From a bacterium (GTDB lineage Bacteria > Vulcanimicrobiota > Vulcanimicrobiia > Eremiobacterales > Eremiobacteraceae): a stretch of DNA of 64,000 bases. The position numbers were made by a program, and so were the translations under genes. Location of the stretch: positions 1 through 64,000 of the forward strand of contig CADDZI010000001.1 in NCBI GenBank assembly GCA_902812405.1, written 5' to 3'. Shown piece after piece: positions 1 to 64,000 of this stretch. Every line of letters starts with the position of its first letter. The first letter of the stretch is position 1. The notes under the pieces are model-generated. The model had not been told where the DNA came from and ran no database searches. It was given only the letters and a program-made list of their open reading frames with translations.

Positions 1-28
1 TACGCGCCCGGTCGAGCAAGCCCGACCG

Positions 29-3000
29 CTACCGGCAGGAAGAGGCGTCATTGACCGACGCCATCAACGCCCGGTACCGGCTCATCAGCGCACTGAACTG
101 ACGGCCGATCGCGTTTGCCTCCTGCAGGTGCGGCGCAAGCGGCGGTCCCTGTGACAGTGCGGCATAGACATCCGTAAGCGTCTGCAGCCGCTCGCGGAGT
201 CGATCCGGCCTCCACTGATTGTCTTCCGAGTTTCGTGGATTTGACGACAAGGCAGCCTCGATGCCGCGTGCCTCAGCTAGCCGTTGCGCGAGACACGCCG
301 TGCGAGAGGCAGAGGCGCGGGCGGCGGTTGCGGCGCCGAGCGCATCCTGCAGGTGAGTCCGCTCGTCGTCCAGGTGGTTCAACGCGTCGTCGATGCCGGA
401 AAGCCAGCCGTACAAGGTCTCCAGGAATCTGCGGCGGGCGACGTAGTCGGCCTGACGCCACGGCGCGCGCGGGTCCGGCCGCACGATGACGCTGCGCGTG
501 ATCGCTGTGCCGCCGGCCTGCAGGACAGCCCGGTAGACGCCGGGCACGACGAGTGGTCCGCTTGAGGGCCCCTTGTTCCAATCGGGCGCGCTCTTCCACG
601 GTATCGGCGGGTCATCGCTGAGATCCCACGCCACACGATTGATGCCTGCGTGGTTGGTGCCGGTCAGGTGTGCGATGGCGCGGCCAGCCGCATCCTGAAC
701 AACGACGTGCGGCGCTGCCGCCAAAGGTCGCGGCAGGTAGTAGGTCAGCAGAGCGCCCGGCGGCGGGTTGGGGGCTGCAAAGTCACCTTGCGGCGCACAA
801 CACTCGCCGGCACCGACGCCGTACTGACTGCGCCACCAGCGAAAATACGTGTACGCGGGGCGTGGCGGATAGAAAGCGACGTCCTCGACATCGGTTACAG
901 CCAGGTCTTCGATCGCCGTCAGATCGTCGAGAATCCAAAACCCGCGGCCGTGGGTGGCGGCGATGAGGTCGTTGAAGACCGGCTGAATGCGCAGGTCGTA
1001 GACGGCGACGGCAGGCATCCTGAGGTTGAGGCTGCGCCAGTGCGTGCCGCCGTCAACCGTTACCCACACGCCATGTTCGCCGCCCGCGTACAGGATGGCG
1101 GGGTGATGGCGGTCCTGGCGCACGACGTGCAGCACCTCATCCGACGGCAGATCGCCCGCGAGCAGCGTCCAGTGCGCGCCAAAATCGGATGTGCCGAAGA
1201 GATACGGGTGTTGGTCTCCGGACAGATGCCGATCGACGACCGCGAAAGCCGTGCCGGCCGCAAACGGAGAAGGTTCAACCGCTTCGACCCTCCCGTAGTG
1301 CGGTGCCGGCGGCGAAACGTTGCGCCAGGTGAGGCCGCCGTCGCGCGTCAGGCGGACCAATCCGTCATCCGTTCCGACCCAGATGACCTTGGCGTCGCGC
1401 GGTGAGGGAGCGAGGTCGAGCAGCGTGTCATAGAATTCAGCGCCTGAGACGTCGGTATTGATCGGGCCGCCCGCGGCCTGCTGGTGAGCCGGATCGTTCA
1501 AGGTGAGATCCGGGCTGATCTGCACCCAGTGCCGCCCCCGGTCACGGCTTTCCCAGACAACGTTGCCCCCGTAGTACGCAACGCGCCCATCCTGCGGCGA
1601 GAACGCCACCGGCGCCTCCCAGTTGAAACGGTAGGGTAGGCCGGCCAGTGGGGCTCCATTCGTATCGCGGACGTACGGTGTCACGTCATAACTTTCGCGC
1701 GTCCGGCGGTCGTACATGGTCAGCTGCCCGTTGAGGTCGCGCACGCCGACGTTCCAGATGTAGCGCCCATCCTGCGGGTCCGGTACCGACCACGATCCGT
1801 CGCCGTCGCTGCCCACATCGGTCCAGTCGTCGTTGAGGATGCCCAGGGGGTTGAGTGAATCGCTGGGTCCGCAGTACGCGTCGTTATCTTGGAAACCGCC
1901 GCAGACGTGGTAGGGAACATCCAGGTCAAACGCGACATGGTACGCCTGCCCCAGCGTGACGTTGAATCGCCAGTCCCAGGTCTTGCCGCCATCCAGGCTG
2001 ATGGGTGCACCGCCGTCGTTGGCCTCGATCATGCGCCGTCCGTCGTCGGCAATCCACATGTCGTGATGGTCCTGGTGGACGGCATGGACGTTGTTGACAA
2101 GCGTGACGCCCCCGTCGTGCGATTCGACTAAATCCTCGGACAAAAAGAAGATGTGATTCGGGTCGTGCGGATCGACCGCCAGGCGGCTCATGTAGAAGGG
2201 ACGCTGGTCAAGGTAGGTGTCCTTGCTGACCAGATGCCAGTGATCGCCGCCGTCATCGGATCGCCACAGCAAGCCCGCCCGGGATTGGATGAGCGCATAC
2301 ACGCAGCGCGGATTGCTGGGCGCCACGGCAACCCCGATGCGTCCCATGAACCCGGCGGGCAAACCGTGGCCCGTCAGACGCTGCCAGGTGATGCCGCCGT
2401 CGCGGGAACGATACAAGCCGTCGGCGGGTCCGCCGCTGCGAAAGGTCCACGGGAGACGGCGGAACTGCCAGACGCCTGCAAAGACCAGACGGTTGGTTTG
2501 GTGATCCCAAGCAAGGTCGCTCATGCCGCTTGCCGGGCCGACGTACAGCGTTTGCCGCCACGTCTTCCCGCCGTCGGTCGTCACAAAGACTCCCCGGTCG
2601 CGACTGTCGCGGTAGGGGTCGCCGAGAGCTCCCACAAGCACGATGCCGGGATTCCGCCGGTTGATAAGGATGCGTGCGATGGCGGGCGAGCGCAGGCCGG
2701 CCGCGTGCCACGAGTGTCCGCCATCCGTGCTCACCCATACGCCGTTACCTAAGGACGCGTCGTTGCGAGGGTTGGATTCCCCTGTGCCCACCCACACGAT
2801 GCGCGGATCCGACGGTGCCACGGCGATCGCGCCGATCGAGGACGTCCCTTGGCGGGTAAAGACATCCTGCCACGTCAGGCCGCCGTCGGTTGTCCGCCAC
2901 ACGCCCCCGCCGGCTGCACCAAGGTAGTACAGGTACGGATCGCGATCGCTGCCCGCCACCGCGGCGACGCGGCCGCCGACAACAGCCGGACCGATGTTGC

Positions 3001-3157
3001 GCCACTGCAGATCGCCGAAAGACGCGGCCGCATTGGCTGCCGGCAGCTGTGCCGGGTTGCCTGCAGACCGCGTCTCCCACGGGATCACAAGCGTAAGACA
3101 CAGCAGCCCCGCGCTGACGAGCGCAGGGCCCGCTGGATGGCGGGTCTGGCTCGTCAC
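29..3157 (-). CDS. Secreted BNR/sortilin-type multi-propeller protein
   Basis: Protein of about 1,042 aa made of repeated BNR/Asp-box motifs (S/T-x-D-G-G-x-T-W, e.g. STDGGHSW, TTDGGKTW, SRDGGITW, SRDRGRHW) spread over the first 750 residues, the pattern of tandem seven-bladed propellers in VPS10/sortilin-like 'glycosyl hydrolase' proteins. The C-terminal 250 aa look like a beta-sandwich followed by a helical tail rich in Arg and Ala. No catalytic residues can be named, so the substrate is unknown. I chose the GTG at 3157 because it gives a hydrophobic signal peptide (GPALVSAGLLCLTLVIP) and removes an overlap with the upstream gene. An in-frame start at 3325 would add 56 low-complexity residues and run into the Rieske gene. 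Secreted or envelope location is inferred from the signal. Confidence 0.85.
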   Translation of the reverse strand: MTSQTRHPAGPALVSAGLLCLTLVIPWETRSAGNPAQLPAANAAASFGDLQWRNIGPAVVGGRVAAVAGSDRDPYLYYLGAAGGGVWRTTDGGLTWQDVFTRQGTSSIGAIAVAPSDPRIVWVGTGESNPRNDASLGNGVWVSTDGGHSWHAAGLRSPAIARILINRRNPGIVLVGALGDPYRDSRDRGVFVTTDGGKTWRQTLYVGPASGMSDLAWDHQTNRLVFAGVWQFRRLPWTFRSGGPADGLYRSRDGGITWQRLTGHGLPAGFMGRIGVAVAPSNPRCVYALIQSRAGLLWRSDDGGDHWHLVSKDTYLDQRPFYMSRLAVDPHDPNHIFFLSEDLVESHDGGVTLVNNVHAVHQDHHDMWIADDGRRMIEANDGGAPISLDGGKTWDWRFNVTLGQAYHVAFDLDVPYHVCGGFQDNDAYCGPSDSLNPLGILNDDWTDVGSDGDGSWSVPDPQDGRYIWNVGVRDLNGQLTMYDRRTRESYDVTPYVRDTNGAPLAGLPYRFNWEAPVAFSPQDGRVAYYGGNVVWESRDRGRHWVQISPDLTLNDPAHQQAAGGPINTDVSGAEFYDTLLDLAPSPRDAKVIWVGTDDGLVRLTRDGGLTWRNVSPPAPHYGRVEAVEPSPFAAGTAFAVVDRHLSGDQHPYLFGTSDFGAHWTLLAGDLPSDEVLHVVRQDRHHPAILYAGGEHGVWVTVDGGTHWRSLNLRMPAVAVYDLRIQPVFNDLIAATHGRGFWILDDLTAIEDLAVTDVEDVAFYPPRPAYTYFRWWRSQYGVGAGECCAPQGDFAAPNPPPGALLTYYLPRPLAAAPHVVVQDAAGRAIAHLTGTNHAGINRVAWDLSDDPPIPWKSAPDWNKGPSSGPLVVPGVYRAVLQAGGTAITRSVIVRPDPRAPWRQADYVARRRFLETLYGWLSGIDDALNHLDDERTHLQDALGAATAARASASRTACLAQRLAEARGIEAALSSNPRNSEDNQWRPDRLRERLQTLTDVYAALSQGPPLAPHLQEANAIGRQFSALMSRYRALMASVNDASSCR

Positions 3158-3227
3158 CCGCCGTTCACGTGGCGCCTGCAACGGCGGGAATGGGCATGTG
3201 CCATCATGCGCGCACGAGCCGTACCCG

Positions 3228-4340
3228 TCAGTCGTCCATGACGCTGCGGTAGTAGCGGTCAAATTGGTACAGCAAACCCTCTTGGTTGGCGTAGGGTCCC
3301 GGCGTATAGGCGCGGGAGGCGACACCTTCCTGCGAGAGTTCGCAGACGTGCCAATCCTGACGGTTGGTCATATCCCAAAAGTCCACGGCGTCGGAGGTGT
3401 CAAAGTCCGGCCGTGCCATCGTGTCGGGATGGAAGAGCCACTGACACGTGACGATCGAGCGATCGACGGCCAGCGGCTCGATGCGGTGCACCATCACGTA
3501 ATCCGGCTCTAGGCTCAGCAGCATGGTCGGGAAGATCGCATAGTAGTAGACGCGGTCGAGTTCGTCGCCCGCGACCTCGCCCAGAGGCGGGTAGTAGGCC
3601 TTGCCGCTCATGCTCATGCGCGAACCGGAAACTCGCAGCGTCATGTAGCCGCCCAGGAAGGGGCCTTCGAGCAGATCGTTACGCCCGCTGTCGTAGGGGG
3701 TCAACTTGTCCAGCGCGGGGTGGACGAGCGGGCAGTGATAGCATTCGGAGTAATTCTGGACGATGAGCTTCCAATTGCAGCGCAGGTCGTACTCGATCGT
3801 CCGTGCGACCCGCAGCTGCGCGATGTGCCAGCGGGCAAAGCGGCCCAGCAGGGGAGCGAAAGCTACCTCGAAGGGTTCCGGACGTTCGGCCAGGTTGATG
3901 AAGATGAAGCCCTCCCAGGTGGCAAGTGCGGCCTGCCGCAGGGGATACCGGGCCTTGTCAAAATCCGGCACGCCGTCCATGTTGCGGGCAGCCAGGAGAG
4001 TCCCGTCCAGGTTGTAGGTCCAGGCGTGGTACGGACACATGATGGAACCCAGAAACTTCCCGGAGGCTTGCTCACACATGCGCGTGCCGCGGTGCCGGCA
4101 GACGTTGTACAGGGCGCGCAAGCGGCCGTCCTGTCCGCGAACGATGATCAGATTGTCCCTGCCGATGGTGGTGAGAAAATACTCACCCGCGGACGCCGCC
4201 TGCTCCTCGCGGCCGACAAGCAGCCAGCGCCGCGCAAAAATGCGCTCCTGTTCCTGCTCGAAGATGTCGCGCGACGTGTAGTACGCCTGGGGCAGGGTGT
4301 GTGCTCCTCGAGGGACGCTCGTTTTGGTGAAGACCGCCAT
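3228..4340 (-). CDS. Rieske non-heme iron oxygenase, alpha-subunit type
   Basis: 370-aa aromatic-ring-hydroxylating oxygenase-like protein. The N-terminal Rieske [2Fe-2S] domain has the ligand set CRH (C81, H83) and CPYH (C102, H105). The C-terminal mononuclear-iron domain shows NYSECYHCPLVH with H202 and H207 as probable Fe ligands. Such enzymes use O2 and a reductase to hydroxylate or demethylate aromatics, amines or betaines; the substrate cannot be read here. No ferredoxin or reductase partner is adjacent. The start at 4340 has a strong GGAGG Shine-Dalgarno about 6-7 nt upstream; the longer in-frame start at 4469 lacks one and adds 43 unconserved residues. The gene is divergent from the M-box operon and may share a regulatory region with it. 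Confidence 0.93.
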   Translation of the reverse strand: MAVFTKTSVPRGAHTLPQAYYTSRDIFEQEQERIFARRWLLVGREEQAASAGEYFLTTIGRDNLIIVRGQDGRLRALYNVCRHRGTRMCEQASGKFLGSIMCPYHAWTYNLDGTLLAARNMDGVPDFDKARYPLRQAALATWEGFIFINLAERPEPFEVAFAPLLGRFARWHIAQLRVARTIEYDLRCNWKLIVQNYSECYHCPLVHPALDKLTPYDSGRNDLLEGPFLGGYMTLRVSGSRMSMSGKAYYPPLGEVAGDELDRVYYYAIFPTMLLSLEPDYVMVHRIEPLAVDRSIVTCQWLFHPDTMARPDFDTSDAVDFWDMTNRQDWHVCELSQEGVASRAYTPGPYANQEGLLYQFDRYYRSVMDD

Positions 4341-4667
4341 AGACAACCTCCGTCGTGCTTCCACGTTGTTGTTTCTGTAGGCCGCCCGGACGTGCCTGTG
4401 CGGCACGCAAGGTCGGGTTCCGAACAAAATGCGGTTGACAGGCTTGCCCGCCCGTGCGCAATCGCGCATTCATTCGAGAGCCGTGTTCATGGGAGCACGA
4501 CGGGAGATTGTCGCCGGCCGCAGCGTGGGTTCCGCCACAAGGAGTCCGTCAGTCACGCGAGCGCGAGTCCCTGCGCGTCAACGCACTTGCTCATAGCAGG
4601 GCGCGAGGCTTTGGTGTTTGACCGAGGCCGACCGGTAAAGGTACGTGAGAGAACATCAGGACGCGGG
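4341..4667. other. Gene-free divergent intergenic region
   Basis: About 330 bp between the minus-strand Rieske gene and the plus-strand M-box promoter. It should hold the Rieske promoter, but I see no convincing -35/-10 pair on the minus strand. Short reading frames here are not supported by coding-like composition or ribosome sites. Confidence 0.5.
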
Positions 4668-4697
4668 TTGACAACACGCCGGGACGCCCGGTATAAT
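4668..4697 (+). promoter_or_regulatory. Consensus sigma-70 promoter of the M-box operon
   Basis: TTGACA at 4668-4673 and TATAAT at 4692-4697 with an 18-nt spacer, both hexamers perfect. Transcription would start near 4704, just before the aptamer at 4712. This is the clearest housekeeping promoter in the window. A consensus promoter fits a gene whose control is exerted after initiation by a riboswitch. Confidence 0.93.
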
Positions 4698-4711
4698 GCA
4701 ACCGAGGATTT

Positions 4712-4868
4712 CCTCGTTAGGCGAGGCGTCTGCACAAACAAAAGCCGCTGCCCGGAAAGGTCGAGAGACCCCAATGGGCCACCAGGCACCGCCGAAATAA
4801 GGCGGTATCTAAGACGGCTAGGCTTCCGAGCCTTACGTTGTGCAGTGTCAAAGCTCGACGCATGAGGA
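4712..4868 (+). promoter_or_regulatory. M-box (ykoK leader) Mg2+ riboswitch aptamer
   Basis: The RNA carries the M-box signature blocks in order: GTTAGGCGAGGC (4716-4727), GCCGCTGCCCGG (4744-4755), GGTCGAGAGACCCCAATGGG (4759-4778), ATCTAAGACGGCTAGGC (4807-4823) and GTGCAGTGTCAAAGCTC (about 4840-4856). These match the Bacillus mgtE leader pattern (GUUAGGUGAGGC, CCAAUGGGUCA, ACAGUGCUAAAGCUC). The short P1 closing helix pairs CCTC at 4712 with GAGG near 4864. M-box RNAs bind Mg2+ and switch off Mg2+ importers. The genes downstream are a metal transporter and an outer-membrane barrel, consistent with Mg2+ import. Confidence 0.95.
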
Positions 4869-4899
4869 TCCCGGCAGATCCAAAGCCGGTGAACCCGTC

Positions 4900-4938
4900 A
4901 CCGTCGCCAGCGAGGAAAAGGCGGCGGTTCTTTATTTT
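4900..4938 (+). terminator. Riboswitch-linked intrinsic terminator
   Basis: ACCGTCGCC (4900-4908) pairs with GGCGGCGGT (4920-4928) to give a 9-bp stem with one G-U pair and an 11-nt loop, followed by the T-rich tract TCTTTATTTT (4929-4938). It lies 30-40 nt after the aptamer, where an M-box expression platform is expected. High Mg2+ should favour this hairpin and stop transcription before the structural genes. Confidence 0.85.
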
Positions 4939-5074
4939 CGGCCGCACGAAGGGGGTGATGGTGTCCGTGGACGGCAGTCATAGGTCGATTCGCTGTATCG
5001 TGCTGTGGCTTCCCGCACCCGTGGCCGGCTGCCGCGCTGCGGCGCAAGCCCGAAACCGTTAGGAGGTGTGTCCC

Positions 5075-5230
5075 ATGAAGACGTTTGTTCTCCGGGCAAT
5101 CTTGGCGCCCCGGATTGTGTCGGCCCTCTCGGCCGTTCGGTCCTTCCTTAACCCCTGCCCGCCCCCACCGAATTCGTTCGCGGCAGATAACCCCCGCATC
5201 GGGTTCCACGAGAAGCTGTTTCTCTCATAA
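5075..5230 (+). CDS. 51-codon leader ORF, possible relic N-terminus of the Nramp-like transporter
   Basis: ATG at 5075 has the best ribosome site of the operon (AGGAGG at 5061-5066) and reads 51 codons to TAA at 5228. The first 20 residues (MKTFVLRAILAPRIVSALSA) resemble the pre-TM1 start of Nramp-related Mg2+ transporters, which run as a basic stretch, then I/L-G-P-G-I/L-V, then the metal-binding TM1. The rest is proline-rich and resembles nothing. The next gene begins at TM5 of that family. My reading is that this ORF keeps the original translation start of a transporter whose TM1-4 have been deleted or lost. It could instead be a genuine short leader peptide. Confidence 0.4.
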   Translation: MKTFVLRAILAPRIVSALSAVRSFLNPCPPPPNSFAADNPRIGFHEKLFLS

Positions 5231-5250
5231 AACCGGGGGAATTTCACGCC

Positions 5251-6099
5251 ATGTCTGCACTTCACACGGCGACGCGGGAACGCGTCGCCCTCTTCGTTGC
5301 CGCCTTCAACCTGATCTTCGTGCCGATCGTGCTCATGGCCCACCCGGATTGGGTGGCTGTCGGCCGGGCGTTCATCCACCCTCCGCTGCCCGCGGACTGG
5401 CTCTCGGCGTCCTTTCTCATCCTCATATCGGCCAACATCGGGACGACAATCGCACCCTGGCAACTCTTCTTCCAGCAGTCGTGCGTGGTTGACAAGGGCC
5501 TGCTACCCAGGGATATTCCGGCCGGCCGGCGCGACTTGGTGCTGGGTGTGACCGGGATGGCCGTCGTGGCCCTGTCGATCATCATCCTGACCGGTCAATA
5601 CCTGCACGGCATTCCGGGTGCGGACAACTTCCGGATCGACCAGATCGTCGCAGCCATTGCCTCGCACGTCGGCCATCGTGCCATGCTCCTCTTCGTCCTG
5701 GGTCTGGCCGAGGCCGGGCTCATCGCGGCCATCGTGATCACGGCCAGCACGGCCTGGGCCATCGGAGAAGCGTTTGACTGGCCGCGCTCTATTAACGACC
5801 ACCCCGTGCAGGCGCTGGGGTTTTACCTCCCCAGCTTGGCGGCCACGGCGCTGGCGGGCAGCGTTGTCCTCCTGCCGAACGTCCCGCTGGGCTTTCTCAA
5901 TCTTTCGGTTCAGGTAATCGCGACGATCTTCATGCCGCCTGCGATGCTCTTTTTACTCATGCTCCTCAATGATCGCGAGCTGATGGGTCCCTACGTCAAC
6001 GGACCGTGGCGCAACGCGGTTTCCATTGTCATCCTTGCAAGCCTGATTGTGTGCAACACCTTGTACGGTCTTGCCACGCTCTTCCCCGACAAACGCTAG
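5251..6099 (+). CDS. Nramp/NRMT-like divalent metal transporter lacking TM1-4
   Basis: 282-aa polytopic membrane protein matching the C-terminal part of Nramp-family carriers. TM5 (about 12-30) is followed by the TM6 motif ANIGTTIAPWQLFFQQS (61-77), then QQS-x-VVDKGL and five more helices ending in ASLIVCNTLYGLATLF. Nramp-related Mg2+ transporters of about 400 aa carry a first repeat (TM1-5) whose TM1 supplies half of the metal site; that part is absent. In-frame sequence extends upstream only to a stop at 5188. Control by an M-box points to Mg2+ as substrate. It is followed closely by a small membrane protein whose ribosome site overlaps its stop codon. It may be a broken gene, a half-transporter, or an assembly deletion. 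Confidence 0.85.
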   Translation: MSALHTATRERVALFVAAFNLIFVPIVLMAHPDWVAVGRAFIHPPLPADWLSASFLILISANIGTTIAPWQLFFQQSCVVDKGLLPRDIPAGRRDLVLGVTGMAVVALSIIILTGQYLHGIPGADNFRIDQIVAAIASHVGHRAMLLFVLGLAEAGLIAAIVITASTAWAIGEAFDWPRSINDHPVQALGFYLPSLAATALAGSVVLLPNVPLGFLNLSVQVIATIFMPPAMLFLLMLLNDRELMGPYVNGPWRNAVSIVILASLIVCNTLYGLATLFPDKR

Positions 6100-6110
6100 G
6101 AGCCGTCATC

Positions 6111-6305
6111 ATGCAACGCCTTGACGAAGACACCGAAGACACCATCCGCCGCATTCTGGAAGACGAGGCCTGGGATCAGCCGCTTGCGCCGGTCGAGCAG
6201 ATCAGGCCTTCGGGGTGGTACACGGCTGCGCTTTGGCTCCTGCGCTTCTCTGTCGGCGTTATGCTGGCCATCGTCACCTATGCCTTTCTGCACGGTGCAC
6301 ACTAA
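6111..6305 (+). CDS. 64-aa single-pass membrane protein
   Basis: Small protein with an acidic N-terminal half (MQRLDEDTEDTIRRILEDEAWD) and one transmembrane helix near the C-terminus (ALWLLRFSVGVMLAIVTYAFL). The start at 6111 is preceded by AGGAG, which overlaps the stop codon of the transporter gene, so the two are probably translationally coupled. The downstream barrel gene overlaps its stop. I recognise no family. An accessory subunit of the Mg2+ transporter is a reasonable guess from the gene order only. Confidence 0.75.
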   Translation: MQRLDEDTEDTIRRILEDEAWDQPLAPVEQIRPSGWYTAALWLLRFSVGVMLAIVTYAFLHGAH

Positions 6306-8253
6306 AGCGGCGCGGGTGATTGCGACAGTGCTCGTCGCGGGCTTCGTCATCGTGCCGGCGCTGCGCGCACGCGCGGACACGGTGACACCATCGCCGGAGC
6401 GCGCAGCGTCGTCGCCGGCTCGCACCCACGTGGCCACCTCACCCGCTCCGGCCTCGACCGCGACGCTGGCATCCCCGTCCTGGCGGACGGCATTAGACGG
6501 TTTCGTGTCGTTTGTCGATCAAGCAACCCATGGACCCGGCACGCAGCCGCCGGAAGCGCCGGCTTTTGCAAAGGGGTCGCCGCTTTCCCCGATGACGCCC
6601 TACGACACGTTTTCCAGCGCGCCGCAAACGCCGGGAGTGGCCGGAGTCAGTCAGTTTCTCATCGACGTCGGCTACACCGGACGGCGGATCACCACGTCGT
6701 TAGACGCGAGCGTGCTCGGCGTCGATGGCAGTATCACCAACGCGGCCTATTGGACGGAGCCGCTTCTTGCGCCCTACAATCCGCACATTGGTTCCCGCCT
6801 GCTGCCGTTTTCGATCGTCTTTCCCACACATGCCGGACAGGACGACGGTGCCGTTGCGGGCGTCGCCGTCTCCCGTCTCAGCGTGCAGGCAAATGACGGC
6901 GCATGGCGGGTGCAAGCCGGTGCCTTCGACCTGGGGCAAACAATCCGCTGCGTCTTTGTGCAGCCTGCCCTGCCCAACGTCCCTCCGGCGCTTACACTTG
7001 CACCTGCAGAGAGCCTGGGAGACGGACCGCCAACTCTGGACAGTTGGCCGCAGCCGCCACCCGGTCTACCGCTGCGCGGTCTGGATGTGACGGGCACGCA
7101 GGGCAAGCTCAGCGCGGAGTTCAGCGACGGCCTACTGCCCTCTCTTCCTGGTACCAGCGCCCGTGCGGTTCAGGGGTCGCTGGCACTGCATGGCGGCGAA
7201 AGTTCCAACCTGATGTTGCAGGTTCTCCGCCTGACGACCGGCGGTGCGCTCATCGCGACGACGACGCTGTTTGGGGCCGACCCTGTGCTCGTGGACACTC
7301 CGCAAGGACGCCTTCCCGTAAGCACGCTGGGCAACCAGGTGATGACTAGCGCCGGCCTGCACGCGGACGGCAGCCTGGGCGGACGACTGAGCGGGGTGGC
7401 GGATGTGGCCCGTAGCTGGTACGAAGCGCAGCACGTGGCCGCGCCGGGCACCAGCCGGCCAGGCGGCTTCTACCACGCCGGCCTCTCCTATGCCGCGGGA
7501 AGCCTCAGCCTGGGGTTGGATGGTTATCGCTTCGAACCGCGCTACAGCACCGCCATCCTGCCCTACGGCGTGCCGGAGAACGTGTGGAGTGTCGCCTGGT
7601 CGTGGCCCGGCGTTTGGTTAAAATCCACCTATCAGCTCGCAGATAACACGATCGTAGGGGCGAACCGGCAGGGGTACCGCTTCCACGTCGACAGGGACAG
7701 CGGCCGCCTGGCGTGGCGCGCAGATGTCGCCGAGTTCCACCAGATTCAGCCGTCCGCAATTGACGAGTCGCACGATACCGGCTTCGTCGAGGGCTTCTTC
7801 CTTCCGCAGCTGCCGCGCTATGCAACCCTGGGTCTGCAAAAACAGTTCGGCGTCTGGGTTGCCTGGCGTCCACCCTTCGCGACACTAACCCTGGACGGCG
7901 TGGACGACATGATGCATCGGGATGCCGCACCGGTGCAGCCGCAGGATGCGGTGAGCTACGAAGCGCCGCAGCTGGTTATGAGCATCAGTAAGCGCATCCA
8001 GCGGCGCATTGTGGCCGCTCTGGGCGTGGGGCGCTACGCCATGCGCGGATCGTGGGCCCACGGCCCGCTGACCAACGTTGACTATCAACAGGATGTGATC
8101 TTCGGTGGCGCACAGTTGGCCGAGTCGCAACACGCCACCGTTCTTCTGGAGGTGCGCCACGGGGGCTTTGCCGGTTTGCCATCCCTGCCCGGAGGGCCGT
8201 CGCCGGACTACCACGACACGCTCGTCGTCATCGAGCAGCGCTTCCAGTACTAG
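6295..8253 (+). CDS. Outer-membrane beta-barrel protein of the M-box operon
   Basis: 652 aa beginning with a signal peptide (KAARVIATVLVAGFVIVPALRARA), a Ser/Pro/Thr-rich linker of about 70 residues, then long stretches of alternating polar and hydrophobic residues. It ends in IEQRFQY, the aromatic C-terminus expected of outer-membrane barrels. I chose the GTG at 6295, inside the end of the 64-aa gene, because it starts the signal peptide. An ATG at 6280 is also possible; the longer frame from 6121 lies over the small gene and has no signal. I do not recognise a named porin family. Its position at the end of an M-box-controlled operon suggests that it lets Mg2+ or another metal cross the outer membrane, which is inference. 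Confidence 0.85.
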   Translation: MHTKAARVIATVLVAGFVIVPALRARADTVTPSPERAASSPARTHVATSPAPASTATLASPSWRTALDGFVSFVDQATHGPGTQPPEAPAFAKGSPLSPMTPYDTFSSAPQTPGVAGVSQFLIDVGYTGRRITTSLDASVLGVDGSITNAAYWTEPLLAPYNPHIGSRLLPFSIVFPTHAGQDDGAVAGVAVSRLSVQANDGAWRVQAGAFDLGQTIRCVFVQPALPNVPPALTLAPAESLGDGPPTLDSWPQPPPGLPLRGLDVTGTQGKLSAEFSDGLLPSLPGTSARAVQGSLALHGGESSNLMLQVLRLTTGGALIATTTLFGADPVLVDTPQGRLPVSTLGNQVMTSAGLHADGSLGGRLSGVADVARSWYEAQHVAAPGTSRPGGFYHAGLSYAAGSLSLGLDGYRFEPRYSTAILPYGVPENVWSVAWSWPGVWLKSTYQLADNTIVGANRQGYRFHVDRDSGRLAWRADVAEFHQIQPSAIDESHDTGFVEGFFLPQLPRYATLGLQKQFGVWVAWRPPFATLTLDGVDDMMHRDAAPVQPQDAVSYEAPQLVMSISKRIQRRIVAALGVGRYAMRGSWAHGPLTNVDYQQDVIFGGAQLAESQHATVLLEVRHGGFAGLPSLPGGPSPDYHDTLVVIEQRFQY

Positions 8254-8457
8254 CTGTCGGCCGCAAACCGCTGGCCGGCGCCGACCCCACACGGCGGACG
8301 CATGCACGGCGACCCTGAAGTCCGTTGCGCCCAGGCATGCCTCCGGGGCAGTCTGGGGTGGTGGCGGCCGGTTCCGCCCGCGGCGGCCTGCTCGATCTCA
8401 CCTCCAAACCATGAGGGTTTTGCGCACGCGAGCGCCAAACGCAGGTAGTAGCCTTCC

Positions 8458-8780
8458 GGGATGATGGTGGAATCGGCAGACACGACAGACTTCGACCGAG
8501 GAGCCGAAGGCCGGGAAACCGCCTTCGGGATGCGCTCAAAGTCGGCGGACTCTCGCCACGCGGGCGTGACAACGCCGAGCCAAGCCCGTACGCGGCGCAC
8601 CGTGTGTCTGTGGCGTGCGGGAAGGTGTAGAGACTGGACGGGCGCGGCCTACCTCGCACCTGCGGGTGTGACACGGCCAAGGCACAGTCCGGACCACAAA
8701 CGGCAACGGTGGTGAAAACCATAGTGGTGCGAAAATCTGTTGCCCGCAAGGGCGTCCGGGTTCGAATCCCGGTCATCCCA
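8458..8780 (+). tRNA. tRNA-Leu(UAA) split by a group I intron
   Basis: Exon 1 (8458-8492) begins GGGATGATGGTGGAATCGGC; exon 2 runs 8732-8780. Joined, they form a complete type II tRNA. The acceptor pairs GGGATGA with TCATCCC, the anticodon arm is ACAGA-CTTAAAA-TCTGT with anticodon TAA, the long variable arm is TGCCCGCAAGGGCG, and the T arm is CCGGGTTCGAATCCCGG. Discriminator A is at 8780, and CCA is not encoded. Without removal of the 239-nt insert the anticodon is interrupted after U34. Confidence 0.95.
8493..8731 (+). ncRNA. Self-splicing group I intron (tRNA-Leu type, IC3-like)
   Basis: 239-nt intron inserted after U34 of the anticodon, the site used in cyanobacterial and plastid tRNA-Leu(UAA). 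The 5' exon ends in U and can form a U-G pair with an internal guide (GAG in the first 16 nt); the intron ends in G at 8731. Conserved core blocks are present in order: GGGATGCGCTCAAAGTC (8528-8544), GACAACGCCGAGCCAAGCC (8568-8586), GGAAGGTGTAGAGACT (8620-8635) and AGTCCGGACCACAAA (8686-8700). They align block for block with the Anabaena tRNA-Leu intron as I remember it. No homing endonuclease is encoded. Confidence 0.93.
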
Positions 8781-8931
8781 AGGAAAAACGTCCCGCACAA
8801 GACGCGTTGTTCCCCTCGGCGTAGAGTGGCGCCGCCGCATACCCAGCGTCGAGCGATCGGGCGGATGTTTGGGGGCCGGGGAGGTGATAGGTTCAAACGT
8901 GACGACCGTATCAAAACCGGGAGGTCGTAGA

Positions 8932-9150
8932 ATGCGCTTGCTTGTCTCCGGGTTGGGAGCCGGTGTCATGAGCCTCGGGCTGGCGATCCTCGCGTTGCAA
9001 GCCGTCGCTGGGGTGGGGAACTTCGACACCCAGATGGTGTCCGCCATGCACCATATGCAGGCACAGATGACCCAGGCACCCATAGCGGTCCTGGACACGG
9101 GACCAATCACCCCTGGCAGTCCGCGGGTCATCCAGGAAGTCCAACAATGA
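8932..9150 (+). CDS. 72-aa secreted or membrane-anchored small protein
   Basis: ATG at 8932 with GGGAGG upstream. Residues 1-26 form a hydrophobic signal or anchor (MRLLVSGLGAGVMSLGLAIL) followed by a short Met/Gln-rich segment (QMVSAMHHMQAQMTQ) and a polar tail. No family is recognised. The Met- and His-containing segment could bind a metal, but that is speculation. It lies 150 nt after tRNA-Leu and just before an acyltransferase gene. Confidence 0.6.
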   Translation: MRLLVSGLGAGVMSLGLAILALQAVAGVGNFDTQMVSAMHHMQAQMTQAPIAVLDTGPITPGSPRVIQEVQQ

Positions 9151-9208
9151 CCGCTTCGAGGTGGGCCATCCCAGGCTTCGGGGACAAGCCGCGGCCGGCG
9201 GAGCCGGC

Positions 9209-9787
9209 GTGCTAGGCGGGATCTCCCGGCACCTGCGCCTGTGGAGCCGGGCCTGGCGGCGCTGCCTCAGGGACGCGTACGAACAAGAAGCTTTGCGCGA
9301 GCGGTTTTCCGGCGTCTCCTTCGGGCGCGGTGTTGTGATCCGGCACGCCGAGCGCTTCTATCCCGGCCACCACGTCATTCTCCATGACCTCGTGTACCTC
9401 AACTGCGCGGGCAGCGCGTGGAACAATTATCAGGGTTTCATACGAATCGGGGATTACTCCGAGCTGGCTCCGTTTGTAGCCGTGTGGGGTGCGGGGGAAG
9501 TGACGATCGGGGTCAACGTCCACATTGGCGACTGCACGACGATCACCGCGCACGCCTCGCAACCCGTCGCGGCGCAGCACGAGGATCCGGCGCGACCACT
9601 CGACTTCCGCTTCGGCGGCGTCGTCATCGAAGACCACGTCATCATCGGCTCGCACGTGACGATTTTGCCTGGCGTGCGCATCGGACGGCATGCGATGATC
9701 GGTGCGGGTTCGGTGGTGACAGCCGACGTTGCCGCCTCCACCCTCGTTGCAGGCGCCCCAGCGCGGTTGATTCGAGAACTCTCGTAG
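9209..9787 (+). CDS. Hexapeptide-repeat (left-handed beta-helix) acyltransferase
   Basis: About 192 aa. The C-terminal 120 residues carry isoleucine-rich hexapeptide repeats (IRIGDYSELAPFVAVW, VTIGVNVHIGDC, VVIEDHVIIGSHVTILPG, VRIGRHAMIGAGSVV) ending in VAGAPARLI, typical of WbbJ/CysE/maltose-acetyltransferase-like O-acetyltransferases that modify sugars with acetyl-CoA. The His of ITAHAS is a plausible catalytic base. GTG at 9209 has GGCGGAG 5 nt upstream; a GTG at 9161 would add 16 residues with no ribosome site. It may modify an envelope polysaccharide, but no sugar-pathway neighbours support that. Confidence 0.85.
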   Translation: MLGGISRHLRLWSRAWRRCLRDAYEQEALRERFSGVSFGRGVVIRHAERFYPGHHVILHDLVYLNCAGSAWNNYQGFIRIGDYSELAPFVAVWGAGEVTIGVNVHIGDCTTITAHASQPVAAQHEDPARPLDFRFGGVVIEDHVIIGSHVTILPGVRIGRHAMIGAGSVVTADVAASTLVAGAPARLIRELS

Positions 9788-9821
9788 GTGGTTACCGTGC
9801 GCGCAGGACGGCGCAAAAAGG

Positions 9822-9851
9822 CCGGGTTGCGCAGCCTGCTGCGCAACCCGG
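9822..9851. terminator. Bidirectional stem-loop between convergent genes
   Basis: Perfect inverted repeat CCGGGTTGCGCAG / CTGCGCAACCCGG (13 bp) with a CCTG loop, placed between the convergent acyltransferase and PQQ dehydrogenase genes. An A-run (CAAAAAGG) lies on its left, so the minus-strand transcript would have a short U-run after the hairpin. It therefore best fits termination of the dehydrogenase transcript, and possibly both. Confidence 0.75.
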
Positions 9852-9923
9852 TAGAGGGTATGATCTGCGGGCCGGCGGCTGCGCCGCGCCTAGGACGCCG
9901 CCGCCCAGCCACGCTGCGGTCGT

Positions 9924-11609
9924 CTACTTCGCCGGCAAGGCGAAGACGTAGAGGCCGTCCCCGTACTTCGTGTGGATCTGGAAGCTGCCGCCGGCGGCCA
10001 CGGCGACGTACTGACGGCCGCTCAGCTCGTAGGTCATGGGAGCCGCGTTGACGCCCGCGTTCGTCTTGTACTGCCACAGCAACTTGCCGGTCTTGGAATC
10101 GAACGCGTCAAAGTTGCCGTTGCTCTCACCGACGAAAGTCACCCCGCCGGCCGTCGAGGCTGGGCCGCCGATCATCGGATAGTCCACCTTGTGGGTCCAG
10201 GCTATTTTCCCCGTATCCACGTTGATGGCGACGACCGAGCCGTCTTGCTTGGCGCCGGGCGCCAGCTGGAACGCACTCCCCAGCCACAGCGTCCCCTTCT
10301 GGTATGGAGCCGGGTGGGTGGAGTAGTTCATGGGCTGATTGAGAGTCGCGATGTACACGTAGTGCAGGTTCGGATCGTAGGACACCGGCGACCATTCATC
10401 GCCGCCATTGGCGCCCGGCAGCATGTACGTGCCCTTCGCCGTCGGGAGGGCAAACATGTTCTCTTGGGGATCGAAGGCCTCGGAGACGCGGATTTGTTTT
10501 CCGGTTGCGCGATCGAGGACGTAGAACCAGGCGGTCTTGCCTGCTTCGCCGACCGCAGGTACGGTGGCACCGTTCACCGTCGTATCGAAGAGCACGGGCG
10601 GTGCGACCGCGTCCAAGTCCCACACGTCGTGCGGGATTTCCTGATAGGCCCACTTCATCTGACCCGTGTTGACGTCCAGGGCGATGATGCTGTCGGTCCA
10701 GCGGTTGTCACCCGGCCGCTTGCTGCCATCGAGGTCGGGCGACGGGTTGCCGGTCGAGACAAAGAGCGTGCCGGTCGAGGTATCCAGCGCCGGGGTCATC
10801 CAGACCTCGCCGCCGCCGTGCTGCCAGGCGTCGGCATACTGTTTGGCGACCCGTTTCTCAGCGGCAATGTCGCGGTGGAGGTTGGCACCGTTCGGAGTCG
10901 TCGCGCTGAATGCGCCTTCCCACCCGGGTCCGACCGTATAGAAACGCCAGACCTGCTTGCCGGTGGCCGCATCGTACGCCGTGACCGAGCCGCGAATTCC
11001 GAACTCGCCTCCCGCACCGCCGACGATGACCATGTTGTTGTACACAAGCGGTGCCATCGTCAGGCTGTAGCCGGCCTTGTTGTCGCCGGCTTGCACCGTC
11101 CAGGCCACCTTGCCGTTGGACGCGTGAAGCGCGACCAGCTTGCCGTCGAGTTGGCCCAGGTACAACATGCCGTTGGCGTAGGCGACGCCCCGGTTGACGT
11201 TACCGCAGCAGAAAATCGTGGTTCCCAGCGTCGGATCGTAGCGCCACAACATCTTCCCGGTGCGGGCGTCAAGCGCAAACACGTGGTCGTTGGCGGTTGT
11301 GATGTACATGGTCGTTCCGACGACAATCGGCGTCGTCTCAAATGCCGCCACGATGCCGGTATGGAACACCCAGGCGGGTTTCAATTGGTGGACGTTGGTG
11401 GTTGTAATTTGCGTCAGGGGCGAATATCGCGTATTGCCATAATCGTGCCCGTACATCGACCAGTCTGCCGATGGGGCAGCCGGCATGGCTGCCTGCGTGG
11501 CGGAGGACGTGGTGGCCGTGCCCGTCCCGGGCCCTTGTTGGGATGAACAACCGGCGATGCCGACGAGCAGGAACGCCAAAAGCCAGGCTCTACCCTTTCT
11601 CAAACTCAT
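9924..11609 (-). CDS. PQQ-dependent dehydrogenase, lipoprotein, single domain
   Basis: 561-aa quinoprotein with an eight-bladed propeller (repeated A-x-D-x-x-T-G-K-x-x-W). A lipobox (LVGIAGC, C21) predicts lipidation. Hallmarks of quinoprotein alcohol dehydrogenases are present: the vicinal disulfide C134-C135 in FCCGNVNRG, E202, N288 (STGNP) and D331 in HDVWDLD. D333, two residues after the catalytic Asp, is the position occupied by Asp in lanthanide-dependent XoxF/ExaF enzymes, although membrane glucose dehydrogenase also has D-x-D. There is no CxxCH, so no cytochrome c domain. Such enzymes oxidise alcohols or sugars in the periplasm and pass electrons to cytochromes. No pqq or moxJ/G genes are nearby. 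The start at 11609 has GGAGG at the right distance. Confidence 0.92.
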   Translation of the reverse strand: MSLRKGRAWLLAFLLVGIAGCSSQQGPGTGTATTSSATQAAMPAAPSADWSMYGHDYGNTRYSPLTQITTTNVHQLKPAWVFHTGIVAAFETTPIVVGTTMYITTANDHVFALDARTGKMLWRYDPTLGTTIFCCGNVNRGVAYANGMLYLGQLDGKLVALHASNGKVAWTVQAGDNKAGYSLTMAPLVYNNMVIVGGAGGEFGIRGSVTAYDAATGKQVWRFYTVGPGWEGAFSATTPNGANLHRDIAAEKRVAKQYADAWQHGGGEVWMTPALDTSTGTLFVSTGNPSPDLDGSKRPGDNRWTDSIIALDVNTGQMKWAYQEIPHDVWDLDAVAPPVLFDTTVNGATVPAVGEAGKTAWFYVLDRATGKQIRVSEAFDPQENMFALPTAKGTYMLPGANGGDEWSPVSYDPNLHYVYIATLNQPMNYSTHPAPYQKGTLWLGSAFQLAPGAKQDGSVVAINVDTGKIAWTHKVDYPMIGGPASTAGGVTFVGESNGNFDAFDSKTGKLLWQYKTNAGVNAAPMTYELSGRQYVAVAAGGSFQIHTKYGDGLYVFALPAK

Positions 11610-11665
11610 ATATCTCCTCCATCTCCCAAGGCGCGTCGTCGGGACGCAACAACGACGAGGGGGAT

Positions 11666-11681
11666 AACTCGAAGACGAGTT
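11666..11681. promoter_or_regulatory. Inverted repeat in a divergent promoter region
   Basis: AACTCG-AAGA-CGAGTT lies between the PQQ dehydrogenase (minus) and the cysteine-rich secreted protein (plus). It could be an operator for one or both genes. No consensus -35/-10 pair is evident around it. Confidence 0.25.
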
Positions 11682-11823
11682 TGCCGCCGTTTGAGGTTTG
11701 GCCTGTGCCGCCGGGGAGAAGGGGAGAAAACGTAAGCCAAGGACCGGGAAGTCCGTGGTGTGCGTGGCTTCTAGGGGGCTGGTCGGGGCGGGAATGGCGG
11801 GCAGAGCCCCGTAGTGGGGAGCG

Positions 11824-13362
11824 ATGCATCCATGGCTACGGTTGGCGGGGTGCGTTACGGGTGCACTTGCGGCCTTGGCTTGTGCCGGATGGCTTGAACC
11901 CAGCTCGGCCGCGGCCGTCCCTGGGCAGGTCGAACAAGCGTGGTCCAGGGCTGACTCGGACCCGGCGATTGTGGGTCTGATCCGCCTTTACTATCGTTCA
12001 GGATACTGGTTGGAATGTTCAGCACGGTGTTCGGCCACGGACCGTGACTGGGGCGCCGACGCTCTGACTGCCACGCTCTTTTTTGCCTGGCGTCTGGGTG
12101 ACGCTGCCGTCGTACCCTACCTGCGGGCTCTTGCGGCAGATGCACCGCGATACCAACCATGTCGTGTCTCCGAGACCTGCCGGCTGTGGAGCGATACCCC
12201 CTCCTGGGATGTCGTTGCCGCAGCCGAGGAGTACAAGGCGACGGACGATCCGGCGGATCTCGCAAAGGCCATCGCAAACTACGAGGCCGTCGTGCGCTCG
12301 CCGGTCTTCGGCGGCGGCGCCTGTCGGGAGATTCTCTACCAGCGTCCCGGAGGCGGGCACACATCGATCAAGACATTGGAAACCGCCTCAAACCTCGTCA
12401 AAGCCGGCCTCCTGCTCTATCGGGCGACCGGGGCGGTGCAGTACCTTGCGCAGGCTCGCAGCACGTATCGCGCCATCCGACGTTTGTTCTTCGATCCGCG
12501 CGCCGGTCTCTATACAAATTACATCGTCGACAATGGGCGCCGCTGCCGCCAACTTGAGCGCCGTTTCTTTGCGTCCACCAACGGCCTCATGATAGAAGAC
12601 GGTCTTCTTCTCGCGCGCGCGACCGGTGAGCGCCGATATGCGCGCCAAGCGCTGCAGACCGCCCAGGCAATCGAGCGTTACTTGAGCGATCCAGCCGGCA
12701 TCTACGAAAACCTCCAGGCCGAGAATGACATTGCCGAACCCCTCGTGGAGGCGATGGCCGATGAGGCGGCAAGAGGCGCGGGCTTTGCGCGCCGCTGGAT
12801 TCTGCGCAACGCCCGGGCCGCGGCCTCGGCCTGCTCGGCATCGTATCTGTGTGACCGATTCTTCGGCGGCCCGCCCCCGCTGCCCGGCGCCCGCGTCACC
12901 GCATGGCAGACCAATGGCGCCCTGGCTTTATTCGTCGCAGCCCGATCCCTGGGCGCGGGCATTCAACCCGGTGCTGGCGGCTGGCATGCCCACCGCTTCG
13001 TGCCGCGCTCGGTGCGCGGCGTGCCGCTGCGGCTGCGCTTTACTGGGTCGGGCGTCGCGCTCATCGGGACGCTGGGGGAACGCTGCTGTCAGTATGGACA
13101 CGCCCGCGTGGTGGTCGACGGTAGTCCGACCTTCGACGAGACCGGGATCTGGCAGAACAAATCGGCGTGCCGGTGTCGCCTGCCCTACTCCGTGCTGTTC
13201 GCGTGGACCTGGCCGCGCGTCGGACGTCACGAAGTGGACGTCGTGGCGGCGGACGACAACCCCGAGGAGGGAGGAACCTTCTTTCACCTGCGGGCGTACG
13301 AGGTACGGTTGGATCGCCGTCCGGTGTGGGCTGCGCCTCCGGCCTTACGTGACCGTATATAA
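11824..13362 (+). CDS. Secreted cysteine-rich (alpha/alpha)6-barrel protein, GH76-like
   Basis: 512 aa with an N-terminal hydrophobic signal (GALAALACAGWLEPSSAAA). Residues 40-380 resemble the helical (alpha/alpha)6 barrel of family-76 glycoside hydrolases and related mannanases (LETASNLVKAGLLLYRATG, STNGLMIEDGLLLARATG, NDIAEPLVEA), which act on alpha-1,6-mannan or glycans. The paired catalytic Asp-Asp of GH76 is not evident, so activity is uncertain. The last 120 residues look like a beta-sandwich, possibly carbohydrate binding. About sixteen cysteines, many in close pairs, suggest disulfides formed outside the cytoplasm. It overlaps the end of the convergent Tat protein gene by 18 nt. Confidence 0.75.
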   Translation: MHPWLRLAGCVTGALAALACAGWLEPSSAAAVPGQVEQAWSRADSDPAIVGLIRLYYRSGYWLECSARCSATDRDWGADALTATLFFAWRLGDAAVVPYLRALAADAPRYQPCRVSETCRLWSDTPSWDVVAAAEEYKATDDPADLAKAIANYEAVVRSPVFGGGACREILYQRPGGGHTSIKTLETASNLVKAGLLLYRATGAVQYLAQARSTYRAIRRLFFDPRAGLYTNYIVDNGRRCRQLERRFFASTNGLMIEDGLLLARATGERRYARQALQTAQAIERYLSDPAGIYENLQAENDIAEPLVEAMADEAARGAGFARRWILRNARAAASACSASYLCDRFFGGPPPLPGARVTAWQTNGALALFVAARSLGAGIQPGAGGWHAHRFVPRSVRGVPLRLRFTGSGVALIGTLGERCCQYGHARVVVDGSPTFDETGIWQNKSACRCRLPYSVLFAWTWPRVGRHEVDVVAADDNPEEGGTFFHLRAYEVRLDRRPVWAAPPALRDRI

Positions 13363-14088
13363 TTTCCAGCCGCGTTCCTGGGCCAGCTGCACGGCGAGCA
13401 CGCCTGCGGGCACGAGCATGAATCCCGGCAGCAGGCTGCGGACGAGATCGGCGAGGACCGCCGCGGGATCGGAGCCCGTGCGGGCTGCACAGCCCGAGGC
13501 AAACTTCGCCAAGGCGTTGTGGCAGACCATGAATTTCCCGCCGCGCCGCAAGACTGCTTGCGCGCTCCAGTCCTGGTAGAGACCCTGCGGATCATTCGGC
13601 GAGGCTGCGGGATCGAGGTTGGACGTCGCATGGTAGTATACGTTGGTCGCGGCCAGGTCGAAGCGTGACCCAACGTCGTACGCCCGCCACGCCTCGTCGT
13701 TGAGAGCCAGCACGATCGTGGAACCCGAGAGCACGCCGAGGGTCACAAGCCGGCCCGGTGCGCCGCGCAGCGAGAAGTCATACGCGTTCATGGCAAATTG
13801 CATGTGCGCGAAGATCGCTGGAAACGCAGCGCCCTTTTGGACGATCACCGCCGCCGCCGAAAACACCTGTTTGTGAGGACGCGGGTCGTTCAAGACAGCC
13901 ATCATGCCGTCATAATCGTACTCGGAGGGACTCAACACCGGAAAGAAACCGGCGGCCTGGCTTTCCGCCGCACGGCCGTGGGACGCGCATCCGGCCGCGC
14001 CGGCGGCCGCGGCGGCGAGCGTCCCGGCAAGGAATTGCCTGCGATCCAGACGCTGGTGGCGATTGTTGGTATTGGGGGTCATGGGCAC
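13345..14088 (-). CDS. Tat-exported DsrE-like protein
   Basis: 247 aa. Residues 14-36 form a twin-arginine signal (RRQFLAGTLAAAAAGAAG), so the protein is exported folded. The mature part resembles the DsrE/DsrF sulfur-relay fold: a central strand region, GGKFMVCHNALAKFA with one cysteine in the usual active-site area, and the C-terminal signature LLPGFMLVPAGVLAVQLAQERGWKLYTV. DsrE-like proteins bind or relay sulfane sulfur, but many exported members have no known function. The start codon overlaps the end of the upstream ATP-grasp gene by 10 nt, indicating translational coupling. Confidence 0.75.
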   Translation of the reverse strand: MPMTPNTNNRHQRLDRRQFLAGTLAAAAAGAAGCASHGRAAESQAAGFFPVLSPSEYDYDGMMAVLNDPRPHKQVFSAAAVIVQKGAAFPAIFAHMQFAMNAYDFSLRGAPGRLVTLGVLSGSTIVLALNDEAWRAYDVGSRFDLAATNVYYHATSNLDPAASPNDPQGLYQDWSAQAVLRRGGKFMVCHNALAKFASGCAARTGSDPAAVLADLVRSLLPGFMLVPAGVLAVQLAQERGWKLYTVT

Positions 14089-14939
14089 CCCTTCCGGCCG
14101 ACGCGTGCCAGGGCCTGCGCGAAGCGGCCCGCCGCCGGCGCGTGCATGCCCAAAAAGAGCGACGGCTCGACCAATTCCATCTCGAGCACGAGCGGGCGCC
14201 CAGCGTCGTCCGCGACGAGATCAACTCGCGCATACAGAGGTGACCCGGGCACCAGATGCAGCGCACGCCGCGCGACGTCGATCTCCTCCGGCGTCGCCTC
14301 ACAGGGTGTCTCCCCCGCCAGTCCTGCGGGAGCCAGCACTTGGAACGGGGCCTTGCGCACCGCGTGCGAAAAATGACCGTCGAGAAAGACGAGCGCCCGT
14401 TCGCCGCGATCCCGAACTGAATCCACGTAGGGCTGCAGCATCGCGTCGCCTCTGTCGAGCAGCTGGCTTAGGTGTGCCTGTCCGGCCTCACTTCCGTCCA
14501 CGACCTCAACGCCGTAGGTCGCAAGACCCACGACGGGTTTGACGACGGCCGCGGACCAGCCGCTCTCGGCGAGCAGCCGCCGCAGATCGACGCGTGTCCC
14601 CTGCGACAGCCAGCGCGTCGGCACGGTGGGAACGCCGTGCAGCTCCAGCTCCGCAAGGTACGTCTTACGTACGTTCCACCTGACGAGAGGCAGCGGATTA
14701 ACGAGCGTCGTGACGGCAGCCACCGATTCGGCCCACGATAAAAAGACGTCCACGTCCAGATGGTAGTCCCACGTCGATCGCAGGACGCAGATCCCCGCCG
14801 TGTCCCACCGCACGCGTGTATCGTTCCACACGGCGACTGCGACGCTGAAGCCGCGCGCGCGCAGTTCGTTGGCCGCCAACGCGTCGTCGGGATCCAAGTC
14901 GGGCAGGCCGCCGTACGTAATGAAGGTGAAATCCGTCAT
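14079..14939 (-). CDS. ATP-grasp ligase (RimK/DcsG-like)
   Basis: 286-aa protein with an ATP-grasp layout: an N-terminal pre-ATP-grasp lobe (DDALAANELRARGFSV, LRSTWDYH), the nucleotide lobe (GWSAAVVKPVVG with the ATP-binding Lys, then QPYVDSV) and the Mg2+-binding end (YARVDLVADDAGRPLVLEMELVEP, including E-x-E). These enzymes make amide, ester or peptide-like bonds through an acyl phosphate. The sequence most resembles the uncharacterised RimK/DcsG-like group. It is coupled to the Tat-exported DsrE-like gene, so the two may act in one pathway; the substrate is unknown. Confidence 0.85.
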   Translation of the reverse strand: MTDFTFITYGGLPDLDPDDALAANELRARGFSVAVAVWNDTRVRWDTAGICVLRSTWDYHLDVDVFLSWAESVAAVTTLVNPLPLVRWNVRKTYLAELELHGVPTVPTRWLSQGTRVDLRRLLAESGWSAAVVKPVVGLATYGVEVVDGSEAGQAHLSQLLDRGDAMLQPYVDSVRDRGERALVFLDGHFSHAVRKAPFQVLAPAGLAGETPCEATPEEIDVARRALHLVPGSPLYARVDLVADDAGRPLVLEMELVEPSLFLGMHAPAAGRFAQALARVGRKGCP

Positions 14940-14995
14940 TTTTTAGGCGAGCATCGCGCCGTCACCGGGTTCGCCGGCGCTCGCCAGCGGAACTG

Positions 14996-15028
14996 CAAAA
15001 AGAAGGAGGGCGGCGCCTGCCGTCCTCC
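14996..15028 (-). terminator. Intrinsic terminator of the DUF4383 gene
   Basis: On the minus strand GGAGGACGGC pairs with GCCGCCCTCC (10 bp, one wobble) around a short loop, followed by TTCTTTTTG. It lies 25 nt after the stop codon of the DUF4383 membrane protein. Confidence 0.85.
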
Positions 15029-15053
15029 GGGAACATACCGGCAACGGTCTGTT

Positions 15054-15434
15054 TTAGGATGCTCCGGCAGGTTGCGGTCGGCTCATGCCCGCCCATAGGA
15101 AGATGACGCCGGTCACCAGATGCAGCGCCACATCGGGGCCGCCAATGGGGATGATGTTGAACGGATTCTTCCAGAAGAGTCCGACGATTCCGATGATGAT
15201 AAGAACAATGCCCAAGCCGCGCAGCGCCGGACCGGCCTGCGCCTCCGAGCGTGCTCCCATGAGAGCGACGATACCGATGAGGATGTGGACGATATTGTGA
15301 ACGACGTTAATGTCGAAGATACCCAAGAGCGGCGTCGGCGCGATGCCTGCGGTGCCGCCCAAACCGGGTATGAAGCCGACGAGGCCAACGACTAGGTAGA
15401 TGATGCCAAATAGAAGAGCCACGGTTCGTGCCAT
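15054..15434 (-). CDS. DUF4383-type four-helix membrane protein
   Basis: 126 aa with four hydrophobic helices (TVALLFGIIYLVVGLVGFIP, VVHNIVHILIGIVALMGA, LGIVLIIIGIVGLFW, VALHLVTGVIFLWAG) and the conserved D-x-N-x-x-H-N-x-x-H element of DUF4383. The function of the family is unknown; members are often stress-associated. It is monocistronic by context, with its own terminator downstream. Confidence 0.85.
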   Translation of the reverse strand: MARTVALLFGIIYLVVGLVGFIPGLGGTAGIAPTPLLGIFDINVVHNIVHILIGIVALMGARSEAQAGPALRGLGIVLIIIGIVGLFWKNPFNIIPIGGPDVALHLVTGVIFLWAGMSRPQPAGAS

Positions 15435-15485
15435 AGCAAGACCTCCTGAAGCGTGTGTTTTGTTATGCTACGGCGGGGTACCTTG

Positions 15486-16487
15486 TCAGGGTGAGCAGCT
15501 GTGTCCCGCCTGCCGTCCACCGACAAGATGGCAATACCACCCAGGGTCCACATTTCCCCCGCTGATGACAATGCCGACGCGCCGGCCACGGAAGGCATCC
15601 GCGTGCGACAACACCGCGGCGACGGCAACCGCTCCTGAAGGCTCGACGATGATCCTGGCGTGCTCGAACAGGTCGCGCACGGCGCTGCGTACCTCCTCGT
15701 CCGGGGCCGTTACAACGCCGTTGGCCAAACGCTGGACGATGGGCCACGGGAGCCGGCCTGGTTGCGTGCTGCGCAGACCGTCGCAGATGGTTTGCGGTGG
15801 GGGTATGGTGAGGCGGCTTCCTCGGGCTAGGGAAAGTTGCCAGTCATTACCCGTTGCGGGCTCGGCTCCCAGGATGGCGATGCCGGGTTGGAGGTGACGG
15901 GCGGCGACGGCGCATCCGGCAAGCAGCCCGCCGCCGCCCAGGGGAACGACCAGCGCATCCAGCTCGCCGGCCTGCGTGCACAGCTCTAGGCCGGTGGTTC
16001 CTTGACCGGCCATCACCTGGTAGTCGTCGTAGGGTGGTACGAGGAGTGCTCCGCTCTCCTCGACGAGCCGGGCGGCTATCGCCTCCCGGTCGTCGGCTTC
16101 GCGGTCATAATCGACGATGCGCGCCCCTAGCGCAAGGGTGGCGTCGCGCTTGGCGGCAGGCGCATCGCGCGGCATGACGATCGTCGCGGGAATGCCCAAC
16201 AGACGTGCCGCCAGAGCCACGCCCTGCGCGTGGTTTCCCGACGAAAAGGCAACGACGCCCCGCCGACGCTCGCGCGGGCTCATCTGCGCGAGGCGGTTGT
16301 AGGCTCCGCGGAATTTGAAGGCGCCGATGCGTTGCAGGTTTTCGCACTTGAGGAAAATGCTTGCCCCGCAACGCCGGTCGAACTCTGCGACGCGGACGAC
16401 AGGCGTCCGCACCGCCACCCCATCCAGCCGGCGCGCGGCGGCCAGGACATCTTCGGCACGCAGACCATCCCCGACACTGTTCGCCAC
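15486..16487 (-). CDS. Threonine/serine dehydratase-like PLP enzyme
   Basis: 333-aa fold-type II PLP enzyme. The Schiff-base lysine is in IGAFKFRGAYN, the substrate loop is SSGNHAQG, and the phosphate-binding glycine loop is LGGGGLLAG. The length and the lack of a C-terminal ACT domain fit catabolic threonine ammonia-lyase (TdcB-like) or serine racemase, rather than the allosteric biosynthetic IlvA. It would deaminate threonine to 2-oxobutanoate or serine to pyruvate with PLP. It starts with GTG and is divergent from etfB with a 77-bp shared promoter region. Confidence 0.88.
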   Translation of the reverse strand: MANSVGDGLRAEDVLAAARRLDGVAVRTPVVRVAEFDRRCGASIFLKCENLQRIGAFKFRGAYNRLAQMSPRERRRGVVAFSSGNHAQGVALAARLLGIPATIVMPRDAPAAKRDATLALGARIVDYDREADDREAIAARLVEESGALLVPPYDDYQVMAGQGTTGLELCTQAGELDALVVPLGGGGLLAGCAVAARHLQPGIAILGAEPATGNDWQLSLARGSRLTIPPPQTICDGLRSTQPGRLPWPIVQRLANGVVTAPDEEVRSAVRDLFEHARIIVEPSGAVAVAAVLSHADAFRGRRVGIVISGGNVDPGWYCHLVGGRQAGHSCSP

Positions 16488-16564
16488 GAGGGTAAGTTGG
16501 AAAAAGACCAGAAAGCGCCTCTTTCCGTGTGGCGGCCCCTTCCGGCCGCCGGAGTTCGCGTGCC

Positions 16565-17356
16565 GTGAAAATCGTCGTTACCGTCAAACACGTGCCCGAC
16601 ACCAATGCCGAGAAGGTGCTGGATCCGCAGACCAAACGGCTCAACCGCAGCGCGGTCGAGAACGTCCTCAATCCCTTCGACGAGTATGCGATCGAGGAGG
16701 CCTTGCGCCTGCGCGACGCCTCGCCGGACACAACCCGGGTGACGATTGCATCCATCGCCCCACGTTCCGGCTTGGAGATCCTTCGCAAAGCGCTCGCGAT
16801 GGGCGCCGACGACGCCGTCTTGCTGTCCGACGACGCCATCGCCGGCAGCGACACGATGGCCACCGCCTATCTCTTGGCGCTGCTCCTGCGACACATCGGA
16901 TGTGATCTCGTGCTCTCCGGCACGCAGAGCACGGACGCCCTCAACGGCATCGTCCCGGCGGCGCTGGCGGAGCTTTTGGGCGTACCATGTCTGACGTTTG
17001 CTAAGAAACTCATGGTGGAAGGCAATAGCGTCGAAATCCAGCGCGAGACCGAAGACGGCTATGCACGGGTGCGCGCGCCGATGCCGGCGCTGGTTTCCGT
17101 CACTAAGGGCATCAACGAGCCGCGCTATCCGACCCTTAAGGGCATCATGGGGGCAAAGAAGAAGGAGATACGCACGCTCAGTCTGACTGACATCGGCGCC
17201 GATCCCACACGCGTTGGAGCCGCCGGCAGCAAGACGGTTGTGGAGTCCTTCGCCGCCGCCGGCGCGCGTGCCAAAGGGACTGTCATCACGGCAACGGACC
17301 CGCGCGAGGGAGCACGCCGCATCTTTGATTTTCTGATTGAAAGGAAGGCGCTGTGA
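16565..17356 (+). CDS. etfB: Electron transfer flavoprotein beta subunit
   Basis: 263-264 aa, starting VKIVVTVKHVPDTNAEK as in EtfB. The AMP-binding signature region is DLVLSGTQSTDALNGIVPAALAELLG, followed by the family segment RYPTLKGIMGAKKKEI. EtfB pairs with EtfA to carry electrons from acyl-CoA and other dehydrogenases to the quinone pool. I chose the GTG at 16565, which removes a 12-residue unconserved extension. The etfA gene follows after 39 nt. Confidence 0.95.
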   Translation: MKIVVTVKHVPDTNAEKVLDPQTKRLNRSAVENVLNPFDEYAIEEALRLRDASPDTTRVTIASIAPRSGLEILRKALAMGADDAVLLSDDAIAGSDTMATAYLLALLLRHIGCDLVLSGTQSTDALNGIVPAALAELLGVPCLTFAKKLMVEGNSVEIQRETEDGYARVRAPMPALVSVTKGINEPRYPTLKGIMGAKKKEIRTLSLTDIGADPTRVGAAGSKTVVESFAAAGARAKGTVITATDPREGARRIFDFLIERKAL

Positions 17357-17395
17357 GCGCCGGTCTGCACGCAGTGCGCGGGAGCGCCGGGTGAG

Positions 17396-18385
17396 ATGGC
17401 GGACGTGAAGGCGGTCCTCGCGTGGGTGGAACACGACGCTGGGCGCGTGCGACGCAACGGTTTGGAAATGGCCACCAAGGCCGCCGACCTGGGCCGGGCG
17501 TTGCAGGTACCCGGTGCTGTGGTGGTGCTGGGACCCCACGCGGAGCAGGCGGCGAACGTCCTGGCCACAACGCCGGTCGACATCATCTACAGCGGACCCG
17601 ATGTTCCCGTGGATCGTTTTCTGGGTGATCCGGCCGTAGATGCTCTAGCCGCCATTGTGGAGGAGAACGGACCGGCGCTTGTCCTTCTCCCCTCCTCGAA
17701 CGCGGGCCGGGATCTGGCCGGCCGCCTCGGGGCTCGGCTCGGCGCGGGCGTCGCCACCGAGGCGACTGACATCATTGTTCGCGACGGCGAGATCGTCGTC
17801 CAGTCGCCGAAGTTTGGAGGTTCGGTGACGGTCAGTATCACCTTTTCGGGGTCAGGCACCAAGATCATCGTCTGCCGGGCAAACAGTTTTGTCGCCCGTC
17901 ACGAACCCGGCCGGGGCGAGATTGTCACACGTGGTCCCGTGCCCGCAGCGGCCTACCCGGCGCGCATCGAGGAGACCGTAGCAGCGGAGGCCGGCCGTCA
18001 GAGTGTCGAGGAGGCCCGCATCGTTGTCTCGGGTGGACGCGGCTTAGGCGGCCCGGAGCATTTTGACATCATCCAGGATCTCGCGGATGCCCTGGGCGGC
18101 GCGGTGGGTGCGTCTCGGGCGGCTGTCGACGCCGGCTGGATATCCCATGCCCACCAGGTGGGCCAGACCGGAAAGACGGTCAGCCCTCAAGTCTACATCG
18201 CGTGCGGGATTTCGGGCGCCATTCAGCACAAGGTCGGGATGCGCGGGGCGGGCACGATCATCGCCATTAACAAAGACCCCAATGCGCCGATCTTCGAATT
18301 TTGCGATTTCGGCGTCGTCGGAGACCTCTTTGCCATCGTCCCCGAGCTGACGAAATTGGTGCGGGAACGCAAGGCAACGTCCTAG
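17396..18385 (+). CDS. etfA: Electron transfer flavoprotein alpha subunit
   Basis: 329 aa. The C-terminal FAD domain is intact: SGGRGLGGPEHF, VGASRAAVDAGW, QVGQTGKTVSPQVYIACGISGAIQH and NKDPNAPIFEFCDFGVVGD, the last two being the classic EtfA signature. It forms the FAD-bearing half of the heterodimer with EtfB. No ETF-quinone oxidoreductase or acyl-CoA dehydrogenase is adjacent, so the pair presumably serves several dehydrogenases elsewhere. Confidence 0.96.
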   Translation: MADVKAVLAWVEHDAGRVRRNGLEMATKAADLGRALQVPGAVVVLGPHAEQAANVLATTPVDIIYSGPDVPVDRFLGDPAVDALAAIVEENGPALVLLPSSNAGRDLAGRLGARLGAGVATEATDIIVRDGEIVVQSPKFGGSVTVSITFSGSGTKIIVCRANSFVARHEPGRGEIVTRGPVPAAAYPARIEETVAAEAGRQSVEEARIVVSGGRGLGGPEHFDIIQDLADALGGAVGASRAAVDAGWISHAHQVGQTGKTVSPQVYIACGISGAIQHKVGMRGAGTIIAINKDPNAPIFEFCDFGVVGDLFAIVPELTKLVRERKATS

Positions 18386-18441
18386 ACGTTCTCGTAGAAG
18401 AGGGCAGGAATGCAGCCGGCCGTGGGCCGCAGGGGAAGAAC

Positions 18442-19932
18442 ATGAGGATGCCTCGCCACGTCATCGTCCTTGCCGTGACGTTCGGGCTGGCGCTGGCGGC
18501 AGCCGGCGTGCCGCCGTCGCAGGTTGCGGCACGGCCTCACGCGCCCGCCCCCAGCCCGTCTCCCAGCGAATCGCCGACCCCGACGCCTGAGGAGCGCATC
18601 GCGACCCTTACCCAAACGGTGCGCGACAATCCCAACGACGGTCAGGCACAGGCCGAACTGGGCGAGCTTTTGGTCGAAACCGGTAAGCCAAGCGACGGGC
18701 GGGATCACCTGGAGCAAGCCGTGCGCCTGGGTGTCCAGGAGGCTCAGGTGTGGTATTTCATCGGTGTCGCCGACGGCGAATTGGGCGACCCTCAAGATAG
18801 CCTAACCTCCTTCGAGAAAGCCGAATTGTTGGATCCGGCAAACCCGGCCGTCCTGACGAGCCTGGTCGGTGCCTACCTTCAGGCTGGGCGCATCGACGAT
18901 GCATTGCGGATCGCCAACCGGGCGGTCATGCTGCATCCCAAGGAAGCCTTTGCCTACGAGCAGCTGGGCTTGGTTCAGCTCAATCAGGGTCGGCTGACCG
19001 AGGGACGCGCCAGCCTCCAGAAGGCGCTGAGCATCGATCCCAAAGACACGCGTGCCAAGCTGCTCCTGGCTCGCTCGTATCTGGCGGACAAAGTGCCGCA
19101 GCCCGACAAGGCGCTTGACATCTACAATGCGATTTTGGCTGACGACCCCAAGAATACGGACGCTCTCTCGGGCAAGGCGGATGCGTTGGCGGCAAAAAAC
19201 GACGTGGCCGACGCCGTCGCGGCTCTCCAACAGGTGGCAAAACTCGAGCCGACGAGCGTCGAGCCCGAGGATAACATCGCGGAACTCTACCTGCAGAAGA
19301 ACATGCTGCCCCAGGCCCGGGCCGCATTCGCACAGGCGATCAAAGACTTCCCCAAGCAGGCCGAGCCGTGGGCGCTGGAAGCCGAATACGATGCACGAAA
19401 CAAAAATTACGCATTGGCGGAGAAGGAATTTGAATCCGCACTTGCCCTGGATCCCAAGAACGCCAATCTGCTCTTCGATTACGGCCAGTTGGAGCTGATC
19501 GTCCTCAAGCACAACGCCAAGGCTGAGAATGCTTTCTCCAAGCTGGTTGCCCTGCAGCCGGGCAACGCTCAGGCGCTGTTCTGGCTGGGTCAGACGTACG
19601 CCGCCGAGAAAAAGTGGGCGCAAGCACGCGACGAGTACCAGGCATCCTTTCAATTCCTGCACACCTACCCGAGTCTCTTCAACCTCGGGCTGGCGTACTT
19701 CAATTTGCGGGATTACCAGCGTGCGCGAGAAGTCTTTGAGGCGTTGGCGCAGCACCAAGACAAGGCTCATCCGGATCCCCAACTGTGGTTCCTCTTGGGC
19801 GAAACATATCGGCACCTGGGCGACAAACAGGCTGCCGCGGCCGCCTACCGCCGCTACTTGGCATACGTCCCCAAGGGGGACGGTGCGGCCAAAGCCCGGG
19901 CCTACATCAAGGAACTGACCGCCGGATCGTAA
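18442..19932 (+). CDS. Secreted TPR-repeat protein
   Basis: 496 aa. A signal peptide (RHVIVLAVTFGLALAAAG) and a Pro/Ser/Thr linker (PAPSPSPSESPTPTPEE) precede roughly twelve tetratricopeptide repeats covering the rest (for example LLDPANPAVLTSLVGAYLQAG, AFAYEQLGLVQLNQGRL). TPR arrays are protein-binding scaffolds; an exported one probably works in the periplasm or on the outer membrane. ATG at 18442 is preceded by GGGGAAG; the in-frame extension to 18301 overlaps etfA and is rejected. It may be read with etfBA (56-nt gap) but no functional link is evident. Confidence 0.88.
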   Translation: MRMPRHVIVLAVTFGLALAAAGVPPSQVAARPHAPAPSPSPSESPTPTPEERIATLTQTVRDNPNDGQAQAELGELLVETGKPSDGRDHLEQAVRLGVQEAQVWYFIGVADGELGDPQDSLTSFEKAELLDPANPAVLTSLVGAYLQAGRIDDALRIANRAVMLHPKEAFAYEQLGLVQLNQGRLTEGRASLQKALSIDPKDTRAKLLLARSYLADKVPQPDKALDIYNAILADDPKNTDALSGKADALAAKNDVADAVAALQQVAKLEPTSVEPEDNIAELYLQKNMLPQARAAFAQAIKDFPKQAEPWALEAEYDARNKNYALAEKEFESALALDPKNANLLFDYGQLELIVLKHNAKAENAFSKLVALQPGNAQALFWLGQTYAAEKKWAQARDEYQASFQFLHTYPSLFNLGLAYFNLRDYQRAREVFEALAQHQDKAHPDPQLWFLLGETYRHLGDKQAAAAAYRRYLAYVPKGDGAAKARAYIKELTAGS

Positions 19933-20021
19933 GTCCGGCTTGCGCGATCGCAGGCCGGCACGCGAAAGTGATGGGGGAGGGGCTTTGCCTGTCGCGTCGC
20001 ACGCCGCACCCAGATGTGGCC

Positions 20022-21053
20022 CTAAGCCGGCCTCGCAAGCCAGCGCGCAGCTTCCTCGGTCATGCGCCGGACCTGATCCTGTCGCAGCAGAGGTGGCGGG
20101 GGCGGCTGCGTGGGCACGCAGAACGCTTTTGCCAGAGCGGCCCCGGCGGCGCGCATGTTTGCCAGCGAATACCCGCCTTCCAAGACAAAGACAAGCGCCG
20201 CCTTGCCCTCCTGCGCGGTCGCGGCAAAGAGGGAAAAGAGCGCCGGCAGCGCCGGCGGGCCGACGGGCAAACCCGCGATCGGATCGCCGGCCAGAAAATC
20301 AAAACCGGCCGAGACAAGAATCACCGCAGGCCGCAGGCGCCGCACCGCTGCCGACAGCAGCGTCTGCCAGACGCCCACAAAGGTCTCGCCATCCGTCTGG
20401 TGCGTCAGCGGGATGTCGAGGATGAAACCGCCGGCCTCAACGTGCGATTCACCGAACGCTCCGGTCCCCGGGTACGCCGGATAGGCGTGCGTCGAGATGA
20501 ACCCGATGCCGTCTGTGCCCGCCTCGAGTTGCCGTTCAACCCAAGCTTGGGTGCCGTTGCCATGATGGTAGTCACAATCGGCAATGAGGATCGGCCCCCG
20601 CTCGCGCCGCGCCCAGGCGCCGGCGACGGCGACATTGTTGATGAGACAGAAGCCCATGCCGCGCGATGGTTCTGCGTGGTGCCCGGGGGGACGGCAGACG
20701 GCCAGCGTCGGCATCGCCGGGGTCGCCTCGCGTGCCGCAGCCAGGGCGTTGCCGGCTGCGGCAAGCGCCGCGTCGAAGCTGTCACGGCAGACGACGGTGT
20801 CGCCGGTTGGCAAATCCTCGACCGCGCCGGGCGGCAGCCGCCGGCAGACCTCGCGCACAAGCTCCACGTAGTGGCGGCTATGGACCGGATACGTATCCTC
20901 GATCCGTAGGGCCGCAGCTCGAGAGAAGTTCGATGCGGGAATGCCGCCGGCTTCGAGTCCCTGGACAAATGCCTCGACCCGCTCGTAGCGCTCGGGATGA
21001 CCCGGGCCTGTGTGATGGCGGCGGCAGGCCGGATCAAAGAAAACTTTGAGGAT
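20022..21053 (-). CDS. Histone deacetylase / acetylpolyamine amidohydrolase family protein, apparent ATC start
   Basis: 343-aa arginase-fold deacetylase. It reads VFFDPACRRHHTGPGHPERYERV near the N-terminus, then RPPGHHAEP (catalytic His pair, about residues 125-126), DCDYHHGNGT (Zn ligands, about 159-163), SAGFDF (third Zn ligand, about 252) and EGGYSL. The family removes acetyl groups from polyamines, acetoin or lysine. The conserved N-terminus lies upstream of the first GTG (20867), and no ATG, GTG or TTG exists in that frame before the in-frame stop. A GGAGG at 21060-21064 lies exactly 6 nt before ATC at 21051-21053, so an AUC start is inferred. If initiation were at 20867 the protein would lose 62 conserved residues. 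Confidence 0.85.
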   Translation of the reverse strand: MLKVFFDPACRRHHTGPGHPERYERVEAFVQGLEAGGIPASNFSRAAALRIEDTYPVHSRHYVELVREVCRRLPPGAVEDLPTGDTVVCRDSFDAALAAAGNALAAAREATPAMPTLAVCRPPGHHAEPSRGMGFCLINNVAVAGAWARRERGPILIADCDYHHGNGTQAWVERQLEAGTDGIGFISTHAYPAYPGTGAFGESHVEAGGFILDIPLTHQTDGETFVGVWQTLLSAAVRRLRPAVILVSAGFDFLAGDPIAGLPVGPPALPALFSLFAATAQEGKAALVFVLEGGYSLANMRAAGAALAKAFCVPTQPPPPPLLRQDQVRRMTEEAARWLARPA

Positions 21054-21199
21054 GGTACGCCTCCGATCGGTATCCGGCGGGTTTGCGATGCATCACCCCA
21101 GACCCTGGAAAGCGCGACGGCGATGCCGGTCCGAAGCAACCACTCGATCGGATTGTGCCGGCGTCGCCGGGTGCTGCGCCGCAGATGTGGTGACAACCG

Positions 21200-22315
21200 C
21201 TAGGGACGGTGAATGGACGCCCCGATCAGCTCGCTCTCGTGCTCGGAAACCGAGCCGACGATCGTCAAGTTCAGGCCACCGCTGTTCCACGAGACAACGG
21301 TTTGACCCTCGACGTCTGCGCTCTGCCCGTCCGCGTGAGCGATCTGCACGAGACGGGTCGTCGCCCCGCGAAACGCGGGAAGCCTCCCCGTGGCATTTTC
21401 GAAGAGGGAAAAAGTCCGCAACCCGTCTCCGTACACGAGTTGGACGGTCTTGATGCCGTTGTGCGTCGCAATGCTGCCGCTCTGCAGGACGAATCCCTCG
21501 GGCAGGTACTTGGGGACGACGACCGTAAAGCCGGCAAGCCGGCCCAGCTGTGCCGGGTCGGACAAGGGGATGGCGTCGTCGGTGCGGCGGACGAGTCTCT
21601 CGCCGCGCGGCACGTCGAGGCTGAAAAGTTTCGGAGGAAAGCTCACGCCGATGCGCACCGTATCGAAGCCGGATTCGGTTGCCACGGATCCCTCGGCGTT
21701 GTAATTCTCCCGGCGCAGGATGAGATGCGTCGCCTTGTCGAGCCAAACGCGCTGGATGAGCCGGCCGGTGTAACGCGAGACGAGGGAAAGCGAGATCGCC
21801 AGCCGGCCTGCGATGGGGGTCGCCGGCCCCAGGTCGACCGCGTAATTGCGCAGCACCTGGTCGACGTTGACGGGCTGCGCCACGCCCGGGGCGGCACGGT
21901 ACCAATCGTAGCTGATGACCTCGCGGCCGTGCGGCTCGTAGGCATAGGTCTGTTGCTCGTTGCTGACGATGAGACGCCCATAGGCGTCAGCCGGCGCCAT
22001 GTACCAGATGCGCCACAGGCTGGGCGCCTTGTGTTCGACACGCGCGACCGCCGACATGGCATGCTCCTGGCCGTAGACGATTGTCGTCACCGTGCCGTAG
22101 TAGGAAACGCGATCATCCGCGTTGACGGCATCGCGATAGAGGCGTTGTGCTGCGTCCGGTGCAGCCCTGGCTGGGACGCCGCCCGCGATGGCCAGGCTTG
22201 CGAGGACGGCGACAAGCACGAAACGCCCGCTGCGCAGAGGGATACGGGAGCAGCGGGATGTGCGGGATCGCGCCGGCGGCGGGGCCGGCGAAGCGTAATT
22301 AGGGTTGGGTTGCAT
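21200..22315 (-). CDS. RseB/MucB-like sigma factor regulatory protein
   Basis: 371 aa with a signal peptide (FVLVAVLASLAIAGGVPARA) and the two-domain RseB layout. The LolA-like N-terminal domain includes YYGTVTTIVYGQEH and VEHKAPSLWRIWYM; the C-terminal domain includes VPKYLPEGFVLQSGS and SWNSGGLNLTIVG. RseB binds the anti-sigma factor in the periplasm and senses lipoprotein or envelope signals. The start at 22315 overlaps the end of the anti-sigma gene; a GTG at 22333 is also possible. The order sigma, anti-sigma, RseB matches the rpoE-rseA-rseB logic of Proteobacteria. Confidence 0.8.
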   Translation of the reverse strand: MQPNPNYASPAPPPARSRTSRCSRIPLRSGRFVLVAVLASLAIAGGVPARAAPDAAQRLYRDAVNADDRVSYYGTVTTIVYGQEHAMSAVARVEHKAPSLWRIWYMAPADAYGRLIVSNEQQTYAYEPHGREVISYDWYRAAPGVAQPVNVDQVLRNYAVDLGPATPIAGRLAISLSLVSRYTGRLIQRVWLDKATHLILRRENYNAEGSVATESGFDTVRIGVSFPPKLFSLDVPRGERLVRRTDDAIPLSDPAQLGRLAGFTVVVPKYLPEGFVLQSGSIATHNGIKTVQLVYGDGLRTFSLFENATGRLPAFRGATTRLVQIAHADGQSADVEGQTVVSWNSGGLNLTIVGSVSEHESELIGASIHRP

Positions 22316-22781
22316 CGGCCGTCTCGGTGCCACCCGAGGTCAGCACGTAGGCGCTCCACGTGCGGTCGCCGGACTGCAGCGACATCGTGTGCACGACGTG
22401 TTGACGCACGAAGTAATCGGCCGTCAGGGGAGCCGTGGTCTGCTCGGGATGCGCGTGTGTGAGAATGCTGGCCGCGACGACGACCACCGCGGCAGTTGGA
22501 GCCCACACGACGGGCCGCAGCAGTGTCCGCAGCAGGTCGGCCGCCCATGCACGACGCTCACGACGGGTTGCTTCGCGCACGCCGGCGATGACTGCAGGCG
22601 GGAGTTCGAGCGGCGGCGCGAAGGCCATGCGCAACGTCTCGCGGAGGTCGTTGGCTGCGGCAAGTTCCTCCCGGCAGGGCGCGCACGTCCCCAGGTGCGA
22701 GAACACCAAGGCATCGGTGGCGGCGTCCAGCTCGCGGTGCTGGTACGCGGTCAGAAGTTCACGTATCTTTCGACAGCTCAT
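22299..22781 (-). CDS. Zinc-finger anti-sigma factor
   Basis: About 160 aa. The N-terminal domain has the ZAS pattern H-x3-C-x2-C (HLGTCAPCREELAA) after SCRKIRELLTAY, then one transmembrane helix (VVWAPTAAVVVVAASILT) and a periplasmic tail of about 55 residues. It should hold the ECF sigma factor inactive at the membrane. I prefer the ATG at 22781, which begins directly at the conserved MSCRK. The in-frame ATG at 22829 would add 16 residues; neither has a strong ribosome site. It overlaps the RseB gene by 17 nt. Confidence 0.85.
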   Translation of the reverse strand: MSCRKIRELLTAYQHRELDAATDALVFSHLGTCAPCREELAAANDLRETLRMAFAPPLELPPAVIAGVREATRRERRAWAADLLRTLLRPVVWAPTAAVVVVAASILTHAHPEQTTAPLTADYFVRQHVVHTMSLQSGDRTWSAYVLTSGGTETADATQP

Positions 22782-22906
22782 GGCAATCAGATTCAGGATG
22801 CTGTAGTCGCTTGCTCTCCCGTTCTTCATAACGCACGGCTACGGGGGTTCGTTCCGCAGGGCGGTCACAAAACGAGATTGCCACTTTTGTCCCGTGGCGC
22901 GGCACG

Positions 22907-23464
22907 TCAGACCCCATAGCCTTGCTGCTTCTCCCGTTCGCGCTGCCTCGGGATCAGCTTGCGTAGTTGGACCCGTGCTCGATGCAGGCGCGAACGAACG
23001 GTGCCGATGGAGCATGCCATGATGTCGGCAATCTCCTGGTACGAGCGATCTTCAACGTCCGCCAGCAGGACGACCGCCCGCTGGTCGGGGGTGAGCTGCG
23101 CAAGAGCCCGTGCTACGGCCGAGGAGAGCTGCCGATCGTGGATCTCGGCGATTGGATCGTGCTCGAGCTGCTCACGCGGCAGATCGTGGGCCATGTTGTC
23201 GTCAGGCAATTCCTGGAGGAAGACTCCCTTGCGCTTGCGCAGCTCGTCGCGGTGGAGGTTGGTGACGATCCTGTAGATCCAGGAGAGAAAAGACGTGCCG
23301 GGCTGGAACGACCGCCAGGCGCGGTACACACGGATGAAGGCCTCTTGCGTAAGATCGCGGGCGTCGGCTTCGTTGCCCGTCAAACGGTAGGCGTAGTTGT
23401 AGGTCTGGCGCCCATAGGCGGCCATGACATGCTCCAAAAATGCGTTTTGGTCATGCAAGGGCAT
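22907..23464 (-). CDS. ECF RNA polymerase sigma factor (RpoE-like)
   Basis: 185 aa. Region 2 runs from YNYAYRLTGNEADARDLTQEAFIRVYRAW through SWIYRIVTNLHRDELRKRK. Region 4 is LTPDQRAVVLLADVEDRSYQEIADIMACSIGTVRSRLHRARVQLR. This is a standard ECF factor controlled by the zinc-finger anti-sigma factor 125 nt downstream. The ATG at 23464 gives the usual short lead-in; GTG at 23494 is an alternative. It probably directs an envelope-stress regulon and its own operon; I could not read a -35 AAC motif confidently. Confidence 0.93.
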   Translation of the reverse strand: MPLHDQNAFLEHVMAAYGRQTYNYAYRLTGNEADARDLTQEAFIRVYRAWRSFQPGTSFLSWIYRIVTNLHRDELRKRKGVFLQELPDDNMAHDLPREQLEHDPIAEIHDRQLSSAVARALAQLTPDQRAVVLLADVEDRSYQEIADIMACSIGTVRSRLHRARVQLRKLIPRQREREKQQGYGV

Positions 23465-23561
23465 CTCATCGCCGCGCTGTGATCGGACATTCACCGCCGG
23501 GCAGTTCAGCAGTCTGCCAGAGTGCGCCTTGTGACCCGGGCTCGGCAGGCCGGATGGCGCC

Positions 23562-25136
23562 CTAGACGGCGCGTGCGCTCTGGGTTTCGGATACCGGCCG
23601 GGCGGCGGAGGCCGGCACTCCCGTCGCCAGGGGAATGATGCGGCTCTCTCGGCGCCGCAGCGTCAGCGCGATGGGAATCGCGCAGGCCAGCATAACGGCG
23701 CTCACGACGAACGTGTCCTCATAGGAGAGGACGGTCGCGGCGTTTTGGAGTTCGCGCTGCAGCAAGGCCAGGCCGGCGCCGGGTGCGAGCCGGTGGTCAA
23801 AGGCCCACTGCGACAGCTCCGCCAGGCGCTGCTGGACGACCGGCTGGTACGGCGTGACGTGCGCGGCAAGGTCGGTCAAGCGCGCCTGGGTGCGAATCGT
23901 CGTATAGGCGGTGGCTGCTGCGATGCCGATGCTGCCGCCGACCTGCCAGACGGTATTAATGATGCCGGAAGCGCGGCCGCCCAGGCTGCGCGGCACATTC
24001 CACAGGGCCGCACTCGTCAGCGGTGTGAAGAGAAGACCCAGTCCCAGCGACCGCCACAGCGCGGTCCAGGCCAAGAGCGAGAAACTCCATTGGGCGCTCA
24101 ACGTGCGGAAGGCAAAGGATGCCGCCGTTGCGAGGAAGAGCCCTGCGGCGACGAATGCGCGCGGCCCGAGACGATCCGACAAGAATCCGGCGACGGGCAT
24201 GGCAAACGCCATGGCCAACCCGGCGGGCAGCAAGACGGCACCGGACTGCAGGGCGGTGTAGCCGAGCTGATCTTGTACGAAGACGGGAATGAGGACAATC
24301 CCCATGTAGTAGCCGGAGGCCAGGATCGCGCGCAGCGCAACGGCGGCGGAGAAATTCCAATCCGCAAAAAGGCGCAATTCGATGAGCGGGCTGTGGCTTT
24401 TCATCTCCCACGGGATGAAGACCGCCATGAGCGCAGCTGCGCCGGCGAAGCAGCCGAGAATGACGGGCGCGTCCCAGCCGTCCGTGTTGCCCTGGCTGAG
24501 CGCATACAGGAAGAGCAAAAGCGACAGCGTCAGACAGGCGAAGCCGAAACCGTCAAAGGGGCGCCGCTGCCGGGCCGTGTCGTCAGGGAGAAAGAGATAA
24601 CCGAGCACGAGCCCGGCAACGCCGAAGGGGAGACCTATGAGGAAAATGAGGCGCCAATCAACCACGTCGATGAGGTACCCGCCGACGTAGGGGCCGAGTG
24701 CGGGCGCCAAGACCATCCCCAGACCCCATACGCCGAGAGCCCAGCCGAGCATGTGGACCGGAAAGGCCTGCATGATGATTGCCATCGAGGTTGCCGACAG
24801 AAAACCGCCGCCGGCGGCCTGCAGCATGCGGAAGGCGATGAGCGCGAGGGGGCTCCACGCGAACGCAGCCAGGATCGACGCCGTGCTGAAGACCATCAGC
24901 CCGCACAGGTACATGCGCTTGCGTCCGAACGTGTCGGCAAGCCAGCCTGCCGTCGGCATCGAGACGGCATAGCCGAGCATGTAGCCGGTAATGACCCAGC
25001 TCATCGTGTCGAGATCCGAGCCGAACGACGCAACAAGATTGGGCAGCGCAACCGTCGCGATGCTGGAGTTGAGCGGGCCGAGGAAATTGCCCACCATGAC
25101 GATGCCAAGCAAAAGCCACGGGTTAGGTGGTCGCAT
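23562..25136 (-). CDS. DHA2-family (EmrB/QacA) multidrug efflux MFS transporter
   Basis: 524 aa with about 14 transmembrane helices. Family signatures: LNSSIATVALPNLVASFG in TM1, SWVITGYMLGYAVSMP, the GWLADTFGRKRMY loop (motif A) and GWALGVWGLGMVLAPALGPYVGG (motif C of antiporters). It should export drugs or lipophilic compounds in exchange for protons. The ATG at 25136 has GGGAGAAG upstream and lies inside the 3' end of the merR gene (14-nt overlap), so the two are co-translated. No EmrA-type adaptor is adjacent. Confidence 0.92.
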   Translation of the reverse strand: MRPPNPWLLLGIVMVGNFLGPLNSSIATVALPNLVASFGSDLDTMSWVITGYMLGYAVSMPTAGWLADTFGRKRMYLCGLMVFSTASILAAFAWSPLALIAFRMLQAAGGGFLSATSMAIIMQAFPVHMLGWALGVWGLGMVLAPALGPYVGGYLIDVVDWRLIFLIGLPFGVAGLVLGYLFLPDDTARQRRPFDGFGFACLTLSLLLFLYALSQGNTDGWDAPVILGCFAGAAALMAVFIPWEMKSHSPLIELRLFADWNFSAAVALRAILASGYYMGIVLIPVFVQDQLGYTALQSGAVLLPAGLAMAFAMPVAGFLSDRLGPRAFVAAGLFLATAASFAFRTLSAQWSFSLLAWTALWRSLGLGLLFTPLTSAALWNVPRSLGGRASGIINTVWQVGGSIGIAAATAYTTIRTQARLTDLAAHVTPYQPVVQQRLAELSQWAFDHRLAPGAGLALLQRELQNAATVLSYEDTFVVSAVMLACAIPIALTLRRRESRIIPLATGVPASAARPVSETQSARAV

Positions 25137-25569
25137 GCTTCTCCCGCTCGCGGAGCCGGGCTTCGATGTACGCGCAGTCGTGTGCCAGCTGGGCCGCGCT
25201 GCGCCCGGCACGCGTCAGCTCGCGCTGCAGGTGCCGGATACGGGCGCGGACGCGTTCCAGGTCGGCCCGCGCCTCGCGCGCCAAGCTGCGCAGGTCTGCC
25301 AATGCCAAGTGCCGACGGCCCTGGTCGTCCACGTAGGCGCGATAGCGCAGCACCTTGCGAATCGTCGCCAGGGAGAAACCCAGGGCTTGCATCGAGCGGA
25401 TGCGGCTGAGGGTCTCGACAGCGTCCGGCGTGAACAGCCGGTGACCGCCCGCGGAGCGCAACGCCGTGAGGAGCCCGAGCTCCTCGTAATAGCGCAGCGT
25501 GCGACCCGTGAGGCCGGTCAGACGGCTGAGCTTGGCTACGGTCAGCAGGGGTGGCGGGACGACCGGCAT
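25123..25569 (-). CDS. MerR-family transcriptional regulator
   Basis: 148 aa. The N-terminal winged helix reads LLTVAKLSRLTGLTGRTLRYYEELGLL...GGHRLFTPD, the standard MerR DNA-binding domain, followed by a long dimerisation helix (residues 80-140) and a short tail without metal-binding cysteines. It is probably a drug- or lipid-responsive regulator of the efflux pump it overlaps, and of itself. Candidate operator repeats lie directly upstream. Confidence 0.92.
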   Translation of the reverse strand: MPVVPPPLLTVAKLSRLTGLTGRTLRYYEELGLLTALRSAGGHRLFTPDAVETLSRIRSMQALGFSLATIRKVLRYRAYVDDQGRRHLALADLRSLAREARADLERVRARIRHLQRELTRAGRSAAQLAHDCAYIEARLREREKHATT

Positions 25570-25577
25570 GTCCAGAA

Positions 25578-25617
25578 GTTTACGTAAACGTTAAGTATTT
25601 ACCTTCACATTTACCTT
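25578..25617 (-). promoter_or_regulatory. Candidate MerR operator repeats
   Basis: Just upstream of merR are the perfect palindrome GTTTACGTAAAC (25578-25589) and two direct repeats ATTTACCTT at 25597-25605 and 25609-25617, a 12-bp period. All share the core TTTAC. In an otherwise GC-rich sequence this AT-rich block probably holds the merR-MFS promoter and its autoregulatory sites. Confidence 0.55.
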
Positions 25618-25663
25618 TTCACACCAAAAGCCCGTGCAACGCCGCCGTGCGGAAAGCCGAAGG

Positions 25664-26500
25664 TTAGAGCGTCGCGCCCAGTCGGGCCAAAAAAGGAGCC
25701 AGGTCTTCGGCGTCGACCTCACGACCCGGATATGGCGTCGTCTCTTGCGGGCGGTGGAAGTCCGTGCCGGCCGTCAGGACGAGATTGAGAGCACGAGCCT
25801 TTTCCTTGAGCCGGGCGGCGTCAACGGCATCGTGACGTGACGAGTACACCTCGACACCTTGCAACCCTGCGGCCACAAGCTCCTCAAGCACGTCTTCGGC
25901 GCGGTTGCGCGTCGGGTGTGCCAAGACGGAGACGCCGCCGCAGGCATTGATGGCCGCGATGGCCCGCTCCGGTGCCAGCGTCGTCGAGGGAATGAATGCC
26001 GGGCGATGCGATCCGATGTAGCGTTCAAAAGCGTCGCCGCGGTCGCGGACGACGCCTCGCTGGACGAGGGCGTCCGCGATGTGAGGCCGGCCGATCATGC
26101 CGGCCGGGGCACGTGCCTCAACCTCTTCCATCGTCAGCTCGACGCCCAGGGCGTTGAGCCGTTCGACGATCCGGCGTGCCCGCGTGCGACGGAGCCCGGC
26201 CCGATCCAGTAAGACGTCGCCCAGCGCCCGAGGATCGCGTGGTATGCCGTACCCCAGGATGTGGATCTCCCGATCCGCCCCGAACGTGCTGACCTCGACT
26301 CCCGTGATGAGGCGCGTGCCGAACGGTGCCGCGAGGTCGCCATGCTTCGCGTAGAAGGCCAGCGTGTCGTGATCGGTGACCGAAAAGTAGTCCAGACCGG
26401 CCTTGGCAACGGCGCTCATGAGGTCGCTCGGCGTCAACGCACCGTCGGACAGAGTTGTGTGCATGTGCAGGTCGACCCGAAGCACAGACCGTCGCGCCAC
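25664..26500 (-). CDS. PHP-domain phosphoesterase (RNase AM / nucleotide phosphatase type)
   Basis: 278 aa with PHP metal motifs: VDLHMHTTLSDGALTP (motif I, H-x-H), FSVTDHDTLAFY (motif II), ITGVEVST (motif III), SVLAHPTRNR (H of motif IV) and TAGTDFHRP (C-terminal D-x-H). The length and layout fit the YciV/TrpH group that hydrolyses 3',5'-nucleoside bisphosphates and the 5' ends of RNA. It lies 8 nt after folD on the same strand, so it probably belongs to the folate operon transcript. Confidence 0.85.
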   Translation of the reverse strand: MARRSVLRVDLHMHTTLSDGALTPSDLMSAVAKAGLDYFSVTDHDTLAFYAKHGDLAAPFGTRLITGVEVSTFGADREIHILGYGIPRDPRALGDVLLDRAGLRRTRARRIVERLNALGVELTMEEVEARAPAGMIGRPHIADALVQRGVVRDRGDAFERYIGSHRPAFIPSTTLAPERAIAAINACGGVSVLAHPTRNRAEDVLEELVAAGLQGVEVYSSRHDAVDAARLKEKARALNLVLTAGTDFHRPQETTPYPGREVDAEDLAPFLARLGATL

Positions 26501-26508
26501 CGTCGACT

Positions 26509-27360
26509 TTAGCCTCCGCGCTCGGTGAGGTCGACGATGCTGCGCAGCAGGACGGCTGTCGTCACGGGCCCGACGCCCCCCGGGACGGGCGTCATGACTC
26601 CGGCAACGGCCGCCACGGCGTCGAAATCCACATCTCCCACGAACCGCCCGTCAACCCAGTTTGTCCCGACGTCGATGACGGTTGCCCCCGGCCGGACCAT
26701 GGCCGAACCGACAAAGCGCGGCCGCCCCACCGCCGCGACGACGATCTCCGCCTCGCGAACGACGGCCTCCAGATTGCGCGTATGCGAGTGGCAGATCGTC
26801 ACCGTTGCATTGGCCGCCGTCAGCAGCAAAGCAACCGGCCGTCCTACGACCGCCGAGCGGCCGACAACCGCCGCGCGCGCACCGTCCAAGGCCGGAACCT
26901 GCGGTTGATGAAGCAGCTCCATGACCGCCGCGGCCGTCGCGGGAACGCAAAAACTCTCGCCCGCCATGAGCAGGCCCTGATTGTACGGGTGGGCGCCGTC
27001 GACGTCTTTGCGCGGATCAATCTCCTCGCTGATGCGCGCTGCGTCGAGACCCGGCGGCAACGGCCGCTGGACGAGGATCGCGTGGACGGCCGGATCATCG
27101 ACGGCGGCTGCAACCGCGGCGACAAGGTCGGCCGTGGAGGCCTTGGCCGAAACGATGCGCACGTCGATTGCAATCCCAAGGTCCGCGGCCTGGCGGGCGA
27201 TCTGTTGGGTATACAAACGCCCCGGTTCGTCGTTTTCCATGAGGACCACGGCGCAGCGCGGCTGTACGCCGCGCCGGCGCAACGTGTCAACCCGTTCGCG
27301 CACCGCTGACCGGATGGCGGCGGCTACCGGCCGGCCGTCGAGGATGATGGCCTGGCTCAC
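26509..27360 (-). CDS. folD: FolD-type methylene-THF dehydrogenase lacking the cyclohydrolase lysine
   Basis: 283-aa FolD fold that aligns residue for residue with E. coli FolD up to position 121. Conserved are Y50, Q98 (VQRPLP), D121 (KDVDGAHPYN), the NADP loop GRSAVVGRPVALLL and the C-terminal PGGVGPVTTAVL. The active-site motif Y-x-x-x-K, whose lysine drives cyclohydrolase chemistry, is changed to YTQQI: residue 54 is Ile. The preceding Ala-Ser is Pro-Gly. Human and bacterial enzymes mutated at this lysine are known to lose cyclohydrolase activity, while some retain dehydrogenase activity. The upstream gene, overlapping by 4 nt, encodes a separate cyclohydrolase-family protein that could supply the missing step. 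Confidence 0.93.
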   Translation of the reverse strand: MSQAIILDGRPVAAAIRSAVRERVDTLRRRGVQPRCAVVLMENDEPGRLYTQQIARQAADLGIAIDVRIVSAKASTADLVAAVAAAVDDPAVHAILVQRPLPPGLDAARISEEIDPRKDVDGAHPYNQGLLMAGESFCVPATAAAVMELLHQPQVPALDGARAAVVGRSAVVGRPVALLLTAANATVTICHSHTRNLEAVVREAEIVVAAVGRPRFVGSAMVRPGATVIDVGTNWVDGRFVGDVDFDAVAAVAGVMTPVPGGVGPVTTAVLLRSIVDLTERGG

Positions 27361-27998
27361 GACGCCGGCGCCTGGGGGGCGGGCGAGACTTTGCTCGCAA
27401 CGACCTCGGTGAGGATGTCAACATGGGCCACGATCGCGCTCGCCTCGCTCAGACTGCGGCGGGCAAGCTCGCGATCCTGAAGAGCCCGAGCATTGATTTC
27501 CACGTTGAGCAGTGCGCCATGGGCTGCCGCGGAGGCGAAGAGCGCCGCACAACCGACGTCGCTGGCCGCACTCGGGACTCCGATGTCGGCCAGCGTCAGT
27601 GCCAAGTCGCAAACCGATTGGGCATGTGCAATGATCTGGCGCGGCGGCGCAATGGCTTCCTGCAGGGCGGACTCAAGCGCCGCCCGCCGCGCGGCCTTCT
27701 CCTCATCAGACCCTCGCGGAAGCCGGTACGCACGGCTGACGAGGTCAAAGGCAGCCGCATCGCGTTCCACGAGATCGAGAAAGGCACGCCGCAACGAGTC
27801 GGCCGCTGTCTCAACCTCCCGGCACTGTGCGGCCACGCCTGCATGTTTGGGTGACTGAGCGGTTAGGCGTGCGACCATGCACACGAGGCTGGCCCCCACC
27901 GCCCCGACGGCTGCGCTGGCACTGCCGCCGCCGGGCGTCGGATCGGCGGAGGCCAGCCGCTGTGTGAATGCGTCGAAGTGTAGTCCGGTCAGCGGCAC
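27357..27998 (-). CDS. fchA: FchA-type methenyl-THF cyclohydrolase / formimino-THF cyclodeaminase
   Basis: 213 aa, the usual length of stand-alone FchA. The family signature DPTPGGGSASAAVGAVGASLVCMVARLT lies near the N-terminus; the rest is all-helical, including RDAAAFDLVSRAYRLP and DIGVPSAASDVGCAALFASAAAHGA. It should interconvert methenyl-THF and 10-formyl-THF, or deaminate formimino-THF. I chose GTG at 27998, with GGAGG 6 nt upstream; the longer frame to 28181 is a low-complexity extension. The 4-nt overlap with folD, whose cyclohydrolase lysine is gone, argues for the cyclohydrolase role. No histidine-degradation genes are nearby. Confidence 0.88.
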   Translation of the reverse strand: MPLTGLHFDAFTQRLASADPTPGGGSASAAVGAVGASLVCMVARLTAQSPKHAGVAAQCREVETAADSLRRAFLDLVERDAAAFDLVSRAYRLPRGSDEEKAARRAALESALQEAIAPPRQIIAHAQSVCDLALTLADIGVPSAASDVGCAALFASAAAHGALLNVEINARALQDRELARRSLSEASAIVAHVDILTEVVASKVSPAPQAPAS

Positions 27999-28165
27999 AC
28001 GTCTCCTCCGAGGGACGGCACAAGCGTCACCACCCGGCGCTTGGCCCGGACCTGCGATCTGTCCTTGTGACGCCGCCCCGGAACGTGCCCGCCTGCGGCC
28101 GCTTGGCCAACGCGAACGTCGCAGGTGCGGTACAGCGCGGCCAGGATTTAGGCTGCCACCCTTAA

Positions 28166-29488
<1,323 letters not shown>

Positions 29489-29493
29489 GGGCG

Positions 29494-30732
29494 ATGGCTC
29501 GCATGCGCAAGCTGTTCACATCCGAGAGCGTCACGGAGGGGCACCCCGACAAAGTCGCGGACCAGATTTCCGACGCGATTTTGGACGCCATTTTGGCGCG
29601 CGACCCCGACGGTCGGGTTGCGGTTGAAACCTTCGTTATTACGGGGCAAGTGCACATCGCGGGCGAGGTCAGCACAACCTGCTACGTTGACATACCGCGT
29701 ATCGTGCGCCAGGTGTTGCGCGACATCGGGTACACGCGTGCCAAGTACGGCTTCGATGCCGACACGTGCGGGATCTCGGTCTCGATCGACGAACAGTCGC
29801 CGGACATCGCGCTCGGCGTCGACAAGTCGCTGGAGGCCAAGGAGGGCGACGTCCCGGCCGCCCGCGGCGCGGACACGCTAGGGGCGGGGGATCAAGGCAT
29901 GATGTTCGGCTTTGCGTGCCGCGAAACCAAGGAGTTGATGCCCCTGCCGATCGTCTTGGCGCACCGGCTGACGCGGACGCTGGCTGCAGCGCGCAAAAAC
30001 CGCGTCATCGATTACCTTCGGCCGGACGGCAAGGCACAGGTGACAGTTGAGTACGACGGATACAAGCCGGTGCGCGTGGATGCCGTCGTGGTCTCGGCGC
30101 AACACGCCGACGGCTACCCGATTGACGTCATTCGGGAGAACATCATCCACCACGTCATCGACACGGCGATCGACGGTCACATCCGGGATGCGCAGACGAG
30201 AATTTTCGTCAACCCGACCGGCCGCTTCGTCATCGGCGGCCCGCTTGGCGATGCCGGGCTGACCGGGCGCAAGATCATCGCCGATACGTACGGCGGGATG
30301 GCGCGTCACGGCGGCGGGGCTTTCTCCGGTAAGGATCCCACCAAGGTCGACCGCTCGGGCGCGTACGCCGCGCGTTACGTCGCCAAGAACGTCGTTGCAT
30401 CTGGCCTGGCCGACCGGTGCGAGATTCAGATCGCGTATGCCATCGGTGTCGCCAAGCCGGTTGCGGTGTACGTCGAGTGCTTCGGTACCAACCGCATCGA
30501 AGAAGAGCGGATCGCCGAGCTGATCGACGCTCACTTCGATCTCCGTCCGGGGGCCATCATCGAGAAGTTTCAATTGCTCCGGCCCCTCTATCGCCAGGTG
30601 GCCACCTACGGTCACTTTGGCCGGCCCGATCTGGACCTGCCGTGGGAAAAACTCGATATGGCGCTGGCGTTGCGGGAGGCGGCCGGCATCACGATCGACG
30701 AGGAGAGATTCCCGCAGCCCATCTGCTCGTAG
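29494..30732 (+). CDS. metK: S-adenosylmethionine synthetase
   Basis: 412 aa with the MetK signatures [24 protein letters not shown], the hexapeptide-like [12 protein letters not shown] and the P-loop-like [23 protein letters not shown]. It makes SAM from methionine and ATP. I chose ATG at 29494, five nt after the SAH hydrolase stop; the frame from 29470 would add eight residues and overlap. The ahcY-metK pairing places SAM synthesis and SAH removal in one transcript, probably continuing into hemE. Confidence 0.97.
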
Positions 30733-30739
30733 GCCGCCC

Positions 30740-31780
30740 GTGACGGGCGTGCAACGCTTTCTGTCTGCCTGCGCGCGCCATCCGGTCGACCGCACGCCGG
30801 TCTGGCTGATGCGCCAGGCGGGCCGCTACCTGCCCGAGTACCGGGCCGTGCGCGAGCGGGTAGATTTTTGGACGTTGTGCACGACGCCCGACCTGGCGGT
30901 TGAAGTCTCCCTGCAACCGGTTGAGCGTTTCGGCACCGATGCCTGCATCGTCTTCAGCGACATCCTGGTCGTCGTCGCGGCCATGGGCGCGAAGGTTGCC
31001 TTTACCGAAGAGGGACCGCGCCTTGAGGATCCGGTACGCACCGCGCGTGACGTCAAGCGACTGCGGACCTTCGATCCGGCATCCGATACAGGCTTCGTCC
31101 TCGAGACGTTGAGCCGGCTGCGCCGCGAGCTGGGTGAGCGGGCGGCGCTCATTGGTTTCTGCGGTGGTCCGCTCACGCTTGCCGCATACCTCACCGAAGG
31201 CGGCGGATCCAAAAACTTTCTTAGACTAAAAGACCTTCTCTACCGGTCGCCCGAGACGGCGCACGAGCTTTTGGCGACGTTGGCGGATGCCTGCGCGGCG
31301 TACGCGGCATCTCAGGTTCGGGCCGGGGCGCACGCGGTGCAGATTTTCGACACGTGGGCCGGCGAATTGACACCGCAGGCGTACGAGGAGTTCGCGTTGC
31401 CCTACCAGAGGAGGATTGTGAACACCGTCCGCCGGGCTGGGGCACCGGTCATTGTGTACGTCAATGGCTGCGCCGGCATCCTCGAGTTGATGGCGCGCAG
31501 CGGAGCCGACGTCCTCAGCGTGGATTGGCGGATCGACCTGTCGGCGGCACGGGCGCGGCTTGGATCCGGCGTGGGCTTGCAGGGGAACGTGGACCCGGCC
31601 ATCTTGACGACGACGGTCGAGGCGGTGCGCAATGCCGCTGCGGCCGCTCTTCGGGCGGCCGGACCGCTGGGCCACATCTTGAATCTGGGGCACGGGGTGC
31701 TTCCCCAAACGCCGCCCGAATGCGTCCGTGCGTTTGTCGAATCGGCGCAAAGTCCGAGTCTTTTGGCCAACGAAGGGTAG
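30740..31780 (+). CDS. hemE: Uroporphyrinogen decarboxylase
   Basis: 346 aa with the N-terminal signature PVWLMRQAGRYLPEYRAVR, the catalytic Asp region (DACIVFSDILVVVAAMG) and the conserved GFCGGPLTLAAYL and IFDTWAGELTP. It removes four carboxyl groups from uroporphyrinogen III to give coproporphyrinogen III. I chose GTG at 30740, seven nt after the metK stop; the frame further upstream overlaps metK. It is the first of three consecutive haem genes. Confidence 0.96.
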   Translation: MTGVQRFLSACARHPVDRTPVWLMRQAGRYLPEYRAVRERVDFWTLCTTPDLAVEVSLQPVERFGTDACIVFSDILVVVAAMGAKVAFTEEGPRLEDPVRTARDVKRLRTFDPASDTGFVLETLSRLRRELGERAALIGFCGGPLTLAAYLTEGGGSKNFLRLKDLLYRSPETAHELLATLADACAAYAASQVRAGAHAVQIFDTWAGELTPQAYEEFALPYQRRIVNTVRRAGAPVIVYVNGCAGILELMARSGADVLSVDWRIDLSAARARLGSGVGLQGNVDPAILTTTVEAVRNAAAAALRAAGPLGHILNLGHGVLPQTPPECVRAFVESAQSPSLLANEG

Positions 31781-31785
31781 GCGCC

Positions 31786-32811
31786 ATGCAGTCCACTATG
31801 CGAGAGCCGGTTGTTCCCACGGGTGTCGTCCTCACCCAGGTCGGAGGACCGGACGACCTGGCCTCGGTGCGGCCCTATCTGCAAAGTTTCTTCTCCGACC
31901 CGGACCTGATCCGTCTGCCCGGCTGGATGAAACCGTTCCAGGGTGTCTTCGCGTGGGGCATTGCAGCCTGGCGCGCTCCCTACAGCCGGTCGCTCTACGC
32001 CTCGATCGGAGGCGGATCTCCCATTCGCGCACAAACCGAGGCCCAGGCCAAAGCCCTGCGCTGGGAATTGCGCCGCCGCGGGATGGACCTGCCCGTCCTC
32101 GTCGCGATGCGCCATTCGCAACCCAACTCGCTTGCGGCGATGCGCACTGCGCGCGACATGGGTCTGCGCCGGCTTATCGTCATCGGGCTGTTCCCCCAGT
32201 ATTCCTTCAGCACAACGCTCTCGGGATTGGTCGGGGTGCGCAAGGCGCTGGCGGCTCTCGATTATCACCCGGACCTCGTCGCGATCGAGGAGTACTGCGA
32301 CGACCCCGAGTATATCGCCGCCGTCGCGGACGTCACACGGCGTGCACTGCGGGCGTTTGCGGCGCCCGCTCGCGACGTCCACCTGGTTTTCTCGGCGCAC
32401 GGCCTACCAGTGTCGTACATCCGTGACGGCGATCCGTACCTGAGCCACGTGCAGCGCAGCGTCAAGGCGGTAACCGGTGTCCTGCGCCACCCGGGTCCCG
32501 TGCACATCTCCTTTCAAAGCCGGCTGGGTCCGCAGAAGTGGCTTGAGCCGTCCTCCGAGCACCTGATCCGCAGTCTGGGAGAATCCGGGGTCAAAGCAGT
32601 CTGCGTCGTGCCGATCGCATTCGTCTCCGAGCATGTCGAGACGCTGAACGAGATTGACCTGCAATATGGCGACATTGCCCGGCAGACGGGCATCCTCGAA
32701 TTTCGGCGCGCCTGCACGGTCAAGTGCCACCCGCGGTACATCGCGTGTTTGGCAGGCCTCGTGCAGCGTGCCCTTGCTGCGCCCGAGGCTCGCACCGCTC
32801 GGGCCTCGTGA
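31786..32811 (+). CDS. hemH: Ferrochelatase (HemH/CpfC type)
   Basis: 341 aa. Motifs include MRHSQPNSLAAMRTARDMG, FPQYSFSTT, the catalytic His in LVFSAHGLPVSYI, FQSRLGPQKWLEPS and the metal-binding Glu of FVSEHVETLNEID. It inserts Fe2+ into a porphyrin. In the hemEHY arrangement the substrate is often coproporphyrin III rather than protoporphyrin IX, but the sequence alone cannot decide. No C-terminal [2Fe-2S] cysteines are evident. It starts 5 nt after hemE and overlaps hemY by 4 nt. Confidence 0.94.
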   Translation: MQSTMREPVVPTGVVLTQVGGPDDLASVRPYLQSFFSDPDLIRLPGWMKPFQGVFAWGIAAWRAPYSRSLYASIGGGSPIRAQTEAQAKALRWELRRRGMDLPVLVAMRHSQPNSLAAMRTARDMGLRRLIVIGLFPQYSFSTTLSGLVGVRKALAALDYHPDLVAIEEYCDDPEYIAAVADVTRRALRAFAAPARDVHLVFSAHGLPVSYIRDGDPYLSHVQRSVKAVTGVLRHPGPVHISFQSRLGPQKWLEPSSEHLIRSLGESGVKAVCVVPIAFVSEHVETLNEIDLQYGDIARQTGILEFRRACTVKCHPRYIACLAGLVQRALAAPEARTARAS

Positions 32812-34232
32812 GCACCTCGTTTGCACCGCTTGACGTCGCCGTCGTCGGCGGCGGCATCTCCGGCTTGACGTGTGCGTTCCACCTCAAGCAGGCCGGCAAG
32901 GAGGTTGCGGTGTTCGAGGCGCAGGATGCGCCCGGCGGGTGCATCCGCAGCATCAGGGCGCACGAGTGCATCGCAGACGGCGGCCCGCAAAGTTTCACGC
33001 TGACGCCCGAGCTGGAACGGCTGATTCGCGAGGCGGGTGTGGAAGGGTCCGTGCTCGCGCCTCCCGCCTGCGGCTTGCGGCCCTACGTTTTCGTACGCGG
33101 GCGACTGATTGCCGTGCCGTCAGACCCGGCCGAGATGCTGACAACGCCCTTACTCTCCGCCCACGGCAAGCTGCGCGCGCTCGCCGATCTCGTGCTTCCG
33201 CGGCGCAGCGCGGGCGGGGAGGAGACGGTTGCGGCGTTCGTGCGGCGCCGGGCGGGAGAAGAGATCCTCGAGCGCGTTGTGACACCCTATGTCGGCGGGA
33301 TTTTTGCCGGCGATCCCGAGGCACTCTCGGTCGAGGCTGCTTTCCCGAGATTGGTCGAGCTCGAGCGCAAACACGGCAGCATCATTCGGGGTGCGCTGGG
33401 GTCGCGCTGGCGCAGGCAAAAGCCCGCGCGGGCTGGTCCGTCGGTCGAAAAGGAGGGCGGCGGGCACCCCGGCATGGGCCGGCGCACGCCAACGGTTGCA
33501 TTTCGGGGCGGCAACGATCTGTTGCCGCGGGCTTTGGCCACGCGGCTCGGGCCGGCCATCCGGCTGGGAGCAAAAGTCCGAGCACTATGGCAGCGCGGTG
33601 AATGGATGGAAGCGGCGGTTGAGGCCTCGCAGGGGCGCGAGCGTCAGCGCATCGTCGCCCGGCACATCGTCATTGCGACGCCCGCGGCACAAACGGCGGC
33701 TCTTGTGGAATCTTTGGAGCCGGCAGCAGCGGAGGCTCTGCGCGGTATCCCCTCGCCGCCGGTGGTGCAGGTTGCGCTGGCCTACCCGCGGGAGGCGCCG
33801 GGCGTACCTTTGGACGGATTTGGTTTCTTGGCTGCCCGCACGGAAGGCGTGCGAATCCTGGGTTGCGTGTGGAATTCCGCAATGTTTGCCGACCGCTCGC
33901 CAGCGGACAGGGTTCTGCTTACCGCCTTTTTGGGTGGCGCACTTGATCCCGCGATTATGGACGATGACGACGACGAGATCGTCCGCACCGCTCATCGCGA
34001 CCTCATGCGGGTGCTCAAGATTCGCGACGTGGCGCCCGTGGTTGTGGGGGGCTTTCGCTGGCAGGAAGCAATACCTCAAAGTACGCGGGGGCACGCGGCT
34101 CGGCTCGCGACCATCGAGCGGTGCCTGCGCGGCCTGCCCCAAGTCCGGCTGTGCGGCAATTACCTAGGCAACCCCTCGGTTGCCGCCTGCGTGGAGCGAG
34201 CCGCCGCTCTAGCGGCAACTCTCGTCCAGTAA
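32808..34232 (+). CDS. hemY: HemY-type FAD porphyrinogen oxidase
   Basis: 474 aa. An N-terminal FAD Rossmann motif (VAVVGGGISGLTCAFHL) is followed by APGGCIRS and DGGPQSF, then the substrate region VTPYVGGIFAGDPEALSVEAAFPRL, and a C-terminal GNYLGNPSVAACVERA. The O2-dependent enzyme oxidises protoporphyrinogen or coproporphyrinogen. GTG at 32808 overlaps the hemH stop (GTGA). The 3' end overlaps the convergent cdh gene by 24 nt. Residues about 215-235 (RWRRQKPARAGPSVEKEGGG) form a charged insert. Confidence 0.94.
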   Translation: MSTSFAPLDVAVVGGGISGLTCAFHLKQAGKEVAVFEAQDAPGGCIRSIRAHECIADGGPQSFTLTPELERLIREAGVEGSVLAPPACGLRPYVFVRGRLIAVPSDPAEMLTTPLLSAHGKLRALADLVLPRRSAGGEETVAAFVRRRAGEEILERVVTPYVGGIFAGDPEALSVEAAFPRLVELERKHGSIIRGALGSRWRRQKPARAGPSVEKEGGGHPGMGRRTPTVAFRGGNDLLPRALATRLGPAIRLGAKVRALWQRGEWMEAAVEASQGRERQRIVARHIVIATPAAQTAALVESLEPAAAEALRGIPSPPVVQVALAYPREAPGVPLDGFGFLAARTEGVRILGCVWNSAMFADRSPADRVLLTAFLGGALDPAIMDDDDDEIVRTAHRDLMRVLKIRDVAPVVVGGFRWQEAIPQSTRGHAARLATIERCLRGLPQVRLCGNYLGNPSVAACVERAAALAATLVQ

Positions 34233-34976
34233 GTCCTCGGCGTGGCCGGTGTCCGGGCCGTCCGGCGTATCGTGCGCGTAATCGTCCAGGACGTAAAAGC
34301 CAAGCCGGCCTCTGTTGGCCGGCGCGCCGGTGACGAGGATCGTCTGCGACCCGATATTGGCGGCTGCACCTGGTATCCGACGGATCAGGGCAAAAACGTT
34401 GACGTGGGCAAGCGTCGGTGCATCGATGCGGATGATGCGGTAGCGCTGCACGCCCCACGGCAGGAGAGGAGAGGACCAGGTGCTGCCGATATGCGGGGCG
34501 TCTTCGCGCAGCCTGCGTCGCACCGAGCGGCGCACGCAGGCAACGTGAATGTGCAATTGGTCTTGGCTGCGGCCCGGAACCGAGTTGACGGCCAGCCCGA
34601 CCCGCGTTGGATCCTTGGCCGCCCGGGCGGGTAAGTAGCGACGGCCTTCGTCCCATGCCAGCGCAAAGTAATTGGGCGTTGCGGGATCCAGTAAGCGCGG
34701 GTCTTCGATCCCCGTCAAGCGGATCGTGGGGACAACCAGGACGTGTGCGCTTCCAAAGATACCGGGAAGGACGGCGACCTTGTGTCTTTCGTCAACGGCG
34801 AGACAGCCCGCCCGCAGGGTGTGGCCGTGACGCTTGGCGGCGACGCAGCCCTGGACGACCTTCCACAGCTCGTTGGGGTTCTCGAGGTCACGGACCGCGG
34901 TGACGACCGCCCACGCCGTAAGCAGGGCGAGCACCGCCGCGCCGATTCCAATTACCTTCCAGACCGGCTTCTTCAC
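34209..34976 (-). CDS. cdh: CDP-diacylglycerol pyrophosphatase (Cdh), membrane-anchored
   Basis: 255 aa with an N-terminal anchor (VIGIGAAVLALLTAWAVVTAV). The HIT-superfamily active site is DQLHIHVACV; other Cdh features are ELWKVVQGCV, HVLVVPTIRLTGIEDP and GSQTILVTG near the end. It cleaves CDP-diacylglycerol to CMP and phosphatidate, acting in phospholipid turnover outside the cytoplasmic membrane. It stands alone, convergent with hemY and divergent from tRNA-Asn. Confidence 0.9.
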   Translation of the reverse strand: MKKPVWKVIGIGAAVLALLTAWAVVTAVRDLENPNELWKVVQGCVAAKRHGHTLRAGCLAVDERHKVAVLPGIFGSAHVLVVPTIRLTGIEDPRLLDPATPNYFALAWDEGRRYLPARAAKDPTRVGLAVNSVPGRSQDQLHIHVACVRRSVRRRLREDAPHIGSTWSSPLLPWGVQRYRIIRIDAPTLAHVNVFALIRRIPGAAANIGSQTILVTGAPANRGRLGFYVLDDYAHDTPDGPDTGHAEDLLDESCR

Positions 34977-35104
34977 GTTGCCACGGTTGTTCGAGGCGGG
35001 CAGGGCGGCGTCCGCCGGGCGCCGTTACCTGCGTCGCTCGGCGCGGAAGGCCGCCGGCGGCGAACTGTCAAAAACACATGCCGGGCCGCACGAGCGGGCG
35101 ATGT

Positions 35105-35180
35105 TCCCCGATAGCTCAGCTGGTAGAGCGTCTGACTGTTAATCAGAATGTCGCTGGTTCGAATCCAGCTCGGGGAGCCA
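35105..35180 (+). tRNA. tRNA-Asn(GUU)
   Basis: Cloverleaf: acceptor TCCCCGA/TCGGGGA, D arm GCTCAGCTGGTAGAGC, anticodon arm CTGAC-TGTTAAT-CAG with anticodon GTT, T arm GCTGGTTCGAATCCAGC, discriminator G at 35177, and an encoded CCA (35178-35180). Confidence 0.97.
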
Positions 35181-35350
35181 TGTCGAGCGCAAGCCCGTCG
35201 ACCTCGCATTTTGTGCCGGGCGGGCTTGCCTGTGTGTGACGCCTACGCGAGCATCCGCCGCGTGGGCCGAGAGTCCGTGTAAACCGTCGCGCGTGCACGA
35301 CTGAACCCGGCACGTGGACGCATCGGGGCAACCCCGGCGTGCGTAGGTCT

Positions 35351-36583
35351 TCACGGGGCGCGAAAGACAAGAGCCGCGTTAATGCCTCCGAAGCCGAAGC
35401 TGTTGGAGACGACCACGCGCTGGCGCAGCGGCGTCGGCGTGGCCGGCGCATACCGCAGGTCGCAGCCCGGCCCCGGGGCCTTGAGGTTGACCAGCGGCAC
35501 GACGGTCGTCTCGCGAATGCCGAGCGCACACAGTGCCGCTTCCACCGCGCCCGTCGCTCCCAAAGCGTGGCCCATCATGCCCTTGATGGCGGAGACCAGC
35601 AGGGCATCCGCATGGCTTCCGAAGACTGCACGAATCGCCTTACTTTCGGTTGGGTCATTCAGAGACGTCGCAGAGCCGTGGGCGTTGAGGTGGTCCACCG
35701 AGGCCGGAGCGACCCCCGCTTCGCGCAGCGCCGTGAGGATGGCTCGAGCGGCCTCCCGGGCGTCCGCGCGAGGAGCGGTCATGTGGTCCGCGTCGTTGGT
35801 CAGGCCGTAGCCGGCAATTTCGGCGTACGGCACGGCACCGCGGGCAAGAACGTCGTCCTCCCGTTCGAGGAGCAAAAGACAAGCCGCCTCCGCCATGACG
35901 AAGCCGTCGCGCTCGGCGTCGAAGGGCCGGCTCGCCCCTGCCGGGTCGTCGTTGCGCGTTGACATGGCGCGAATGATGTCGAACGCGCCGAAGGTCAACG
36001 GCCCCAGCGGCACTTCGACGCCTCCCGCCAGCGCGGCACGGCAGAGGCCGTCACGCACCGCCCGGAAGGCGTCGCCGATTGCGACCGCCCCCGCCGCGCA
36101 TGAATTGGCGTTTGATACGGAAGGCCCGTGCAGACCGAAGTGGATGGCGACGTTGCAGCATGAGGCGGCCCCGAAAACGCTCAGCGCGAGCATGGGGTGA
36201 ACGGCTCCCAGCCCCCGGCGCAGGTATGCTTCGTACTCGTGCTCGGCGTAGACGACGCCACCGAGTGCGCTGCCGATCCAGATGCCGACGTCGGGGTCGC
36301 CGCGCCGCGGCGTGTAGCCTGCGTCGTCGAACGCCATCTGTGCGGCGGCAATCGCAAACTGACTGAAGCGCTCGGTGCGGCGGGCTTCCTTGCGCTCCAG
36401 GACCCAGGTGGGGTCGAAGTCATTGACCTGACCGGCAACCTGCGACCGGAAAGGAGATGGGTCGAAACGATCGATGCGTTGAACGGCGCGGCGCCCCTCC
36501 AGTGCCCCTCGCCACAACTCTTCCCGGCCCACTCCGATCGGCGTGATGGCTCCAATACCGGTGATGAAGACACGGTTAGGCAT
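35351..36583 (-). CDS. FabF-like beta-ketoacyl synthase
   Basis: 410-aa condensing enzyme with the complete Cys-His-His triad: Cys in NANSCAAGAVAIG, His in NAHGSATSLND, Lys/His in SAIKGMMGHALGATGAVE, plus the C-terminal SNSFGFGGINAAL. It elongates an acyl-ACP by decarboxylative Claisen condensation. Its setting, in an overlapping operon with an SRPBCC protein, an FAD oxidoreductase and a methyltransferase and without fabD, fabG or acpP, suggests specialised polyketide or lipid synthesis rather than the housekeeping cycle. GGAG precedes the ATG at 36583. Confidence 0.93.
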   Translation of the reverse strand: MPNRVFITGIGAITPIGVGREELWRGALEGRRAVQRIDRFDPSPFRSQVAGQVNDFDPTWVLERKEARRTERFSQFAIAAAQMAFDDAGYTPRRGDPDVGIWIGSALGGVVYAEHEYEAYLRRGLGAVHPMLALSVFGAASCCNVAIHFGLHGPSVSNANSCAAGAVAIGDAFRAVRDGLCRAALAGGVEVPLGPLTFGAFDIIRAMSTRNDDPAGASRPFDAERDGFVMAEAACLLLLEREDDVLARGAVPYAEIAGYGLTNDADHMTAPRADAREAARAILTALREAGVAPASVDHLNAHGSATSLNDPTESKAIRAVFGSHADALLVSAIKGMMGHALGATGAVEAALCALGIRETTVVPLVNLKAPGPGCDLRYAPATPTPLRQRVVVSNSFGFGGINAALVFRAP

Positions 36584-37025
36584 GGCGTGTCTCCGCTAGC
36601 CGCTTCATGTGTGTCATCGTCCGGCGGGCGATCGGTGTCACGAACCAGTGGGCGACAAGGTAACGACCCAAGGCCGTCCGCATGAGCGGTACCGAGAGCG
36701 CGCTGAGATCATGCGTGAGCGTGACGACGGTGGCATCCGCCGTCGGCTCGAATGTCCATGCCACCCGCATGCCGCGCGCAAGGCCTCCGCAGTGGATGAA
36801 GTCGATCCGCAGCCCGGCGGGGTCGAGCCGCTGCTCTGCGGTCCAGCGGATTCCTAGCCATGACCTGCGTGCGCGCATGACGGCCAGGCGCCGCGTCGCG
36901 GTCTCGGTGAGCACGGTGACCGACCGGTAGTGCGGAAGCAGATGCGGCCAGCGCGCAATGTCTTGCACCAGCGCATACACGGCGGCGGGCGGAGCTGCCA
37001 CCCGCGACTGCAGCCGAGTGATCAT
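36576..37025 (-). CDS. SRPBCC / polyketide cyclase-like protein
   Basis: 149 aa. The START-like fold begins with MITRLQSRVAAPPAAVYALVQDIARWPHLLPHYRSV, typical of the polyketide cyclase/dehydrase (CoxG/COQ10-like) family; the middle holds RWTAEQRLDPAGLRIDF. Such proteins bind hydrophobic ligands and can fold or dehydrate poly-keto chains. The start overlaps the oxidoreductase stop by 4 nt, and the 3' end overlaps the ketosynthase start by 8 nt. The in-frame extension to 37241 is antisense to nothing conserved and is rejected. Confidence 0.85.
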   Translation of the reverse strand: MITRLQSRVAAPPAAVYALVQDIARWPHLLPHYRSVTVLTETATRRLAVMRARRSWLGIRWTAEQRLDPAGLRIDFIHCGGLARGMRVAWTFEPTADATVVTLTHDLSALSVPLMRTALGRYLVAHWFVTPIARRTMTHMKRLAETRHA

Positions 37026-38173
37026 GCGACCAGGAGATTCCACAGGTTCCGGATGGTCAACGCGTCCGGCGCCGGACGTGCGCCGGTGACGGCGCTGAGG
37101 AGGACCGCGAAAGCTGGAGCGGGGTGAGCTGCAGCAAGCAGCGCCCGGCGCCGCAGAACGGAAAACCGGACAAGGGCCCTCACGAGCGCCGTCAAGTTGC
37201 GGCGCGGCCGGACCGCCTGGTACCAGCGGCGCCGATACCACGCCGCCACGGCCGGCGGCGGGATGCCGCGTGCGAGTGCGGCGGCGGCCGCGGCGGCAAG
37301 GTGCGCCGTGTCGAGCGCCGTGGCGATCCCCTGGCCCGTAAACGGATCGAGGAGGGCCGCAGCGTCGCCAGCCAGCACCACGCGCCCTTGAGCCACGCGA
37401 CGCGCGCGATAGCAGAGTGGCCCGATGGCAACTTTGCGCACAATGCGGTCTGCGTCGAAGCGGCGCCGGCCGCCCGTGATACGCCCAACCAGTTCCTCGG
37501 CCTGCTCACCGCGTGCCGGGCGGCCAAGCACGAGCATGCTGTTGATACGCGGCCCCGGCAGCGGATTGCGAGCATAGTACCCCTCGGCGCCGAGGTACAT
37601 TTCCAAGGCGTTGGAAACCGTTTCGTCATCGGCCTCAAGCTCGCCGCCGACGGCCCACGCGCCGGGCAGCGTTGTACGAGGCGCCAGGGCGGTGCGACGT
37701 GCGACCGATGACCACGCTCCATCTGCGCCGACCAGTGCCGCCGCCGCAATCGTGTGTTCCTTGGCATGCGGATCTCGGAAGCTCACCCGAATGCAATCCG
37801 GCTCTTCATGAGCTGCCAAAAAGACGCCGTGGACGACCTGAGCACCCGCGCTTTGCGCGGAGGCTGCCAGCCGTGCATCCAGCACATGGCGGGGAAGCGA
37901 ACAGCCGGCCAGCTCGCCGAGAGGCACACGCAGCCTAGCCCCAAACCCGTGCAGCACGATCTCTTCGATAGGGCGGGCGTCAGCCAGAATGTCGCGGGGC
38001 AGGCCCAAGGCGCGGATACGGCTTGTGGCTCCGGCGGACAGGTAGTCCCCGCATACCTTGATGCGCGGAAAGACGGATCGCTCGAGAACCGTGACGGCGC
38101 AGCCTCGCCGCGCCAGGTGTAGGGCGATGGCAGCTCCCGCCGGTCCGCAGCCGACGACAACTACCTGGGTCAT
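37022..38173 (-). CDS. FAD-dependent oxidoreductase, geranylgeranyl-reductase-like
   Basis: 383 aa. Dinucleotide motif VVVVGCGPAGAAIALHLARRG at the N-terminus, then RIKVCGDYLSAGA, and the second FAD motif RVVLAGDAAALLDPFTGQGIATAL. This is the geranylgeranyl reductase / aromatic hydroxylase-like group (GR2 fold), which hydroxylates aromatics or reduces polyprenyl double bonds. The ATG at 38173 overlaps the upstream methyltransferase stop by 4 nt. Pairing with a methyltransferase and a ketosynthase recalls flavin monooxygenase plus methyltransferase pairs that tailor alkylresorcinols or quinones. Confidence 0.9.
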   Translation of the reverse strand: MTQVVVVGCGPAGAAIALHLARRGCAVTVLERSVFPRIKVCGDYLSAGATSRIRALGLPRDILADARPIEEIVLHGFGARLRVPLGELAGCSLPRHVLDARLAASAQSAGAQVVHGVFLAAHEEPDCIRVSFRDPHAKEHTIAAAALVGADGAWSSVARRTALAPRTTLPGAWAVGGELEADDETVSNALEMYLGAEGYYARNPLPGPRINSMLVLGRPARGEQAEELVGRITGGRRRFDADRIVRKVAIGPLCYRARRVAQGRVVLAGDAAALLDPFTGQGIATALDTAHLAAAAAAALARGIPPPAVAAWYRRRWYQAVRPRRNLTALVRALVRFSVLRRRALLAAAHPAPAFAVLLSAVTGARPAPDALTIRNLWNLLVA

Positions 38174-38886
38174 GGCGCCAGCCCTCCTGCCAGCGCCATG
38201 CGAAAACCCGGGTACCGGCGAACCGCAACCTGTCGCCAGCCGGCGGCTCGCGCAAGCTCGACTGCTTCCCGCGGGGTGTAGGCGCGCAGGACCGAGATCG
38301 GCCCATCGTGGCGTGTGCAGCGGTTGGCGGTTAGAAGCGGAAGAACGAGGCGCGCTCCCAGCCATGCGGTATAGCTGCGTCGCAGATCGGTGACGATGAC
38401 GGAAGAAGCAACGCGGCCCAGTTCGGCCAGGACGCGTCGAGCTTCGTCCGGCTCAAAGTGGTGCAGCGTGAGATTCATCGTCGCCAGATCGAAACTTTGA
38501 TCGGCAAACGGCAAGCAGCGGGCGTCGGCTTGCAGGAATGCAATTGCGCTCCATCCGGCACTTCGCTCGCGCGCCAGATCCAGGATGAGAGGCGAGCGAT
38601 CGACCGCAACGCAGCGAACCTGCGCGCGCCGGCGCGTGAGGAGGCTAAGCAGCCAGACGGCCATGTCGGCGCCACCGGTGCCGACGTCGACAATCGAGCG
38701 GGGGACGGCCGGCAATCGCGCAACCTCGCATCGCAGGGCGTACCAACCGCCGAGCATCGCATTGATGAGTGCGAGATCGCGCAGGTTGGCTTGCCAGTCG
38801 GCTGGGGTGGCCGTTCGCTCTTCGTCGTCCATCCATTCCCGGGCGCGCAGGCGCTGCAGGCCGCGCCACGGCATCCGTGTCGTCAT
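38170..38886 (-). CDS. Class I SAM-dependent methyltransferase
   Basis: 238 aa. SAM-binding motif I is IVDVGTGGADMAVWLL; the acidic motif II is VAVDRSPLILDLA; motif IV is FDLATMNLTLHHFEPDEA. The best guess from motif LTLHHF and the context is an O- or C-methyltransferase of a small lipid or aromatic product. It is the first gene of the four-gene overlapping operon. It starts at ATG 38886 (a GTG at 38889 immediately precedes it). Confidence 0.9.
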   Translation of the reverse strand: MTTRMPWRGLQRLRAREWMDDEERTATPADWQANLRDLALINAMLGGWYALRCEVARLPAVPRSIVDVGTGGADMAVWLLSLLTRRRAQVRCVAVDRSPLILDLARERSAGWSAIAFLQADARCLPFADQSFDLATMNLTLHHFEPDEARRVLAELGRVASSVIVTDLRRSYTAWLGARLVLPLLTANRCTRHDGPISVLRAYTPREAVELARAAGWRQVAVRRYPGFRMALAGGLAP

Positions 38887-38943
38887 CACGTTCGCACGAT
38901 GGCAGGGTACCGCGCGCCGCTAAAAAAGACCTGAAAACGGCCT

Positions 38944-39237
38944 TCAGCCGCCGGCAATGGCAGCGATGACGAGAAGGGGCTCTGCACCGCGTGCGACGGC
39001 GCTGGGCAAGACCGTCTCGGGCTGGGCATGCGAGATGTCCTGGCGGGATGCAAAGAAACGGACGAAAGGACGCCGGCGTCCGGTGTGCCCATCGCGTATG
39101 GTTCCCCGAAGCACGGGATGGCGTGCCTCCAGCGCCTCCAACACGGTCGCCAACGTGACGGGCTCGCGGACGGACAGCACGACCTCGCCACTGACCTTAG
39201 CCAGCGTGCACAGGTGCGCCGGCAAGACGATGCGCAC
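38944..39237 (-). CDS. MoaD/ThiS-like ubiquitin-fold protein
   Basis: 97 aa with the beta-grasp pattern [59 protein letters not shown] and [10 protein letters not shown]. The C-terminal Gly-Gly is the sulfur- or adenylate-carrying end of MoaD/ThiS proteins. It starts at GTG 39237, 17 nt after the BNR-propeller gene. No MoaE, MoeB or ThiF partner is present, so it is more likely part of the recurring but uncharacterised propeller plus MoaD-like pair than of molybdopterin synthesis. Confidence 0.82.
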
Positions 39238-39254
39238 GGCAGCCTCACGGCGGC

Positions 39255-40367
39255 TCACGGTAGGGTTTGGGCCTCCACGGAGAGCACTGCCGGCAGGTCG
39301 CGGACGATGGCATCCCACGTTTCTCCCGCATCCGCCGAGGCGTAGACTTGCCCGCCGGTTGTGCCGAAGTACAGTCCGCACGGGTCCAGGGTATCCACCG
39401 CGGTGGCGTCGCGCAGGACGTTGACGTAGCAGTGTGTCTGGGGCAAGCCGCGGGTGAGGGGTTCCCACTCGCCGCCGCCGGTTGTGCTGCGCCAGACGCG
39501 CAAGGCCCCGCCCGGGGGGTAGTGCTCGGCATCGCTCGTGATCGGAATGACGTACACGGTCTGCGGCTGGTTGGCGTGGACTTCGATCGCGAAGCCGAAA
39601 TCGGTGGGCAGGTTGCCTCCCACATCCCGCCACGTCGCACCGCCGTCATCGCTGCGCATGACGCCCCAATGCTTTTGCATGAAGAGAACGTCGGGCCGGC
39701 TGTCGTGCATGGCGATGCGGTGGACGCAGTGCCCGGTTTCGGCCTCCGGATCGGGAATGTGCTCCGAGCGCAAGCCGCGATTGATCGGACGCCAGGTTTC
39801 TCCGCCATCCTCGCTGCGAAAGGCGCCCGCGGCGGATATCCCGGCGATCAGGCGCGGACTGCGGGGGCCCGGGAGCAGGGTGTGCAGACAGAGTCCGCCG
39901 GCTCCCGGTTGCCAGGTGCCGGCCGAAGGATGCCGTCGCAAACCCGCAAGCTCCTCCCAACGTCGTCCCCCATCCCGCGATCGGAAGAGCGCCGCATCCT
40001 CGACCCCCGCATACACCTCATCCGGGTCGTCGCGCGACGGCTCGAGATGCCAGACGCGCTTGAACTCCCAAGGATGCGGAGTTCCGTCATACCACAGGTG
40101 CTCCCCGGTGGGACCACTATAGACGAACTGATTGCCGACCGGTTCCCAGGAAGCGCCGCCGTCATCCGACCGTTGGATGATTTGCCCAAACCAGCCGCTC
40201 CACTGGCAGGCGTAGACGCGTTGGGGGTCGGCCGGGGAGGCCTTTGCGTGGTAGATCTCCCACCCGCCGAAAAACGGACCATCGATCCGCCAGTCCCGTC
40301 GGGTGCCGTCGGCGGTCAGCACGAATGCCCCCTTGCGGGTTCCGACGAACAGGCGAATGCGGCTCAT
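39255..40367 (-). CDS. BNR-repeat propeller protein (sialidase-like)
   Basis: 370 aa with at least five Asp-box repeats ([50 protein letters not shown]) spread evenly over a single propeller, and no signal peptide. The catalytic residues of true sialidases (the Arg triad and Tyr-Glu) are not evident, so I regard it as a cytoplasmic WD40/YVTN-like propeller of unknown activity. GGAGG precedes the ATG at 40367. It is transcribed together with the MoaD/ThiS-like gene. Confidence 0.87.
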
Positions 40368-40429
40368 GCCACCCTCCTATCCCCTGTGGGAGCGTGGCAG
40401 CTTCGACGAGGCCTGTACGGGCTCCGCTT

Positions 40430-41482
40430 TTAGCCGCGTTCCTCCGGAAAGCGCTCGCGAATCGTGAGAATGTGCGTCAAGGCGACGCTGAATGCGTCGG
40501 TGACCGCCGGATCGAAATCGCGGCCCGCGCCGGCGGCGATCGTGCGGGCTGCGGCGTCCACCGGCAGAGAATCCTTGTACGAGCGGCTCGAGGTCAACGC
40601 GTCGAAGACGTCGCTGACCGCGCAAATGCGCGCGACCAAGGGTATCTGGTCGCCGCGCAGTCCGTGAGGGTAGCCCGATCCGTCCCAGCGCTCGTGGTGA
40701 TTGAGGGCGATCTGGGCCGCCATCTGCATCGTTGCCGACCGGCCTTGTTTGAGGATGTCGTAGCCGATGATCGTGTGGCGCTTCATGACGGCAAACTCCT
40801 CCGCCGTCAGCTTGCCGGTCTTGGTGAGGATGCTGTCCGGGATGCCGATCTTGCCGATGTCGTGGAGGGGTGCGGTGGCGAGGAGCAGTTCCTGTTGGGC
40901 CTTGGGCAACCCCATCGTGCGCGCGATGCTCTCGCAGTAGCGGGCGACGCGGGCGACGTGTGCCGGCGTCTCGGGGTCGGCGCGCTCGGCGGCCACCGAC
41001 AGGGTGAGGATGGTCTCGCGCTCGCGGGCGACGAGTTCGGCGGTGGCGGCCTTCACCTGCTCCGCAAGCCAGGACGCGGTCTCGGCAAGCTGGCGCTGCG
41101 TCTGACGCAGGGCGAGCATGTTGCGCAGGCGAGCGGTGAATTCCGCGAAGTCAATGGGTTTCGTCAAGAAGTCGTTGACTCCCAGGTCGAGCGCGGCGCG
41201 GCGCACGTGTTGGGCGCGATCCGCAGTCACGAGCAAGATCGGCAAGTGTTCTTTGTCGGGCAGTCCGCGCACCAGTTCGATGAGCTTGAGGCCGTCGGGA
41301 TCGGGCTTCTTGTAGTCAATGATGAGACAATCCACATCATGCCCAGTCACCCACGCCAGCGCCTCGGCAGTGCGGGAGAAGCACTTAGCATCGCCTCCAC
41401 CGAGCTCCCGCACAAGTTCGGCGTAGCTTTGGAGGTCGCTCTCGGTATCATCCACAATGACGACGTGGAGGGGAAACGTCAA
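40430..41482 (-). CDS. Response regulator with HD-GYP phosphodiesterase domain (RpfG-like)
   Basis: 350 aa. The receiver domain (1-120) has IVDDTES, the phospho-acceptor D56 (CLIIDYKKPDPDG) and K108 (FLTKP). A helical linker of about 30 residues leads to the HD-GYP domain with HDIGKIGIPD (207-216), HHERWDGSGYPHGLRGDQIP (262-281) and DVFDALTSSRSYKD. It should hydrolyse cyclic-di-GMP when phosphorylated. The start is a TTG at 41482, inferred because the receiver begins there; the frame continues upstream to 42409 but that part is antisense to hxlR and a thioesterase. No histidine kinase is adjacent. Confidence 0.92.
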   Translation of the reverse strand: MTFPLHVVIVDDTESDLQSYAELVRELGGGDAKCFSRTAEALAWVTGHDVDCLIIDYKKPDPDGLKLIELVRGLPDKEHLPILLVTADRAQHVRRAALDLGVNDFLTKPIDFAEFTARLRNMLALRQTQRQLAETASWLAEQVKAATAELVARERETILTLSVAAERADPETPAHVARVARYCESIARTMGLPKAQQELLLATAPLHDIGKIGIPDSILTKTGKLTAEEFAVMKRHTIIGYDILKQGRSATMQMAAQIALNHHERWDGSGYPHGLRGDQIPLVARICAVSDVFDALTSSRSYKDSLPVDAAARTIAAGAGRDFDPAVTDAFSVALTHILTIRERFPEERG

Positions 41483-41909
41483 GCGAAAGCGCGAGCTTTG
41501 CGTTTCCGAGGCTGAGACAATGCGATGGGACGAACGCACGATAGGCTGCCTCGTGAGGTAGATGGTCCCCCAGGTTGGATATCGGCGATCCGCCCGCTGG
41601 TCAGCCCTCCGGAAGCCGCCTGTGCGCTCCGTCACGTCAGTAGCGGTCGCGCCAGCGCGACGGAGAGGACCTTTTGCGTCTGAAGATCTTGTCGGCAGGC
41701 GTCGGGTTCTGCCGGCGCGCAAGACCGGCCGCGACGCGGAGTGCGGCGCCGGAGGGGGTCCTCCAGCCAGAAGGAAGTTCGCGTTCTGCCGGCTGCGCGA
41801 GCGCGGCCGCGACAGTGGGTGCCGCGCCGGAGGACGGGCATCCACAAGGAGAGTAGGGTGCCGAAAGGAACTGTCCGCTTCCTGGTCTTGCGCGCTGGGG
41901 GGAACCGTC
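41483..41909. other. Gene-free divergent region with an imperfect duplication
   Basis: About 430 bp between the HD-GYP regulator (minus) and hxlR (plus). Frames are open by chance in this GC-rich sequence but have no ribosome sites. It contains two imperfect copies of a roughly 58-nt unit, both opening with TTCTGCCGGC (41709 and 41786) and sharing GGCCGCGAC and GCGCCGGAGG. I see no clear promoter. Confidence 0.5.
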
Positions 41910-42305
41910 ATGACGTATCCGACAAAACTGGTCTGTCCCGTGCAACGCACCATTGCGATGATCGCCGATAAGTGGAAGGTCATCGTCATTGCCAACCTCG
42001 GGGAAGGCACCAAGCGCTTTCGGGAGTTACAGCGCGCCATGCAAGGCGTCACCCCGAAGGTGCTGACGCGGCAACTGCGGGATCTCGAGCAGGACGGCCT
42101 TGTCAGCCGGCACGCGTATGCCGAAATCCCGCCACGTGTGGAATACTCCCTGACGCCTCTGGGGCGCAGCCTGCTGCCGATTCTGCAACAGCTGCACAAC
42201 TGGGCGGTCGCCAACTGCGACGCGCTGGGCCGGACCCAAGCGTCCTCGGGCCGGGCGGAAACGCAGGCGGTGACGGACGCATCGCGGATGCGTAAGACCG
42301 CATAG
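41910..42305 (+). CDS. HxlR-family transcriptional regulator
   Basis: 131 aa. The winged helix contains CPVQRTIAMIADKWKVIVIANLGEGTKRFRELQRAMQGVTPKVLTRQLRDLEQDGLVSR, which is diagnostic of HxlR proteins including the N-terminal Cys and the DKW motif. Some members sense electrophiles or quinones through that cysteine. I chose ATG at 41910, with GGGGGAA upstream. The thioesterase gene begins at the next base after its stop codon. Confidence 0.93.
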   Translation: MTYPTKLVCPVQRTIAMIADKWKVIVIANLGEGTKRFRELQRAMQGVTPKVLTRQLRDLEQDGLVSRHAYAEIPPRVEYSLTPLGRSLLPILQQLHNWAVANCDALGRTQASSGRAETQAVTDASRMRKTA

Positions 42306-42776
42306 GTGCCGGATCCCCGCGCTCGCGCCGAGACCGACCTTAGCCGCTTCAAGTTCGTCCGCCCGGTACGGGTCATGTTCCGCGATCTGGATGGCATGCG
42401 CCACGTCAACCACGCGGTCTACCTCTCGTATGCGGAGGCGGCGCGCAGCGAGTATTGGCAGCGCGTGACCGGGATTGCGTGCCTTGAGGACTTCGACTTC
42501 GTCCTGGCCGAACTGACGGCTCGCTATCACGCCCCGGCGGGTCTGCACGATGAGCTTCTCGTGGGCTGCCGCGTGACCGAACTGCGACGTTCGAGCTTCC
42601 TCATGGAGCACGAGATCCGCCACGCCCACGACGGGCGGCTCATTTTCGATATGACCTCGGTGCAGGTCATGTATGACTACGAGGCCGGTAGGCCGATCCC
42701 GATCTCGGACCTCCGGCGCCGGCAAATCCAAGACTTCGAAGGCCGCCAGCTGTCGGTCCGCTCTAAAAAGCTTTGA
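42306..42776 (+). CDS. Hotdog-fold acyl-CoA thioesterase (YbgC/FadM-like)
   Basis: 156 aa. The 4HBT signature is VMFRDLDGMRHVNHAVYLSYAEAARSEYW, with the catalytic Asp region D-L-D-G-M-R-H-V-N followed by RYHAPAGLHDELLVGCRV and FLMEHEIRHAHDGRLIFD. It hydrolyses acyl-CoA or acyl-ACP esters. GTG at 42306 directly abuts the hxlR stop, so translation depends on the upstream gene. Confidence 0.9.
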   Translation: MPDPRARAETDLSRFKFVRPVRVMFRDLDGMRHVNHAVYLSYAEAARSEYWQRVTGIACLEDFDFVLAELTARYHAPAGLHDELLVGCRVTELRRSSFLMEHEIRHAHDGRLIFDMTSVQVMYDYEAGRPIPISDLRRRQIQDFEGRQLSVRSKKL

Positions 42777-42854
42777 CGTCCAGTTCACCCGCAGCCCAGG
42801 GTGGGATGCCCCCATCCGACGCCGGCCGGATGGAATGCCGCGGGCCTTGCGTTC

Positions 42855-42889
42855 CGGCGGAGGCCTGCCGCCGCCGTGCCCGCGCGGGC
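42855..42889. terminator. GC-rich hairpins between convergent genes
   Basis: CGGCGG-AGGCCTG-CCGCCG (42855-42873) and the palindrome GCCCGCGCGGGC (42878-42889) lie in the 120-bp gap between the thioesterase and the ABC permease. There is no U-tract, so a terminator role is only suggested by position. Confidence 0.3.
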
Positions 42890-42899
42890 GCGTCCCTCG

Positions 42900-43664
42900 T
42901 CAGACCCGTAGGTTGACGCCGCGTGCGGTCAGCGTTGCCGCGATGATGAGTGACACGAGCGCCAGAAACGTCACGACCGTGGCATCCGTCACGAGGTTCA
43001 CCTCGGCCCTGCCTGTGTAGGAAAGGCGCAGCCCGTCGATCATGTACAGCATCGGATTGAAGAGGGAGACGTGGCGCAGGATGGGCGGCAAAAGACCGAT
43101 GCTCGAGAAGACGCCGCCGATGTAGGTCAGCGGCGTGATGATGAACGTCGTAAAAATGGCCAGGTTATCCCAGGTTTTCCCGAGCAGCCCCGCGATCATC
43201 CCGACCGCGGAGAACAAAAGTGCCGTGAGTGTCATGAACGAGATGTACACGACGACATGCCTCGGGTGCACGCCGACCAGCAGCAGCCCGATGAGCATGA
43301 CGAGGTTGCCGATCACCAAACCGCGCAGCACCGAGCCTGTCAGGAAACCGGCGACGATCTCCAGCGGCGAGAGCGGGGCGATGAGCAGTTCTTGAATCGA
43401 GTTCATGAAGCGCTGTTGGAAGATTGAAGAGGCCGACTCGTCGTAGCTCGAGGAGATGACGTTGAGCATGACGAGGCCGGGGAGCAAAAACTCCACGTAC
43501 GGCACGCCGCCCAAGGTTTGAATGCGGCTGCCCAGCGAGACACCGAAGATGAACAAAAAGAGCAGGGTCGTGATGACCGGCGGCCAGACGACCTGATTGA
43601 TGACCATGAGCGTGCGCTTGAGCTCGCGGCGCACCAAGGTGACGAGCCCGACGGTGTTACCCAC
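42900..43664 (-). CDS. ABC-2 type transporter permease
   Basis: 254 aa with six helices (e.g. PPVITTLLFLFIFGVSLG, GLVIGNLVMLIGLLLVG, FTTFIITPLTYIGGVFSS) and the ABC-2 signature region LLPGLVMLNVISSSYDESASSIFQQR. This is the YadH/NodJ-like exporter permease. It overlaps the ATPase gene by 8 nt and forms a one-permease export system, probably as a homodimer. Substrate unknown. Confidence 0.92.
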   Translation of the reverse strand: MGNTVGLVTLVRRELKRTLMVINQVVWPPVITTLLFLFIFGVSLGSRIQTLGGVPYVEFLLPGLVMLNVISSSYDESASSIFQQRFMNSIQELLIAPLSPLEIVAGFLTGSVLRGLVIGNLVMLIGLLLVGVHPRHVVVYISFMTLTALLFSAVGMIAGLLGKTWDNLAIFTTFIITPLTYIGGVFSSIGLLPPILRHVSLFNPMLYMIDGLRLSYTGRAEVNLVTDATVVTFLALVSLIIAATLTARGVNLRV

Positions 43665-44412
43665 GCGTCGGCCTCCCGACGAGAGCTAAAAACACGTCCT
43701 GCAGCGAGGCGTTGCCGTGGCTGGCGCGCAGGGTTTGCTTGTCCTCCAGCGCCACGAGACGCCCGTGGTTGATGATGCCGATGCGGTTGCACAACCTCTC
43801 GACCTCCTCGAGGTAGTGGGACGTCATGAAGATCGTCATGCCGCCGGCGTTGAGGTCGCGCAGAAAGTCCCATAGTTCGAGACGCAACTCAACGTCCATC
43901 CCGGCCGTCGGTTCGTCGAGGATGAGCAGCCGCGGCCGGTGGACGAGGGCCCGTGCCAGGGACAGGCGCCGCTTCATGCCGCCCGACAGTTCGAGGTACG
44001 TGTTGCGCCGCTTGTCGAGCAAGGAGAATTGCGCAAGCAGCTCCCGGGCGCGCGGGCGCGCGGCGGACGGGGGCATGCCGTAGTAGCCGGCCTGGTAGAT
44101 GAGGATCTCCTCGATGCTCAGGTAGCGGTCGAAGTTGAACTCCTGGGGCGAGAGCCCGACGCATAGTCGCGCGCGGCGGTAGTCGCGCACGACGTCGTGG
44201 CCGAAGACGCGAATCTCGCCGGCTTGAAAGGTCGCCAGGCCGACGATGGCGTTGATCGTCGTCGTCTTTCCCGCACCGTTGGGCCCCAGGAAGCCGAAGA
44301 ATTCACCCGGCGCGACGTCGAACGACAGGTCGTCCACCGCGGTGACGCTCTTGTAACGTTTGACGAGGTGACGAATCGAAACGGCGCTCGGGGCGCCGTC
44401 GGGGATGGACAA
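43657..44412 (-). CDS. ABC transporter ATP-binding protein
   Basis: 251 aa. Walker A GPNGAGKTTTINAIVG, Q-loop SPQEFNF, signature LSGGMKRRLSLARAL, Walker B LLILDEPTAGMD, and H-loop MTSHYLEEVERLC. It is the YadG/NodI-type partner of the following permease. It starts with TTG at 44412, the base after the DUF59 stop codon, so the three genes are co-translated. Confidence 0.93.
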   Translation of the reverse strand: MSIPDGAPSAVSIRHLVKRYKSVTAVDDLSFDVAPGEFFGFLGPNGAGKTTTINAIVGLATFQAGEIRVFGHDVVRDYRRARLCVGLSPQEFNFDRYLSIEEILIYQAGYYGMPPSAARPRARELLAQFSLLDKRRNTYLELSGGMKRRLSLARALVHRPRLLILDEPTAGMDVELRLELWDFLRDLNAGGMTIFMTSHYLEEVERLCNRIGIINHGRLVALEDKQTLRASHGNASLQDVFLALVGRPTRG

Positions 44413-44820
44413 CTAGTAGTACAACCCCATCATCATCTTGGCATCCTCGCTGGCCATGGTCCGCGGGTCCCACGGCGGCGAGAACGTCAGATCCACCTTG
44501 GCGTCGCTGACGCCCGGGATGGCGAGCAGTGCGGCGTGCACGGCGTTGATGAACATCCCGGCGACGGGACAACCGGGTGAGGTGAGGGTCATGGTGACGT
44601 GGACGACGCTACCCTGGATGTCAATATCGTAGATGAGGCCCAAGCTGACCATGTCGATGCCGATCTCGGGATCGACGACGTTGCGCAGCGCTTCGCGGAC
44701 CCGTTCCTCCGTGAGGGCCGGCGTTTCAGCCGGCGCGGCGGCGGATGCGGGCGGGGTTTCCGTAGGCGCTGCCGCGGCAGGTGAGGCCGACGGTGCAGCT
44801 TGCATGTCGTTGTTTTCCAT
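44413..44820 (-). CDS. DUF59/MIP18 (SufT/PaaD-like) protein
   Basis: About 135 aa: a 35-residue Ala/Pro-rich tail at the N-terminus, then the MIP18 domain with VREALRNVVDPEIGIDMVSLGLIYDIDI, MTLTSPGCPVAGMF (conserved Cys) and VDLTFSPPWDPRTMASEDAK. Members help mature Fe-S proteins. Its coupling to an ABC exporter is unusual. The ATG at 44820 is preferred; a TTG at 44850 has GGAGG only 2 nt away. Confidence 0.88.
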   Translation of the reverse strand: MENNDMQAAPSASPAAAAPTETPPASAAAPAETPALTEERVREALRNVVDPEIGIDMVSLGLIYDIDIQGSVVHVTMTLTSPGCPVAGMFINAVHAALLAIPGVSDAKVDLTFSPPWDPRTMASEDAKMMMGLYY

Positions 44821-44922
44821 CCCTGCGTTCTTAGGAAATCCGGCGCCCAATACCTCCGGCGTCCGGTCGGAGCCGGCGGCGCAGCGCGCAACCGCATGCC
44901 GCGCCGCCGGAGAGGATCCAGG

Positions 44923-46620
44923 CTAGAAATTGAAACCGGTGGTGACGACGAACAGGCTGTGCTGGTCTTTGGTCAGCCGGCTGCCGTCAAAACCGGTTTC
45001 GGCGCTGCCCAGTTGCGCGTTGCCGTAGTCGAGATCCAAGTGACCGTTCTTGTCGAAGTGGTAGGAGTACCCGACCTCGAACAGCTGCAGGTTCGTCGAC
45101 CGGTTGAGGAACTGCGCGTTCCACATGCTGTCAACGCCGTTGATGATCGGGTCTAACCCCGTCAACGCCGAGTTCTTGCCCGTGCTTGCGAACCGGAAGC
45201 GCCCAGCGGACTGATATTGATTACCGCCGCCGAAGTTGAGATCGAACAAGAAGGCCGTGGGGCCGTCCCAGCCCTTGCCGGTCGTGGGGTCGTTACCGAA
45301 GCGGTTGAGAACCTCGAGCTGTCCGGACAACATGCGAGCCGGCGTGAAGCCCAACCACAGCGAGCCGACGCTGACCGGACCGAGCGCGAACACAGGCTTC
45401 CCGTTGACGAAGTTCGTCACCGCCTGGGAGTTGAGTGCAAAGTACTGTCCGCCGACGGACAGCATGCCGAACGACCCCCCGACGTGGAAGGCCGTGATGT
45501 TTTGCGTGAGACCCACGCCGTTCGGGGGCACCTGGGTCGGCGCGGTCTCCGCGTTCTTGAGAGACCCCACCGATCCCCACGCCGAGAAACGGCCGCCGGG
45601 CGACGTCCACTTCGCAGCCACGCCAATGGGAACGGCGTCCGCGATGAGACCACTGCCGTCGGGCAGCCACGGTGTGTTGCAACAGTACAGCAGTTTGCCG
45701 CCGAAGACGTCAAGGCCGGTCTTGGGCACGTTGTAGTCGAAGAAGTCGAAGTCGTTGTGGACCCAAGCTCCCAGCGCACCGCCGGCGACGGGCGATCCGG
45801 TATCACCGGCATTTTCCTCGGCCGAGAGACGGACGATGAAGGTTGCATTATCGCCGATGTGCCCCGTGCCGACGAGCCGCAGCCGGGCCTGCTCTTGACC
45901 GAAACCGATGTCACCAATGGGAACCGCCGTGCCGTTGTCGCCTACGGCCCCGGTGCGGACAAAGGTCGTGCCCGCCGGCAGCGCCACGCCGCCCGGTGAC
46001 GTGCCCGCCGCGTTTTGCGAGTATGCGTTCACGGGCCGTACTCTGAACTCACCGTGCAGCTCAAATGCCGGTGGGTGGTTTTCGTCCGGCGGATCGGGAG
46101 CTGCAGCCGACGTCTGCGCGTCCGACGTTGTCACCGGCTGCTGGGCGACGACGCCCGCAAGCCCGTCAACACGATCACCCTGGGCGGCAAGCAGGTCTTT
46201 GAAGTTTTCGAAGGTTTGCTGGAGTGCCGCCAGATCCCGCGGGTTCAGCGTGGTCCCGGGCTTGGCGTCGTGCAGCATGGTTTCGGCATTGGTGATCGCC
46301 TCGGCGGCGATGAGGGATGCCTGGTAGCGCGTCAGCGAGGTGTGGCCGTCGAGGACGGAGAGGTTGTTCTTGACGAACCCGTCACGCGCGAGCATGTAGA
46401 GCGGCGCCATCTCAGGGCTGCCGGGGGCGAGCACGTCAAACGGGTCCTTGGCATTGGCAAGGCTTATGTGGACATGATCCGGTGTTGCCTGTCCTTGGGC
46501 TGAGCCAGCCGAGGCCGACGCTGTGCGGCCCTGTTGGTCCGCCAGTGTTACGCCCGGCACGACGAACACGAGAGTCGTGAACCAGGCGCACGCGAATAGC
46601 AAAGGTACGAATCGTTTCAT
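44923..46620 (-). CDS. SLH-type outer-membrane porin
   Basis: 565 aa. After the signal peptide (VPLLFACAWFTTLVFVVPG), residues 65-120 resemble an S-layer-homology segment (APLYMLARDGFVKNN... LTRYQASLIAAEAI), then a coiled-coil linker, then a long beta-barrel ending in TTGFNF. This is the layout of the SLH porins (SomA/OmpM-like) of cyanobacteria, Negativicutes and other diderms, where the SLH part holds the outer membrane to the cell wall. GGAGAT precedes the ATG. Confidence 0.85.
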   Translation of the reverse strand: MKRFVPLLFACAWFTTLVFVVPGVTLADQQGRTASASAGSAQGQATPDHVHISLANAKDPFDVLAPGSPEMAPLYMLARDGFVKNNLSVLDGHTSLTRYQASLIAAEAITNAETMLHDAKPGTTLNPRDLAALQQTFENFKDLLAAQGDRVDGLAGVVAQQPVTTSDAQTSAAAPDPPDENHPPAFELHGEFRVRPVNAYSQNAAGTSPGGVALPAGTTFVRTGAVGDNGTAVPIGDIGFGQEQARLRLVGTGHIGDNATFIVRLSAEENAGDTGSPVAGGALGAWVHNDFDFFDYNVPKTGLDVFGGKLLYCCNTPWLPDGSGLIADAVPIGVAAKWTSPGGRFSAWGSVGSLKNAETAPTQVPPNGVGLTQNITAFHVGGSFGMLSVGGQYFALNSQAVTNFVNGKPVFALGPVSVGSLWLGFTPARMLSGQLEVLNRFGNDPTTGKGWDGPTAFLFDLNFGGGNQYQSAGRFRFASTGKNSALTGLDPIINGVDSMWNAQFLNRSTNLQLFEVGYSYHFDKNGHLDLDYGNAQLGSAETGFDGSRLTKDQHSLFVVTTGFNF

Positions 46621-47013
46621 GAGGATCTCCTTTCAGAGATGATGGTCGATTCGTCCGTGGGAGGTCTTGCCGTCGGTGCCCTCACGAAGGACGGCTGTCG
46701 GAGCAGCCGATCGGTCCACCATGTGCGCCGGTCGGACAAAACCTCGCCACGCCGGAATCGCTCTACGGGCGCCTCTTGGCAGGCGGATAAGCACCCATGG
46801 TGCGGAATCGGATTTCCACCGTCCGCCCCCAAACCCGCCCGGATGTTCGAGGTTTCTTGCGAAGTTGGCCAAACCACTTCCAAGTATCACGGGGGAAACT
46901 ATCGGTTCGGCGCCCGCCGGCCACCGGGAGGGCTCGAGGTGGCGCGCAACGCAGCGGCGGGATTGGCCCGTTGTCTCAGTTGCCCGGGCGGGGATGTGCT
47001 GGTGCGAGCGGGT
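46621..47013. other. Gene-free region between porin and mqnD
   Basis: About 390 bp containing the porin promoter (minus) and the mqnD upstream region (plus). The plus frame is open back to 46639 but the translated sequence is Arg/Pro/Gly-rich and unlike MqnD. I recognise no riboswitch or consensus promoter. Confidence 0.45.
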
Positions 47014-47892
47014 ATGCGACCCGCCGCTTCGAAGCGCGCATGCGTGACGCAAGCGAGCGAGCGCCTGGTTACCGTGGGGCATTCCCCTGATTCGGACGAC
47101 GCCTTCATGTTCTATGCTCTGGCAACGGGGAGAGTTGGCAGTGCCGGGCTCGTCTACCGCCATCTCCTTCAGGACATTCAAACGTTGAACGAGTGGGCGC
47201 GCGAGGAACGGCTTGACACGACAGCGATCTCGATCCACGCCTATGCATACGTCGCCGACCGGTATGCGGTGCTCGCCAGCGGTGCGTCAATGGGCGAGCA
47301 GACCTACGGACCTTTGGTCGTTGCGCGCGAAGCGGTTCCGGTCAGCGCCCTGCGCGGAGCTCGCATCGCCGTACCGGGCCTTCTCACGAGCGCCTACCTG
47401 GCGCTGCAGCTGTGCGTCGGCCAGGTGACGCCCGTCGTGATGCCGTTCGACACCATCATGGACGCAGTCACGCATGGCAGCGTCCCCTACGGCTTACTGA
47501 TCCACGAAGGGCAACTGACCCACGCCGCGCGCGGCCTGGCATGCGTCCTCAACCTGGGAGCGTGGTGGCATGAGGAGACAGGTCTCCCGCTGCCGCTTGG
47601 CATCAACGTCGTCCGACGGTCGCTGCCGGATGACGTCAAGATGCACATCGCGCGGGATCTGCGGGAGAGCATTGCCTATGGGCTGACGCATCGGGCCGAA
47701 GCCCTGGCGTGGGCGTTGCAGTACGCGCGCGGCATGGAGTCTCAGACCGCGGACACGTTTGTGGGGATGTACGTCAACGAGCGGACGCTGGACATGGGTC
47801 CGGAGGGGCGGGCCGGCATCGAACACTTTCTGCAGCGAGCCCATGAGGCGGCCCTTATCCCCTCCCTGCCGCCTCTGGACTTTGTCGGCTAA
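47014..47892 (+). CDS. mqnD: MqnD-like 1,4-dihydroxy-6-naphthoate synthase
   Basis: About 292 aa of the MqnA/MqnD periplasmic-binding-like family. The N-terminal VGHSPDSDDAFMFYAL corresponds to the MqnD motif H-S-P-x-x-x-D-x-F, and LLIHEGQLTHAARGLACVLNLG matches its middle region. MqnD converts cyclic dehypoxanthine futalosine into dihydroxynaphthoate in menaquinone synthesis. The motif differs from the canonical S-P-C-P-N-D, so an MqnA relative cannot be fully excluded. ATG 47014 or GTG 47044 are both possible starts. No other mqn gene is nearby. Confidence 0.8.
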   Translation: MRPAASKRACVTQASERLVTVGHSPDSDDAFMFYALATGRVGSAGLVYRHLLQDIQTLNEWAREERLDTTAISIHAYAYVADRYAVLASGASMGEQTYGPLVVAREAVPVSALRGARIAVPGLLTSAYLALQLCVGQVTPVVMPFDTIMDAVTHGSVPYGLLIHEGQLTHAARGLACVLNLGAWWHEETGLPLPLGINVVRRSLPDDVKMHIARDLRESIAYGLTHRAEALAWALQYARGMESQTADTFVGMYVNERTLDMGPEGRAGIEHFLQRAHEAALIPSLPPLDFVG

Positions 47893-47904
47893 GGGCGTTC
47901 GCGC

Positions 47905-48774
47905 TTACGCGTGCGCGGGCGCGTGCGGAAGATCTCCGCGATAGTACAGGCATCCCGGTGCAACAGGCCGCAAACGTTGCTCGAGCTGGCGCTGCGCTGC
48001 AGCCGGCATAGGTCGAAACCCGCGTGCCGCGTCGACGCTTTGCCGCACTTGGTGCGGGTCGTCCCAGCCGATGATGACGACATGCACGGGTTGACTGAGG
48101 GCGTAGGCGATGAGCTCCGGAATGCTTGCAGCACGGGCGCGGGGCAGAAGGCCCCGGGCCAAAACCTTCATGCCGATAACGCCCATGCCGCGTGCCATGG
48201 CAGCCGGCGCAACCTGGGCGGCGAAGGCGCCGGCATACGGCTCGCACGGGTTGATAGGGAGCAGAACCGTGTCAAAGTCCAGGCGCAAAATGGCGGATAG
48301 CAGCACCTGCGGGTCGTGGTGTCCTGTCACGCCGATGAAGCGAACTTTGCCGGCTCGCTTGGCCTCCACGAAGGCCTCGTAGGCGCCGCCCGGGGCTGCG
48401 ACAGCGTCCAGCTCCTCCCACGTCCGCAGATCGTGCAACTGCCACAGGTCCAGGTGCGAGACGCGCATCGTCGTCAGGGTGTGGTCAAGCATACGCAACG
48501 CGCCGCGAGACGTTCGATCGTGGGCTTTCGAGGTGAGGAAAATGCGCTCGCGTCGCCGGCCTAACGAGGCGCCGTAATAGCTTTCGCTGCCCGCATAAGC
48601 CCGGGCCGAATCGCAGTACGTGATGCCGGCATCTAAGGCCGCCTCAATAACGGCGCGCGCCTGAACCTCGCACCCGAAGGTGCGTAAAATGCCCTCCCCC
48701 CCAAGGCCGAGCCGCGTCACGCGTGCTTGCGTCTTTCCTAGAATGCATTCCGGTAATGATGTCGGCGCCGTCAT
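47905..48774 (-). CDS. Aldo/keto reductase
   Basis: 289 aa. Catalytic residues are in order: D and Y in ITYCDSARAYAGSESYYG, Lys in FLTSKAHDR, His in LDLWQLHDL. The rest follows the (beta/alpha)8 plan with KVRFIGVTGHHDP and VVIIGWDDPHQV. It should reduce aldehydes or ketones with NADPH. I chose ATG at 48774; the frame upstream to 48834 lacks a ribosome site. The substrate is unknown. Confidence 0.92.
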   Translation of the reverse strand: MTAPTSLPECILGKTQARVTRLGLGGEGILRTFGCEVQARAVIEAALDAGITYCDSARAYAGSESYYGASLGRRRERIFLTSKAHDRTSRGALRMLDHTLTTMRVSHLDLWQLHDLRTWEELDAVAAPGGAYEAFVEAKRAGKVRFIGVTGHHDPQVLLSAILRLDFDTVLLPINPCEPYAGAFAAQVAPAAMARGMGVIGMKVLARGLLPRARAASIPELIAYALSQPVHVVIIGWDDPHQVRQSVDAARGFRPMPAAAQRQLEQRLRPVAPGCLYYRGDLPHAPAHA

Positions 48775-48920
48775 CGTCGGGCCGCCTTCGCGCCGGCGCG
48801 GCTGGCTGCCTCGCACGTGAGACGGAAAAGGCACGGAGAGTACGTCATAGCCGGCGCTCGGGTCGGCGCGGGACGCGGCAGGCGAAACGAAGGACCTGGG
48901 GAAAGCGTTTTCTTGAGGAT

Positions 48921-49298
48921 ATGCGTTGCACGACGAGCCGAAAGCCCTTTCGATGCGCCCTTCCCGCGCTGGCCGTCGGCATCAGCCTGCTGGTGTCGGT
49001 TATCCCCGCATATCGCGCGGCCGGCGCCCAGCCGGCGGTCAGGCCGCTGATACGCGTCGCCGACTCGGTCAAGCGCTTCCACGTTGCTGGTACCGTCATC
49101 GCCGTCGATTACGTGACCAACACGGTTCGGGTGAAGACGGGGGATGGCGAGATCGCGATCACCATCACACCGACGACGAGCATCGCCTGCAAAGGCGAGA
49201 ATGGCAGCATCTCGGACATCCGGCGGGGCAGCCGCATTTCAGTCTCCGGAGTGATCCAGGACGGCCAGTGGGTCGCAAACGCTGTTATCGTGCACTAG
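48921..49298 (+). CDS. Secreted small OB-fold-like protein
   Basis: 125 aa with a signal peptide (CALPALAVGISLLVSVIPAYRAAG). The mature part, VKRFHVAGTVIAVDYVTNTVRVKTGDGEIAITITPTTSI...GSRISVSGVIQDGQWVANAVIV, is an all-beta repeat like DUF5666-type periplasmic domains. The function of these is unknown. GAGGAT precedes the ATG at 48921. Confidence 0.75.
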   Translation: MRCTTSRKPFRCALPALAVGISLLVSVIPAYRAAGAQPAVRPLIRVADSVKRFHVAGTVIAVDYVTNTVRVKTGDGEIAITITPTTSIACKGENGSISDIRRGSRISVSGVIQDGQWVANAVIVH

Positions 49299-49467
49299 AA
49301 GACCGCATGGATGCTCACTGTGCCCAGAGACGCCCCGCAGCTGCCACGTGGGGCTTGGGACCGCGTCCCGTGAAAGCGCACGCGCGTGATAGCGGCGTGA
49401 ACCTGGCCTTGTCTGTTTTCGCATATGGTGCCGTCACGTGTCGCCATCGATGCGGAGGGATGGCGGC

Positions 49468-50670
49468 GTGGGCGTGAACGAGGTCTTCATTGTTTCGGCG
49501 GTCCGCACGCCGATCGGCCGCTTTGGCGGGGTCTTCAAGGACCTCTCGCCCGTTGCTTTGGGCTCTGCCGTCATGCGCGCTGCGTTGGAACGCGCCGCGA
49601 TTGGCGGCGAGACGCTCGACATGTACGTCTTCGGCAATGTGCTGCGAGCCGGATGGGGACAGCTCGTACCCCGGCAAGCCGCTCTGGCGGCAGGTGTTCC
49701 CGAGTCCGTTGACGGGTACGCGATCGATATGGTTTGCTCGTCGGCGATGATGAGCGTCCTGGCAGGTGCACACGCCATCGCGGCGGGCGAGGCCTCGCTC
49801 GTCCTGGCCGGCGGCTTTGAATCAATGTCCCAGGCAGCCTTTACGCTCTCACACCGTGCCCGCTTTGGCTACCGTAGCCTGGCCGGTCAACCGGAAGAGC
49901 TCATTGACGTCATGGTGTACGACGGGCTTACCGATCCCGTGACGGGCCAAGGCATGGGAGAGGAAACCGACCGTCTCGCCCGCGAGATGGGCGTTGCTCG
50001 CGCCGACCTCGAGGAGGTGGCGTTTGCCTCTCACCAGCGGGCCGCTGCGGCCACGGCGGCAGGCATCTTTGCGCGTGAGATCGTGCCGGTCGCGGTTCCC
50101 ACGCGGGACGGCGAGACCCTCGTGGACCGCGATGAGGGCATACGTCCCCAGACGACTCTGGCGGGCCTGGCCGCGCTGCGTCCTGCGTTCGGCCCCGATG
50201 GTCTGCATACCGCCGGGACGTCGAGCCAAGTTTCAGATGGGGCTGCAGCGTTGGTCTTGGCCTCACCCGCGGCTGTTGGCGCGCACAATCTACGGCCGCT
50301 CGCGCGCATCCGCGGCGGTGCATGGAGCGCCGGGGCGACGTGGCGTTTTGCCGAAGCGCCGGTCGCCGCGGTGACGCGTCTTCTTAAGAAATTGGGCTTG
50401 AGCCAAGACGACGTCGACCTGTTTGAGAACAACGAAGCCTTCGCCGTGAGCAGCGTGATCTTTGAGCGTAGCCTTGGCGTGCCGCGCGGGAAACTCAACG
50501 TCCACGGTGGTGCCATCGCCTTGGGCCATCCCCTGGGGGCGACCGGAGCTCGGCTCATCGTCACCTTGTTGAACGCCCTGACGCAACGCCGGGGCAGGTT
50601 GGGTGTCGCCGCGCTCTGTCATGGCACCGGCGGGGCCACCGCACTGGCCGTGGAGCGCGTCAGCGATTGA
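49468..50670 (+). CDS. Acetyl-CoA C-acetyltransferase (thiolase)
   Basis: 400 aa. The nucleophilic Cys is in IDMVCSSAMMS, the oxyanion/His residues are in NEAFAVSS and GGAIALGHPLGATGAR, and the second Cys is in ALCHGTGGATAL. It condenses or cleaves acyl-CoAs (acetoacetyl-CoA or beta-oxidation). I chose GTG at 49468, with GGAGGGA upstream, giving the conserved start VNEVFIVSAVRTPIGRFGG. No other beta-oxidation genes flank it. Confidence 0.94.
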   Translation: MGVNEVFIVSAVRTPIGRFGGVFKDLSPVALGSAVMRAALERAAIGGETLDMYVFGNVLRAGWGQLVPRQAALAAGVPESVDGYAIDMVCSSAMMSVLAGAHAIAAGEASLVLAGGFESMSQAAFTLSHRARFGYRSLAGQPEELIDVMVYDGLTDPVTGQGMGEETDRLAREMGVARADLEEVAFASHQRAAAATAAGIFAREIVPVAVPTRDGETLVDRDEGIRPQTTLAGLAALRPAFGPDGLHTAGTSSQVSDGAAALVLASPAAVGAHNLRPLARIRGGAWSAGATWRFAEAPVAAVTRLLKKLGLSQDDVDLFENNEAFAVSSVIFERSLGVPRGKLNVHGGAIALGHPLGATGARLIVTLLNALTQRRGRLGVAALCHGTGGATALAVERVSD

Positions 50671-50749
50671 ACTGTCGTGCTGGCACCGCGATGCCCGTTG
50701 ACAGACGTTACCGCGCCGGCGGCAGGCAGGGTCGGCGACGGAACCGCCT

Positions 50750-53419
50750 TTACGAAGGTGGCGGACCCTGGACCACCTGAACGAACCCGTCCGGGCGAAT
50801 CCACTTGGCAAACGCAGCCTGGACCTGCTGGGCCGTCATGCCGACGTACGTGCGGGCTGCCTGAATTGGTTCGTCCAACGGGATGCCCTCCACGCCCCGT
50901 TCCAAGAGACCGTGCGCGATGGATTCCTCACTCGCTTCGCGCAGGGGGATCTCGTGGAGCAGAAGTGCCTTGGCGAGGGCGAGCTCGGATGGCGTCACGG
51001 GACTGGTCTGCATCGCTTTAAGGTCCCGTACGACGATCGCCCGCACTTTGGAGACGTTCGGCGGATCGCAGCCGAAGGACACGGTGTAGAGTGAGCGGGT
51101 CTTGCCTACGCTCAGCGAGTTCCCAATCGAATATGCCAGGCCCGCCTCTTGACGCACGTCGCGGTACAACCGCGTCGCGTAGAAACCGCCGCCCAACACG
51201 TGGTCGCCGACTTGCAGCGCGTAGTAGTCGGGATCGCCGCGCGTGATGCCCAGCGTTTCGGCCAGCGTCACCTCGTCCTGCACCCGTGCGGCGTTGGGAA
51301 CCGTGACGCTTGCCGGCGGGTTGGGTGGGACCGATCGCAGCTCGGTGTCGGGTGGCGGACCGGTGGCCGTCCACGCACCAAACCACTTGAGGATGGTCGT
51401 TCGAGCTTCGTCGGGCGTGACGTCGCCAATGACGACGATCGTCGTCAGATCGGGCCGAAACGCCATCGCGTAGTAGTTCTTCACGTCGTCGAGGCTAAGT
51501 GCGCCGACGGTTTCGGGTGTCGCCTCGCGCTGCGTCGGGTCGCCCTTGGGATAGAGCGCCTGATTGAGGGCTCGCGTCGTCAGGTAGTCGGGCGACTGCT
51601 GTTCGCCGCGCACCGTCAAGGCGACTTGGGAGCGTACGATGGCAAAGTTCTGTGCGGGTAGCGCCGGGTGGAGTTCGTTGTCGGCCAAAAGCGCAACGCC
51701 GCGGTCGAAGTCGCCGGCCAGCACGGACAGAGAGAAGGACGAACCGGCATGTTCGTCCGCGCCGAGCTCGTCCAATGCGCGCACAAACGCCACGCGGTCC
51801 AAGCTCTGCGTGCCGTAGGCGAACAAGTCATCCAGGACGGTCGCCACACCTTCCTTGCCGGGCGGCGTCTCGAGATCGGGATTGGATTTGACTTCGCCGA
51901 CCACGGTGACCGTCGGCGTGATTGTTTCGGGTTGCACGATGAGCCGGATGCCGTTGGGCAAAATCGTCTGCGTCGGCGAGACGTGGGAGGCCGGCACCTC
52001 CAGACTGGAGAGCGGAGATTGGGCCCATGCCGGCAGCGTGACGTTTTGGGTTTGCGTCGGTGAAAACGACTCCGCGCCGCCAAAGCCTTGGCTGGCGACC
52101 GGTGTGCCCGACGGGTGCGGCGTGAGGATGCCGATGACTGCCGTCCGATTCACGAGCGACGTGCGGGCGACCCGATCGACGTCGGCCTTTGTGACGCGGC
52201 TGATCGCCGCCAGGGCTTGGGCCGGAGAGGAAAGGCCCTGCACGGCCAGCGCGTCGGACCAGGCATCGGCCAAGCCAGCAATCGAGTTCTGCGCAAAGGC
52301 GGCCTGCGTGAGCAGCCGTTTCTTGGCCGCGTCGACGAGGTCTTGGGGGACTCCATCCCGCGCGTAGCCGTCGATGACGTCTTCGAGAACGATCAGGATG
52401 CGCTCCGCATCGGCCCCGGGTGGCACCGCGGCGTAGGCGAGTGCCGCGCCGGCCTGGGGCAGGGTCGAGCCCATAAAAAATCCCGCTCCTAAGGCCTTAC
52501 CCGTGACCCCAAGGTCGTAGAGTGCTCCACGCTGGCTCGCCAAGGCTTCGCCCAAGACGTCGGCTGCGGCGTAGTCGGGATCGCGATAACCGGGGAAGCG
52601 GTATGCCAGCAGCACGATGGGGACCGGGTAGTCAGAGGGCAGCTCGATCCGAGCGCCGCTCAGAGGGCCAAGACGCACGGGCCGGCGGGCCGGAAGCGGT
52701 TCCGCCGGGATCGGGCCAAAGTAGCGCCGCACGCTCGCCAGTGCGGCCTGCGGATCCACGTTGCCGGCAATGACCAGAATGGCGTTGTTGGGATGGTACC
52801 AGGCGTCGTAAAACTGTTTGAGCATAGCTGCGGTCGTCCGTTCGAACGACGCGCGCGTGCCCAGCGCGTCATGCTCGTACGGGGTGCCGGCAAACAACGT
52901 GGCCAGGGCCGCCGAGTAGAAGCGATAAAAGGGAGACGAGAGATCACGGGCCACTTCCTGTTCGATGGCGCCCCGTTCTTGCTTCCACTCGGCCTCGCTG
53001 TCAAGGACGCCGCGCATGCGGATGGCCTCCACGTGCAGCACGACGTCCAGATCCGCGGCGGGCACCGTTGAGAAGTACTGGGTGACCGTATTCTGCGTGT
53101 CGGCGTCATAGTCGCCGCCCATCAGGGCATTGATGTCGGCCAGCTGGCCCGTCGTCAGGCCCTCGCTGCTGCGGAACATCATGTGCTCCTGGGCATGCGC
53201 CATACCTGGGAAACCGGGCGGCGCCTCGTCTGACCCGACCCGATAATTCAGTTCGGTTGTGACGACCGGCGCCAGACGATCGACGACGATCACAACCTGA
53301 AGGCCGTTGTCCAGGCGCGTCCGGGTGACGCTGAGGCCGGCCGAGGATGGAGGTGGCGACGCTCCGGTCACCAGCAGCGCAAGGACAGCCGCGCAGGGGA
53401 TGAGGAATCGGCGATACAT
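50750..53419 (-). CDS. Secreted M16 (pitrilysin) zinc metalloprotease, two-half protein
   Basis: 889 aa with a signal peptide (FLIPCAAVLALLVTGA). The inverted zinc motif H-x-x-E-H is HAQEH (residues 75-79), with a downstream Glu in the EWKQERGAIEQEV region. The second half repeats the fold without the motif, as in active/inactive M16 pairs fused in one chain. It probably degrades peptides in the periplasm. It is convergent with the thiolase gene and divergent from nagZ. Confidence 0.93.
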   Translation of the reverse strand: MYRRFLIPCAAVLALLVTGASPPPSSAGLSVTRTRLDNGLQVVIVVDRLAPVVTTELNYRVGSDEAPPGFPGMAHAQEHMMFRSSEGLTTGQLADINALMGGDYDADTQNTVTQYFSTVPAADLDVVLHVEAIRMRGVLDSEAEWKQERGAIEQEVARDLSSPFYRFYSAALATLFAGTPYEHDALGTRASFERTTAAMLKQFYDAWYHPNNAILVIAGNVDPQAALASVRRYFGPIPAEPLPARRPVRLGPLSGARIELPSDYPVPIVLLAYRFPGYRDPDYAAADVLGEALASQRGALYDLGVTGKALGAGFFMGSTLPQAGAALAYAAVPPGADAERILIVLEDVIDGYARDGVPQDLVDAAKKRLLTQAAFAQNSIAGLADAWSDALAVQGLSSPAQALAAISRVTKADVDRVARTSLVNRTAVIGILTPHPSGTPVASQGFGGAESFSPTQTQNVTLPAWAQSPLSSLEVPASHVSPTQTILPNGIRLIVQPETITPTVTVVGEVKSNPDLETPPGKEGVATVLDDLFAYGTQSLDRVAFVRALDELGADEHAGSSFSLSVLAGDFDRGVALLADNELHPALPAQNFAIVRSQVALTVRGEQQSPDYLTTRALNQALYPKGDPTQREATPETVGALSLDDVKNYYAMAFRPDLTTIVVIGDVTPDEARTTILKWFGAWTATGPPPDTELRSVPPNPPASVTVPNAARVQDEVTLAETLGITRGDPDYYALQVGDHVLGGGFYATRLYRDVRQEAGLAYSIGNSLSVGKTRSLYTVSFGCDPPNVSKVRAIVVRDLKAMQTSPVTPSELALAKALLLHEIPLREASEESIAHGLLERGVEGIPLDEPIQAARTYVGMTAQQVQAAFAKWIRPDGFVQVVQGPPPS

Positions 53420-53506
53420 GACAGCGGCCGTTGTTCAGCCTGGCTCGCCCAGCAACCTTGTGTCGCGCGAGCCGGCGGCTTTTGGCCAGCGACTGGACAC
53501 AGGACA

Positions 53507-55096
53507 ATGACCGGACGCGCAGCCGCCGAGCGTGTTGCCAGCCTCGTGATGTTCGGCTTCGAAGGAACGGAACCGGCAAGCATTCCGCGCGACCTCGCCG
53601 CCGAGTGCGGCGGCGTCATTCTTTTCCGCCGTAACATAAGGAGCGCCGACCAGCTGGTGCGCTTGACGGCCGCCCTGCGCGACATTCCGCGACCCGACGG
53701 CGCGCCGCTGATCATTGCGCTCGACCAAGAGGGCGGTCCGGTCTCACGCTTGGCCGAGATCGGGACGACGATACCTTCGGCAATGGCTTTAGGGGCGGCC
53801 GGCGATCTGCGCGTGACCGAGTTGATGTACGACATGACCGGGCGGGAACTGGCCGCACTTGGGGTCAACCTCAACCTCGCACCTGTTGCCGACGTCAACA
53901 ACAACCCGCGCAATCCGGGGATCGGCATCCGTTCTTTCGGGGACGATCCACTGGCCGTCGCGCGGCACGTGCGCGCCGCCGTACGCGGCCTCCACCGCGC
54001 CGGGATCGGCGCCACGGCCAAACACTTTCCCGGCAAGGGCGACGTCACGGTCGATGCCCACCTCGGCCTGCCCGAGAGCAACCGGACGCTGACGCAGCTC
54101 GAGGACGTCGAACTGGTTCCCTTCTCCGCCGCGATTGCGGAGGGTGTCGACGTCATCATGAGCGCCCACGTCGTGTACCGCCCGCTGGCCACGGGCGGCG
54201 AACCGGCGACGTTGAATCGCGCCCTGCTCAGCGGCGTGTTGCGCGAGCGCCTGCACTTCGAGGGTGTCGTCTGCACGGACTGCATGGAGATGCAGGCCAT
54301 CGCCGACCGCTACCATCCCGGGCAGGCAGCGGTGGCTGCGGCCCTCGCCGGCGCCGACCTCATCTTGTTTTCTCATTCCCGGGAGAAGGTGATCGCCGCG
54401 CGCGCCGCACTGCGAGATGCGGTGCTGGACGGACGCCTCTCGCCCGCAGCCGTCGAGCAGAGTCTCGAACGCATTGCAGCCTTGTCGCGGCGCCTGCACG
54501 ACCCGGGCGAACGGCCACCTCTGGACAGCGTCGGAAGCGCACAGCACCAGGCGGCCGCATTGGCTGCGGCGCGCCGCGCGGTGGTCGTCATCCGCGATCC
54601 CAAGGGTCTGCTGCCGTTGTCCCTGACGCGTGCCGAGCGGTTGCTGGTCGTCGAATTTGCGTCCGCTCAACCCGTCGTCGCAGTCGAAGACGGCCGCGGA
54701 ACGGTCCAGACAGCGCTGGGCCCGTGGATCGGTTCCGGCGGTCCGCGTCTGCACGAACAGGTGCGTTCGCTGGATCCGGCAGGCCACGAGTACAAACAAA
54801 TTCTCATGGCGGCCGGCGCGGCGCATGCGATTCTCGTCCTGACATGCCGCGCAACCGCCCATCCAGCGCAAGCCCGGGTTGTCGCCGATTTGGTCATGCT
54901 CGGCAAGCGTGTCATCGTCGTTGCCGGCCGGGAACCGTACGATGCGGTTGTCGTTCCCAAAGAGGCGACGGTTGTCGCCAGCTTCGGCGTGGACCCGCAT
55001 GCCATGCAGGCGACCGCAGACGTCATTATGGGCCGCGAACGGCCGGTGGGAACGCTGCCCGTTGTCCTCCCGGCAGATGCTCCGCTGCCGCCGTGA
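53507..55096 (+). CDS. nagZ: Beta-N-acetylhexosaminidase (NagZ, GH3)
   Basis: 529 aa. GH3 signatures: IIALDQEGGPVSRL, LGVNLNLAPVADVNNNPRNPGIGIRSFGDD, GATAKHFPGKGDVTVDAHLGLP (the K-H-F-P-G-H/K-G motif with the loop His) and VVCTDCMEMQAI with the catalytic Asp. It is longer than Gram-negative NagZ (about 340 aa) and keeps a C-terminal domain like Bacillus NagZ. It removes GlcNAc from muropeptides. It overlaps the next gene by 4 nt (GTGA). Confidence 0.93.
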   Translation: MTGRAAAERVASLVMFGFEGTEPASIPRDLAAECGGVILFRRNIRSADQLVRLTAALRDIPRPDGAPLIIALDQEGGPVSRLAEIGTTIPSAMALGAAGDLRVTELMYDMTGRELAALGVNLNLAPVADVNNNPRNPGIGIRSFGDDPLAVARHVRAAVRGLHRAGIGATAKHFPGKGDVTVDAHLGLPESNRTLTQLEDVELVPFSAAIAEGVDVIMSAHVVYRPLATGGEPATLNRALLSGVLRERLHFEGVVCTDCMEMQAIADRYHPGQAAVAAALAGADLILFSHSREKVIAARAALRDAVLDGRLSPAAVEQSLERIAALSRRLHDPGERPPLDSVGSAQHQAAALAAARRAVVVIRDPKGLLPLSLTRAERLLVVEFASAQPVVAVEDGRGTVQTALGPWIGSGGPRLHEQVRSLDPAGHEYKQILMAAGAAHAILVLTCRATAHPAQARVVADLVMLGKRVIVVAGREPYDAVVVPKEATVVASFGVDPHAMQATADVIMGRERPVGTLPVVLPADAPLPP

Positions 55097-56187
55097 CTTC
55101 GCAACCACACGTGCACATCGACGCCGGCCCGCGCCTTCCGCGAGCGCGGCGCATTCTGGCCCAAGCCCTGGGAAAAATCTTCGGAGCCGCGGTGCTGCAC
55201 GTCCGGCATGCCGGGGAGGTTATCTGCGAAGCGGCCTGGGGCAGCTACGTGCCGGACGGCGACACCGTCACGCCGGACGCCGTCTTCGACCTGGCGTCCT
55301 TAACCAAACTCTTTACCGGAACAGCGCTTCTGGCGCTCTTCGACAAGCGGCGGCTGTCTCTGGCCGATCCGCTAACCGCGGTTATCCCCGAGTTTGCGGG
55401 CCGCGATGTTCGCCGGGCGCGCGTCACCTTCGAGCATCTCCTCACGCACACGTCGGGTCTGCCGGCCCACATCAACATGCGAGACGAGCTGGGCGCGACA
55501 TCCGTCATCGCCCGCGTCTGCGCTACGCCCCTGCGTCGCGCTCCCGGAACGGGGATCGAGTACAGTGACTTGGGCTTCATGCTGCTGGGTGAGGCGATCG
55601 CGCGACTCACGTTGCGGCCTTTAGAAGCCGCCCTTGCGGACCTCGTCTGCCGGCCGCTGGGCGCCCCCGGGGTTAGCTATCGCCCGCCGGCGTCACTTGT
55701 GCCGCGCATCGTGTGCACGGAACGCGATCCGTGGCGCAACCGTCTGCTGCGCGGGGAAGTCCACGATGAGAATTGCTGGGCGATGGGCGGCGTTGCAGGC
55801 CATGCCGGATTGTTCGGGACCGCCGCGGACGTCGCGCGTCTTGCGGAGATGTATCGGCAGGGCGGCATTGCCGGGCGCCAGCGCGTCCTCGTGCGGGCGA
55901 CGGCGCAGGACGCGGTGCGGGAGCACGCGGCGGGTATCGAGGAACGGCGGGGTTTGGCATGGGCTCTTAAGGCATCCGACCACCACTCCTGCGGCCGGCA
56001 TCTCTCCGCGGCCTCCTTCGGGCATACCGGCTACACCGGAACGTCGGTCTGGGTGGATCCACAACGTGACCTAACCGTCGTCCTGCTGACCAACCGCGTT
56101 CTCATGAGCCGAGAGCCGGAACCGATTCGCAGCCTGCGGGCTGGAGTCCACGAGGCGGTCGTCGAGGACCTCCGCGCATGCGCGTGA
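55093..56187 (+). CDS. Beta-lactamase-fold serine hydrolase, AmiE-like
   Basis: 364 aa. SxxK motif FDLASLTKLF, YxN-equivalent YSDLGFML, and C-terminal GHTGYTGTSVWVDP in place of K-T-G. In Bacillus the nagZ neighbour AmiE (YbbE), of the same fold, cleaves N-acetylmuramyl-L-alanine bonds; by context this protein probably does the same. It overlaps nagZ by 4 nt and anmK by 10 nt. No signal peptide is visible, so it would act in the cytoplasm unless exported otherwise. Confidence 0.87.
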   Translation: MTSQPHVHIDAGPRLPRARRILAQALGKIFGAAVLHVRHAGEVICEAAWGSYVPDGDTVTPDAVFDLASLTKLFTGTALLALFDKRRLSLADPLTAVIPEFAGRDVRRARVTFEHLLTHTSGLPAHINMRDELGATSVIARVCATPLRRAPGTGIEYSDLGFMLLGEAIARLTLRPLEAALADLVCRPLGAPGVSYRPPASLVPRIVCTERDPWRNRLLRGEVHDENCWAMGGVAGHAGLFGTAADVARLAEMYRQGGIAGRQRVLVRATAQDAVREHAAGIEERRGLAWALKASDHHSCGRHLSAASFGHTGYTGTSVWVDPQRDLTVVLLTNRVLMSREPEPIRSLRAGVHEAVVEDLRACA

Positions 56188-57371
56188 TGGGGATTCTCTC
56201 CGGGACGTCCATGGACGGCATTGACGTCGCGGTCGTTGAGGTCGCGGGCGAGGACGGCACACCGGGTGTCCCGCCGTGCTTCTTTACGACGTCTCCCTAT
56301 CCGCGTGACCTGCGCGATGCTCTGGAGGGGGTCGCGCTCTCGGGACGCGAGGTCAGCGCGGGTACCCTGGCGTCCTTGAACGTCGCCGTCGGTGAGGCGT
56401 TTTCGGAGGCCGCGTGCCAGGCGTTGCGGGCGATTGACGGTGTCGAGCTGATTGGATCGCACGGTCAGACCATCGCGCACGACCCGTCGCCGCCGGCGGG
56501 CGGCGGGCGGCCGGCGACGCTTCAAATCGGCGAGCCGGCCGTGATCGCGCAACGCACAGGCCTCACGGTCGTCGCCAATTTTCGCAGCGCCGACGTGGCG
56601 GCGGGGGGACAAGGCGCACCCCTCGTGCCGCTCTTCGACTTCCTCACCTTGCGCAGCGAGCACGAGTCACGGGCCGTTTTGAACCTAGGGGGGATTGCCA
56701 ATCTGACTTTCTTGCCTGCCGGCTGCGCTGCGGAGCACGTCCGGGCCTTCGACACCGGACCGGCCAACATGCCCCTCGACGAGGCCGTGCGCTTTTTGTT
56801 TGAGGATGCCGGAGCCTACGATCGCGACGGCCGCATCGCGGCACAGGGCAGGATCAGTGAAGATCTGGTCATCCGCCTTCTCGCCGATCCATACTTTGCA
56901 CAGGAGCCTCCCAAGAGTGCGGGGGCCGAGCAATTCGGGCCTCAGTTCGTGGCGGAAGCGGTGCGTCTCGGGCGCGCTTTGGGGCTGGCGGCGGCGGACG
57001 TCGTCGCCTCTTTGACCGAGGTCAGTGCGCGCAGCGTCATCGCCGCCGTACCGGCGCAATGCGAGCGCCTTATTGTTTCCGGCGGAGGCACGCACAACCC
57101 GTTCCTCATGGGCAGGCTGGTCACGCACGCAGCGCGCTCTCATCCCCGGCTTGCCGTCGAAACGTCCGATCGACATGGCATCCCGGTGGATGCCAAGGAA
57201 GCGATGGCGTTTGCCGTCTTGGCCTATCGGACGCTCCACGGCCGTTGCGGTACACTGCCCGCAGCGACGGGTGCGAGAGAACCGGTCGTTGCGGGTACGA
57301 TTGTGCCCGGCAAAAATTATGCGCACCTCATGCGGGCGGTGTGGGATGCCGCGCCGCGGGAGGGCACATGA
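56178..57371 (+). CDS. anmK: Anhydro-N-acetylmuramic acid kinase
   Basis: 397 aa. It shows the signature MGILSGTSMDGIDVAVVEV at the N-terminus, GSHGQTIAHDP, the phosphate loop LNLGGIANLTFLP and the late VSGGGTHNPFLMGRL. It phosphorylates and hydrates 1,6-anhydroMurNAc to MurNAc-6-phosphate, the substrate of MurQ encoded 2 kb downstream. It is tightly packed between its neighbours with overlapping ends. Confidence 0.96.
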   Translation: MRVMGILSGTSMDGIDVAVVEVAGEDGTPGVPPCFFTTSPYPRDLRDALEGVALSGREVSAGTLASLNVAVGEAFSEAACQALRAIDGVELIGSHGQTIAHDPSPPAGGGRPATLQIGEPAVIAQRTGLTVVANFRSADVAAGGQGAPLVPLFDFLTLRSEHESRAVLNLGGIANLTFLPAGCAAEHVRAFDTGPANMPLDEAVRFLFEDAGAYDRDGRIAAQGRISEDLVIRLLADPYFAQEPPKSAGAEQFGPQFVAEAVRLGRALGLAAADVVASLTEVSARSVIAAVPAQCERLIVSGGGTHNPFLMGRLVTHAARSHPRLAVETSDRHGIPVDAKEAMAFAVLAYRTLHGRCGTLPAATGAREPVVAGTIVPGKNYAHLMRAVWDAAPREGT

Positions 57372-58285
57372 GAGCGATCGGTGTCGACGCCGGAGGGAGC
57401 AAGACCCTGGGCCTGCTCGTGGACCAAGACGGCCGGGTTCTCAGGCGCGTGTCCTGCGCGGGTGCCAATCCGCGATCCGTCGGCCGCGCGGTGTCCGCCA
57501 AGCGGCTGCGCGATGTGCTGACACAGCTTGTGCGCGCCGGCGGTGTGGATGCCGTGTGCATCGGCGCGGCGGGAACCGGGCGCCAGGAGGACCGAGACTT
57601 TGTCGAAAGCGTTGCCCGAACGGTCGTCCCCGCGAGCGCGGCCGTTGCCGTGTGCACGGACGCCGAGATTGCACTGAACGCGGGGACGACCGATCGTCCG
57701 GCGGTTGTCGTCGTGGCGGGCACGGGCAGCCTCGTCTACGGCGAGACGGCGGACGGCCGGCCAGTGCGCTGCGGCGGCCACGGCGCGCTGCTGGGCGACG
57801 GGTCGGGCGGTTACGATATCGGTTTGTCCGCCTTGCGCCGGTACGCCGACGTCCTGGATGGTCTTGTGCCCGGCAGCCGGCTGACCGATGACATCCTCGC
57901 CGAGCTCGGGCTGAGGACGCTTGACGCTTTGGTGGACTGGGTTGCCCGATGGCCGCCCGACGTGCACGCGATCGCCGATCTGGCTCCTCTGGTCGCGCAG
58001 GCAGCCCAAGCCGGCGATGCCGCAGCCAAAGACCTCATCGCCCGTGCCTGCGAGGACCTCGCACGCCGGGTCACGGCCGTCTGTTCGCGAGTGCGTACGC
58101 CGGCCCCGTTACCCGTCGTCTGCCACGGTGGTCTCTTCGACGGCGTGCCGGACCTGTTCACGACGGTACGCGCCAGTGCGCGTAAGACCGGTTCCGCAAC
58201 AATTGGCAGGCCGACCCTGGAACCCGCCCACGGGGCGGCGCTGAAGGCGCTTCGCCTCGCGCAGGCGTGCCGCAGCGGTTTATGA
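57368..58285 (+). CDS. BadF/BadG-type N-acetylhexosamine kinase
   Basis: 305-aa ASKHA kinase with phosphate-1 motif IGVDAGGSKTLGLLV, phosphate-2 VVAGTGSLVYG, GGHGALLGDGSGGYDIGLSALR and the adenosine motif VVCHGGLF. This is the GlcNAc kinase / MurK group; MurK phosphorylates both MurNAc and GlcNAc in peptidoglycan recycling. The ATGA overlap with anmK supports that role. Confidence 0.9.
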   Translation: MRAIGVDAGGSKTLGLLVDQDGRVLRRVSCAGANPRSVGRAVSAKRLRDVLTQLVRAGGVDAVCIGAAGTGRQEDRDFVESVARTVVPASAAVAVCTDAEIALNAGTTDRPAVVVVAGTGSLVYGETADGRPVRCGGHGALLGDGSGGYDIGLSALRRYADVLDGLVPGSRLTDDILAELGLRTLDALVDWVARWPPDVHAIADLAPLVAQAAQAGDAAAKDLIARACEDLARRVTAVCSRVRTPAPLPVVCHGGLFDGVPDLFTTVRASARKTGSATIGRPTLEPAHGAALKALRLAQACRSGL

Positions 58286-58509
58286 GCGCAGCCCGAACGC
58301 AGCTGACAAAACGTGCATCGCCCCGCGCAGGCGCACCGCCCGGGCGCCCGAACCCAGTGAATAAGCATCTGCGATGTGGCGTCGCAGCGCCAGCCGGAGA
58401 TCCCCAGTAGCCGCAAAAGTCGCCGCCGCGCCGCCATCCGAGCCTGCGGCTGGTTCGTTATGGTGCACGGATGGGCGCTTTTGGCCCACACAACTGTGAG
58501 GAGGGTTCA

Positions 58510-59154
58510 ATGAAGTTTACATACGGAGCCGTGGTCCTGGCGGCTGTCGCCGTTTTGACCGGTGCGGGCGTTGCGGGAGCAGCGCAAGCCGTGGATTACG
58601 GTAAAGATCACCCGATGAACGGAACGATGATGGGCCGCTTTGGAGGCCCCATCTACAACGGACCGCCGGCTCTTGCCGTCACCGCGTCACTCGTTGCCGC
58701 GGGCGGCGGGCCTGACGACTACTCGACGGCTACGGCCCTGACCAACATGGTCGGAGCAGATCTCGTCAAGGCTGAAGTGGCCAAGCTGAGCAAGCAGTAC
58801 GGCAGCGCGAAAGTCGGAGAATGGCTCAAGACCTTCGACTTCGCGGTCAAGGACGCGTTGAAGATCGCGACGGCCAAAGGCATCTCCCTGCCGGCCGGAA
58901 ATCTGTCTGGCAAGGAGCTTGCGGCCACGCTCGTCAAGGCGGGTACGGCATCCGACGGAACCTTTCAGATTGAATTCCTGCTGGATAAGGCAGTCTCGCA
59001 TCCGATCCACGTCCAGGTCATGAACGACATCGACAAGGAAGCGGGCCTCGGCCCCAGGGCGGACCTGGAATATCACCTGATCAGCAATCAGGCCTTCTAC
59101 GACCTGGCACAGGCGCTGGGAGACAAGGACGTGAAGCTGTCTCCGGTTCACTAA
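58510..59154 (+). CDS. Secreted protein of unknown function, 214 aa
   Basis: Signal peptide (YGAVVLAAVAVLTGAGVAGAAQA), then a mature domain of about 185 residues that looks helical (VKAEVAKLSKQYGSAKVGEWLKTFDFAVKDALKIA, LSGKELAATLVKAG) with an HPIHVQVMNDIDKEAGLG element. No family is recognised. GGAGG sits at the right distance before ATG 58510, and a strong terminator follows 40 nt after the stop, so it is a well-defined single transcript and perhaps highly expressed. Confidence 0.85.
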   Translation: MKFTYGAVVLAAVAVLTGAGVAGAAQAVDYGKDHPMNGTMMGRFGGPIYNGPPALAVTASLVAAGGGPDDYSTATALTNMVGADLVKAEVAKLSKQYGSAKVGEWLKTFDFAVKDALKIATAKGISLPAGNLSGKELAATLVKAGTASDGTFQIEFLLDKAVSHPIHVQVMNDIDKEAGLGPRADLEYHLISNQAFYDLAQALGDKDVKLSPVH

Positions 59155-59194
59155 ACCTGCAAGCCGCCTGAGGACGGCGCACGGCGAAGGAACA

Positions 59195-59227
59195 CGGGAG
59201 CGCGGGTCACCGCGCTCCCGTGTTTTT
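59195..59227 (+). terminator. Strong intrinsic terminator
   Basis: CGGGAGCGCGG pairs with CCGCGCTCCCG (11 bp, GTCA loop), followed by TGTTTTTC. It ends the transcript of the secreted 214-aa protein. Confidence 0.92.
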
Positions 59228-59361
59228 CGCCGCCGCCAGACTCTCGATATTGCAGAGGGCCTCTCCGGCGACGGCGGCAGACGTGCAGCGGCTGCACGCT
59301 TGCGCGCCTGAGGCCCCCGGCGGGCGCAAGAGTTCTGCCTGTCACACCGAAACGCGAGTGG

Positions 59362-60255
59362 GTGAGCGAGACCCGCCTTCCTCCAACGGAAGAACCCAAT
59401 CCGTCAACGCGCGGCCTAGACCGCCTGAACACGCTGGACCTCTTGCATCGCATCAATGACGAGGATCGCAAAGCGGCCTGGGCGGTCGAGCGCGAATTGG
59501 ACACCCTGGCGACGCTGGTCGATGCGGTCGCCGAGCGGCTGCGCGCCGGGGGGCGGCTGCACTACTTTGGAGCTGGCACGGCCGGCCGGCTCGGCGTTCT
59601 CGATGCGGCGGAAATTGAGCCGACGTACGCGGCACCCGGCGTCATCTGCGCGCACCTGGCCGGCGGCCCGACGGCATATCTGCGGGCGGTCGAGGGCGCG
59701 GAGGACGACGAAGATGCAGGGCGCCGCGAAGCGCTGGGCTGCGTGCGGTCTACCGACGCTGCCCTCGGCATCTCGGCCAGCGGCAATACCCCCTACGTCT
59801 GCGGCGCGATGCGCGGCGCGCGCGAGGCGGGCGCCCTCACCGCGTGTCTTGTCAACAACCCCTCCGGCAGGCTGGTGGAAATGGTTACGGTTGCGGTCGT
59901 GTTGCGCACGGGCCCTGAAGCGGTCGCGGGTTCGACGCGCATGAAGGCTGCATCCGCGCAGAAGATGTCTCTCACGCTGGTGAGCACGGCGCTCATGGTC
60001 AAGTTGGGTAAGGTCTACGATAACCTCATGGTGGACGTCGTCGCCTCCAACGCCAAATTGCGCGAGCGCGCGCTGCGTTTGACGTGCGCCTTGGCCGCAT
60101 GCGATCCGGATGCCGCCCGCGCGGCGCTCGCTGCCTGCGGCTACCGCGTCAAGACCGCGGTCATCATGCTGCGCCGCCGTCTCGACGCGCAGCAGGCCGA
60201 ACAGCTCCTTGCGGACTGCCACGGTGACCTGCGGGCTGCGGCCGGGCTGGCCTAA
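59362..60255 (+). CDS. murQ: N-acetylmuramic acid 6-phosphate etherase
   Basis: 297 aa. SIS-domain signatures: LHYFGAGTAGRLGVLDAAEIEPTY, the catalytic Glu in the AVEGAEDDEDAG region, LGISASGNTPYV and the conserved GPEAVAGSTRMKAASAQKM. MurQ splits D-lactate from MurNAc-6-phosphate to give GlcNAc-6-phosphate. It starts at GTG 59362. It is separated from anmK and the kinase by the secreted-protein gene and its terminator, so it has its own promoter. Confidence 0.95.
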   Translation: MSETRLPPTEEPNPSTRGLDRLNTLDLLHRINDEDRKAAWAVERELDTLATLVDAVAERLRAGGRLHYFGAGTAGRLGVLDAAEIEPTYAAPGVICAHLAGGPTAYLRAVEGAEDDEDAGRREALGCVRSTDAALGISASGNTPYVCGAMRGAREAGALTACLVNNPSGRLVEMVTVAVVLRTGPEAVAGSTRMKAASAQKMSLTLVSTALMVKLGKVYDNLMVDVVASNAKLRERALRLTCALAACDPDAARAALAACGYRVKTAVIMLRRRLDAQQAEQLLADCHGDLRAAAGLA

Positions 60256-60290
60256 GGACTGCAAGACAGACCGCGTCCCGACGCGGGCGG

Positions 60291-61415
60291 CTACGGAGAG
60301 CGGCGCGAAAAGAGCATGCTCGAGGACGTTAGGAGGAAGAGCCCGAGGATGGTCATCGCGGTGATCGAGGGCCACAACTCCGGCAGCCCGGCACCGCGCA
60401 GGACGATGCCGCGTACGATCTCGAGGAAATAGGTCAGCGGAATCGCGTAGCCCAGCCACTGCAGGACAGCTGGCATGAGGTCTCGCTCGAAGACAAACCC
60501 GGAGAGCAAAATGGAGGGCAGGGTGGCGGCGAAGGTCATGAGGAGCGCCTGGACCTGGTTGCGCGCGACGCTGCTGATGAGCAGCCCCAGTCCGAGCGCC
60601 GCAATGAGAAAGTCGGCCGCCAAGACCACCAAAAGTCCCACGCTGCCAGCAATGGGCACGCCGAAAATCCAGACCATCGCCGCCAGCACGGCAAAGAAGT
60701 CGACGACGCCGATGGCCGCGTAGGGCAAGACCTTGCCCAGCATGAGCCCGGTGACGCCGATCGGTGTCACGAGGAGCTGGTCGAGCGTGCCTGCCTCGCG
60801 CTCGCCGACGATGGAGAGTGCCATGAGGAAGACGGTGATGAGCTGCATGATGACGCCGACCAGACCCGGCACGAAGAAATTGGCGCTGCGCAGGCTCGGG
60901 TTGAAGAGCATGCGTGCCCGTACGTCGACGAGCGAGGGAACGACGGTAACCGGCGGCCCGAGTTCGGCGGAGAGCGCTCCCCCGATGGCAAGTGCGGCGG
61001 TGTACGCAGGCTGGGCGACGTTCGAATCCGACCCGTCGACCAAGACTTGCAGGGCGGCCCCCCTGCGGTTGGCGACGTCCGCGCTGAAGTGCGGCGGAAT
61101 GTCAAACGCAACCTTGACGTGGTTGCCGATGATGAGCCGGCGCAGCTCGGCCCGTGACGCTGCCTCGCGGACGAGGTCGAACTGGTTGGAGGCGCGCAGG
61201 GCATCCAGCACGCGGTACGAGACGGCCCCCCGATCTTCATTCAGGTACGCCGCAGCAACGTGTTCGACACGCAAATTGACGGCGTAGCCGAAGATGATCA
61301 GCTCGACGATGGGCAAGGCGAGCGCGAGGAAGAGCGTCGTGCGGTCGCGTGTGATGTGCACGAACTCCTTGTAGAGAACCGCCCCAAAGCCCGTCAGGTC
61401 GAAGCTGGCTCTCAC
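60291..61415 (-). CDS. ABC-2 type permease with periplasmic domain (YbhS/YhhJ-like)
   Basis: 374 aa. TM1 (TTLFLALALPIVELIIFGYAV) is followed by a periplasmic domain of about 140 residues and five helices toward the C-terminus (VGVIMQLITVFLMALSIVG, GVVDFFAVLAAMVWIFG, LLVVLAADFLIAALGLGLLI). This is the YbhS/YbhR permease type used in tripartite efflux. It is the last gene of an overlapping adaptor-ATPase-permease operon. Only one permease is present, so it would work as a homodimer. Confidence 0.92.
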   Translation of the reverse strand: MRASFDLTGFGAVLYKEFVHITRDRTTLFLALALPIVELIIFGYAVNLRVEHVAAAYLNEDRGAVSYRVLDALRASNQFDLVREAASRAELRRLIIGNHVKVAFDIPPHFSADVANRRGAALQVLVDGSDSNVAQPAYTAALAIGGALSAELGPPVTVVPSLVDVRARMLFNPSLRSANFFVPGLVGVIMQLITVFLMALSIVGEREAGTLDQLLVTPIGVTGLMLGKVLPYAAIGVVDFFAVLAAMVWIFGVPIAGSVGLLVVLAADFLIAALGLGLLISSVARNQVQALLMTFAATLPSILLSGFVFERDLMPAVLQWLGYAIPLTYFLEIVRGIVLRGAGLPELWPSITAMTILGLFLLTSSSMLFSRRSP

Positions 61416-62359
61416 GCTGCCGACCGGGCCCGCGTCAGAGCCACGAAGACGTCCTCGATGGACGGTTCGATGCGATCCAGGGCCTCGATGCTGCCGGCCG
61501 CGATCGCCAGATCGTTGTGCAGCCGGTCGGGTGGCACGGCCTCGTCGACCACGCAGTGCAAGTCGCGACCGAAGATGGTGACGTCGCGGACGTAGCCCAA
61601 GCGCTGAGCGGCGGCGAAGGCCGGCATGATGTTCTCGACCGTCACACGGTAGCGCACGGTCCCGGGCTGGGTGACGCCGGGCAGCTGGCGCAGAGCGGTC
61701 AGCGTTCCCCAGGCGACGAGCTCACCTTCATCAATGTACCCCAGCGCGGTGCACCGTTCGGCCTCGTCCATGTAGTGGGTCGTCACGAAGAGCGTCATGC
61801 CTCGGCTGGCAAGGCTGAAGAGCAGGTCCCACAGGTCGCGGCGGGCGACGGGATCGATACCGGCGGTAGGTTCGTCCAGGAAGACGACGCTCGGTTCGTG
61901 CAGCAGGGCGCAGGCCAGCGCCAGGCGCTGCTTCCAGCCGCCCGAGAGGTTGCCAGCGAGCTCGCCGGCGTAACGCCGGATGCCGGTGAGGGTCATGACG
62001 GCGTCGCTGCGCGCCCTGCGCCGTGAAGCTCCCAAGCTGTACGCGCGGCCGTAGAAGGTGAGGTTTTCGGCTACCGTGAGGTCGTTGTACAACGAGAACG
62101 ACTGCGACATGTACCCGATGCTGCGGCGCACCTCGCGGTCCTCGCGAACGACGTCGAAGCCGTTGACCATTGCCCGGCCCGCGGTCGGCGCCACGAGGCC
62201 GCACAGCATCTTGATCGTCGTTGACTTTCCGCTCCCGTTGGGTCCCAAGAAACCGAAGATGGAACCCGCAGCGATCTCGAGCGTCAGGTTGCGCACGACC
62301 TCGCGCTGTCCGTAGCGTTTGGTCAGACCCCGGGCGCAAATTGCCGGTGCGTCGCTCAC
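61412..62359 (-). CDS. ABC transporter ATP-binding protein (YbhF-like)
   Basis: 315 aa. Walker A GPNGSGKSTTIKMLCG, signature NLSGGWKQRLALACALLHEP, Walker B VVFLDEPTAGIDP and H-loop FVTTHYMDEAERC. The C-terminal 80 residues after residue 235 carry the regulatory extension found in drug-type ABC-2 ATPases. It overlaps both neighbours by 4 nt. It starts with GTG at 62359. Confidence 0.93.
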   Translation of the reverse strand: MSDAPAICARGLTKRYGQREVVRNLTLEIAAGSIFGFLGPNGSGKSTTIKMLCGLVAPTAGRAMVNGFDVVREDREVRRSIGYMSQSFSLYNDLTVAENLTFYGRAYSLGASRRRARSDAVMTLTGIRRYAGELAGNLSGGWKQRLALACALLHEPSVVFLDEPTAGIDPVARRDLWDLLFSLASRGMTLFVTTHYMDEAERCTALGYIDEGELVAWGTLTALRQLPGVTQPGTVRYRVTVENIMPAFAAAQRLGYVRDVTIFGRDLHCVVDEAVPPDRLHNDLAIAAGSIEALDRIEPSIEDVFVALTRARSAA

Positions 62360-63468
62360 AGGGCGACCTCGACGGTGGTCCCGGGGTGCAACTCGCGCCG
62401 GGGATCGAGCACCCGTATCTTCACGCCGAAGGAGAGATTGGCGCGGTCTTCGGGCGTCTCGACGTCGCGCGGAGTGAACTGGGCTCGGTCGTCAATCTGC
62501 TCGACAATGCCGTCGAAGATTCTGCCCGCCACGGCATCGGAGCGCACGCGAACATGGCGGCCGACCCGCAGCCGGCCCAGGTCGCGCTGCGCGACGTAGA
62601 TGCGAACGTAGGGATTGAGAAATTCCAGCACGGAGGCGACGACGGCCTGGGGCGCGACGAGGTCGCCGGGGCGCAGGTCGAGGGCGTCGACGATGCCGTC
62701 GGCCGGAGCGCGGACCGTCATCTCCGCCAAACGGCTTTGGGCTGCCGAAAGTTGGGCCCGAGCCGCCGCGACTGCTGCCGAGGCACTCTCCACGGCCCGC
62801 CGGGCGACGGACAGTTCCTCGGGCAAGGATGCCTTCTCGTCTTGGGCGAGTGCGGCGGCCGCCGAGGCGACTTGAGCCCTTGCCGCCGCGACCGCGGCCA
62901 CCGAGCTCGCGTAGGATGCCCGCGCGTCGTCCCGGGCCTGGGCCGGGATGGCCCCTTGCGCAAACAGGCTCTTGACACGGGCGTAGGTGAGCTGCTCGCG
63001 CTGCTGCTGTGCGAGGGCTTGGCGCAGGAGAGCCCGTGTGTTGCGCAGGGCGGCGCGCGCGGCACGTAATTGCTGCGGCTGGCCGCTCAGAGTGCCTTGC
63101 AGCACCGCCTCGCTGCGCGCCTGCTCGGCCTGCGCTTGCGCCAGGCTCTCGCGAGCGGCAGCAAGTTGCGCCCTCTGTTGCGTGTCGTCCAAGCTAACCA
63201 GCGGTTGACCGCGTTGCACGCGTTGTCCATCGGCTGCCCATACGTCGACGACGCGGCCGCCGATCGTACTGCCGACCTGAGCCGATTCGGCTTGCAGCGT
63301 GCCGCTGTAGGCGAAGGCGCTGGGGTGAGAACAGGCGGCCGCAAGAAGCGAGCCAGCGAGTGCCGGCACAAGCCGCGCCGGGACGAGGCATCTTTTCCGC
63401 GGCGTCGTGCCGACTCGGTCGACCGGACGGCTGCGGCCGGCCCGGGCGCAGGGGGATGCGCAACGCAC
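62356..63468 (-). CDS. HlyD/YbhG-like periplasmic adaptor lipoprotein
   Basis: About 370 aa. A lipobox (ALAGSLLAAAC) precedes the biotinyl-lipoyl half-motif VGSTIGGRVVDVWAADGQRVQRGQPLVSLDD. A long coiled-coil hairpin rich in Ala, Gln and Arg (roughly 90-265) and the second half-motif VRAPADGIVDALDLRPGDLV follow, then a beta-barrel domain. It should link the ABC exporter to an outer-membrane channel. The start is uncertain: GTG 63468 leaves a long basic lead-in, while GTG 63369 starts directly at the signal. It overlaps the ATPase gene by 4 nt. Confidence 0.88.
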   Translation of the reverse strand: MRCASPCARAGRSRPVDRVGTTPRKRCLVPARLVPALAGSLLAAACSHPSAFAYSGTLQAESAQVGSTIGGRVVDVWAADGQRVQRGQPLVSLDDTQQRAQLAAARESLAQAQAEQARSEAVLQGTLSGQPQQLRAARAALRNTRALLRQALAQQQREQLTYARVKSLFAQGAIPAQARDDARASYASSVAAVAAARAQVASAAAALAQDEKASLPEELSVARRAVESASAAVAAARAQLSAAQSRLAEMTVRAPADGIVDALDLRPGDLVAPQAVVASVLEFLNPYVRIYVAQRDLGRLRVGRHVRVRSDAVAGRIFDGIVEQIDDRAQFTPRDVETPEDRANLSFGVKIRVLDPRRELHPGTTVEVAL

Positions 63469-63512
63469 GCCGGCCGCTTTGAACTTGGCAACGGCAGCCC
63501 CTGCTCGGCATC

Positions 63513-64000
63513 TCACGTGCCGGGCGCCAGCATGCGCGATAACTGCCGTGCGTTGACTGCCGCCTGACCGAAGCGGTGGTTGTTGAAGAAGACGTACGTT
63601 TCGTCGGTCTGCTCGTCCAGCGCCGCAATGCGCTCGACCCATTCGGCCAGTTCGGATTCGCTGTACAGGTAGTCGTAACGCTCGGCGGCCTGGGTGTGAT
63701 GCCACCAGCGGGCGGCATTGCGGCCGTGGAAGCGAACGTAGCCGATGCGCGCGGTCACCTCCGCGGCGGGCCGCACGAGCGATCCCAAGCGCGGTTCGTC
63801 GACGTTGCATAAGCCGATCTGCAATTCGCGCAGGAGGCGCAGGGTTGCGTCGGTCTGCCAGTCTCGATGCCGAAACTCCGCCACGAGAGGCAGCGTCGGC
63901 CAGACATCGCGCAGGTGCCGCAGCCGCTCCCAGGCGCGAGGCGTGGGCCGCAGACTGTGGGGAAACTGCGCCAAGATCGCCCCCAGCTTGCCGCTGCTGC
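63513..64000 (-). CDS. DUF72 (YecE-like) protein, 5' end beyond the window
   Basis: C-terminal part of a DUF72 TIM-barrel protein: SGKLGAILAQFPHSLRPTPRAW at the window edge, then PLVAEFRHRDW, GYVRFHGRNAARWW and a final ETYVFFNNHRFGQAAVNARQL, all family signatures. The reading frame runs through the right end, so about 100 N-terminal residues are missing. The family function is unknown. It lies 44 nt upstream of the adaptor gene on the same strand. Confidence 0.92.
   Translation of the reverse strand, partial: SSGKLGAILAQFPHSLRPTPRAWERLRHLRDVWPTLPLVAEFRHRDWQTDATLRLLRELQIGLCNVDEPRLGSLVRPAAEVTARIGYVRFHGRNAARWWHHTQAAERYDYLYSESELAEWVERIAALDEQTDETYVFFNNHRFGQAAVNARQLSRMLAPGT

Follow-up and report, generated by a model that had tools for sequence, protein, structure and literature searches.

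An M-box locus in Candidatus Eremiobacterota that may place an outer-membrane barrel, a likely cation channel, under Mg2+ control

Gene content and predicted Mg2+ switch of the locus

The window, the whole stretch of 64,000 nucleotides analysed here, comes from the 2.3 Mb genome (97% complete) of an uncultured soil bacterium of Candidatus Eremiobacterota. The locus lies on its forward strand and opens with a sigma-70 promoter, TTGACA-18 nt-TATAAT (4668..4697), with 12/12 consensus matches (mean of 0.2 for shuffles). It is followed by an M-box Mg2+ aptamer (ykoK leader, RF00380; 4706..4873), recovered by cmscan over its full length (1-169) with 132.8 bits and an E-value of 1.2e-29, against an Rfam gathering score of 44. 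An intrinsic terminator (4900..4939) comprises a hairpin at 4900-4928 (-15.4 kcal/mol) and a U-rich tail at 4929-4939. Four open reading frames follow on the same strand: a short ORF of 51 aa (MKTFVLRAILAP...EKLFLS; 5075..5230), which is the first gene 3' of the switch; a 5'-truncated NRMT/Nramp gene of 282 aa (5251..6099); a gene for a 64-aa single-pass protein with one hydrophobic helix (6111..6305); and a 652-aa ORF (6295..8253) that encodes a signal peptide and, according to an AlphaFold2 model, an outer-membrane beta-barrel. The barrel ORF has a GTG start and overlaps the 64-aa ORF by 11 nt. The perfect promoter, the aptamer, the terminator, the single-pass protein and the barrel with its overlapping frame had all been named in a preliminary description made from the sequence alone, and each of them was confirmed; the short ORF had been overlooked.

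The terminator stem is formed by ACCGTCGCC and GGCGGCGGT and encloses a loop of 11 nt, on account of which a consensus terminator scan overlooked the hairpin; it was located by folding. Its equivalents are widespread among related loci: a hairpin with a U-rich tail was present at 47 of the 48 M-box loci checked, nearly always no more than 75 nt from the aptamer. When the leader is folded to minimum energy (z -4.2), the aptamer 5' strand UUUCCUCGUU pairs with the loop AGCGAGGAAA of the terminator, and pairings of the same type were recovered when related loci were examined by duplex folding. Across relatives, complementarity between the two elements averaged -19.8 kcal/mol, compared with -15.6 kcal/mol for shuffled sequences. 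No covariation of the 5' strand with the loop was detected, and swapping partners between relatives gave -19.3 against -19.8 kcal/mol. The pairing of UUUCCUCGUU with AGCGAGGAAA is a plausible antiterminator. Judged from these folds, an expression platform is present, consisting of the terminator and a competing pairing with the aptamer 5' strand. Because both are kept in relatives, the M-box is likely to act as a transcriptional OFF switch. At high Mg2+ the aptamer would retain its 5' strand, and the terminator (4900-4939) would form and halt transcription. At low Mg2+, UUUCCUCGUU would pair with AGCGAGGAAA and readthrough would extend, in order, into the short ORF, the NRMT remnant, the small subunit gene and the barrel gene.

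The short ORF starts 201 nt 3' of the aptamer and is preceded by a strong Shine-Dalgarno sequence, TTAGGAGG. Short ORFs behind a strong Shine-Dalgarno sequence were found in about 30 related M-box leaders, most of them 150-225 nt 3' of the aptamer. One group follows the pattern MKK[IV]L..LL...HDDxLRANQ...FSYWRALVS, and others end in WILHAR, LYLWVPHIR or [DE][RK]LFL[RS]. Pairs within the MKK[IV]L group, the better-sampled relatives, gave dN/dS values of about 0.10-0.35, which indicates translation and constraint in this group. In the window itself, the case for a conserved gene is built on the position of the ORF, its Shine-Dalgarno sequence and short shared motifs, namely LNPCPPP in common with locus L085 and an LFL[SGR] ending in common with L067, L092, L063 and L064. 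No such ORF follows M-boxes that precede MgtE-domain-like genes or that directly precede some NRMTs. We found no description of this putative small-protein family of M-box leaders.

A truncated NRMT and its associated small protein

The 282-aa ORF matches the Pfam Nramp model PF01566 at positions 120-356 of 357 (E 2.4e-41) and aligns to residues 172-408 of the 438-residue EleNRMT (PDB: 7qia; E 8e-29), its only sequence match in the PDB, with which it shares the TM6 motif GTTIAPW. It therefore covers about TM5-TM11 and, compared with EleNRMT, starts at about residue 172, lacking the N-terminal ~170 residues with TM1-4. The protein is thereby deprived of the TM1 half of the Nramp metal site, and its first inverted repeat is largely gone. 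The ORF thus belongs to the family by sequence but lacks a complete TM1+TM6 metal-site core, and its earlier description as an Nramp/NRMT-like inner-membrane transporter was not confirmed. We searched for the absent portion using full-length paralogs as queries in all frames of positions 1-12000 of the window, and for a separate N-terminal half in the whole genome using the Pfam model; neither search returned one. Among the Nramp matches listed from 61 genomes, almost every other one has an open frame of more than 370 codons. The nearest relative, in genome G001 (locus L067; 76% identity), is also truncated; it starts about 155 residues later still and begins directly after the stop codon of its short ORF.

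Between these two fragments, dN is 0.17 and dS is 1.51 over 68 codons (dN/dS 0.11), a ratio suggesting that the front of the gene was lost recently or that some portion of the protein remains in use. Such a value, together with a 282-codon open frame that has a fair ribosome-binding site, could also point to a functional half-protein (TM5-TM11) acting together with the barrel and the 64-aa protein, with purifying selection acting over most of the divergence. We consider this improbable: the metal site lacks its TM1 half, little is left of the first repeat, the genome offers no separate N-terminal half, the only close relative is cut even shorter, which looks like decay, and a low dN/dS is also expected after a recent loss. 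The copy at 5251-6099 is probably inactive, and its truncation may also stem from an assembly deletion.

The genome carries three full-length Nramp-family genes, on contigs C52, C3 and C9, and an additional C-terminal Nramp scrap on C2. The C52 gene is preceded by the second M-box of the genome. Because the NRMT of the window lacks TM1-4, we assign the inner-membrane step of Mg2+ import most likely to the full-length C52 NRMT under that second M-box, with a possible contribution from the intact C9 NRMT and its small subunit.

The gene for the 64-aa protein starts 12 nt after the stop codon of the NRMT remnant. Its helix, ALWLLRFSVGVMLAIVTYAFL, fits the pattern LRIYVxxAVxLVVYAF and matches an HMM of the small proteins encoded behind C9-type NRMT genes (E 1.4e-6), the sole significant match of that HMM among 1092 ORFs of the window. 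Such a small protein follows the C9-type NRMT gene in 9/9 distinct loci examined, mostly with a 4-nt overlap, and in another subfamily (about 550 aa) the NRMT itself carries this helix as a C-terminal fusion, several of these fusions being matched by the HMM. Since it follows NRMT genes and is fused to them elsewhere, the 64-aa protein is best read as an NRMT-associated subunit. It had been proposed to couple the transporter to the barrel; we found nothing that ties it to the barrel, and it also adjoins NRMT genes that have neither an M-box nor a barrel. We found no description of this candidate small-protein family either.

The outer-membrane barrel and its linkage to M-boxes

The 652-aa protein begins with a signal peptide, HTKAARVIATVLVAGFVIVPALRARA, and has a RARA cleavage motif, both recognised by inspection only. 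In the AlphaFold2 model (pLDDT 81.3, pTM 0.81), a low-confidence linker after the signal peptide leads into a mostly confident antiparallel barrel of about 22-23 strands, with the last strands extending to residues 639-651 at the C-terminus. No plug-like domain is present in the model. Pfam, NCBIfam and PDB sequence searches with the barrel returned no match, and Pfam likewise gave none for any of 36 homologs. A TonB-dependent receptor was considered and rejected, given the lack of a plug in the model and of a Pfam match in the 36 members. Foldseek with the model recovered only generic outer-membrane barrels (query TM-score up to 0.43), so that no relative reveals the substrate. All homologs carry a net negative charge, from -4 to -26, and the conserved columns contain 19 acidic versus 7 basic positions; such acidic charge would be expected of a cation-preferring pore. 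Of 149 genomes of the phylum, 64 encode a member of this family, which appears to be undescribed, and the homologs with named records are nearly all from metagenome-assembled genomes of Candidatus Eremiobacterota (WPS-2, Vulcanimicrobiota). The genome of the window carries an Omp85 (BamA family) gene, and the phylum is reported to be diderm and to possess genes for LPS and BamA (PMC6664022).

We considered the 52 barrel loci from Eremiobacterota whose upstream sequence was usable. Of these 52 loci, 28 have a same-strand M-box no more than 5 kb upstream of the barrel, where about 0.04 would be expected, and in 18 loci the distance is at most 1 kb. No NRMT stands between the M-box and the barrel in 18 loci, where the barrel comes as the first large gene. 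A full-length NRMT occurs in the same run as the barrel, before or after it, in 13 named loci, which show the orders M-box, barrel, NRMT with touching frames (L104, L106-L109, L114 and L126), M-box, NRMT, barrel (L090, L098, L102, L103 and L115), and M-box, two NRMTs, barrel (L120). The M-box followed by the barrel alone was also seen. Since NRMTs are found before the barrel, after it or nowhere near it, the barrel is the steadier partner of the M-box. The preliminary description had expected both the barrel and the small protein to be conserved beside NRMT genes; both are conserved there, but mostly in separate loci.

In a tree of the barrel family, M-box-linked copies are spread throughout, with at least 7 changes (gains or losses) of the M-box label. 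Given this scatter, the link does not go back to one recent event and has been kept, lost or gained repeatedly. No M-box was found at the remaining 24 of the 52 loci; those inspected have mixed, mostly non-Mg neighbours, and Mg2+ genes are mostly absent beside them. The barrel is therefore not strictly a Mg2+ gene. These copies lend some weight to a different view, namely that the barrel serves the passage of another nutrient, or of many solutes as a general porin, and rides on the M-box operon, with Mg2+ control being incidental. The spread of M-box-linked copies over the tree and the 18 loci with the barrel as first large gene, where the link persists without an intervening NRMT, make this quite unlikely.

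A candidate two-membrane Mg2+ uptake system and its precedents

Taken together, these data favour an M-box regulon locus that places an outer-membrane barrel, likely a cation channel, under Mg2+ control, a reading to which we assign a probability of roughly 0.57. The barrel would be a channel through which cations cross the outer membrane, so that more Mg2+ reaches the periplasm, and NRMT importers of the same regulon would carry Mg2+ across the inner membrane. Uptake across two membranes had already been suggested for this operon; the M-box and barrel are indeed neighbours far more often than by chance, but the NRMT encoded here is truncated and probably inactive. A two-membrane Mg2+ regulon is nevertheless the best reading, because the M-box-barrel arrangement is conserved and the NRMTs in the runs are full length. 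A more specific version, in which Eremiobacterota-specific outer-membrane Mg2+ channels stand directly under M-boxes and work with NRMT importers as a two-membrane uptake regulon whose first gene encodes a new conserved small protein expressed solely in the ON state, is tentative and falls somewhat short of even odds. Ordinary porins usually pass Mg2+ without a dedicated channel, which counts against a Mg2+ channel.

Low-Mg2+ induction by itself would fit uptake and envelope repair alike. Scarce Mg2+ weakens the bridging of LPS by divalent cations, and the M-box could induce a barrel that stabilises or remodels the envelope, a role modelled by OprH of Pseudomonas aeruginosa under PhoPQ. The many barrel copies without an adjoining Mg2+ transporter and the lack of a structural relative with known substrate are compatible with such a function. 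However, barrels of the OprH type are small, whereas the one predicted here is large (about 22-23 strands); it is also acidic and often shares a run with NRMT importers, and we regard envelope repair as unlikely.

The proposed Mg2+-controlled channel has a precedent in another type of envelope. In Mycobacterium tuberculosis, pe20-ppe31 is under M-box control, and the encoded proteins reportedly constitute a channel for Mg2+ uptake in the outer membrane (PMC12810186, PMC12209268); the first gene after this M-box is a conserved small ORF (PMC12810186). The statement in the preliminary description that no diderm was known to link an outer-membrane channel to an M-box was thus too strong. Both loci place outer-membrane channel proteins (here predicted) under an M-box with a small ORF first, yet the two small ORFs share no evident sequence. 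The PE/PPE proteins reside in the mycomembrane and the M. tuberculosis platform is Rho-dependent and translational, whereas the locus described here combines a beta-barrel with a signal peptide, an LPS/BamA phylum and an intrinsic terminator. M-boxes before NRMTs are also known (PMC4072509): in Clostridium acetobutylicum, as here, the M-box with an intrinsic terminator precedes an Nramp-related Mg2+ transporter gene, nrmT. That nrmT is full length, however, has no outer-membrane gene with it, and its companion gene encodes an MgtE-domain protein rather than a single-pass helix or a barrel (Shin et al. 2014).

Our literature search returned no Gram-negative case of an M-box with an outer-membrane protein, and no link between an M-box and a beta-barrel. 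Riboswitch control of an outer-membrane transporter has a parallel in the cobalamin riboswitch upstream of btuB. BtuB is a TonB-dependent receptor with a plug and a vitamin ligand, whereas the barrel of the window has neither a plug nor a Pfam match. The concept of an M-box over an outer-membrane Mg2+ channel is thus known from mycobacteria, and what appears to be new here is the barrel family, together with two families of small proteins, which we name the NRMT subunit and the M-box-leader ORF. To our knowledge, the passage of Mg2+ across the diderm outer membrane under limitation has received little attention, on the assumption that general porins suffice. The phylum-wide occurrence of M-boxes before an outer-membrane barrel provides a testable candidate for a dedicated outer-membrane Mg2+ route, and the pairing parallels mycobacterial PE20-PPE31 in an unrelated envelope.

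Small single-pass protein and Nramp remnant

NRMT genes resembling the full-length copy on contig C9 of the window's own genome are followed by a gene for a single-pass small protein, with a 4-nt overlap in most (loci L002, L005–L010, L106 and, on the minus strand, L114). In the 550-aa NRMT subfamily, represented by the L012-type NRMTs, the single-pass small protein is present as a C-terminal fusion. At L012, we also observed an additional 42-aa single-pass ORF, MQRDWTRALLWIAAIYLLVIIVGFIFIWLHVFQLPQPLRPTR, located at about 2609–2737 between the 550-aa NRMT and the barrel. A C-terminal scrap of another Nramp gene, apparently a pseudogene, lies at C2:77148–77354 in the window's own genome (1501–1707 of L038).

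Genes behind M-box leaders

A conserved short ORF of 34–66 aa with a strong Shine-Dalgarno sequence is located 3' of long M-box leaders in the window (5075–5230) and in L067, L092, L063, L064, L085, L106–L109, L114, L117, L125 and L126. It is under purifying selection in its best-sampled group, and its product is perhaps a small membrane-associated regulator. The short-leader M-boxes of L073, L074, L076 and L079–L081 precede a gene with MAFQDGFISELVGR or a similar sequence at its start, which may correspond to the MgtE-domain companion previously reported for NRMT (PMC4072509).

Barrel homologs

Barrel homologs lacking an M-box, with mixed neighbours, were identified at L097, L110, L112, L113, L118, L122 and L095; these may have another role or be constitutive. 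The barrel loci L102 and L116 carry Rhodospirillales and Acidobacteriaceae titles, yet the barrel tree places them within the Eremiobacterota barrels, and their contigs are probably mis-binned or mislabelled.

Follow-up and report, generated by a model that had tools for sequence, protein, structure and literature searches.

The tRNA-Leu(UAA) gene at positions 8458–8780 (forward strand) of the window, that is, of the whole 64-kb stretch of DNA analysed here, raises the question of whether a working group I intron resides in a bacterium outside Cyanobacteria and, if so, where it came from. Reviews record group I introns in tRNA genes of Cyanobacteria and plastids and of a small number of alpha- and beta-proteobacteria (PMC4033280, PMC3984707), the one in tRNA-Leu being the ancient intron of Cyanobacteria (PMC4476775). 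The host is a member of one class of Vulcanimicrobiota (Candidatus Eremiobacterota), which agrees with the non-cyanobacterial host proposed by a first-pass annotation of the sequence; the literature search found no paper describing group I introns from Eremiobacterota. Taken as a whole, the data are best explained, with a probability of about 0.85, by a functional ORF-less IC3-type intron that entered the lineage of this class a single time, was inherited, and was lost many times.

Structure of the interrupted gene

Without the intron option, ARAGORN does not call the gene at 8458–8780. With introns allowed, it reports tRNA-Leu(taa) at exactly these positions, interrupted behind nucleotide 35 by an intron of 239 nt; the 84 nt that remain after splicing are, on their own, again called tRNA-Leu(taa), with full stems and a long variable arm. 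The anticodon loop reads C32 U33 U34 / intron / A35 A36 A37 A38, which places the intron at the U34/A35 junction. ARAGORN thus bears out the coordinates, intron length, insertion site, and isotype given by the first-pass annotation, as well as its claim that the mature tRNA is intact once the intron is removed. The gene consists of the following parts:

8458–8492, forward strand: 5′ exon of tRNA-Leu(UAA), from acceptor GGGATGA through C32 U33 U34 (ARAGORN with introns, spliced tRNA check)
8493–8731, forward strand: group I intron, IC3-type, 239 nt, without endonuclease gene (covariance model from other phyla, covariation)
8732–8780, forward strand: 3′ exon of tRNA-Leu(UAA), A35 to A73, CCA not encoded (ARAGORN)

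The GC content of the intron (0.67) matches that of the window (0.66), and related introns range from 0.56 to 0.67; these values do not back the earlier suggestion that the GC-rich stems show adaptation to the host.

Assignment to group I

The standard group I model, which had been proposed as a check, does not detect this intron: Rfam RF00028 (Intron_gpI) gives no match to it at the gathering threshold or at permissive ones, even at E 10, nor in a whole-genome search. This score is a test of profile sensitivity and not a defining group I feature, and the miss is a shortcoming of the general model that does not count against the intron. An independent covariance model, built from 25 proteobacterial and acidobacterial introns only to avoid circularity, matches positions 8492–8731 end to end (123.3 bits, E 1.1e-32) and has no other match in the 64-kb window or the 2.3 Mb genome. 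Together with covariation over 59 introns, this dedicated model upholds the group I identity.

The alignment comprises 59 introns from Vulcanimicrobiota, Proteobacteria, and Acidobacteria, with the structure written for the window intron. In total, 91.8% of its cells are paired, versus 30–42% when partners are slid, and 33 pairs change on both sides; the observed values are never reached by any shuffle. Every cell is paired in P4, P6, and P7, and 93% are in P3; the value for P2 is 75.8%, owing to small length differences. RNAalifold, unaided, recovers P1, P2, P3, P4, P5, P6a, P8, P9, and the tRNA anticodon stem. Minimum-energy folding gives a z-score of −1.9, which alone is uninformative for a pseudoknotted RNA. 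Covariation across the 59 introns backs the group I architecture, the pseudoknot helix P3 included, as detailed below.

8490–8503, forward strand: P1, exon CUU and first intron base with guide GGAG (8500–8503); 5′ splice-site U·G in 59/59
8504–8528, forward strand: P2 hairpin with GAAA tetraloop (8515–8518); 10/10 pairs change on both sides
8531–8537, forward strand: P3 5′ strand, partner 8640–8646; one pair is G-C in 30 and C-G in 29, broken in 0
8542–8547, forward strand: P4 5′ strand, partner 8573–8578; 59/59 paired, one pair G-C/U-G/C-G
8579–8626, forward strand: P6 (8579–8581 with 8624–8626) and P6a (8585–8593 with 8613–8621); 9/9 P6a pairs change on both sides
8632–8636, forward strand: P7 5′ strand, guanosine-site helix, partner 8685–8689; 59/59 paired, last pair G-C in 36 and A-U in 23
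8640–8646, forward strand: P3 3′ strand, pseudoknot with P7; covariation in 59 introns
8693–8728, forward strand: P9.0/P9 region (8693–8697 with 8724–8728) and P9 hairpin 8710–8721 with GAAA loop; 97–100% of cells paired
8731, forward strand: omega-G, last intron base; invariant, 59/59

The traits of IC3 tRNA introns are present (239 nt, anticodon loop, no P5abc, end-to-end match to the tRNA-intron covariance model), and the element is predicted to be an ORF-less, self-splicing group I intron of IC3 type. The cyanobacterial/plastid trnL(UAA) IC3 intron shares with it the tRNA, the U34/A35 site, the core order, the lack of an ORF, and a length of about 200–300 nt, whereas the window intron differs in host phylum and in being GC-rich. 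Compared with what we take to be the Anabaena sequence, the R core reads GTGTAGAGACTG instead of GTGCAGAGACTC, and a P7 pair is G-C instead of C-G. As for the Azoarcus BH72 tRNA-Ile IC3 intron, what we take to be its sequence has a near-identical core (GGGAAACC, CAACGCCGAGCCAAGC, GAAGGTGTAGAGACT) and the same GAAA loops in P2 and P9, but the tRNA and the host are different. A crystal structure exists for the Azoarcus intron (PMC3984707).

Predicted splicing

From this structure we infer splicing in vivo by the following chemistry. The transcript would fold into the P3–P9 / P4–P6 core, an external guanosine held in P7 would attack at the P1 U·G pair, and the freed 5′ exon would then attack after the terminal G. 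U34 would be joined to A35 and the intron released, and the product would be a mature tRNA reading UUA. Alphaproteobacterial tRNA-Arg(CCU) introns, which are likewise ORF-less group I introns in the anticodon loop and missed by tRNA annotation, differ in the tRNA and the insertion site; the one from Bartonella splices in vivo and in vitro (PMC7717549).

Judging from sequence, the intron is real and probably working. It lies on a fairly long branch of the tree, as might a degenerating intron that no longer splices and leaves its tRNA gene dead, but its core pairs are all intact, no second tRNA-Leu(UAA) copy was found in the 2.32 Mb genome, and UUA codons are in use (7/248 Leu codons in six genes). 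Since the gene is single-copy and UUA codons are used, it should be needed, and decay is considered very improbable.

Distribution in the phylum

The sample of the phylum includes 149 genomes, most of them MAGs: 117 of the window's class and 32 of other classes. Among the relatives collected, the locus was matched in 49 of 61 related genomes, roughly 30 of them with the intron. Across the class, about 49 of 117 genomes have the intron (the core pattern is found in 46, and three more contain mismatches), 41 have an uninterrupted tRNA-Leu(UAA), and 27 have neither form. The two forms never occur together (0/117; P 1e-13 if independent). As for the other classes, no tRNA-Leu intron was found in their 32 genomes (13 families), 28 of which have an intact intronless tRNA-Leu(UAA), mostly of GCCGGAG/GCGGGAG type.

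In the larger family, both states are present within six genera (g10, g12, g15, g18, g25, and g27), and intronless copies retain the allele GGGATGA or close variants, so that the exons stayed in place while the intron was gained or precisely lost. Intronless genomes of the window's own family carry a different tRNA-Leu(UAA) allele, GGGCGCG, so the entire tRNA gene may there have been replaced, or exchanged by transfer. The tRNA follows a ppx/gppA gene (verified with Pfam) in several of the genomes sampled, both intron-bearing and intronless, and this neighbour is absent at the locus of the window genome.

Three further cases were noted in the sample. In four genomes of one genus in family f3 (G022, G039, G075, and G076), no tRNA-Leu(UAA) was found, with or without intron, although three of them are 90–98% complete. 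One tRNA-Leu intron (L167, G057:C26) has ~100 nt of additional sequence in its P6 region, and its core is changed at several points. Finally, one contig (L151, G007:C182) contains the tRNA-Leu(UAA) 5′ half twice, at about 2974 and 9643; this spacing of 6.7 kb resembles the outcome of an element integrating at the anticodon loop.

An assembly artefact or contamination, i.e., a tRNA contig foreign to the genome, is hardly credible as a source of this locus. The window genome (2.32 Mb, 96.7% complete) is a MAG of 110 contigs, and the neighbours of the locus differ from those in other family members. Its contamination, however, is 0.04%, the contig is 129.5 kb long, both the exon allele and the intron fall together with those of six other family members, and similar introns lie on contigs >1 Mb in relatives.

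Origin of the intron

All 36 class introns form one clade with support 100/100, inside which the seven introns of the window's family form a clade of their own (94/90). Quick and careful trees disagree on the sister group of the class introns, which is expected from 146–153 columns. The nearest sets are alphaproteobacterial, betaproteobacterial, acidobacterial, and phage introns, and the order among them varies. The cyanobacterial comparator is what we take to be the Anabaena tRNA-Leu intron (249 nt) and serves as a lead only. According to the AU test, none of the following groupings is rejected: class introns with Beta/phage (p 0.60), with Acidobacteria (p 0.50), or with the single putative Anabaena sequence (p 0.32), and separate clades for the two families (p 0.36).

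Because the other classes are intronless (28/32 with an intact gene, 0/32 with the intron), the gain most likely falls within the class lineage; gain and loss are read here from absence in the outgroup. One early acquisition in the class lineage, followed by vertical inheritance and repeated loss, is the simplest and most likely reading. The first-pass annotation had left the choice between vertical descent and transfer; the absence from the outgroup narrows it to a most likely gain inside the class lineage with subsequent inheritance and loss. The lack of cyanobacterial flanking genes, which had also been taken as a clue, says nothing about the origin of the intron.

The p value for a clade with the putative Anabaena intron is compatible with ancient vertical inheritance, in which a shared ancestor of Vulcanimicrobiota and Cyanobacteria already had the intron and, within the former, the window's class alone kept it. 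The insertion site and architecture shared with the cyanobacterial/plastid intron also agree with this scenario (PMC4476775, PMC4033280). It would, however, require many more losses; the 32 genomes from 13 families of other classes lack the intron, 28 of them with an intact intronless gene, and relatives are found in Proteobacteria, Acidobacteria, and phages. Such inheritance is decidedly unlikely, and the distribution fits a single gain with repeated loss, not descent from an ancestor common with Cyanobacteria.

The idea that a cyanobacterium was the direct donor, through homing or recombination of the tRNA locus, gains some credit from another tRNA gene of the phylum. Its tRNA-fMet(CAU) genes have group I introns of ~650 nt with a PD-(D/E)XK ORF (L378, G010:C33; L379, G013:C129; L380, G103:C55) that matches 2OST at E 1e-61, and ORF-less versions occur in two genomes (L369, L370). 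We take 2OST to be I-Ssp6803I, the endonuclease of the cyanobacterial tRNA-fMet intron. That intron is listed with 655 nt along with its PD-(D/E)XK enzyme (PMC1995217). Given this similarity, tRNA introns seem to have moved between Vulcanimicrobiota and Cyanobacteria, at least in the tRNA-fMet case, which makes exchange of another tRNA intron plausible. In addition, tRNA-Leu introns have reportedly moved among cyanobacteria (Rudi and co-workers, as cited in PMC3984707 and PMC5733544). Against such a transfer, the nearest sets in the trees are alpha- and betaproteobacterial, acidobacterial, and phage introns. With cyanobacteria represented by one putative sequence, direct transfer from a cyanobacterium is considered unlikely, and a single early gain in the class lineage remains preferred.

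Relatives in other bacteria, phages, and plasmids

A scan of named genomes yielded at least 118 further stretches. Of 129 related loci with clear boundaries among the matches listed, 127 yield tRNA-Leu(UAA) once spliced; ARAGORN isotypes Trp, Phe, and Ser at several of these loci are artefacts. Introns at the same site are common, again among the matches listed, in Alphaproteobacteria, Burkholderiales, and Acidobacteria. The description of the locus as lying outside the usual cyanobacterial context is therefore true of the host, but Cyanobacteria are not the sole usual context. A tRNA-Leu(UAA) intron was reportedly described in J Bacteriol in 2002 from a deep-subsurface gamma-proteobacterium; it is also outside Cyanobacteria, belongs to another phylum than the window intron, and is likened to it by description only.

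Viral contigs (IMG/VR) contain at least 120 IC3-type cores, of which ARAGORN assigns, among the matches listed, 41 to tRNA-Leu(UAA) and 18 to tRNA-Arg(UCU). Predicted phage contigs (L233–L352) carry IC3-type introns in tRNA genes for Leu UAA, Arg UCU, Arg CCU, Ile/Met CAU, Lys, and others, and the 595-kb phage LR756511 (L355) is among the carriers. No cyanobacterial-type cores were found in viral contigs. Two of the intron-bearing contigs have rIIA/rIIB genes (L240, L244), and some may be proviruses beside host tRNA genes. According to a 2014 review, phage introns then known were all in protein genes (PMC3984707).

Within the phylum, group I introns also occur in tRNA-Tyr(GUA) and tRNA-Asn(GUU) genes of two genomes from other classes (L375 and L376 in G069; L377 in G070). 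By exact-pattern search, IC3 introns had seemed confined to the class; this was overturned when the covariance model found the tRNA-Tyr and tRNA-Asn introns, and the restriction to the class is therefore claimed for tRNA-Leu(UAA) only. A broader reading, to which we give slightly less than even odds, is that IC3 introns of tRNA-Leu(UAA) and other tRNAs are one mobile, phylum-crossing family, which phages carry within tRNA genes of their own and which is occasionally equipped with I-Ssp6803I-type endonucleases, with the cyanobacterial intron as one branch and Vulcanimicrobiota as one recipient.

The intron family itself is already known and spread over several bacterial phyla and phages; what is new is the Vulcanimicrobiota member, which extends the oldest-known family of bacterial introns to one more phylum. 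The likely gain and repeated precise loss fall within one class, where both forms of a single-copy gene exist side by side. Since tRNA and Rfam searches miss such intron-bearing genes, UUA-reading tRNAs will look absent in many MAGs. Phage-borne relatives, in turn, make the movement of tRNA introns between phyla testable.

Two observations concern other replicons. The acidobacterial contig CADEFM010000006.1 (L097) has two intron-bearing tRNA-Leu(UAA) genes, at 1750–1984 and 4881–5119, ~3.1 kb apart. Plasmids of Enterobacteriaceae and Acinetobacter (1270 records) contain a complete intron-bearing tRNA-Leu(UAA) near aac(3)-IId and IS26 (L353, NC_004464.2 61962–62109; L354). The plasmid piece looks like alphaproteobacterial chromosome and may point to the source of the aac(3)-IId resistance region.

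Other features of the window genome

A second, unrelated group I intron candidate lies in the 23S rRNA gene (L367, G000:C18:8725–9058, minus strand) within the conserved GGCACCTC-ATGTCGG stretch, with an RF00028 score of 26 bits, below the cut-off. The window also contains an M-box magnesium riboswitch at 4706–4873 (132.8 bits), ~380 nt upstream of an Nramp ORF (5251–6099). This ORF matches profile positions 120–356 only, and the transporter thus looks 5′-truncated or frameshifted.

Follow-up and report, generated by a model that had tools for sequence, protein, structure and literature searches.

The stretch of DNA considered here (the window, 64,000 nucleotides) comes from an uncultured bacterium of Candidatus Eremiobacterota whose 2.3-Mb assembly is 96.65% complete. 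Among named loci, the nearest are assigned to Candidatus Eremiobacterota and Candidatus Eremiobacter; a third bears the name Proteobacteria, probably as the label of a bin. On its reverse strand, two genes for folate enzymes share 4 nucleotides, with a phosphoesterase gene downstream and ahcY and metK on the other side. The features of the locus are as follows.

25664-26500, reverse strand: PHP-domain phosphoesterase, the downstream neighbor (PF02811; under the NCBIfam cut-offs)
26509-27360, reverse strand: folD, predicted 5,10-methylene-tetrahydrofolate (THF) dehydrogenase without the cyclohydrolase lysine, 283 amino acids (PF00763/PF02882, PDB match, residues)
27199-27201, reverse strand: codon 54 of FolD, ATC, isoleucine where bifunctional FolD has lysine (sequence and alignment to E. 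coli FolD)
27211-27213, reverse strand: codon 50 of FolD, TAT, the tyrosine kept (sequence; invariant in the class alignment)
27357-27360, reverse strand: GTGA overlap, in which the fchA stop and the folD start share 4 nucleotides (sequence; the two genes overlap or nearly touch throughout the family)
27357-27998, reverse strand: fchA, stand-alone FTCD_C protein, predicted 5,10-methenyl-THF cyclohydrolase, 213 amino acids (PF04961, 187.7 bits)
28003-28009, reverse strand: GGAGGAG, Shine-Dalgarno-like, 4 nucleotides upstream of the GTG start of fchA at 27998 (sequence)
28205-29488, forward strand: ahcY, adenosylhomocysteinase of the methyl cycle, the divergent neighbor (TIGR00936, 625.9 bits, above cut-off)
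29470-30732, forward strand: metK, methionine adenosyltransferase (TIGR01034, 561.8 bits, above cut-off)

Coordinates, strand, reading frames and the 4-nucleotide overlap are as the sequence-only reading gave them. Its description of the two genes as "fused" is wrong, because they are separate open reading frames, the TGA stop of fchA sitting inside the GTGA that starts folD. Each of the 13 family members whose FolD could be read has the two genes side by side, with a gap of -4 to +5 nucleotides in the 12 whose start can be placed, which is far beyond chance; in Parafrankia, folD and fchA likewise overlap by 4 nucleotides. The cluster of PHP gene, fchA, ahcY and metK is kept in the class members examined and folD is present there only in the family of the window, so that fchA is an old member of this neighborhood and folD the mobile gene. 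The PHP gene shares its strand with folD in the window but is oriented the other way in the three nearest relatives (loci L062-L064), so that it has been inverted in one of these lineages. In the interval between fchA and ahcY no Rfam element was found, and the leader folds no better than shuffled sequences. An M-box (magnesium) riboswitch lies elsewhere in the window (4706-4873, forward strand, 132.8 bits).

Active-site residues of FolD and predicted identity of FchA

FolD matches both Pfam halves of its family (PF00763, 94.8 bits against a cut-off of 32.8; PF02882, 195.9 bits against a cut-off of 27), and its best PDB match is P. aeruginosa FolD (4a5o, E 7e-56), the nearest solved relatives being bifunctional FolDs. 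The NCBIfam FolD model gives it at best 273.5 bits, short of the cut-off of 421. Aligned through Asp121 with the E. coli enzyme, whose numbering is used throughout, it has three of the four residues that mark a bifunctional FolD (Lys54, Tyr50, Gln98 and Asp121); as first read from the sequence, Tyr50, Gln98 and Asp121 are kept, position 54 is isoleucine and the Ala-Ser before it is gone, E. coli YVASK being YTQQI here. In bifunctional FolD, Lys54 serves as general acid/base in the cyclohydrolase reaction and is positioned by Gln98 (PMC3338484). As this acid/base lysine is also said to aid hydride transfer (PMC3368264), its loss might lower dehydrogenase activity too. Ile54 does not stem from faulty sequencing or assembly, since the nearest relatives (69-73% identical) carry it too. 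In an alignment of 16 class members, Tyr50, Gln98 and Asp121 are invariant and position 54 is variable.

The product of the gene directly upstream was assigned to the FchA family in the sequence-only reading, and its architecture is in line with this: it is a stand-alone FTCD_C protein of about 200 residues, the form by which FchA is recognized. Its score against the NCBIfam FchA equivalog NF045657 is 163.7 bits, below the cut-off of 275, so that the name rests on context and on the nearest structure. That structure is the methenyl-THF cyclohydrolase 7vg4 (E 2e-35, compared with 3e-15 for FTCD), and 7vg4 and 7vg5 are presumably both Methylobacterium extorquens Fch, itself a separate cyclohydrolase. 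The partner dehydrogenase of M. extorquens Fch is MtdA, not FolD. FTCD (1tt9) shares the FTCD_C domain, but cyclodeaminases of that type are fused or linked to the formiminotransferase domain FTCD_N or linked to hut genes, whereas FchA of the window is neither. In a tree of FTCD_C sequences, the class proteins branch by themselves, apart from M. extorquens Fch and outside the group that contains rat FTCD, the T. maritima protein and the fused or hut-linked forms.

Folate genes of the genome and the proposed division of labor

The genome encodes a single FolD and a single FTCD_C protein, and no match to formate-THF ligase (Fhs, or FTHFS) was found in it; neither a second FolD nor an Fhs is thus present that might make FchA dispensable. 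As the search for Fhs covered the genomes of the phylum and within the class matched only G076, G089 and G091, an assembly gap is an unlikely cause of its absence. Consumers of 10-formyl-THF are present in the form of Fmt-like and PurN-like genes beside def-like and purM-like genes. Should FolD lack cyclohydrolase activity, no enzyme besides FchA was found that could supply 10-formyl-THF, since there is no Fhs.

The residues, gene order, copy numbers and absence of Fhs, together with the co-occurrence described below, point to a division of labor whose probability we put at roughly 85%. FolD would act solely as an NAD(P)-dependent 5,10-methylene-THF dehydrogenase, predicted to hydrolyze methenyl-THF no longer because its proton-shuttle lysine is isoleucine. 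The product of the overlapping fchA would convert 5,10-methenyl-THF to 10-formyl-THF, and the two proteins would jointly supply 10-formyl-THF to Fmt and PurN without formate-THF ligase. Both activities, and the directions given for them, are predictions. The sequence-only reading had proposed the same assignment under the name of subfunctionalization. Genome comparison strongly supports the assignment, though FchA may have a side role as cyclodeaminase; the name does not fit, as FchA did not arise by duplication of FolD and is a non-homologous enzyme that takes one activity. The arrangement is a division of labor with a non-homologous enzyme, not subfunctionalization of duplicates.

That side role concerns formimino-THF, which may be produced in this organism because a formiminotransferase gene (FTCD_N, G000:C1:82145-83104), about 54 kb from fchA on the same contig, overlaps a HutI-like open reading frame. 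The pair spans G000:C1:80883-83104 on the reverse strand, about 17-19 kb past the end of the window. As the genome encodes both proteins, action on formimino-THF may be an additional role of FchA; the earlier reading had named action on formimino-THF only as an outcome that could overturn it.

Co-occurrence of fchA with lysine-free FolD

FolDs without Lys at position 54, here called lysine-free, are the rule in the class Eremiobacteria. Of the 104 genomes read, only G076 has K at residue 54, and the other 103 carry L, I, M, A or T there; seven further class FolDs (G040, G087, G100, G102, G104, G105 and G127) lie outside these 104. The co-occurrence with fchA that the sequence-only reading had proposed to survey was found: FTCD_C is present in 94 of the 103 class genomes with lysine-free FolD. 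It is likewise present in 96/108 lysine-free versus 3/22 K54 genomes across the phylum (p 5e-12, hut-type copies set aside, that is, those adjoining or fused to formiminotransferase as sorted by hand from coordinates), in 10/10 Frankiaceae with lysine-free FolD only versus 0/11 with K54 FolD (p 3e-6), and in 21/22 versus 2/35 Clostridia (p 2e-12), these small Fisher p-values not standing for that many independent events, because about seven changes between lysine and other residues suffice on the FolD tree and the trees are unrooted. A phylogenetic pair test had two usable pairs, too few to reach significance. When hut-type copies are counted too, FTCD_C does not separate K54 from lysine-free genomes in the part of the phylum beyond the class (p 0.63), because many K54 genomes there carry FTCD_C beside FTCD_N. 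The three K54 genomes of the phylum that retain an FTCD_C after hut-type copies are set aside show Q98E and D121E in FolD. K54 FolDs with Glu98, some also with Glu121, occur in G155 (L068), G164 (L077), G169 (L082), G011, G131-G133, G147 and G148; they branch mostly near the lysine-free clade, and all co-occur with FTCD_C, often fused or hut-linked.

The expectation that a FolD without lysine is accompanied by a second cyclohydrolase holds in most genomes checked. In nine class genomes with lysine-free FolD, FTCD_C and Fhs both went undetected (G044, G061, G063, G066, G068, G070, G071, G079 and G112; all 61-90% complete); five of these genomes belong to the genus g21. Among relatives from this genus, G067 has fchA 3.7 kb away from the end of a contig, and in G064 the gene is divided between two contigs; within the class, FolD went undetected in six genomes and FTCD_N in eight. 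Incompleteness accounts for part of the nine exceptions, perhaps not all. Outside the class, further exceptions are G216 (Clostridia), G183 (Nitrospirota) and G141. One of the two FTCD_C-positive K54 Clostridia, G187, has both types of FolD, with fchA beside the lysine-free one.

Genomes in which a K54 FolD appears beside or in place of the lysine-free type offer a further comparison. In G076, a K54 FolD that branches outside the class lies in one folD-fhs-folD cluster (L323, 4563-7989), FTCD_N is present and FTCD_C is not; its congener G075 has an L54 FolD and FTCD_C. The cluster probably came from outside the class. Its second FolD is very divergent, with Tyr50 lost. Among Frankiaceae, several genomes have two FolDs, one K54 and one I/L54 (e.g. 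G244, G255, G267 and G274; L305-L317); in the second FolD of G274, Tyr50 and Gln98 are gone as well, which gives it the look of a decaying copy. The K54 copies of the two-FolD Frankia genomes come from two separate FolD groups, and those tested have no FTCD_C. These three cases, G076 and two Frankia groups, suggest that gain of a bifunctional FolD makes fchA dispensable, the direction of each swap being the presumed one on unrooted trees. The FolD tree places class FolDs and the lysine-free FolDs of Frankiaceae in one region and those of clostridia in another, so that the arrangement of separate FolD and FchA probably arose at least twice, here apart from the clostridia.

Loss of Lys54 goes with a stand-alone FTCD_C in three separate groups, and three lineages with an unrelated K54 FolD are without fchA, a comparison that strongly supports the division of labor. 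A refinement compatible with it, possible though on the unlikely side, is that FTCD_C has a dual job, as cyclohydrolase for FolD and as cyclodeaminase for 5-formimino-THF. The FTCD_N gene overlapping the HutI-like frame, the lack of any other FTCD_C in the genome to act as cyclodeaminase and the presence of FTCD_N in 136 of 149 phylum genomes speak for it. Some of these genomes are without any FTCD_C, however. G076 and the K54 group f14 both have FTCD_N and are without FTCD_C, so that FTCD_N either can do without FTCD_C or has another role, and in the phylum it may have a role besides histidine breakdown. Conversely, Frankiaceae carry FTCD_C, and FTCD_N was found in none of the 21 genomes tested. 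Still more tentative, and rather doubtful as a whole, is a broader proposal: that in Eremiobacteria one FchA serves two pathways, acting on methenyl-THF and on histidine-derived formimino-THF, its presence being tied to residue 54 such that gain of a K54 FolD leads to loss of fchA. Whether the lysine is dispensable would then depend on a second, unrelated gene, with three or more reversals.

That FTCD_C is solely a formimino-THF cyclodeaminase, with FolD keeping enough cyclohydrolase activity or methenyl-THF hydrolyzing spontaneously, is improbable. The formiminotransferase and HutI-like genes, the homology of FchA to PDB 1o5h and rat FTCD and the lysine-free genomes with neither FTCD_C nor Fhs would be consistent with it. 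FchA is nevertheless nearer to 7vg4 than to FTCD and falls outside the hut-type group, and its gene neighbors are folD, ahcY and metK, with no hut genes. Moreover, FTCD_C follows the loss of Lys54 and not FTCD_N: eight Eremiobacterota with lysine-free FolD have FTCD_C with no FTCD_N found, as do Frankiaceae, and G076 shows the reverse. Of the 22 lysine-free Clostridia, only 8 have formiminotransferase. A pure hut enzyme is accordingly not favored by the distribution of FTCD_N and the FTCD_C tree. Most improbable is a lysine-free FolD that is still bifunctional through a relocated or substitute general base, with fchA redundant; Gln98, Asp121 and the sequence as a whole show good conservation and we know of no assayed FolD of this clade, but the residues found at position 54 (L, I, M, A and T) include no new Lys, His, Asp or Glu, and 94 of the 103 class genomes with such a FolD keep fchA, which is absent from genomes with a K54 FolD.

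Known systems and biological meaning

The principle of separate FolD and FchA is already known, and the arrangement is less unusual than the sequence-only reading held. In Clostridium perfringens, FolD is reportedly a dehydrogenase only and FchA the cyclohydrolase, both being required to replace E. coli FolD. This resembles the division predicted for the window, although C. perfringens also has Fhs. The lysine-free clostridial FolDs read here belong to a different clade and usually have residue 98 changed as well (F/L/M), whereas FolD of the window keeps Gln98. The C. perfringens pair is the subject of Aluri et al. 2016 (doi 10.1099/mic.0.000209, as cited in PMC7219735). The Wood-Ljungdahl clusters fhs-fchA-folD of the acetogens Acetobacterium woodii (PMC10472528) and C. 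autoethanogenum (PMC4022347) also have fchA directly before folD, but run in the reductive direction with Fhs, which the genome of the window lacks. Yeast MTD1 (1edz), a monofunctional NAD-dependent dehydrogenase (Wagner et al. 2005, as cited in PMC11064299), likewise has the FolD fold without cyclohydrolase activity, as predicted here, but is eukaryotic and distant (E 4e-7).

A literature search of partial coverage found no survey of Lys54 loss against fchA and no statement of the rule. As far as it shows, what is new is the class-wide clade of lysine-free FolDs with Gln98 kept and no Fhs, the swaps in Frankia and G076, and residue 54 as a predictor. From this single residue, visible in the sequence, the presence of a second cyclohydrolase can be predicted in an uncultured phylum, in Frankiaceae and in Clostridia, and the name "bifunctional," routinely given to such FolDs, is probably wrong for a whole bacterial class. 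As this class is mostly without formate-THF ligase, fchA should be essential in it, in contrast to the clostridia, where fchA works beside Fhs. Frankia and G076 would represent natural swaps of one activity between unrelated proteins.
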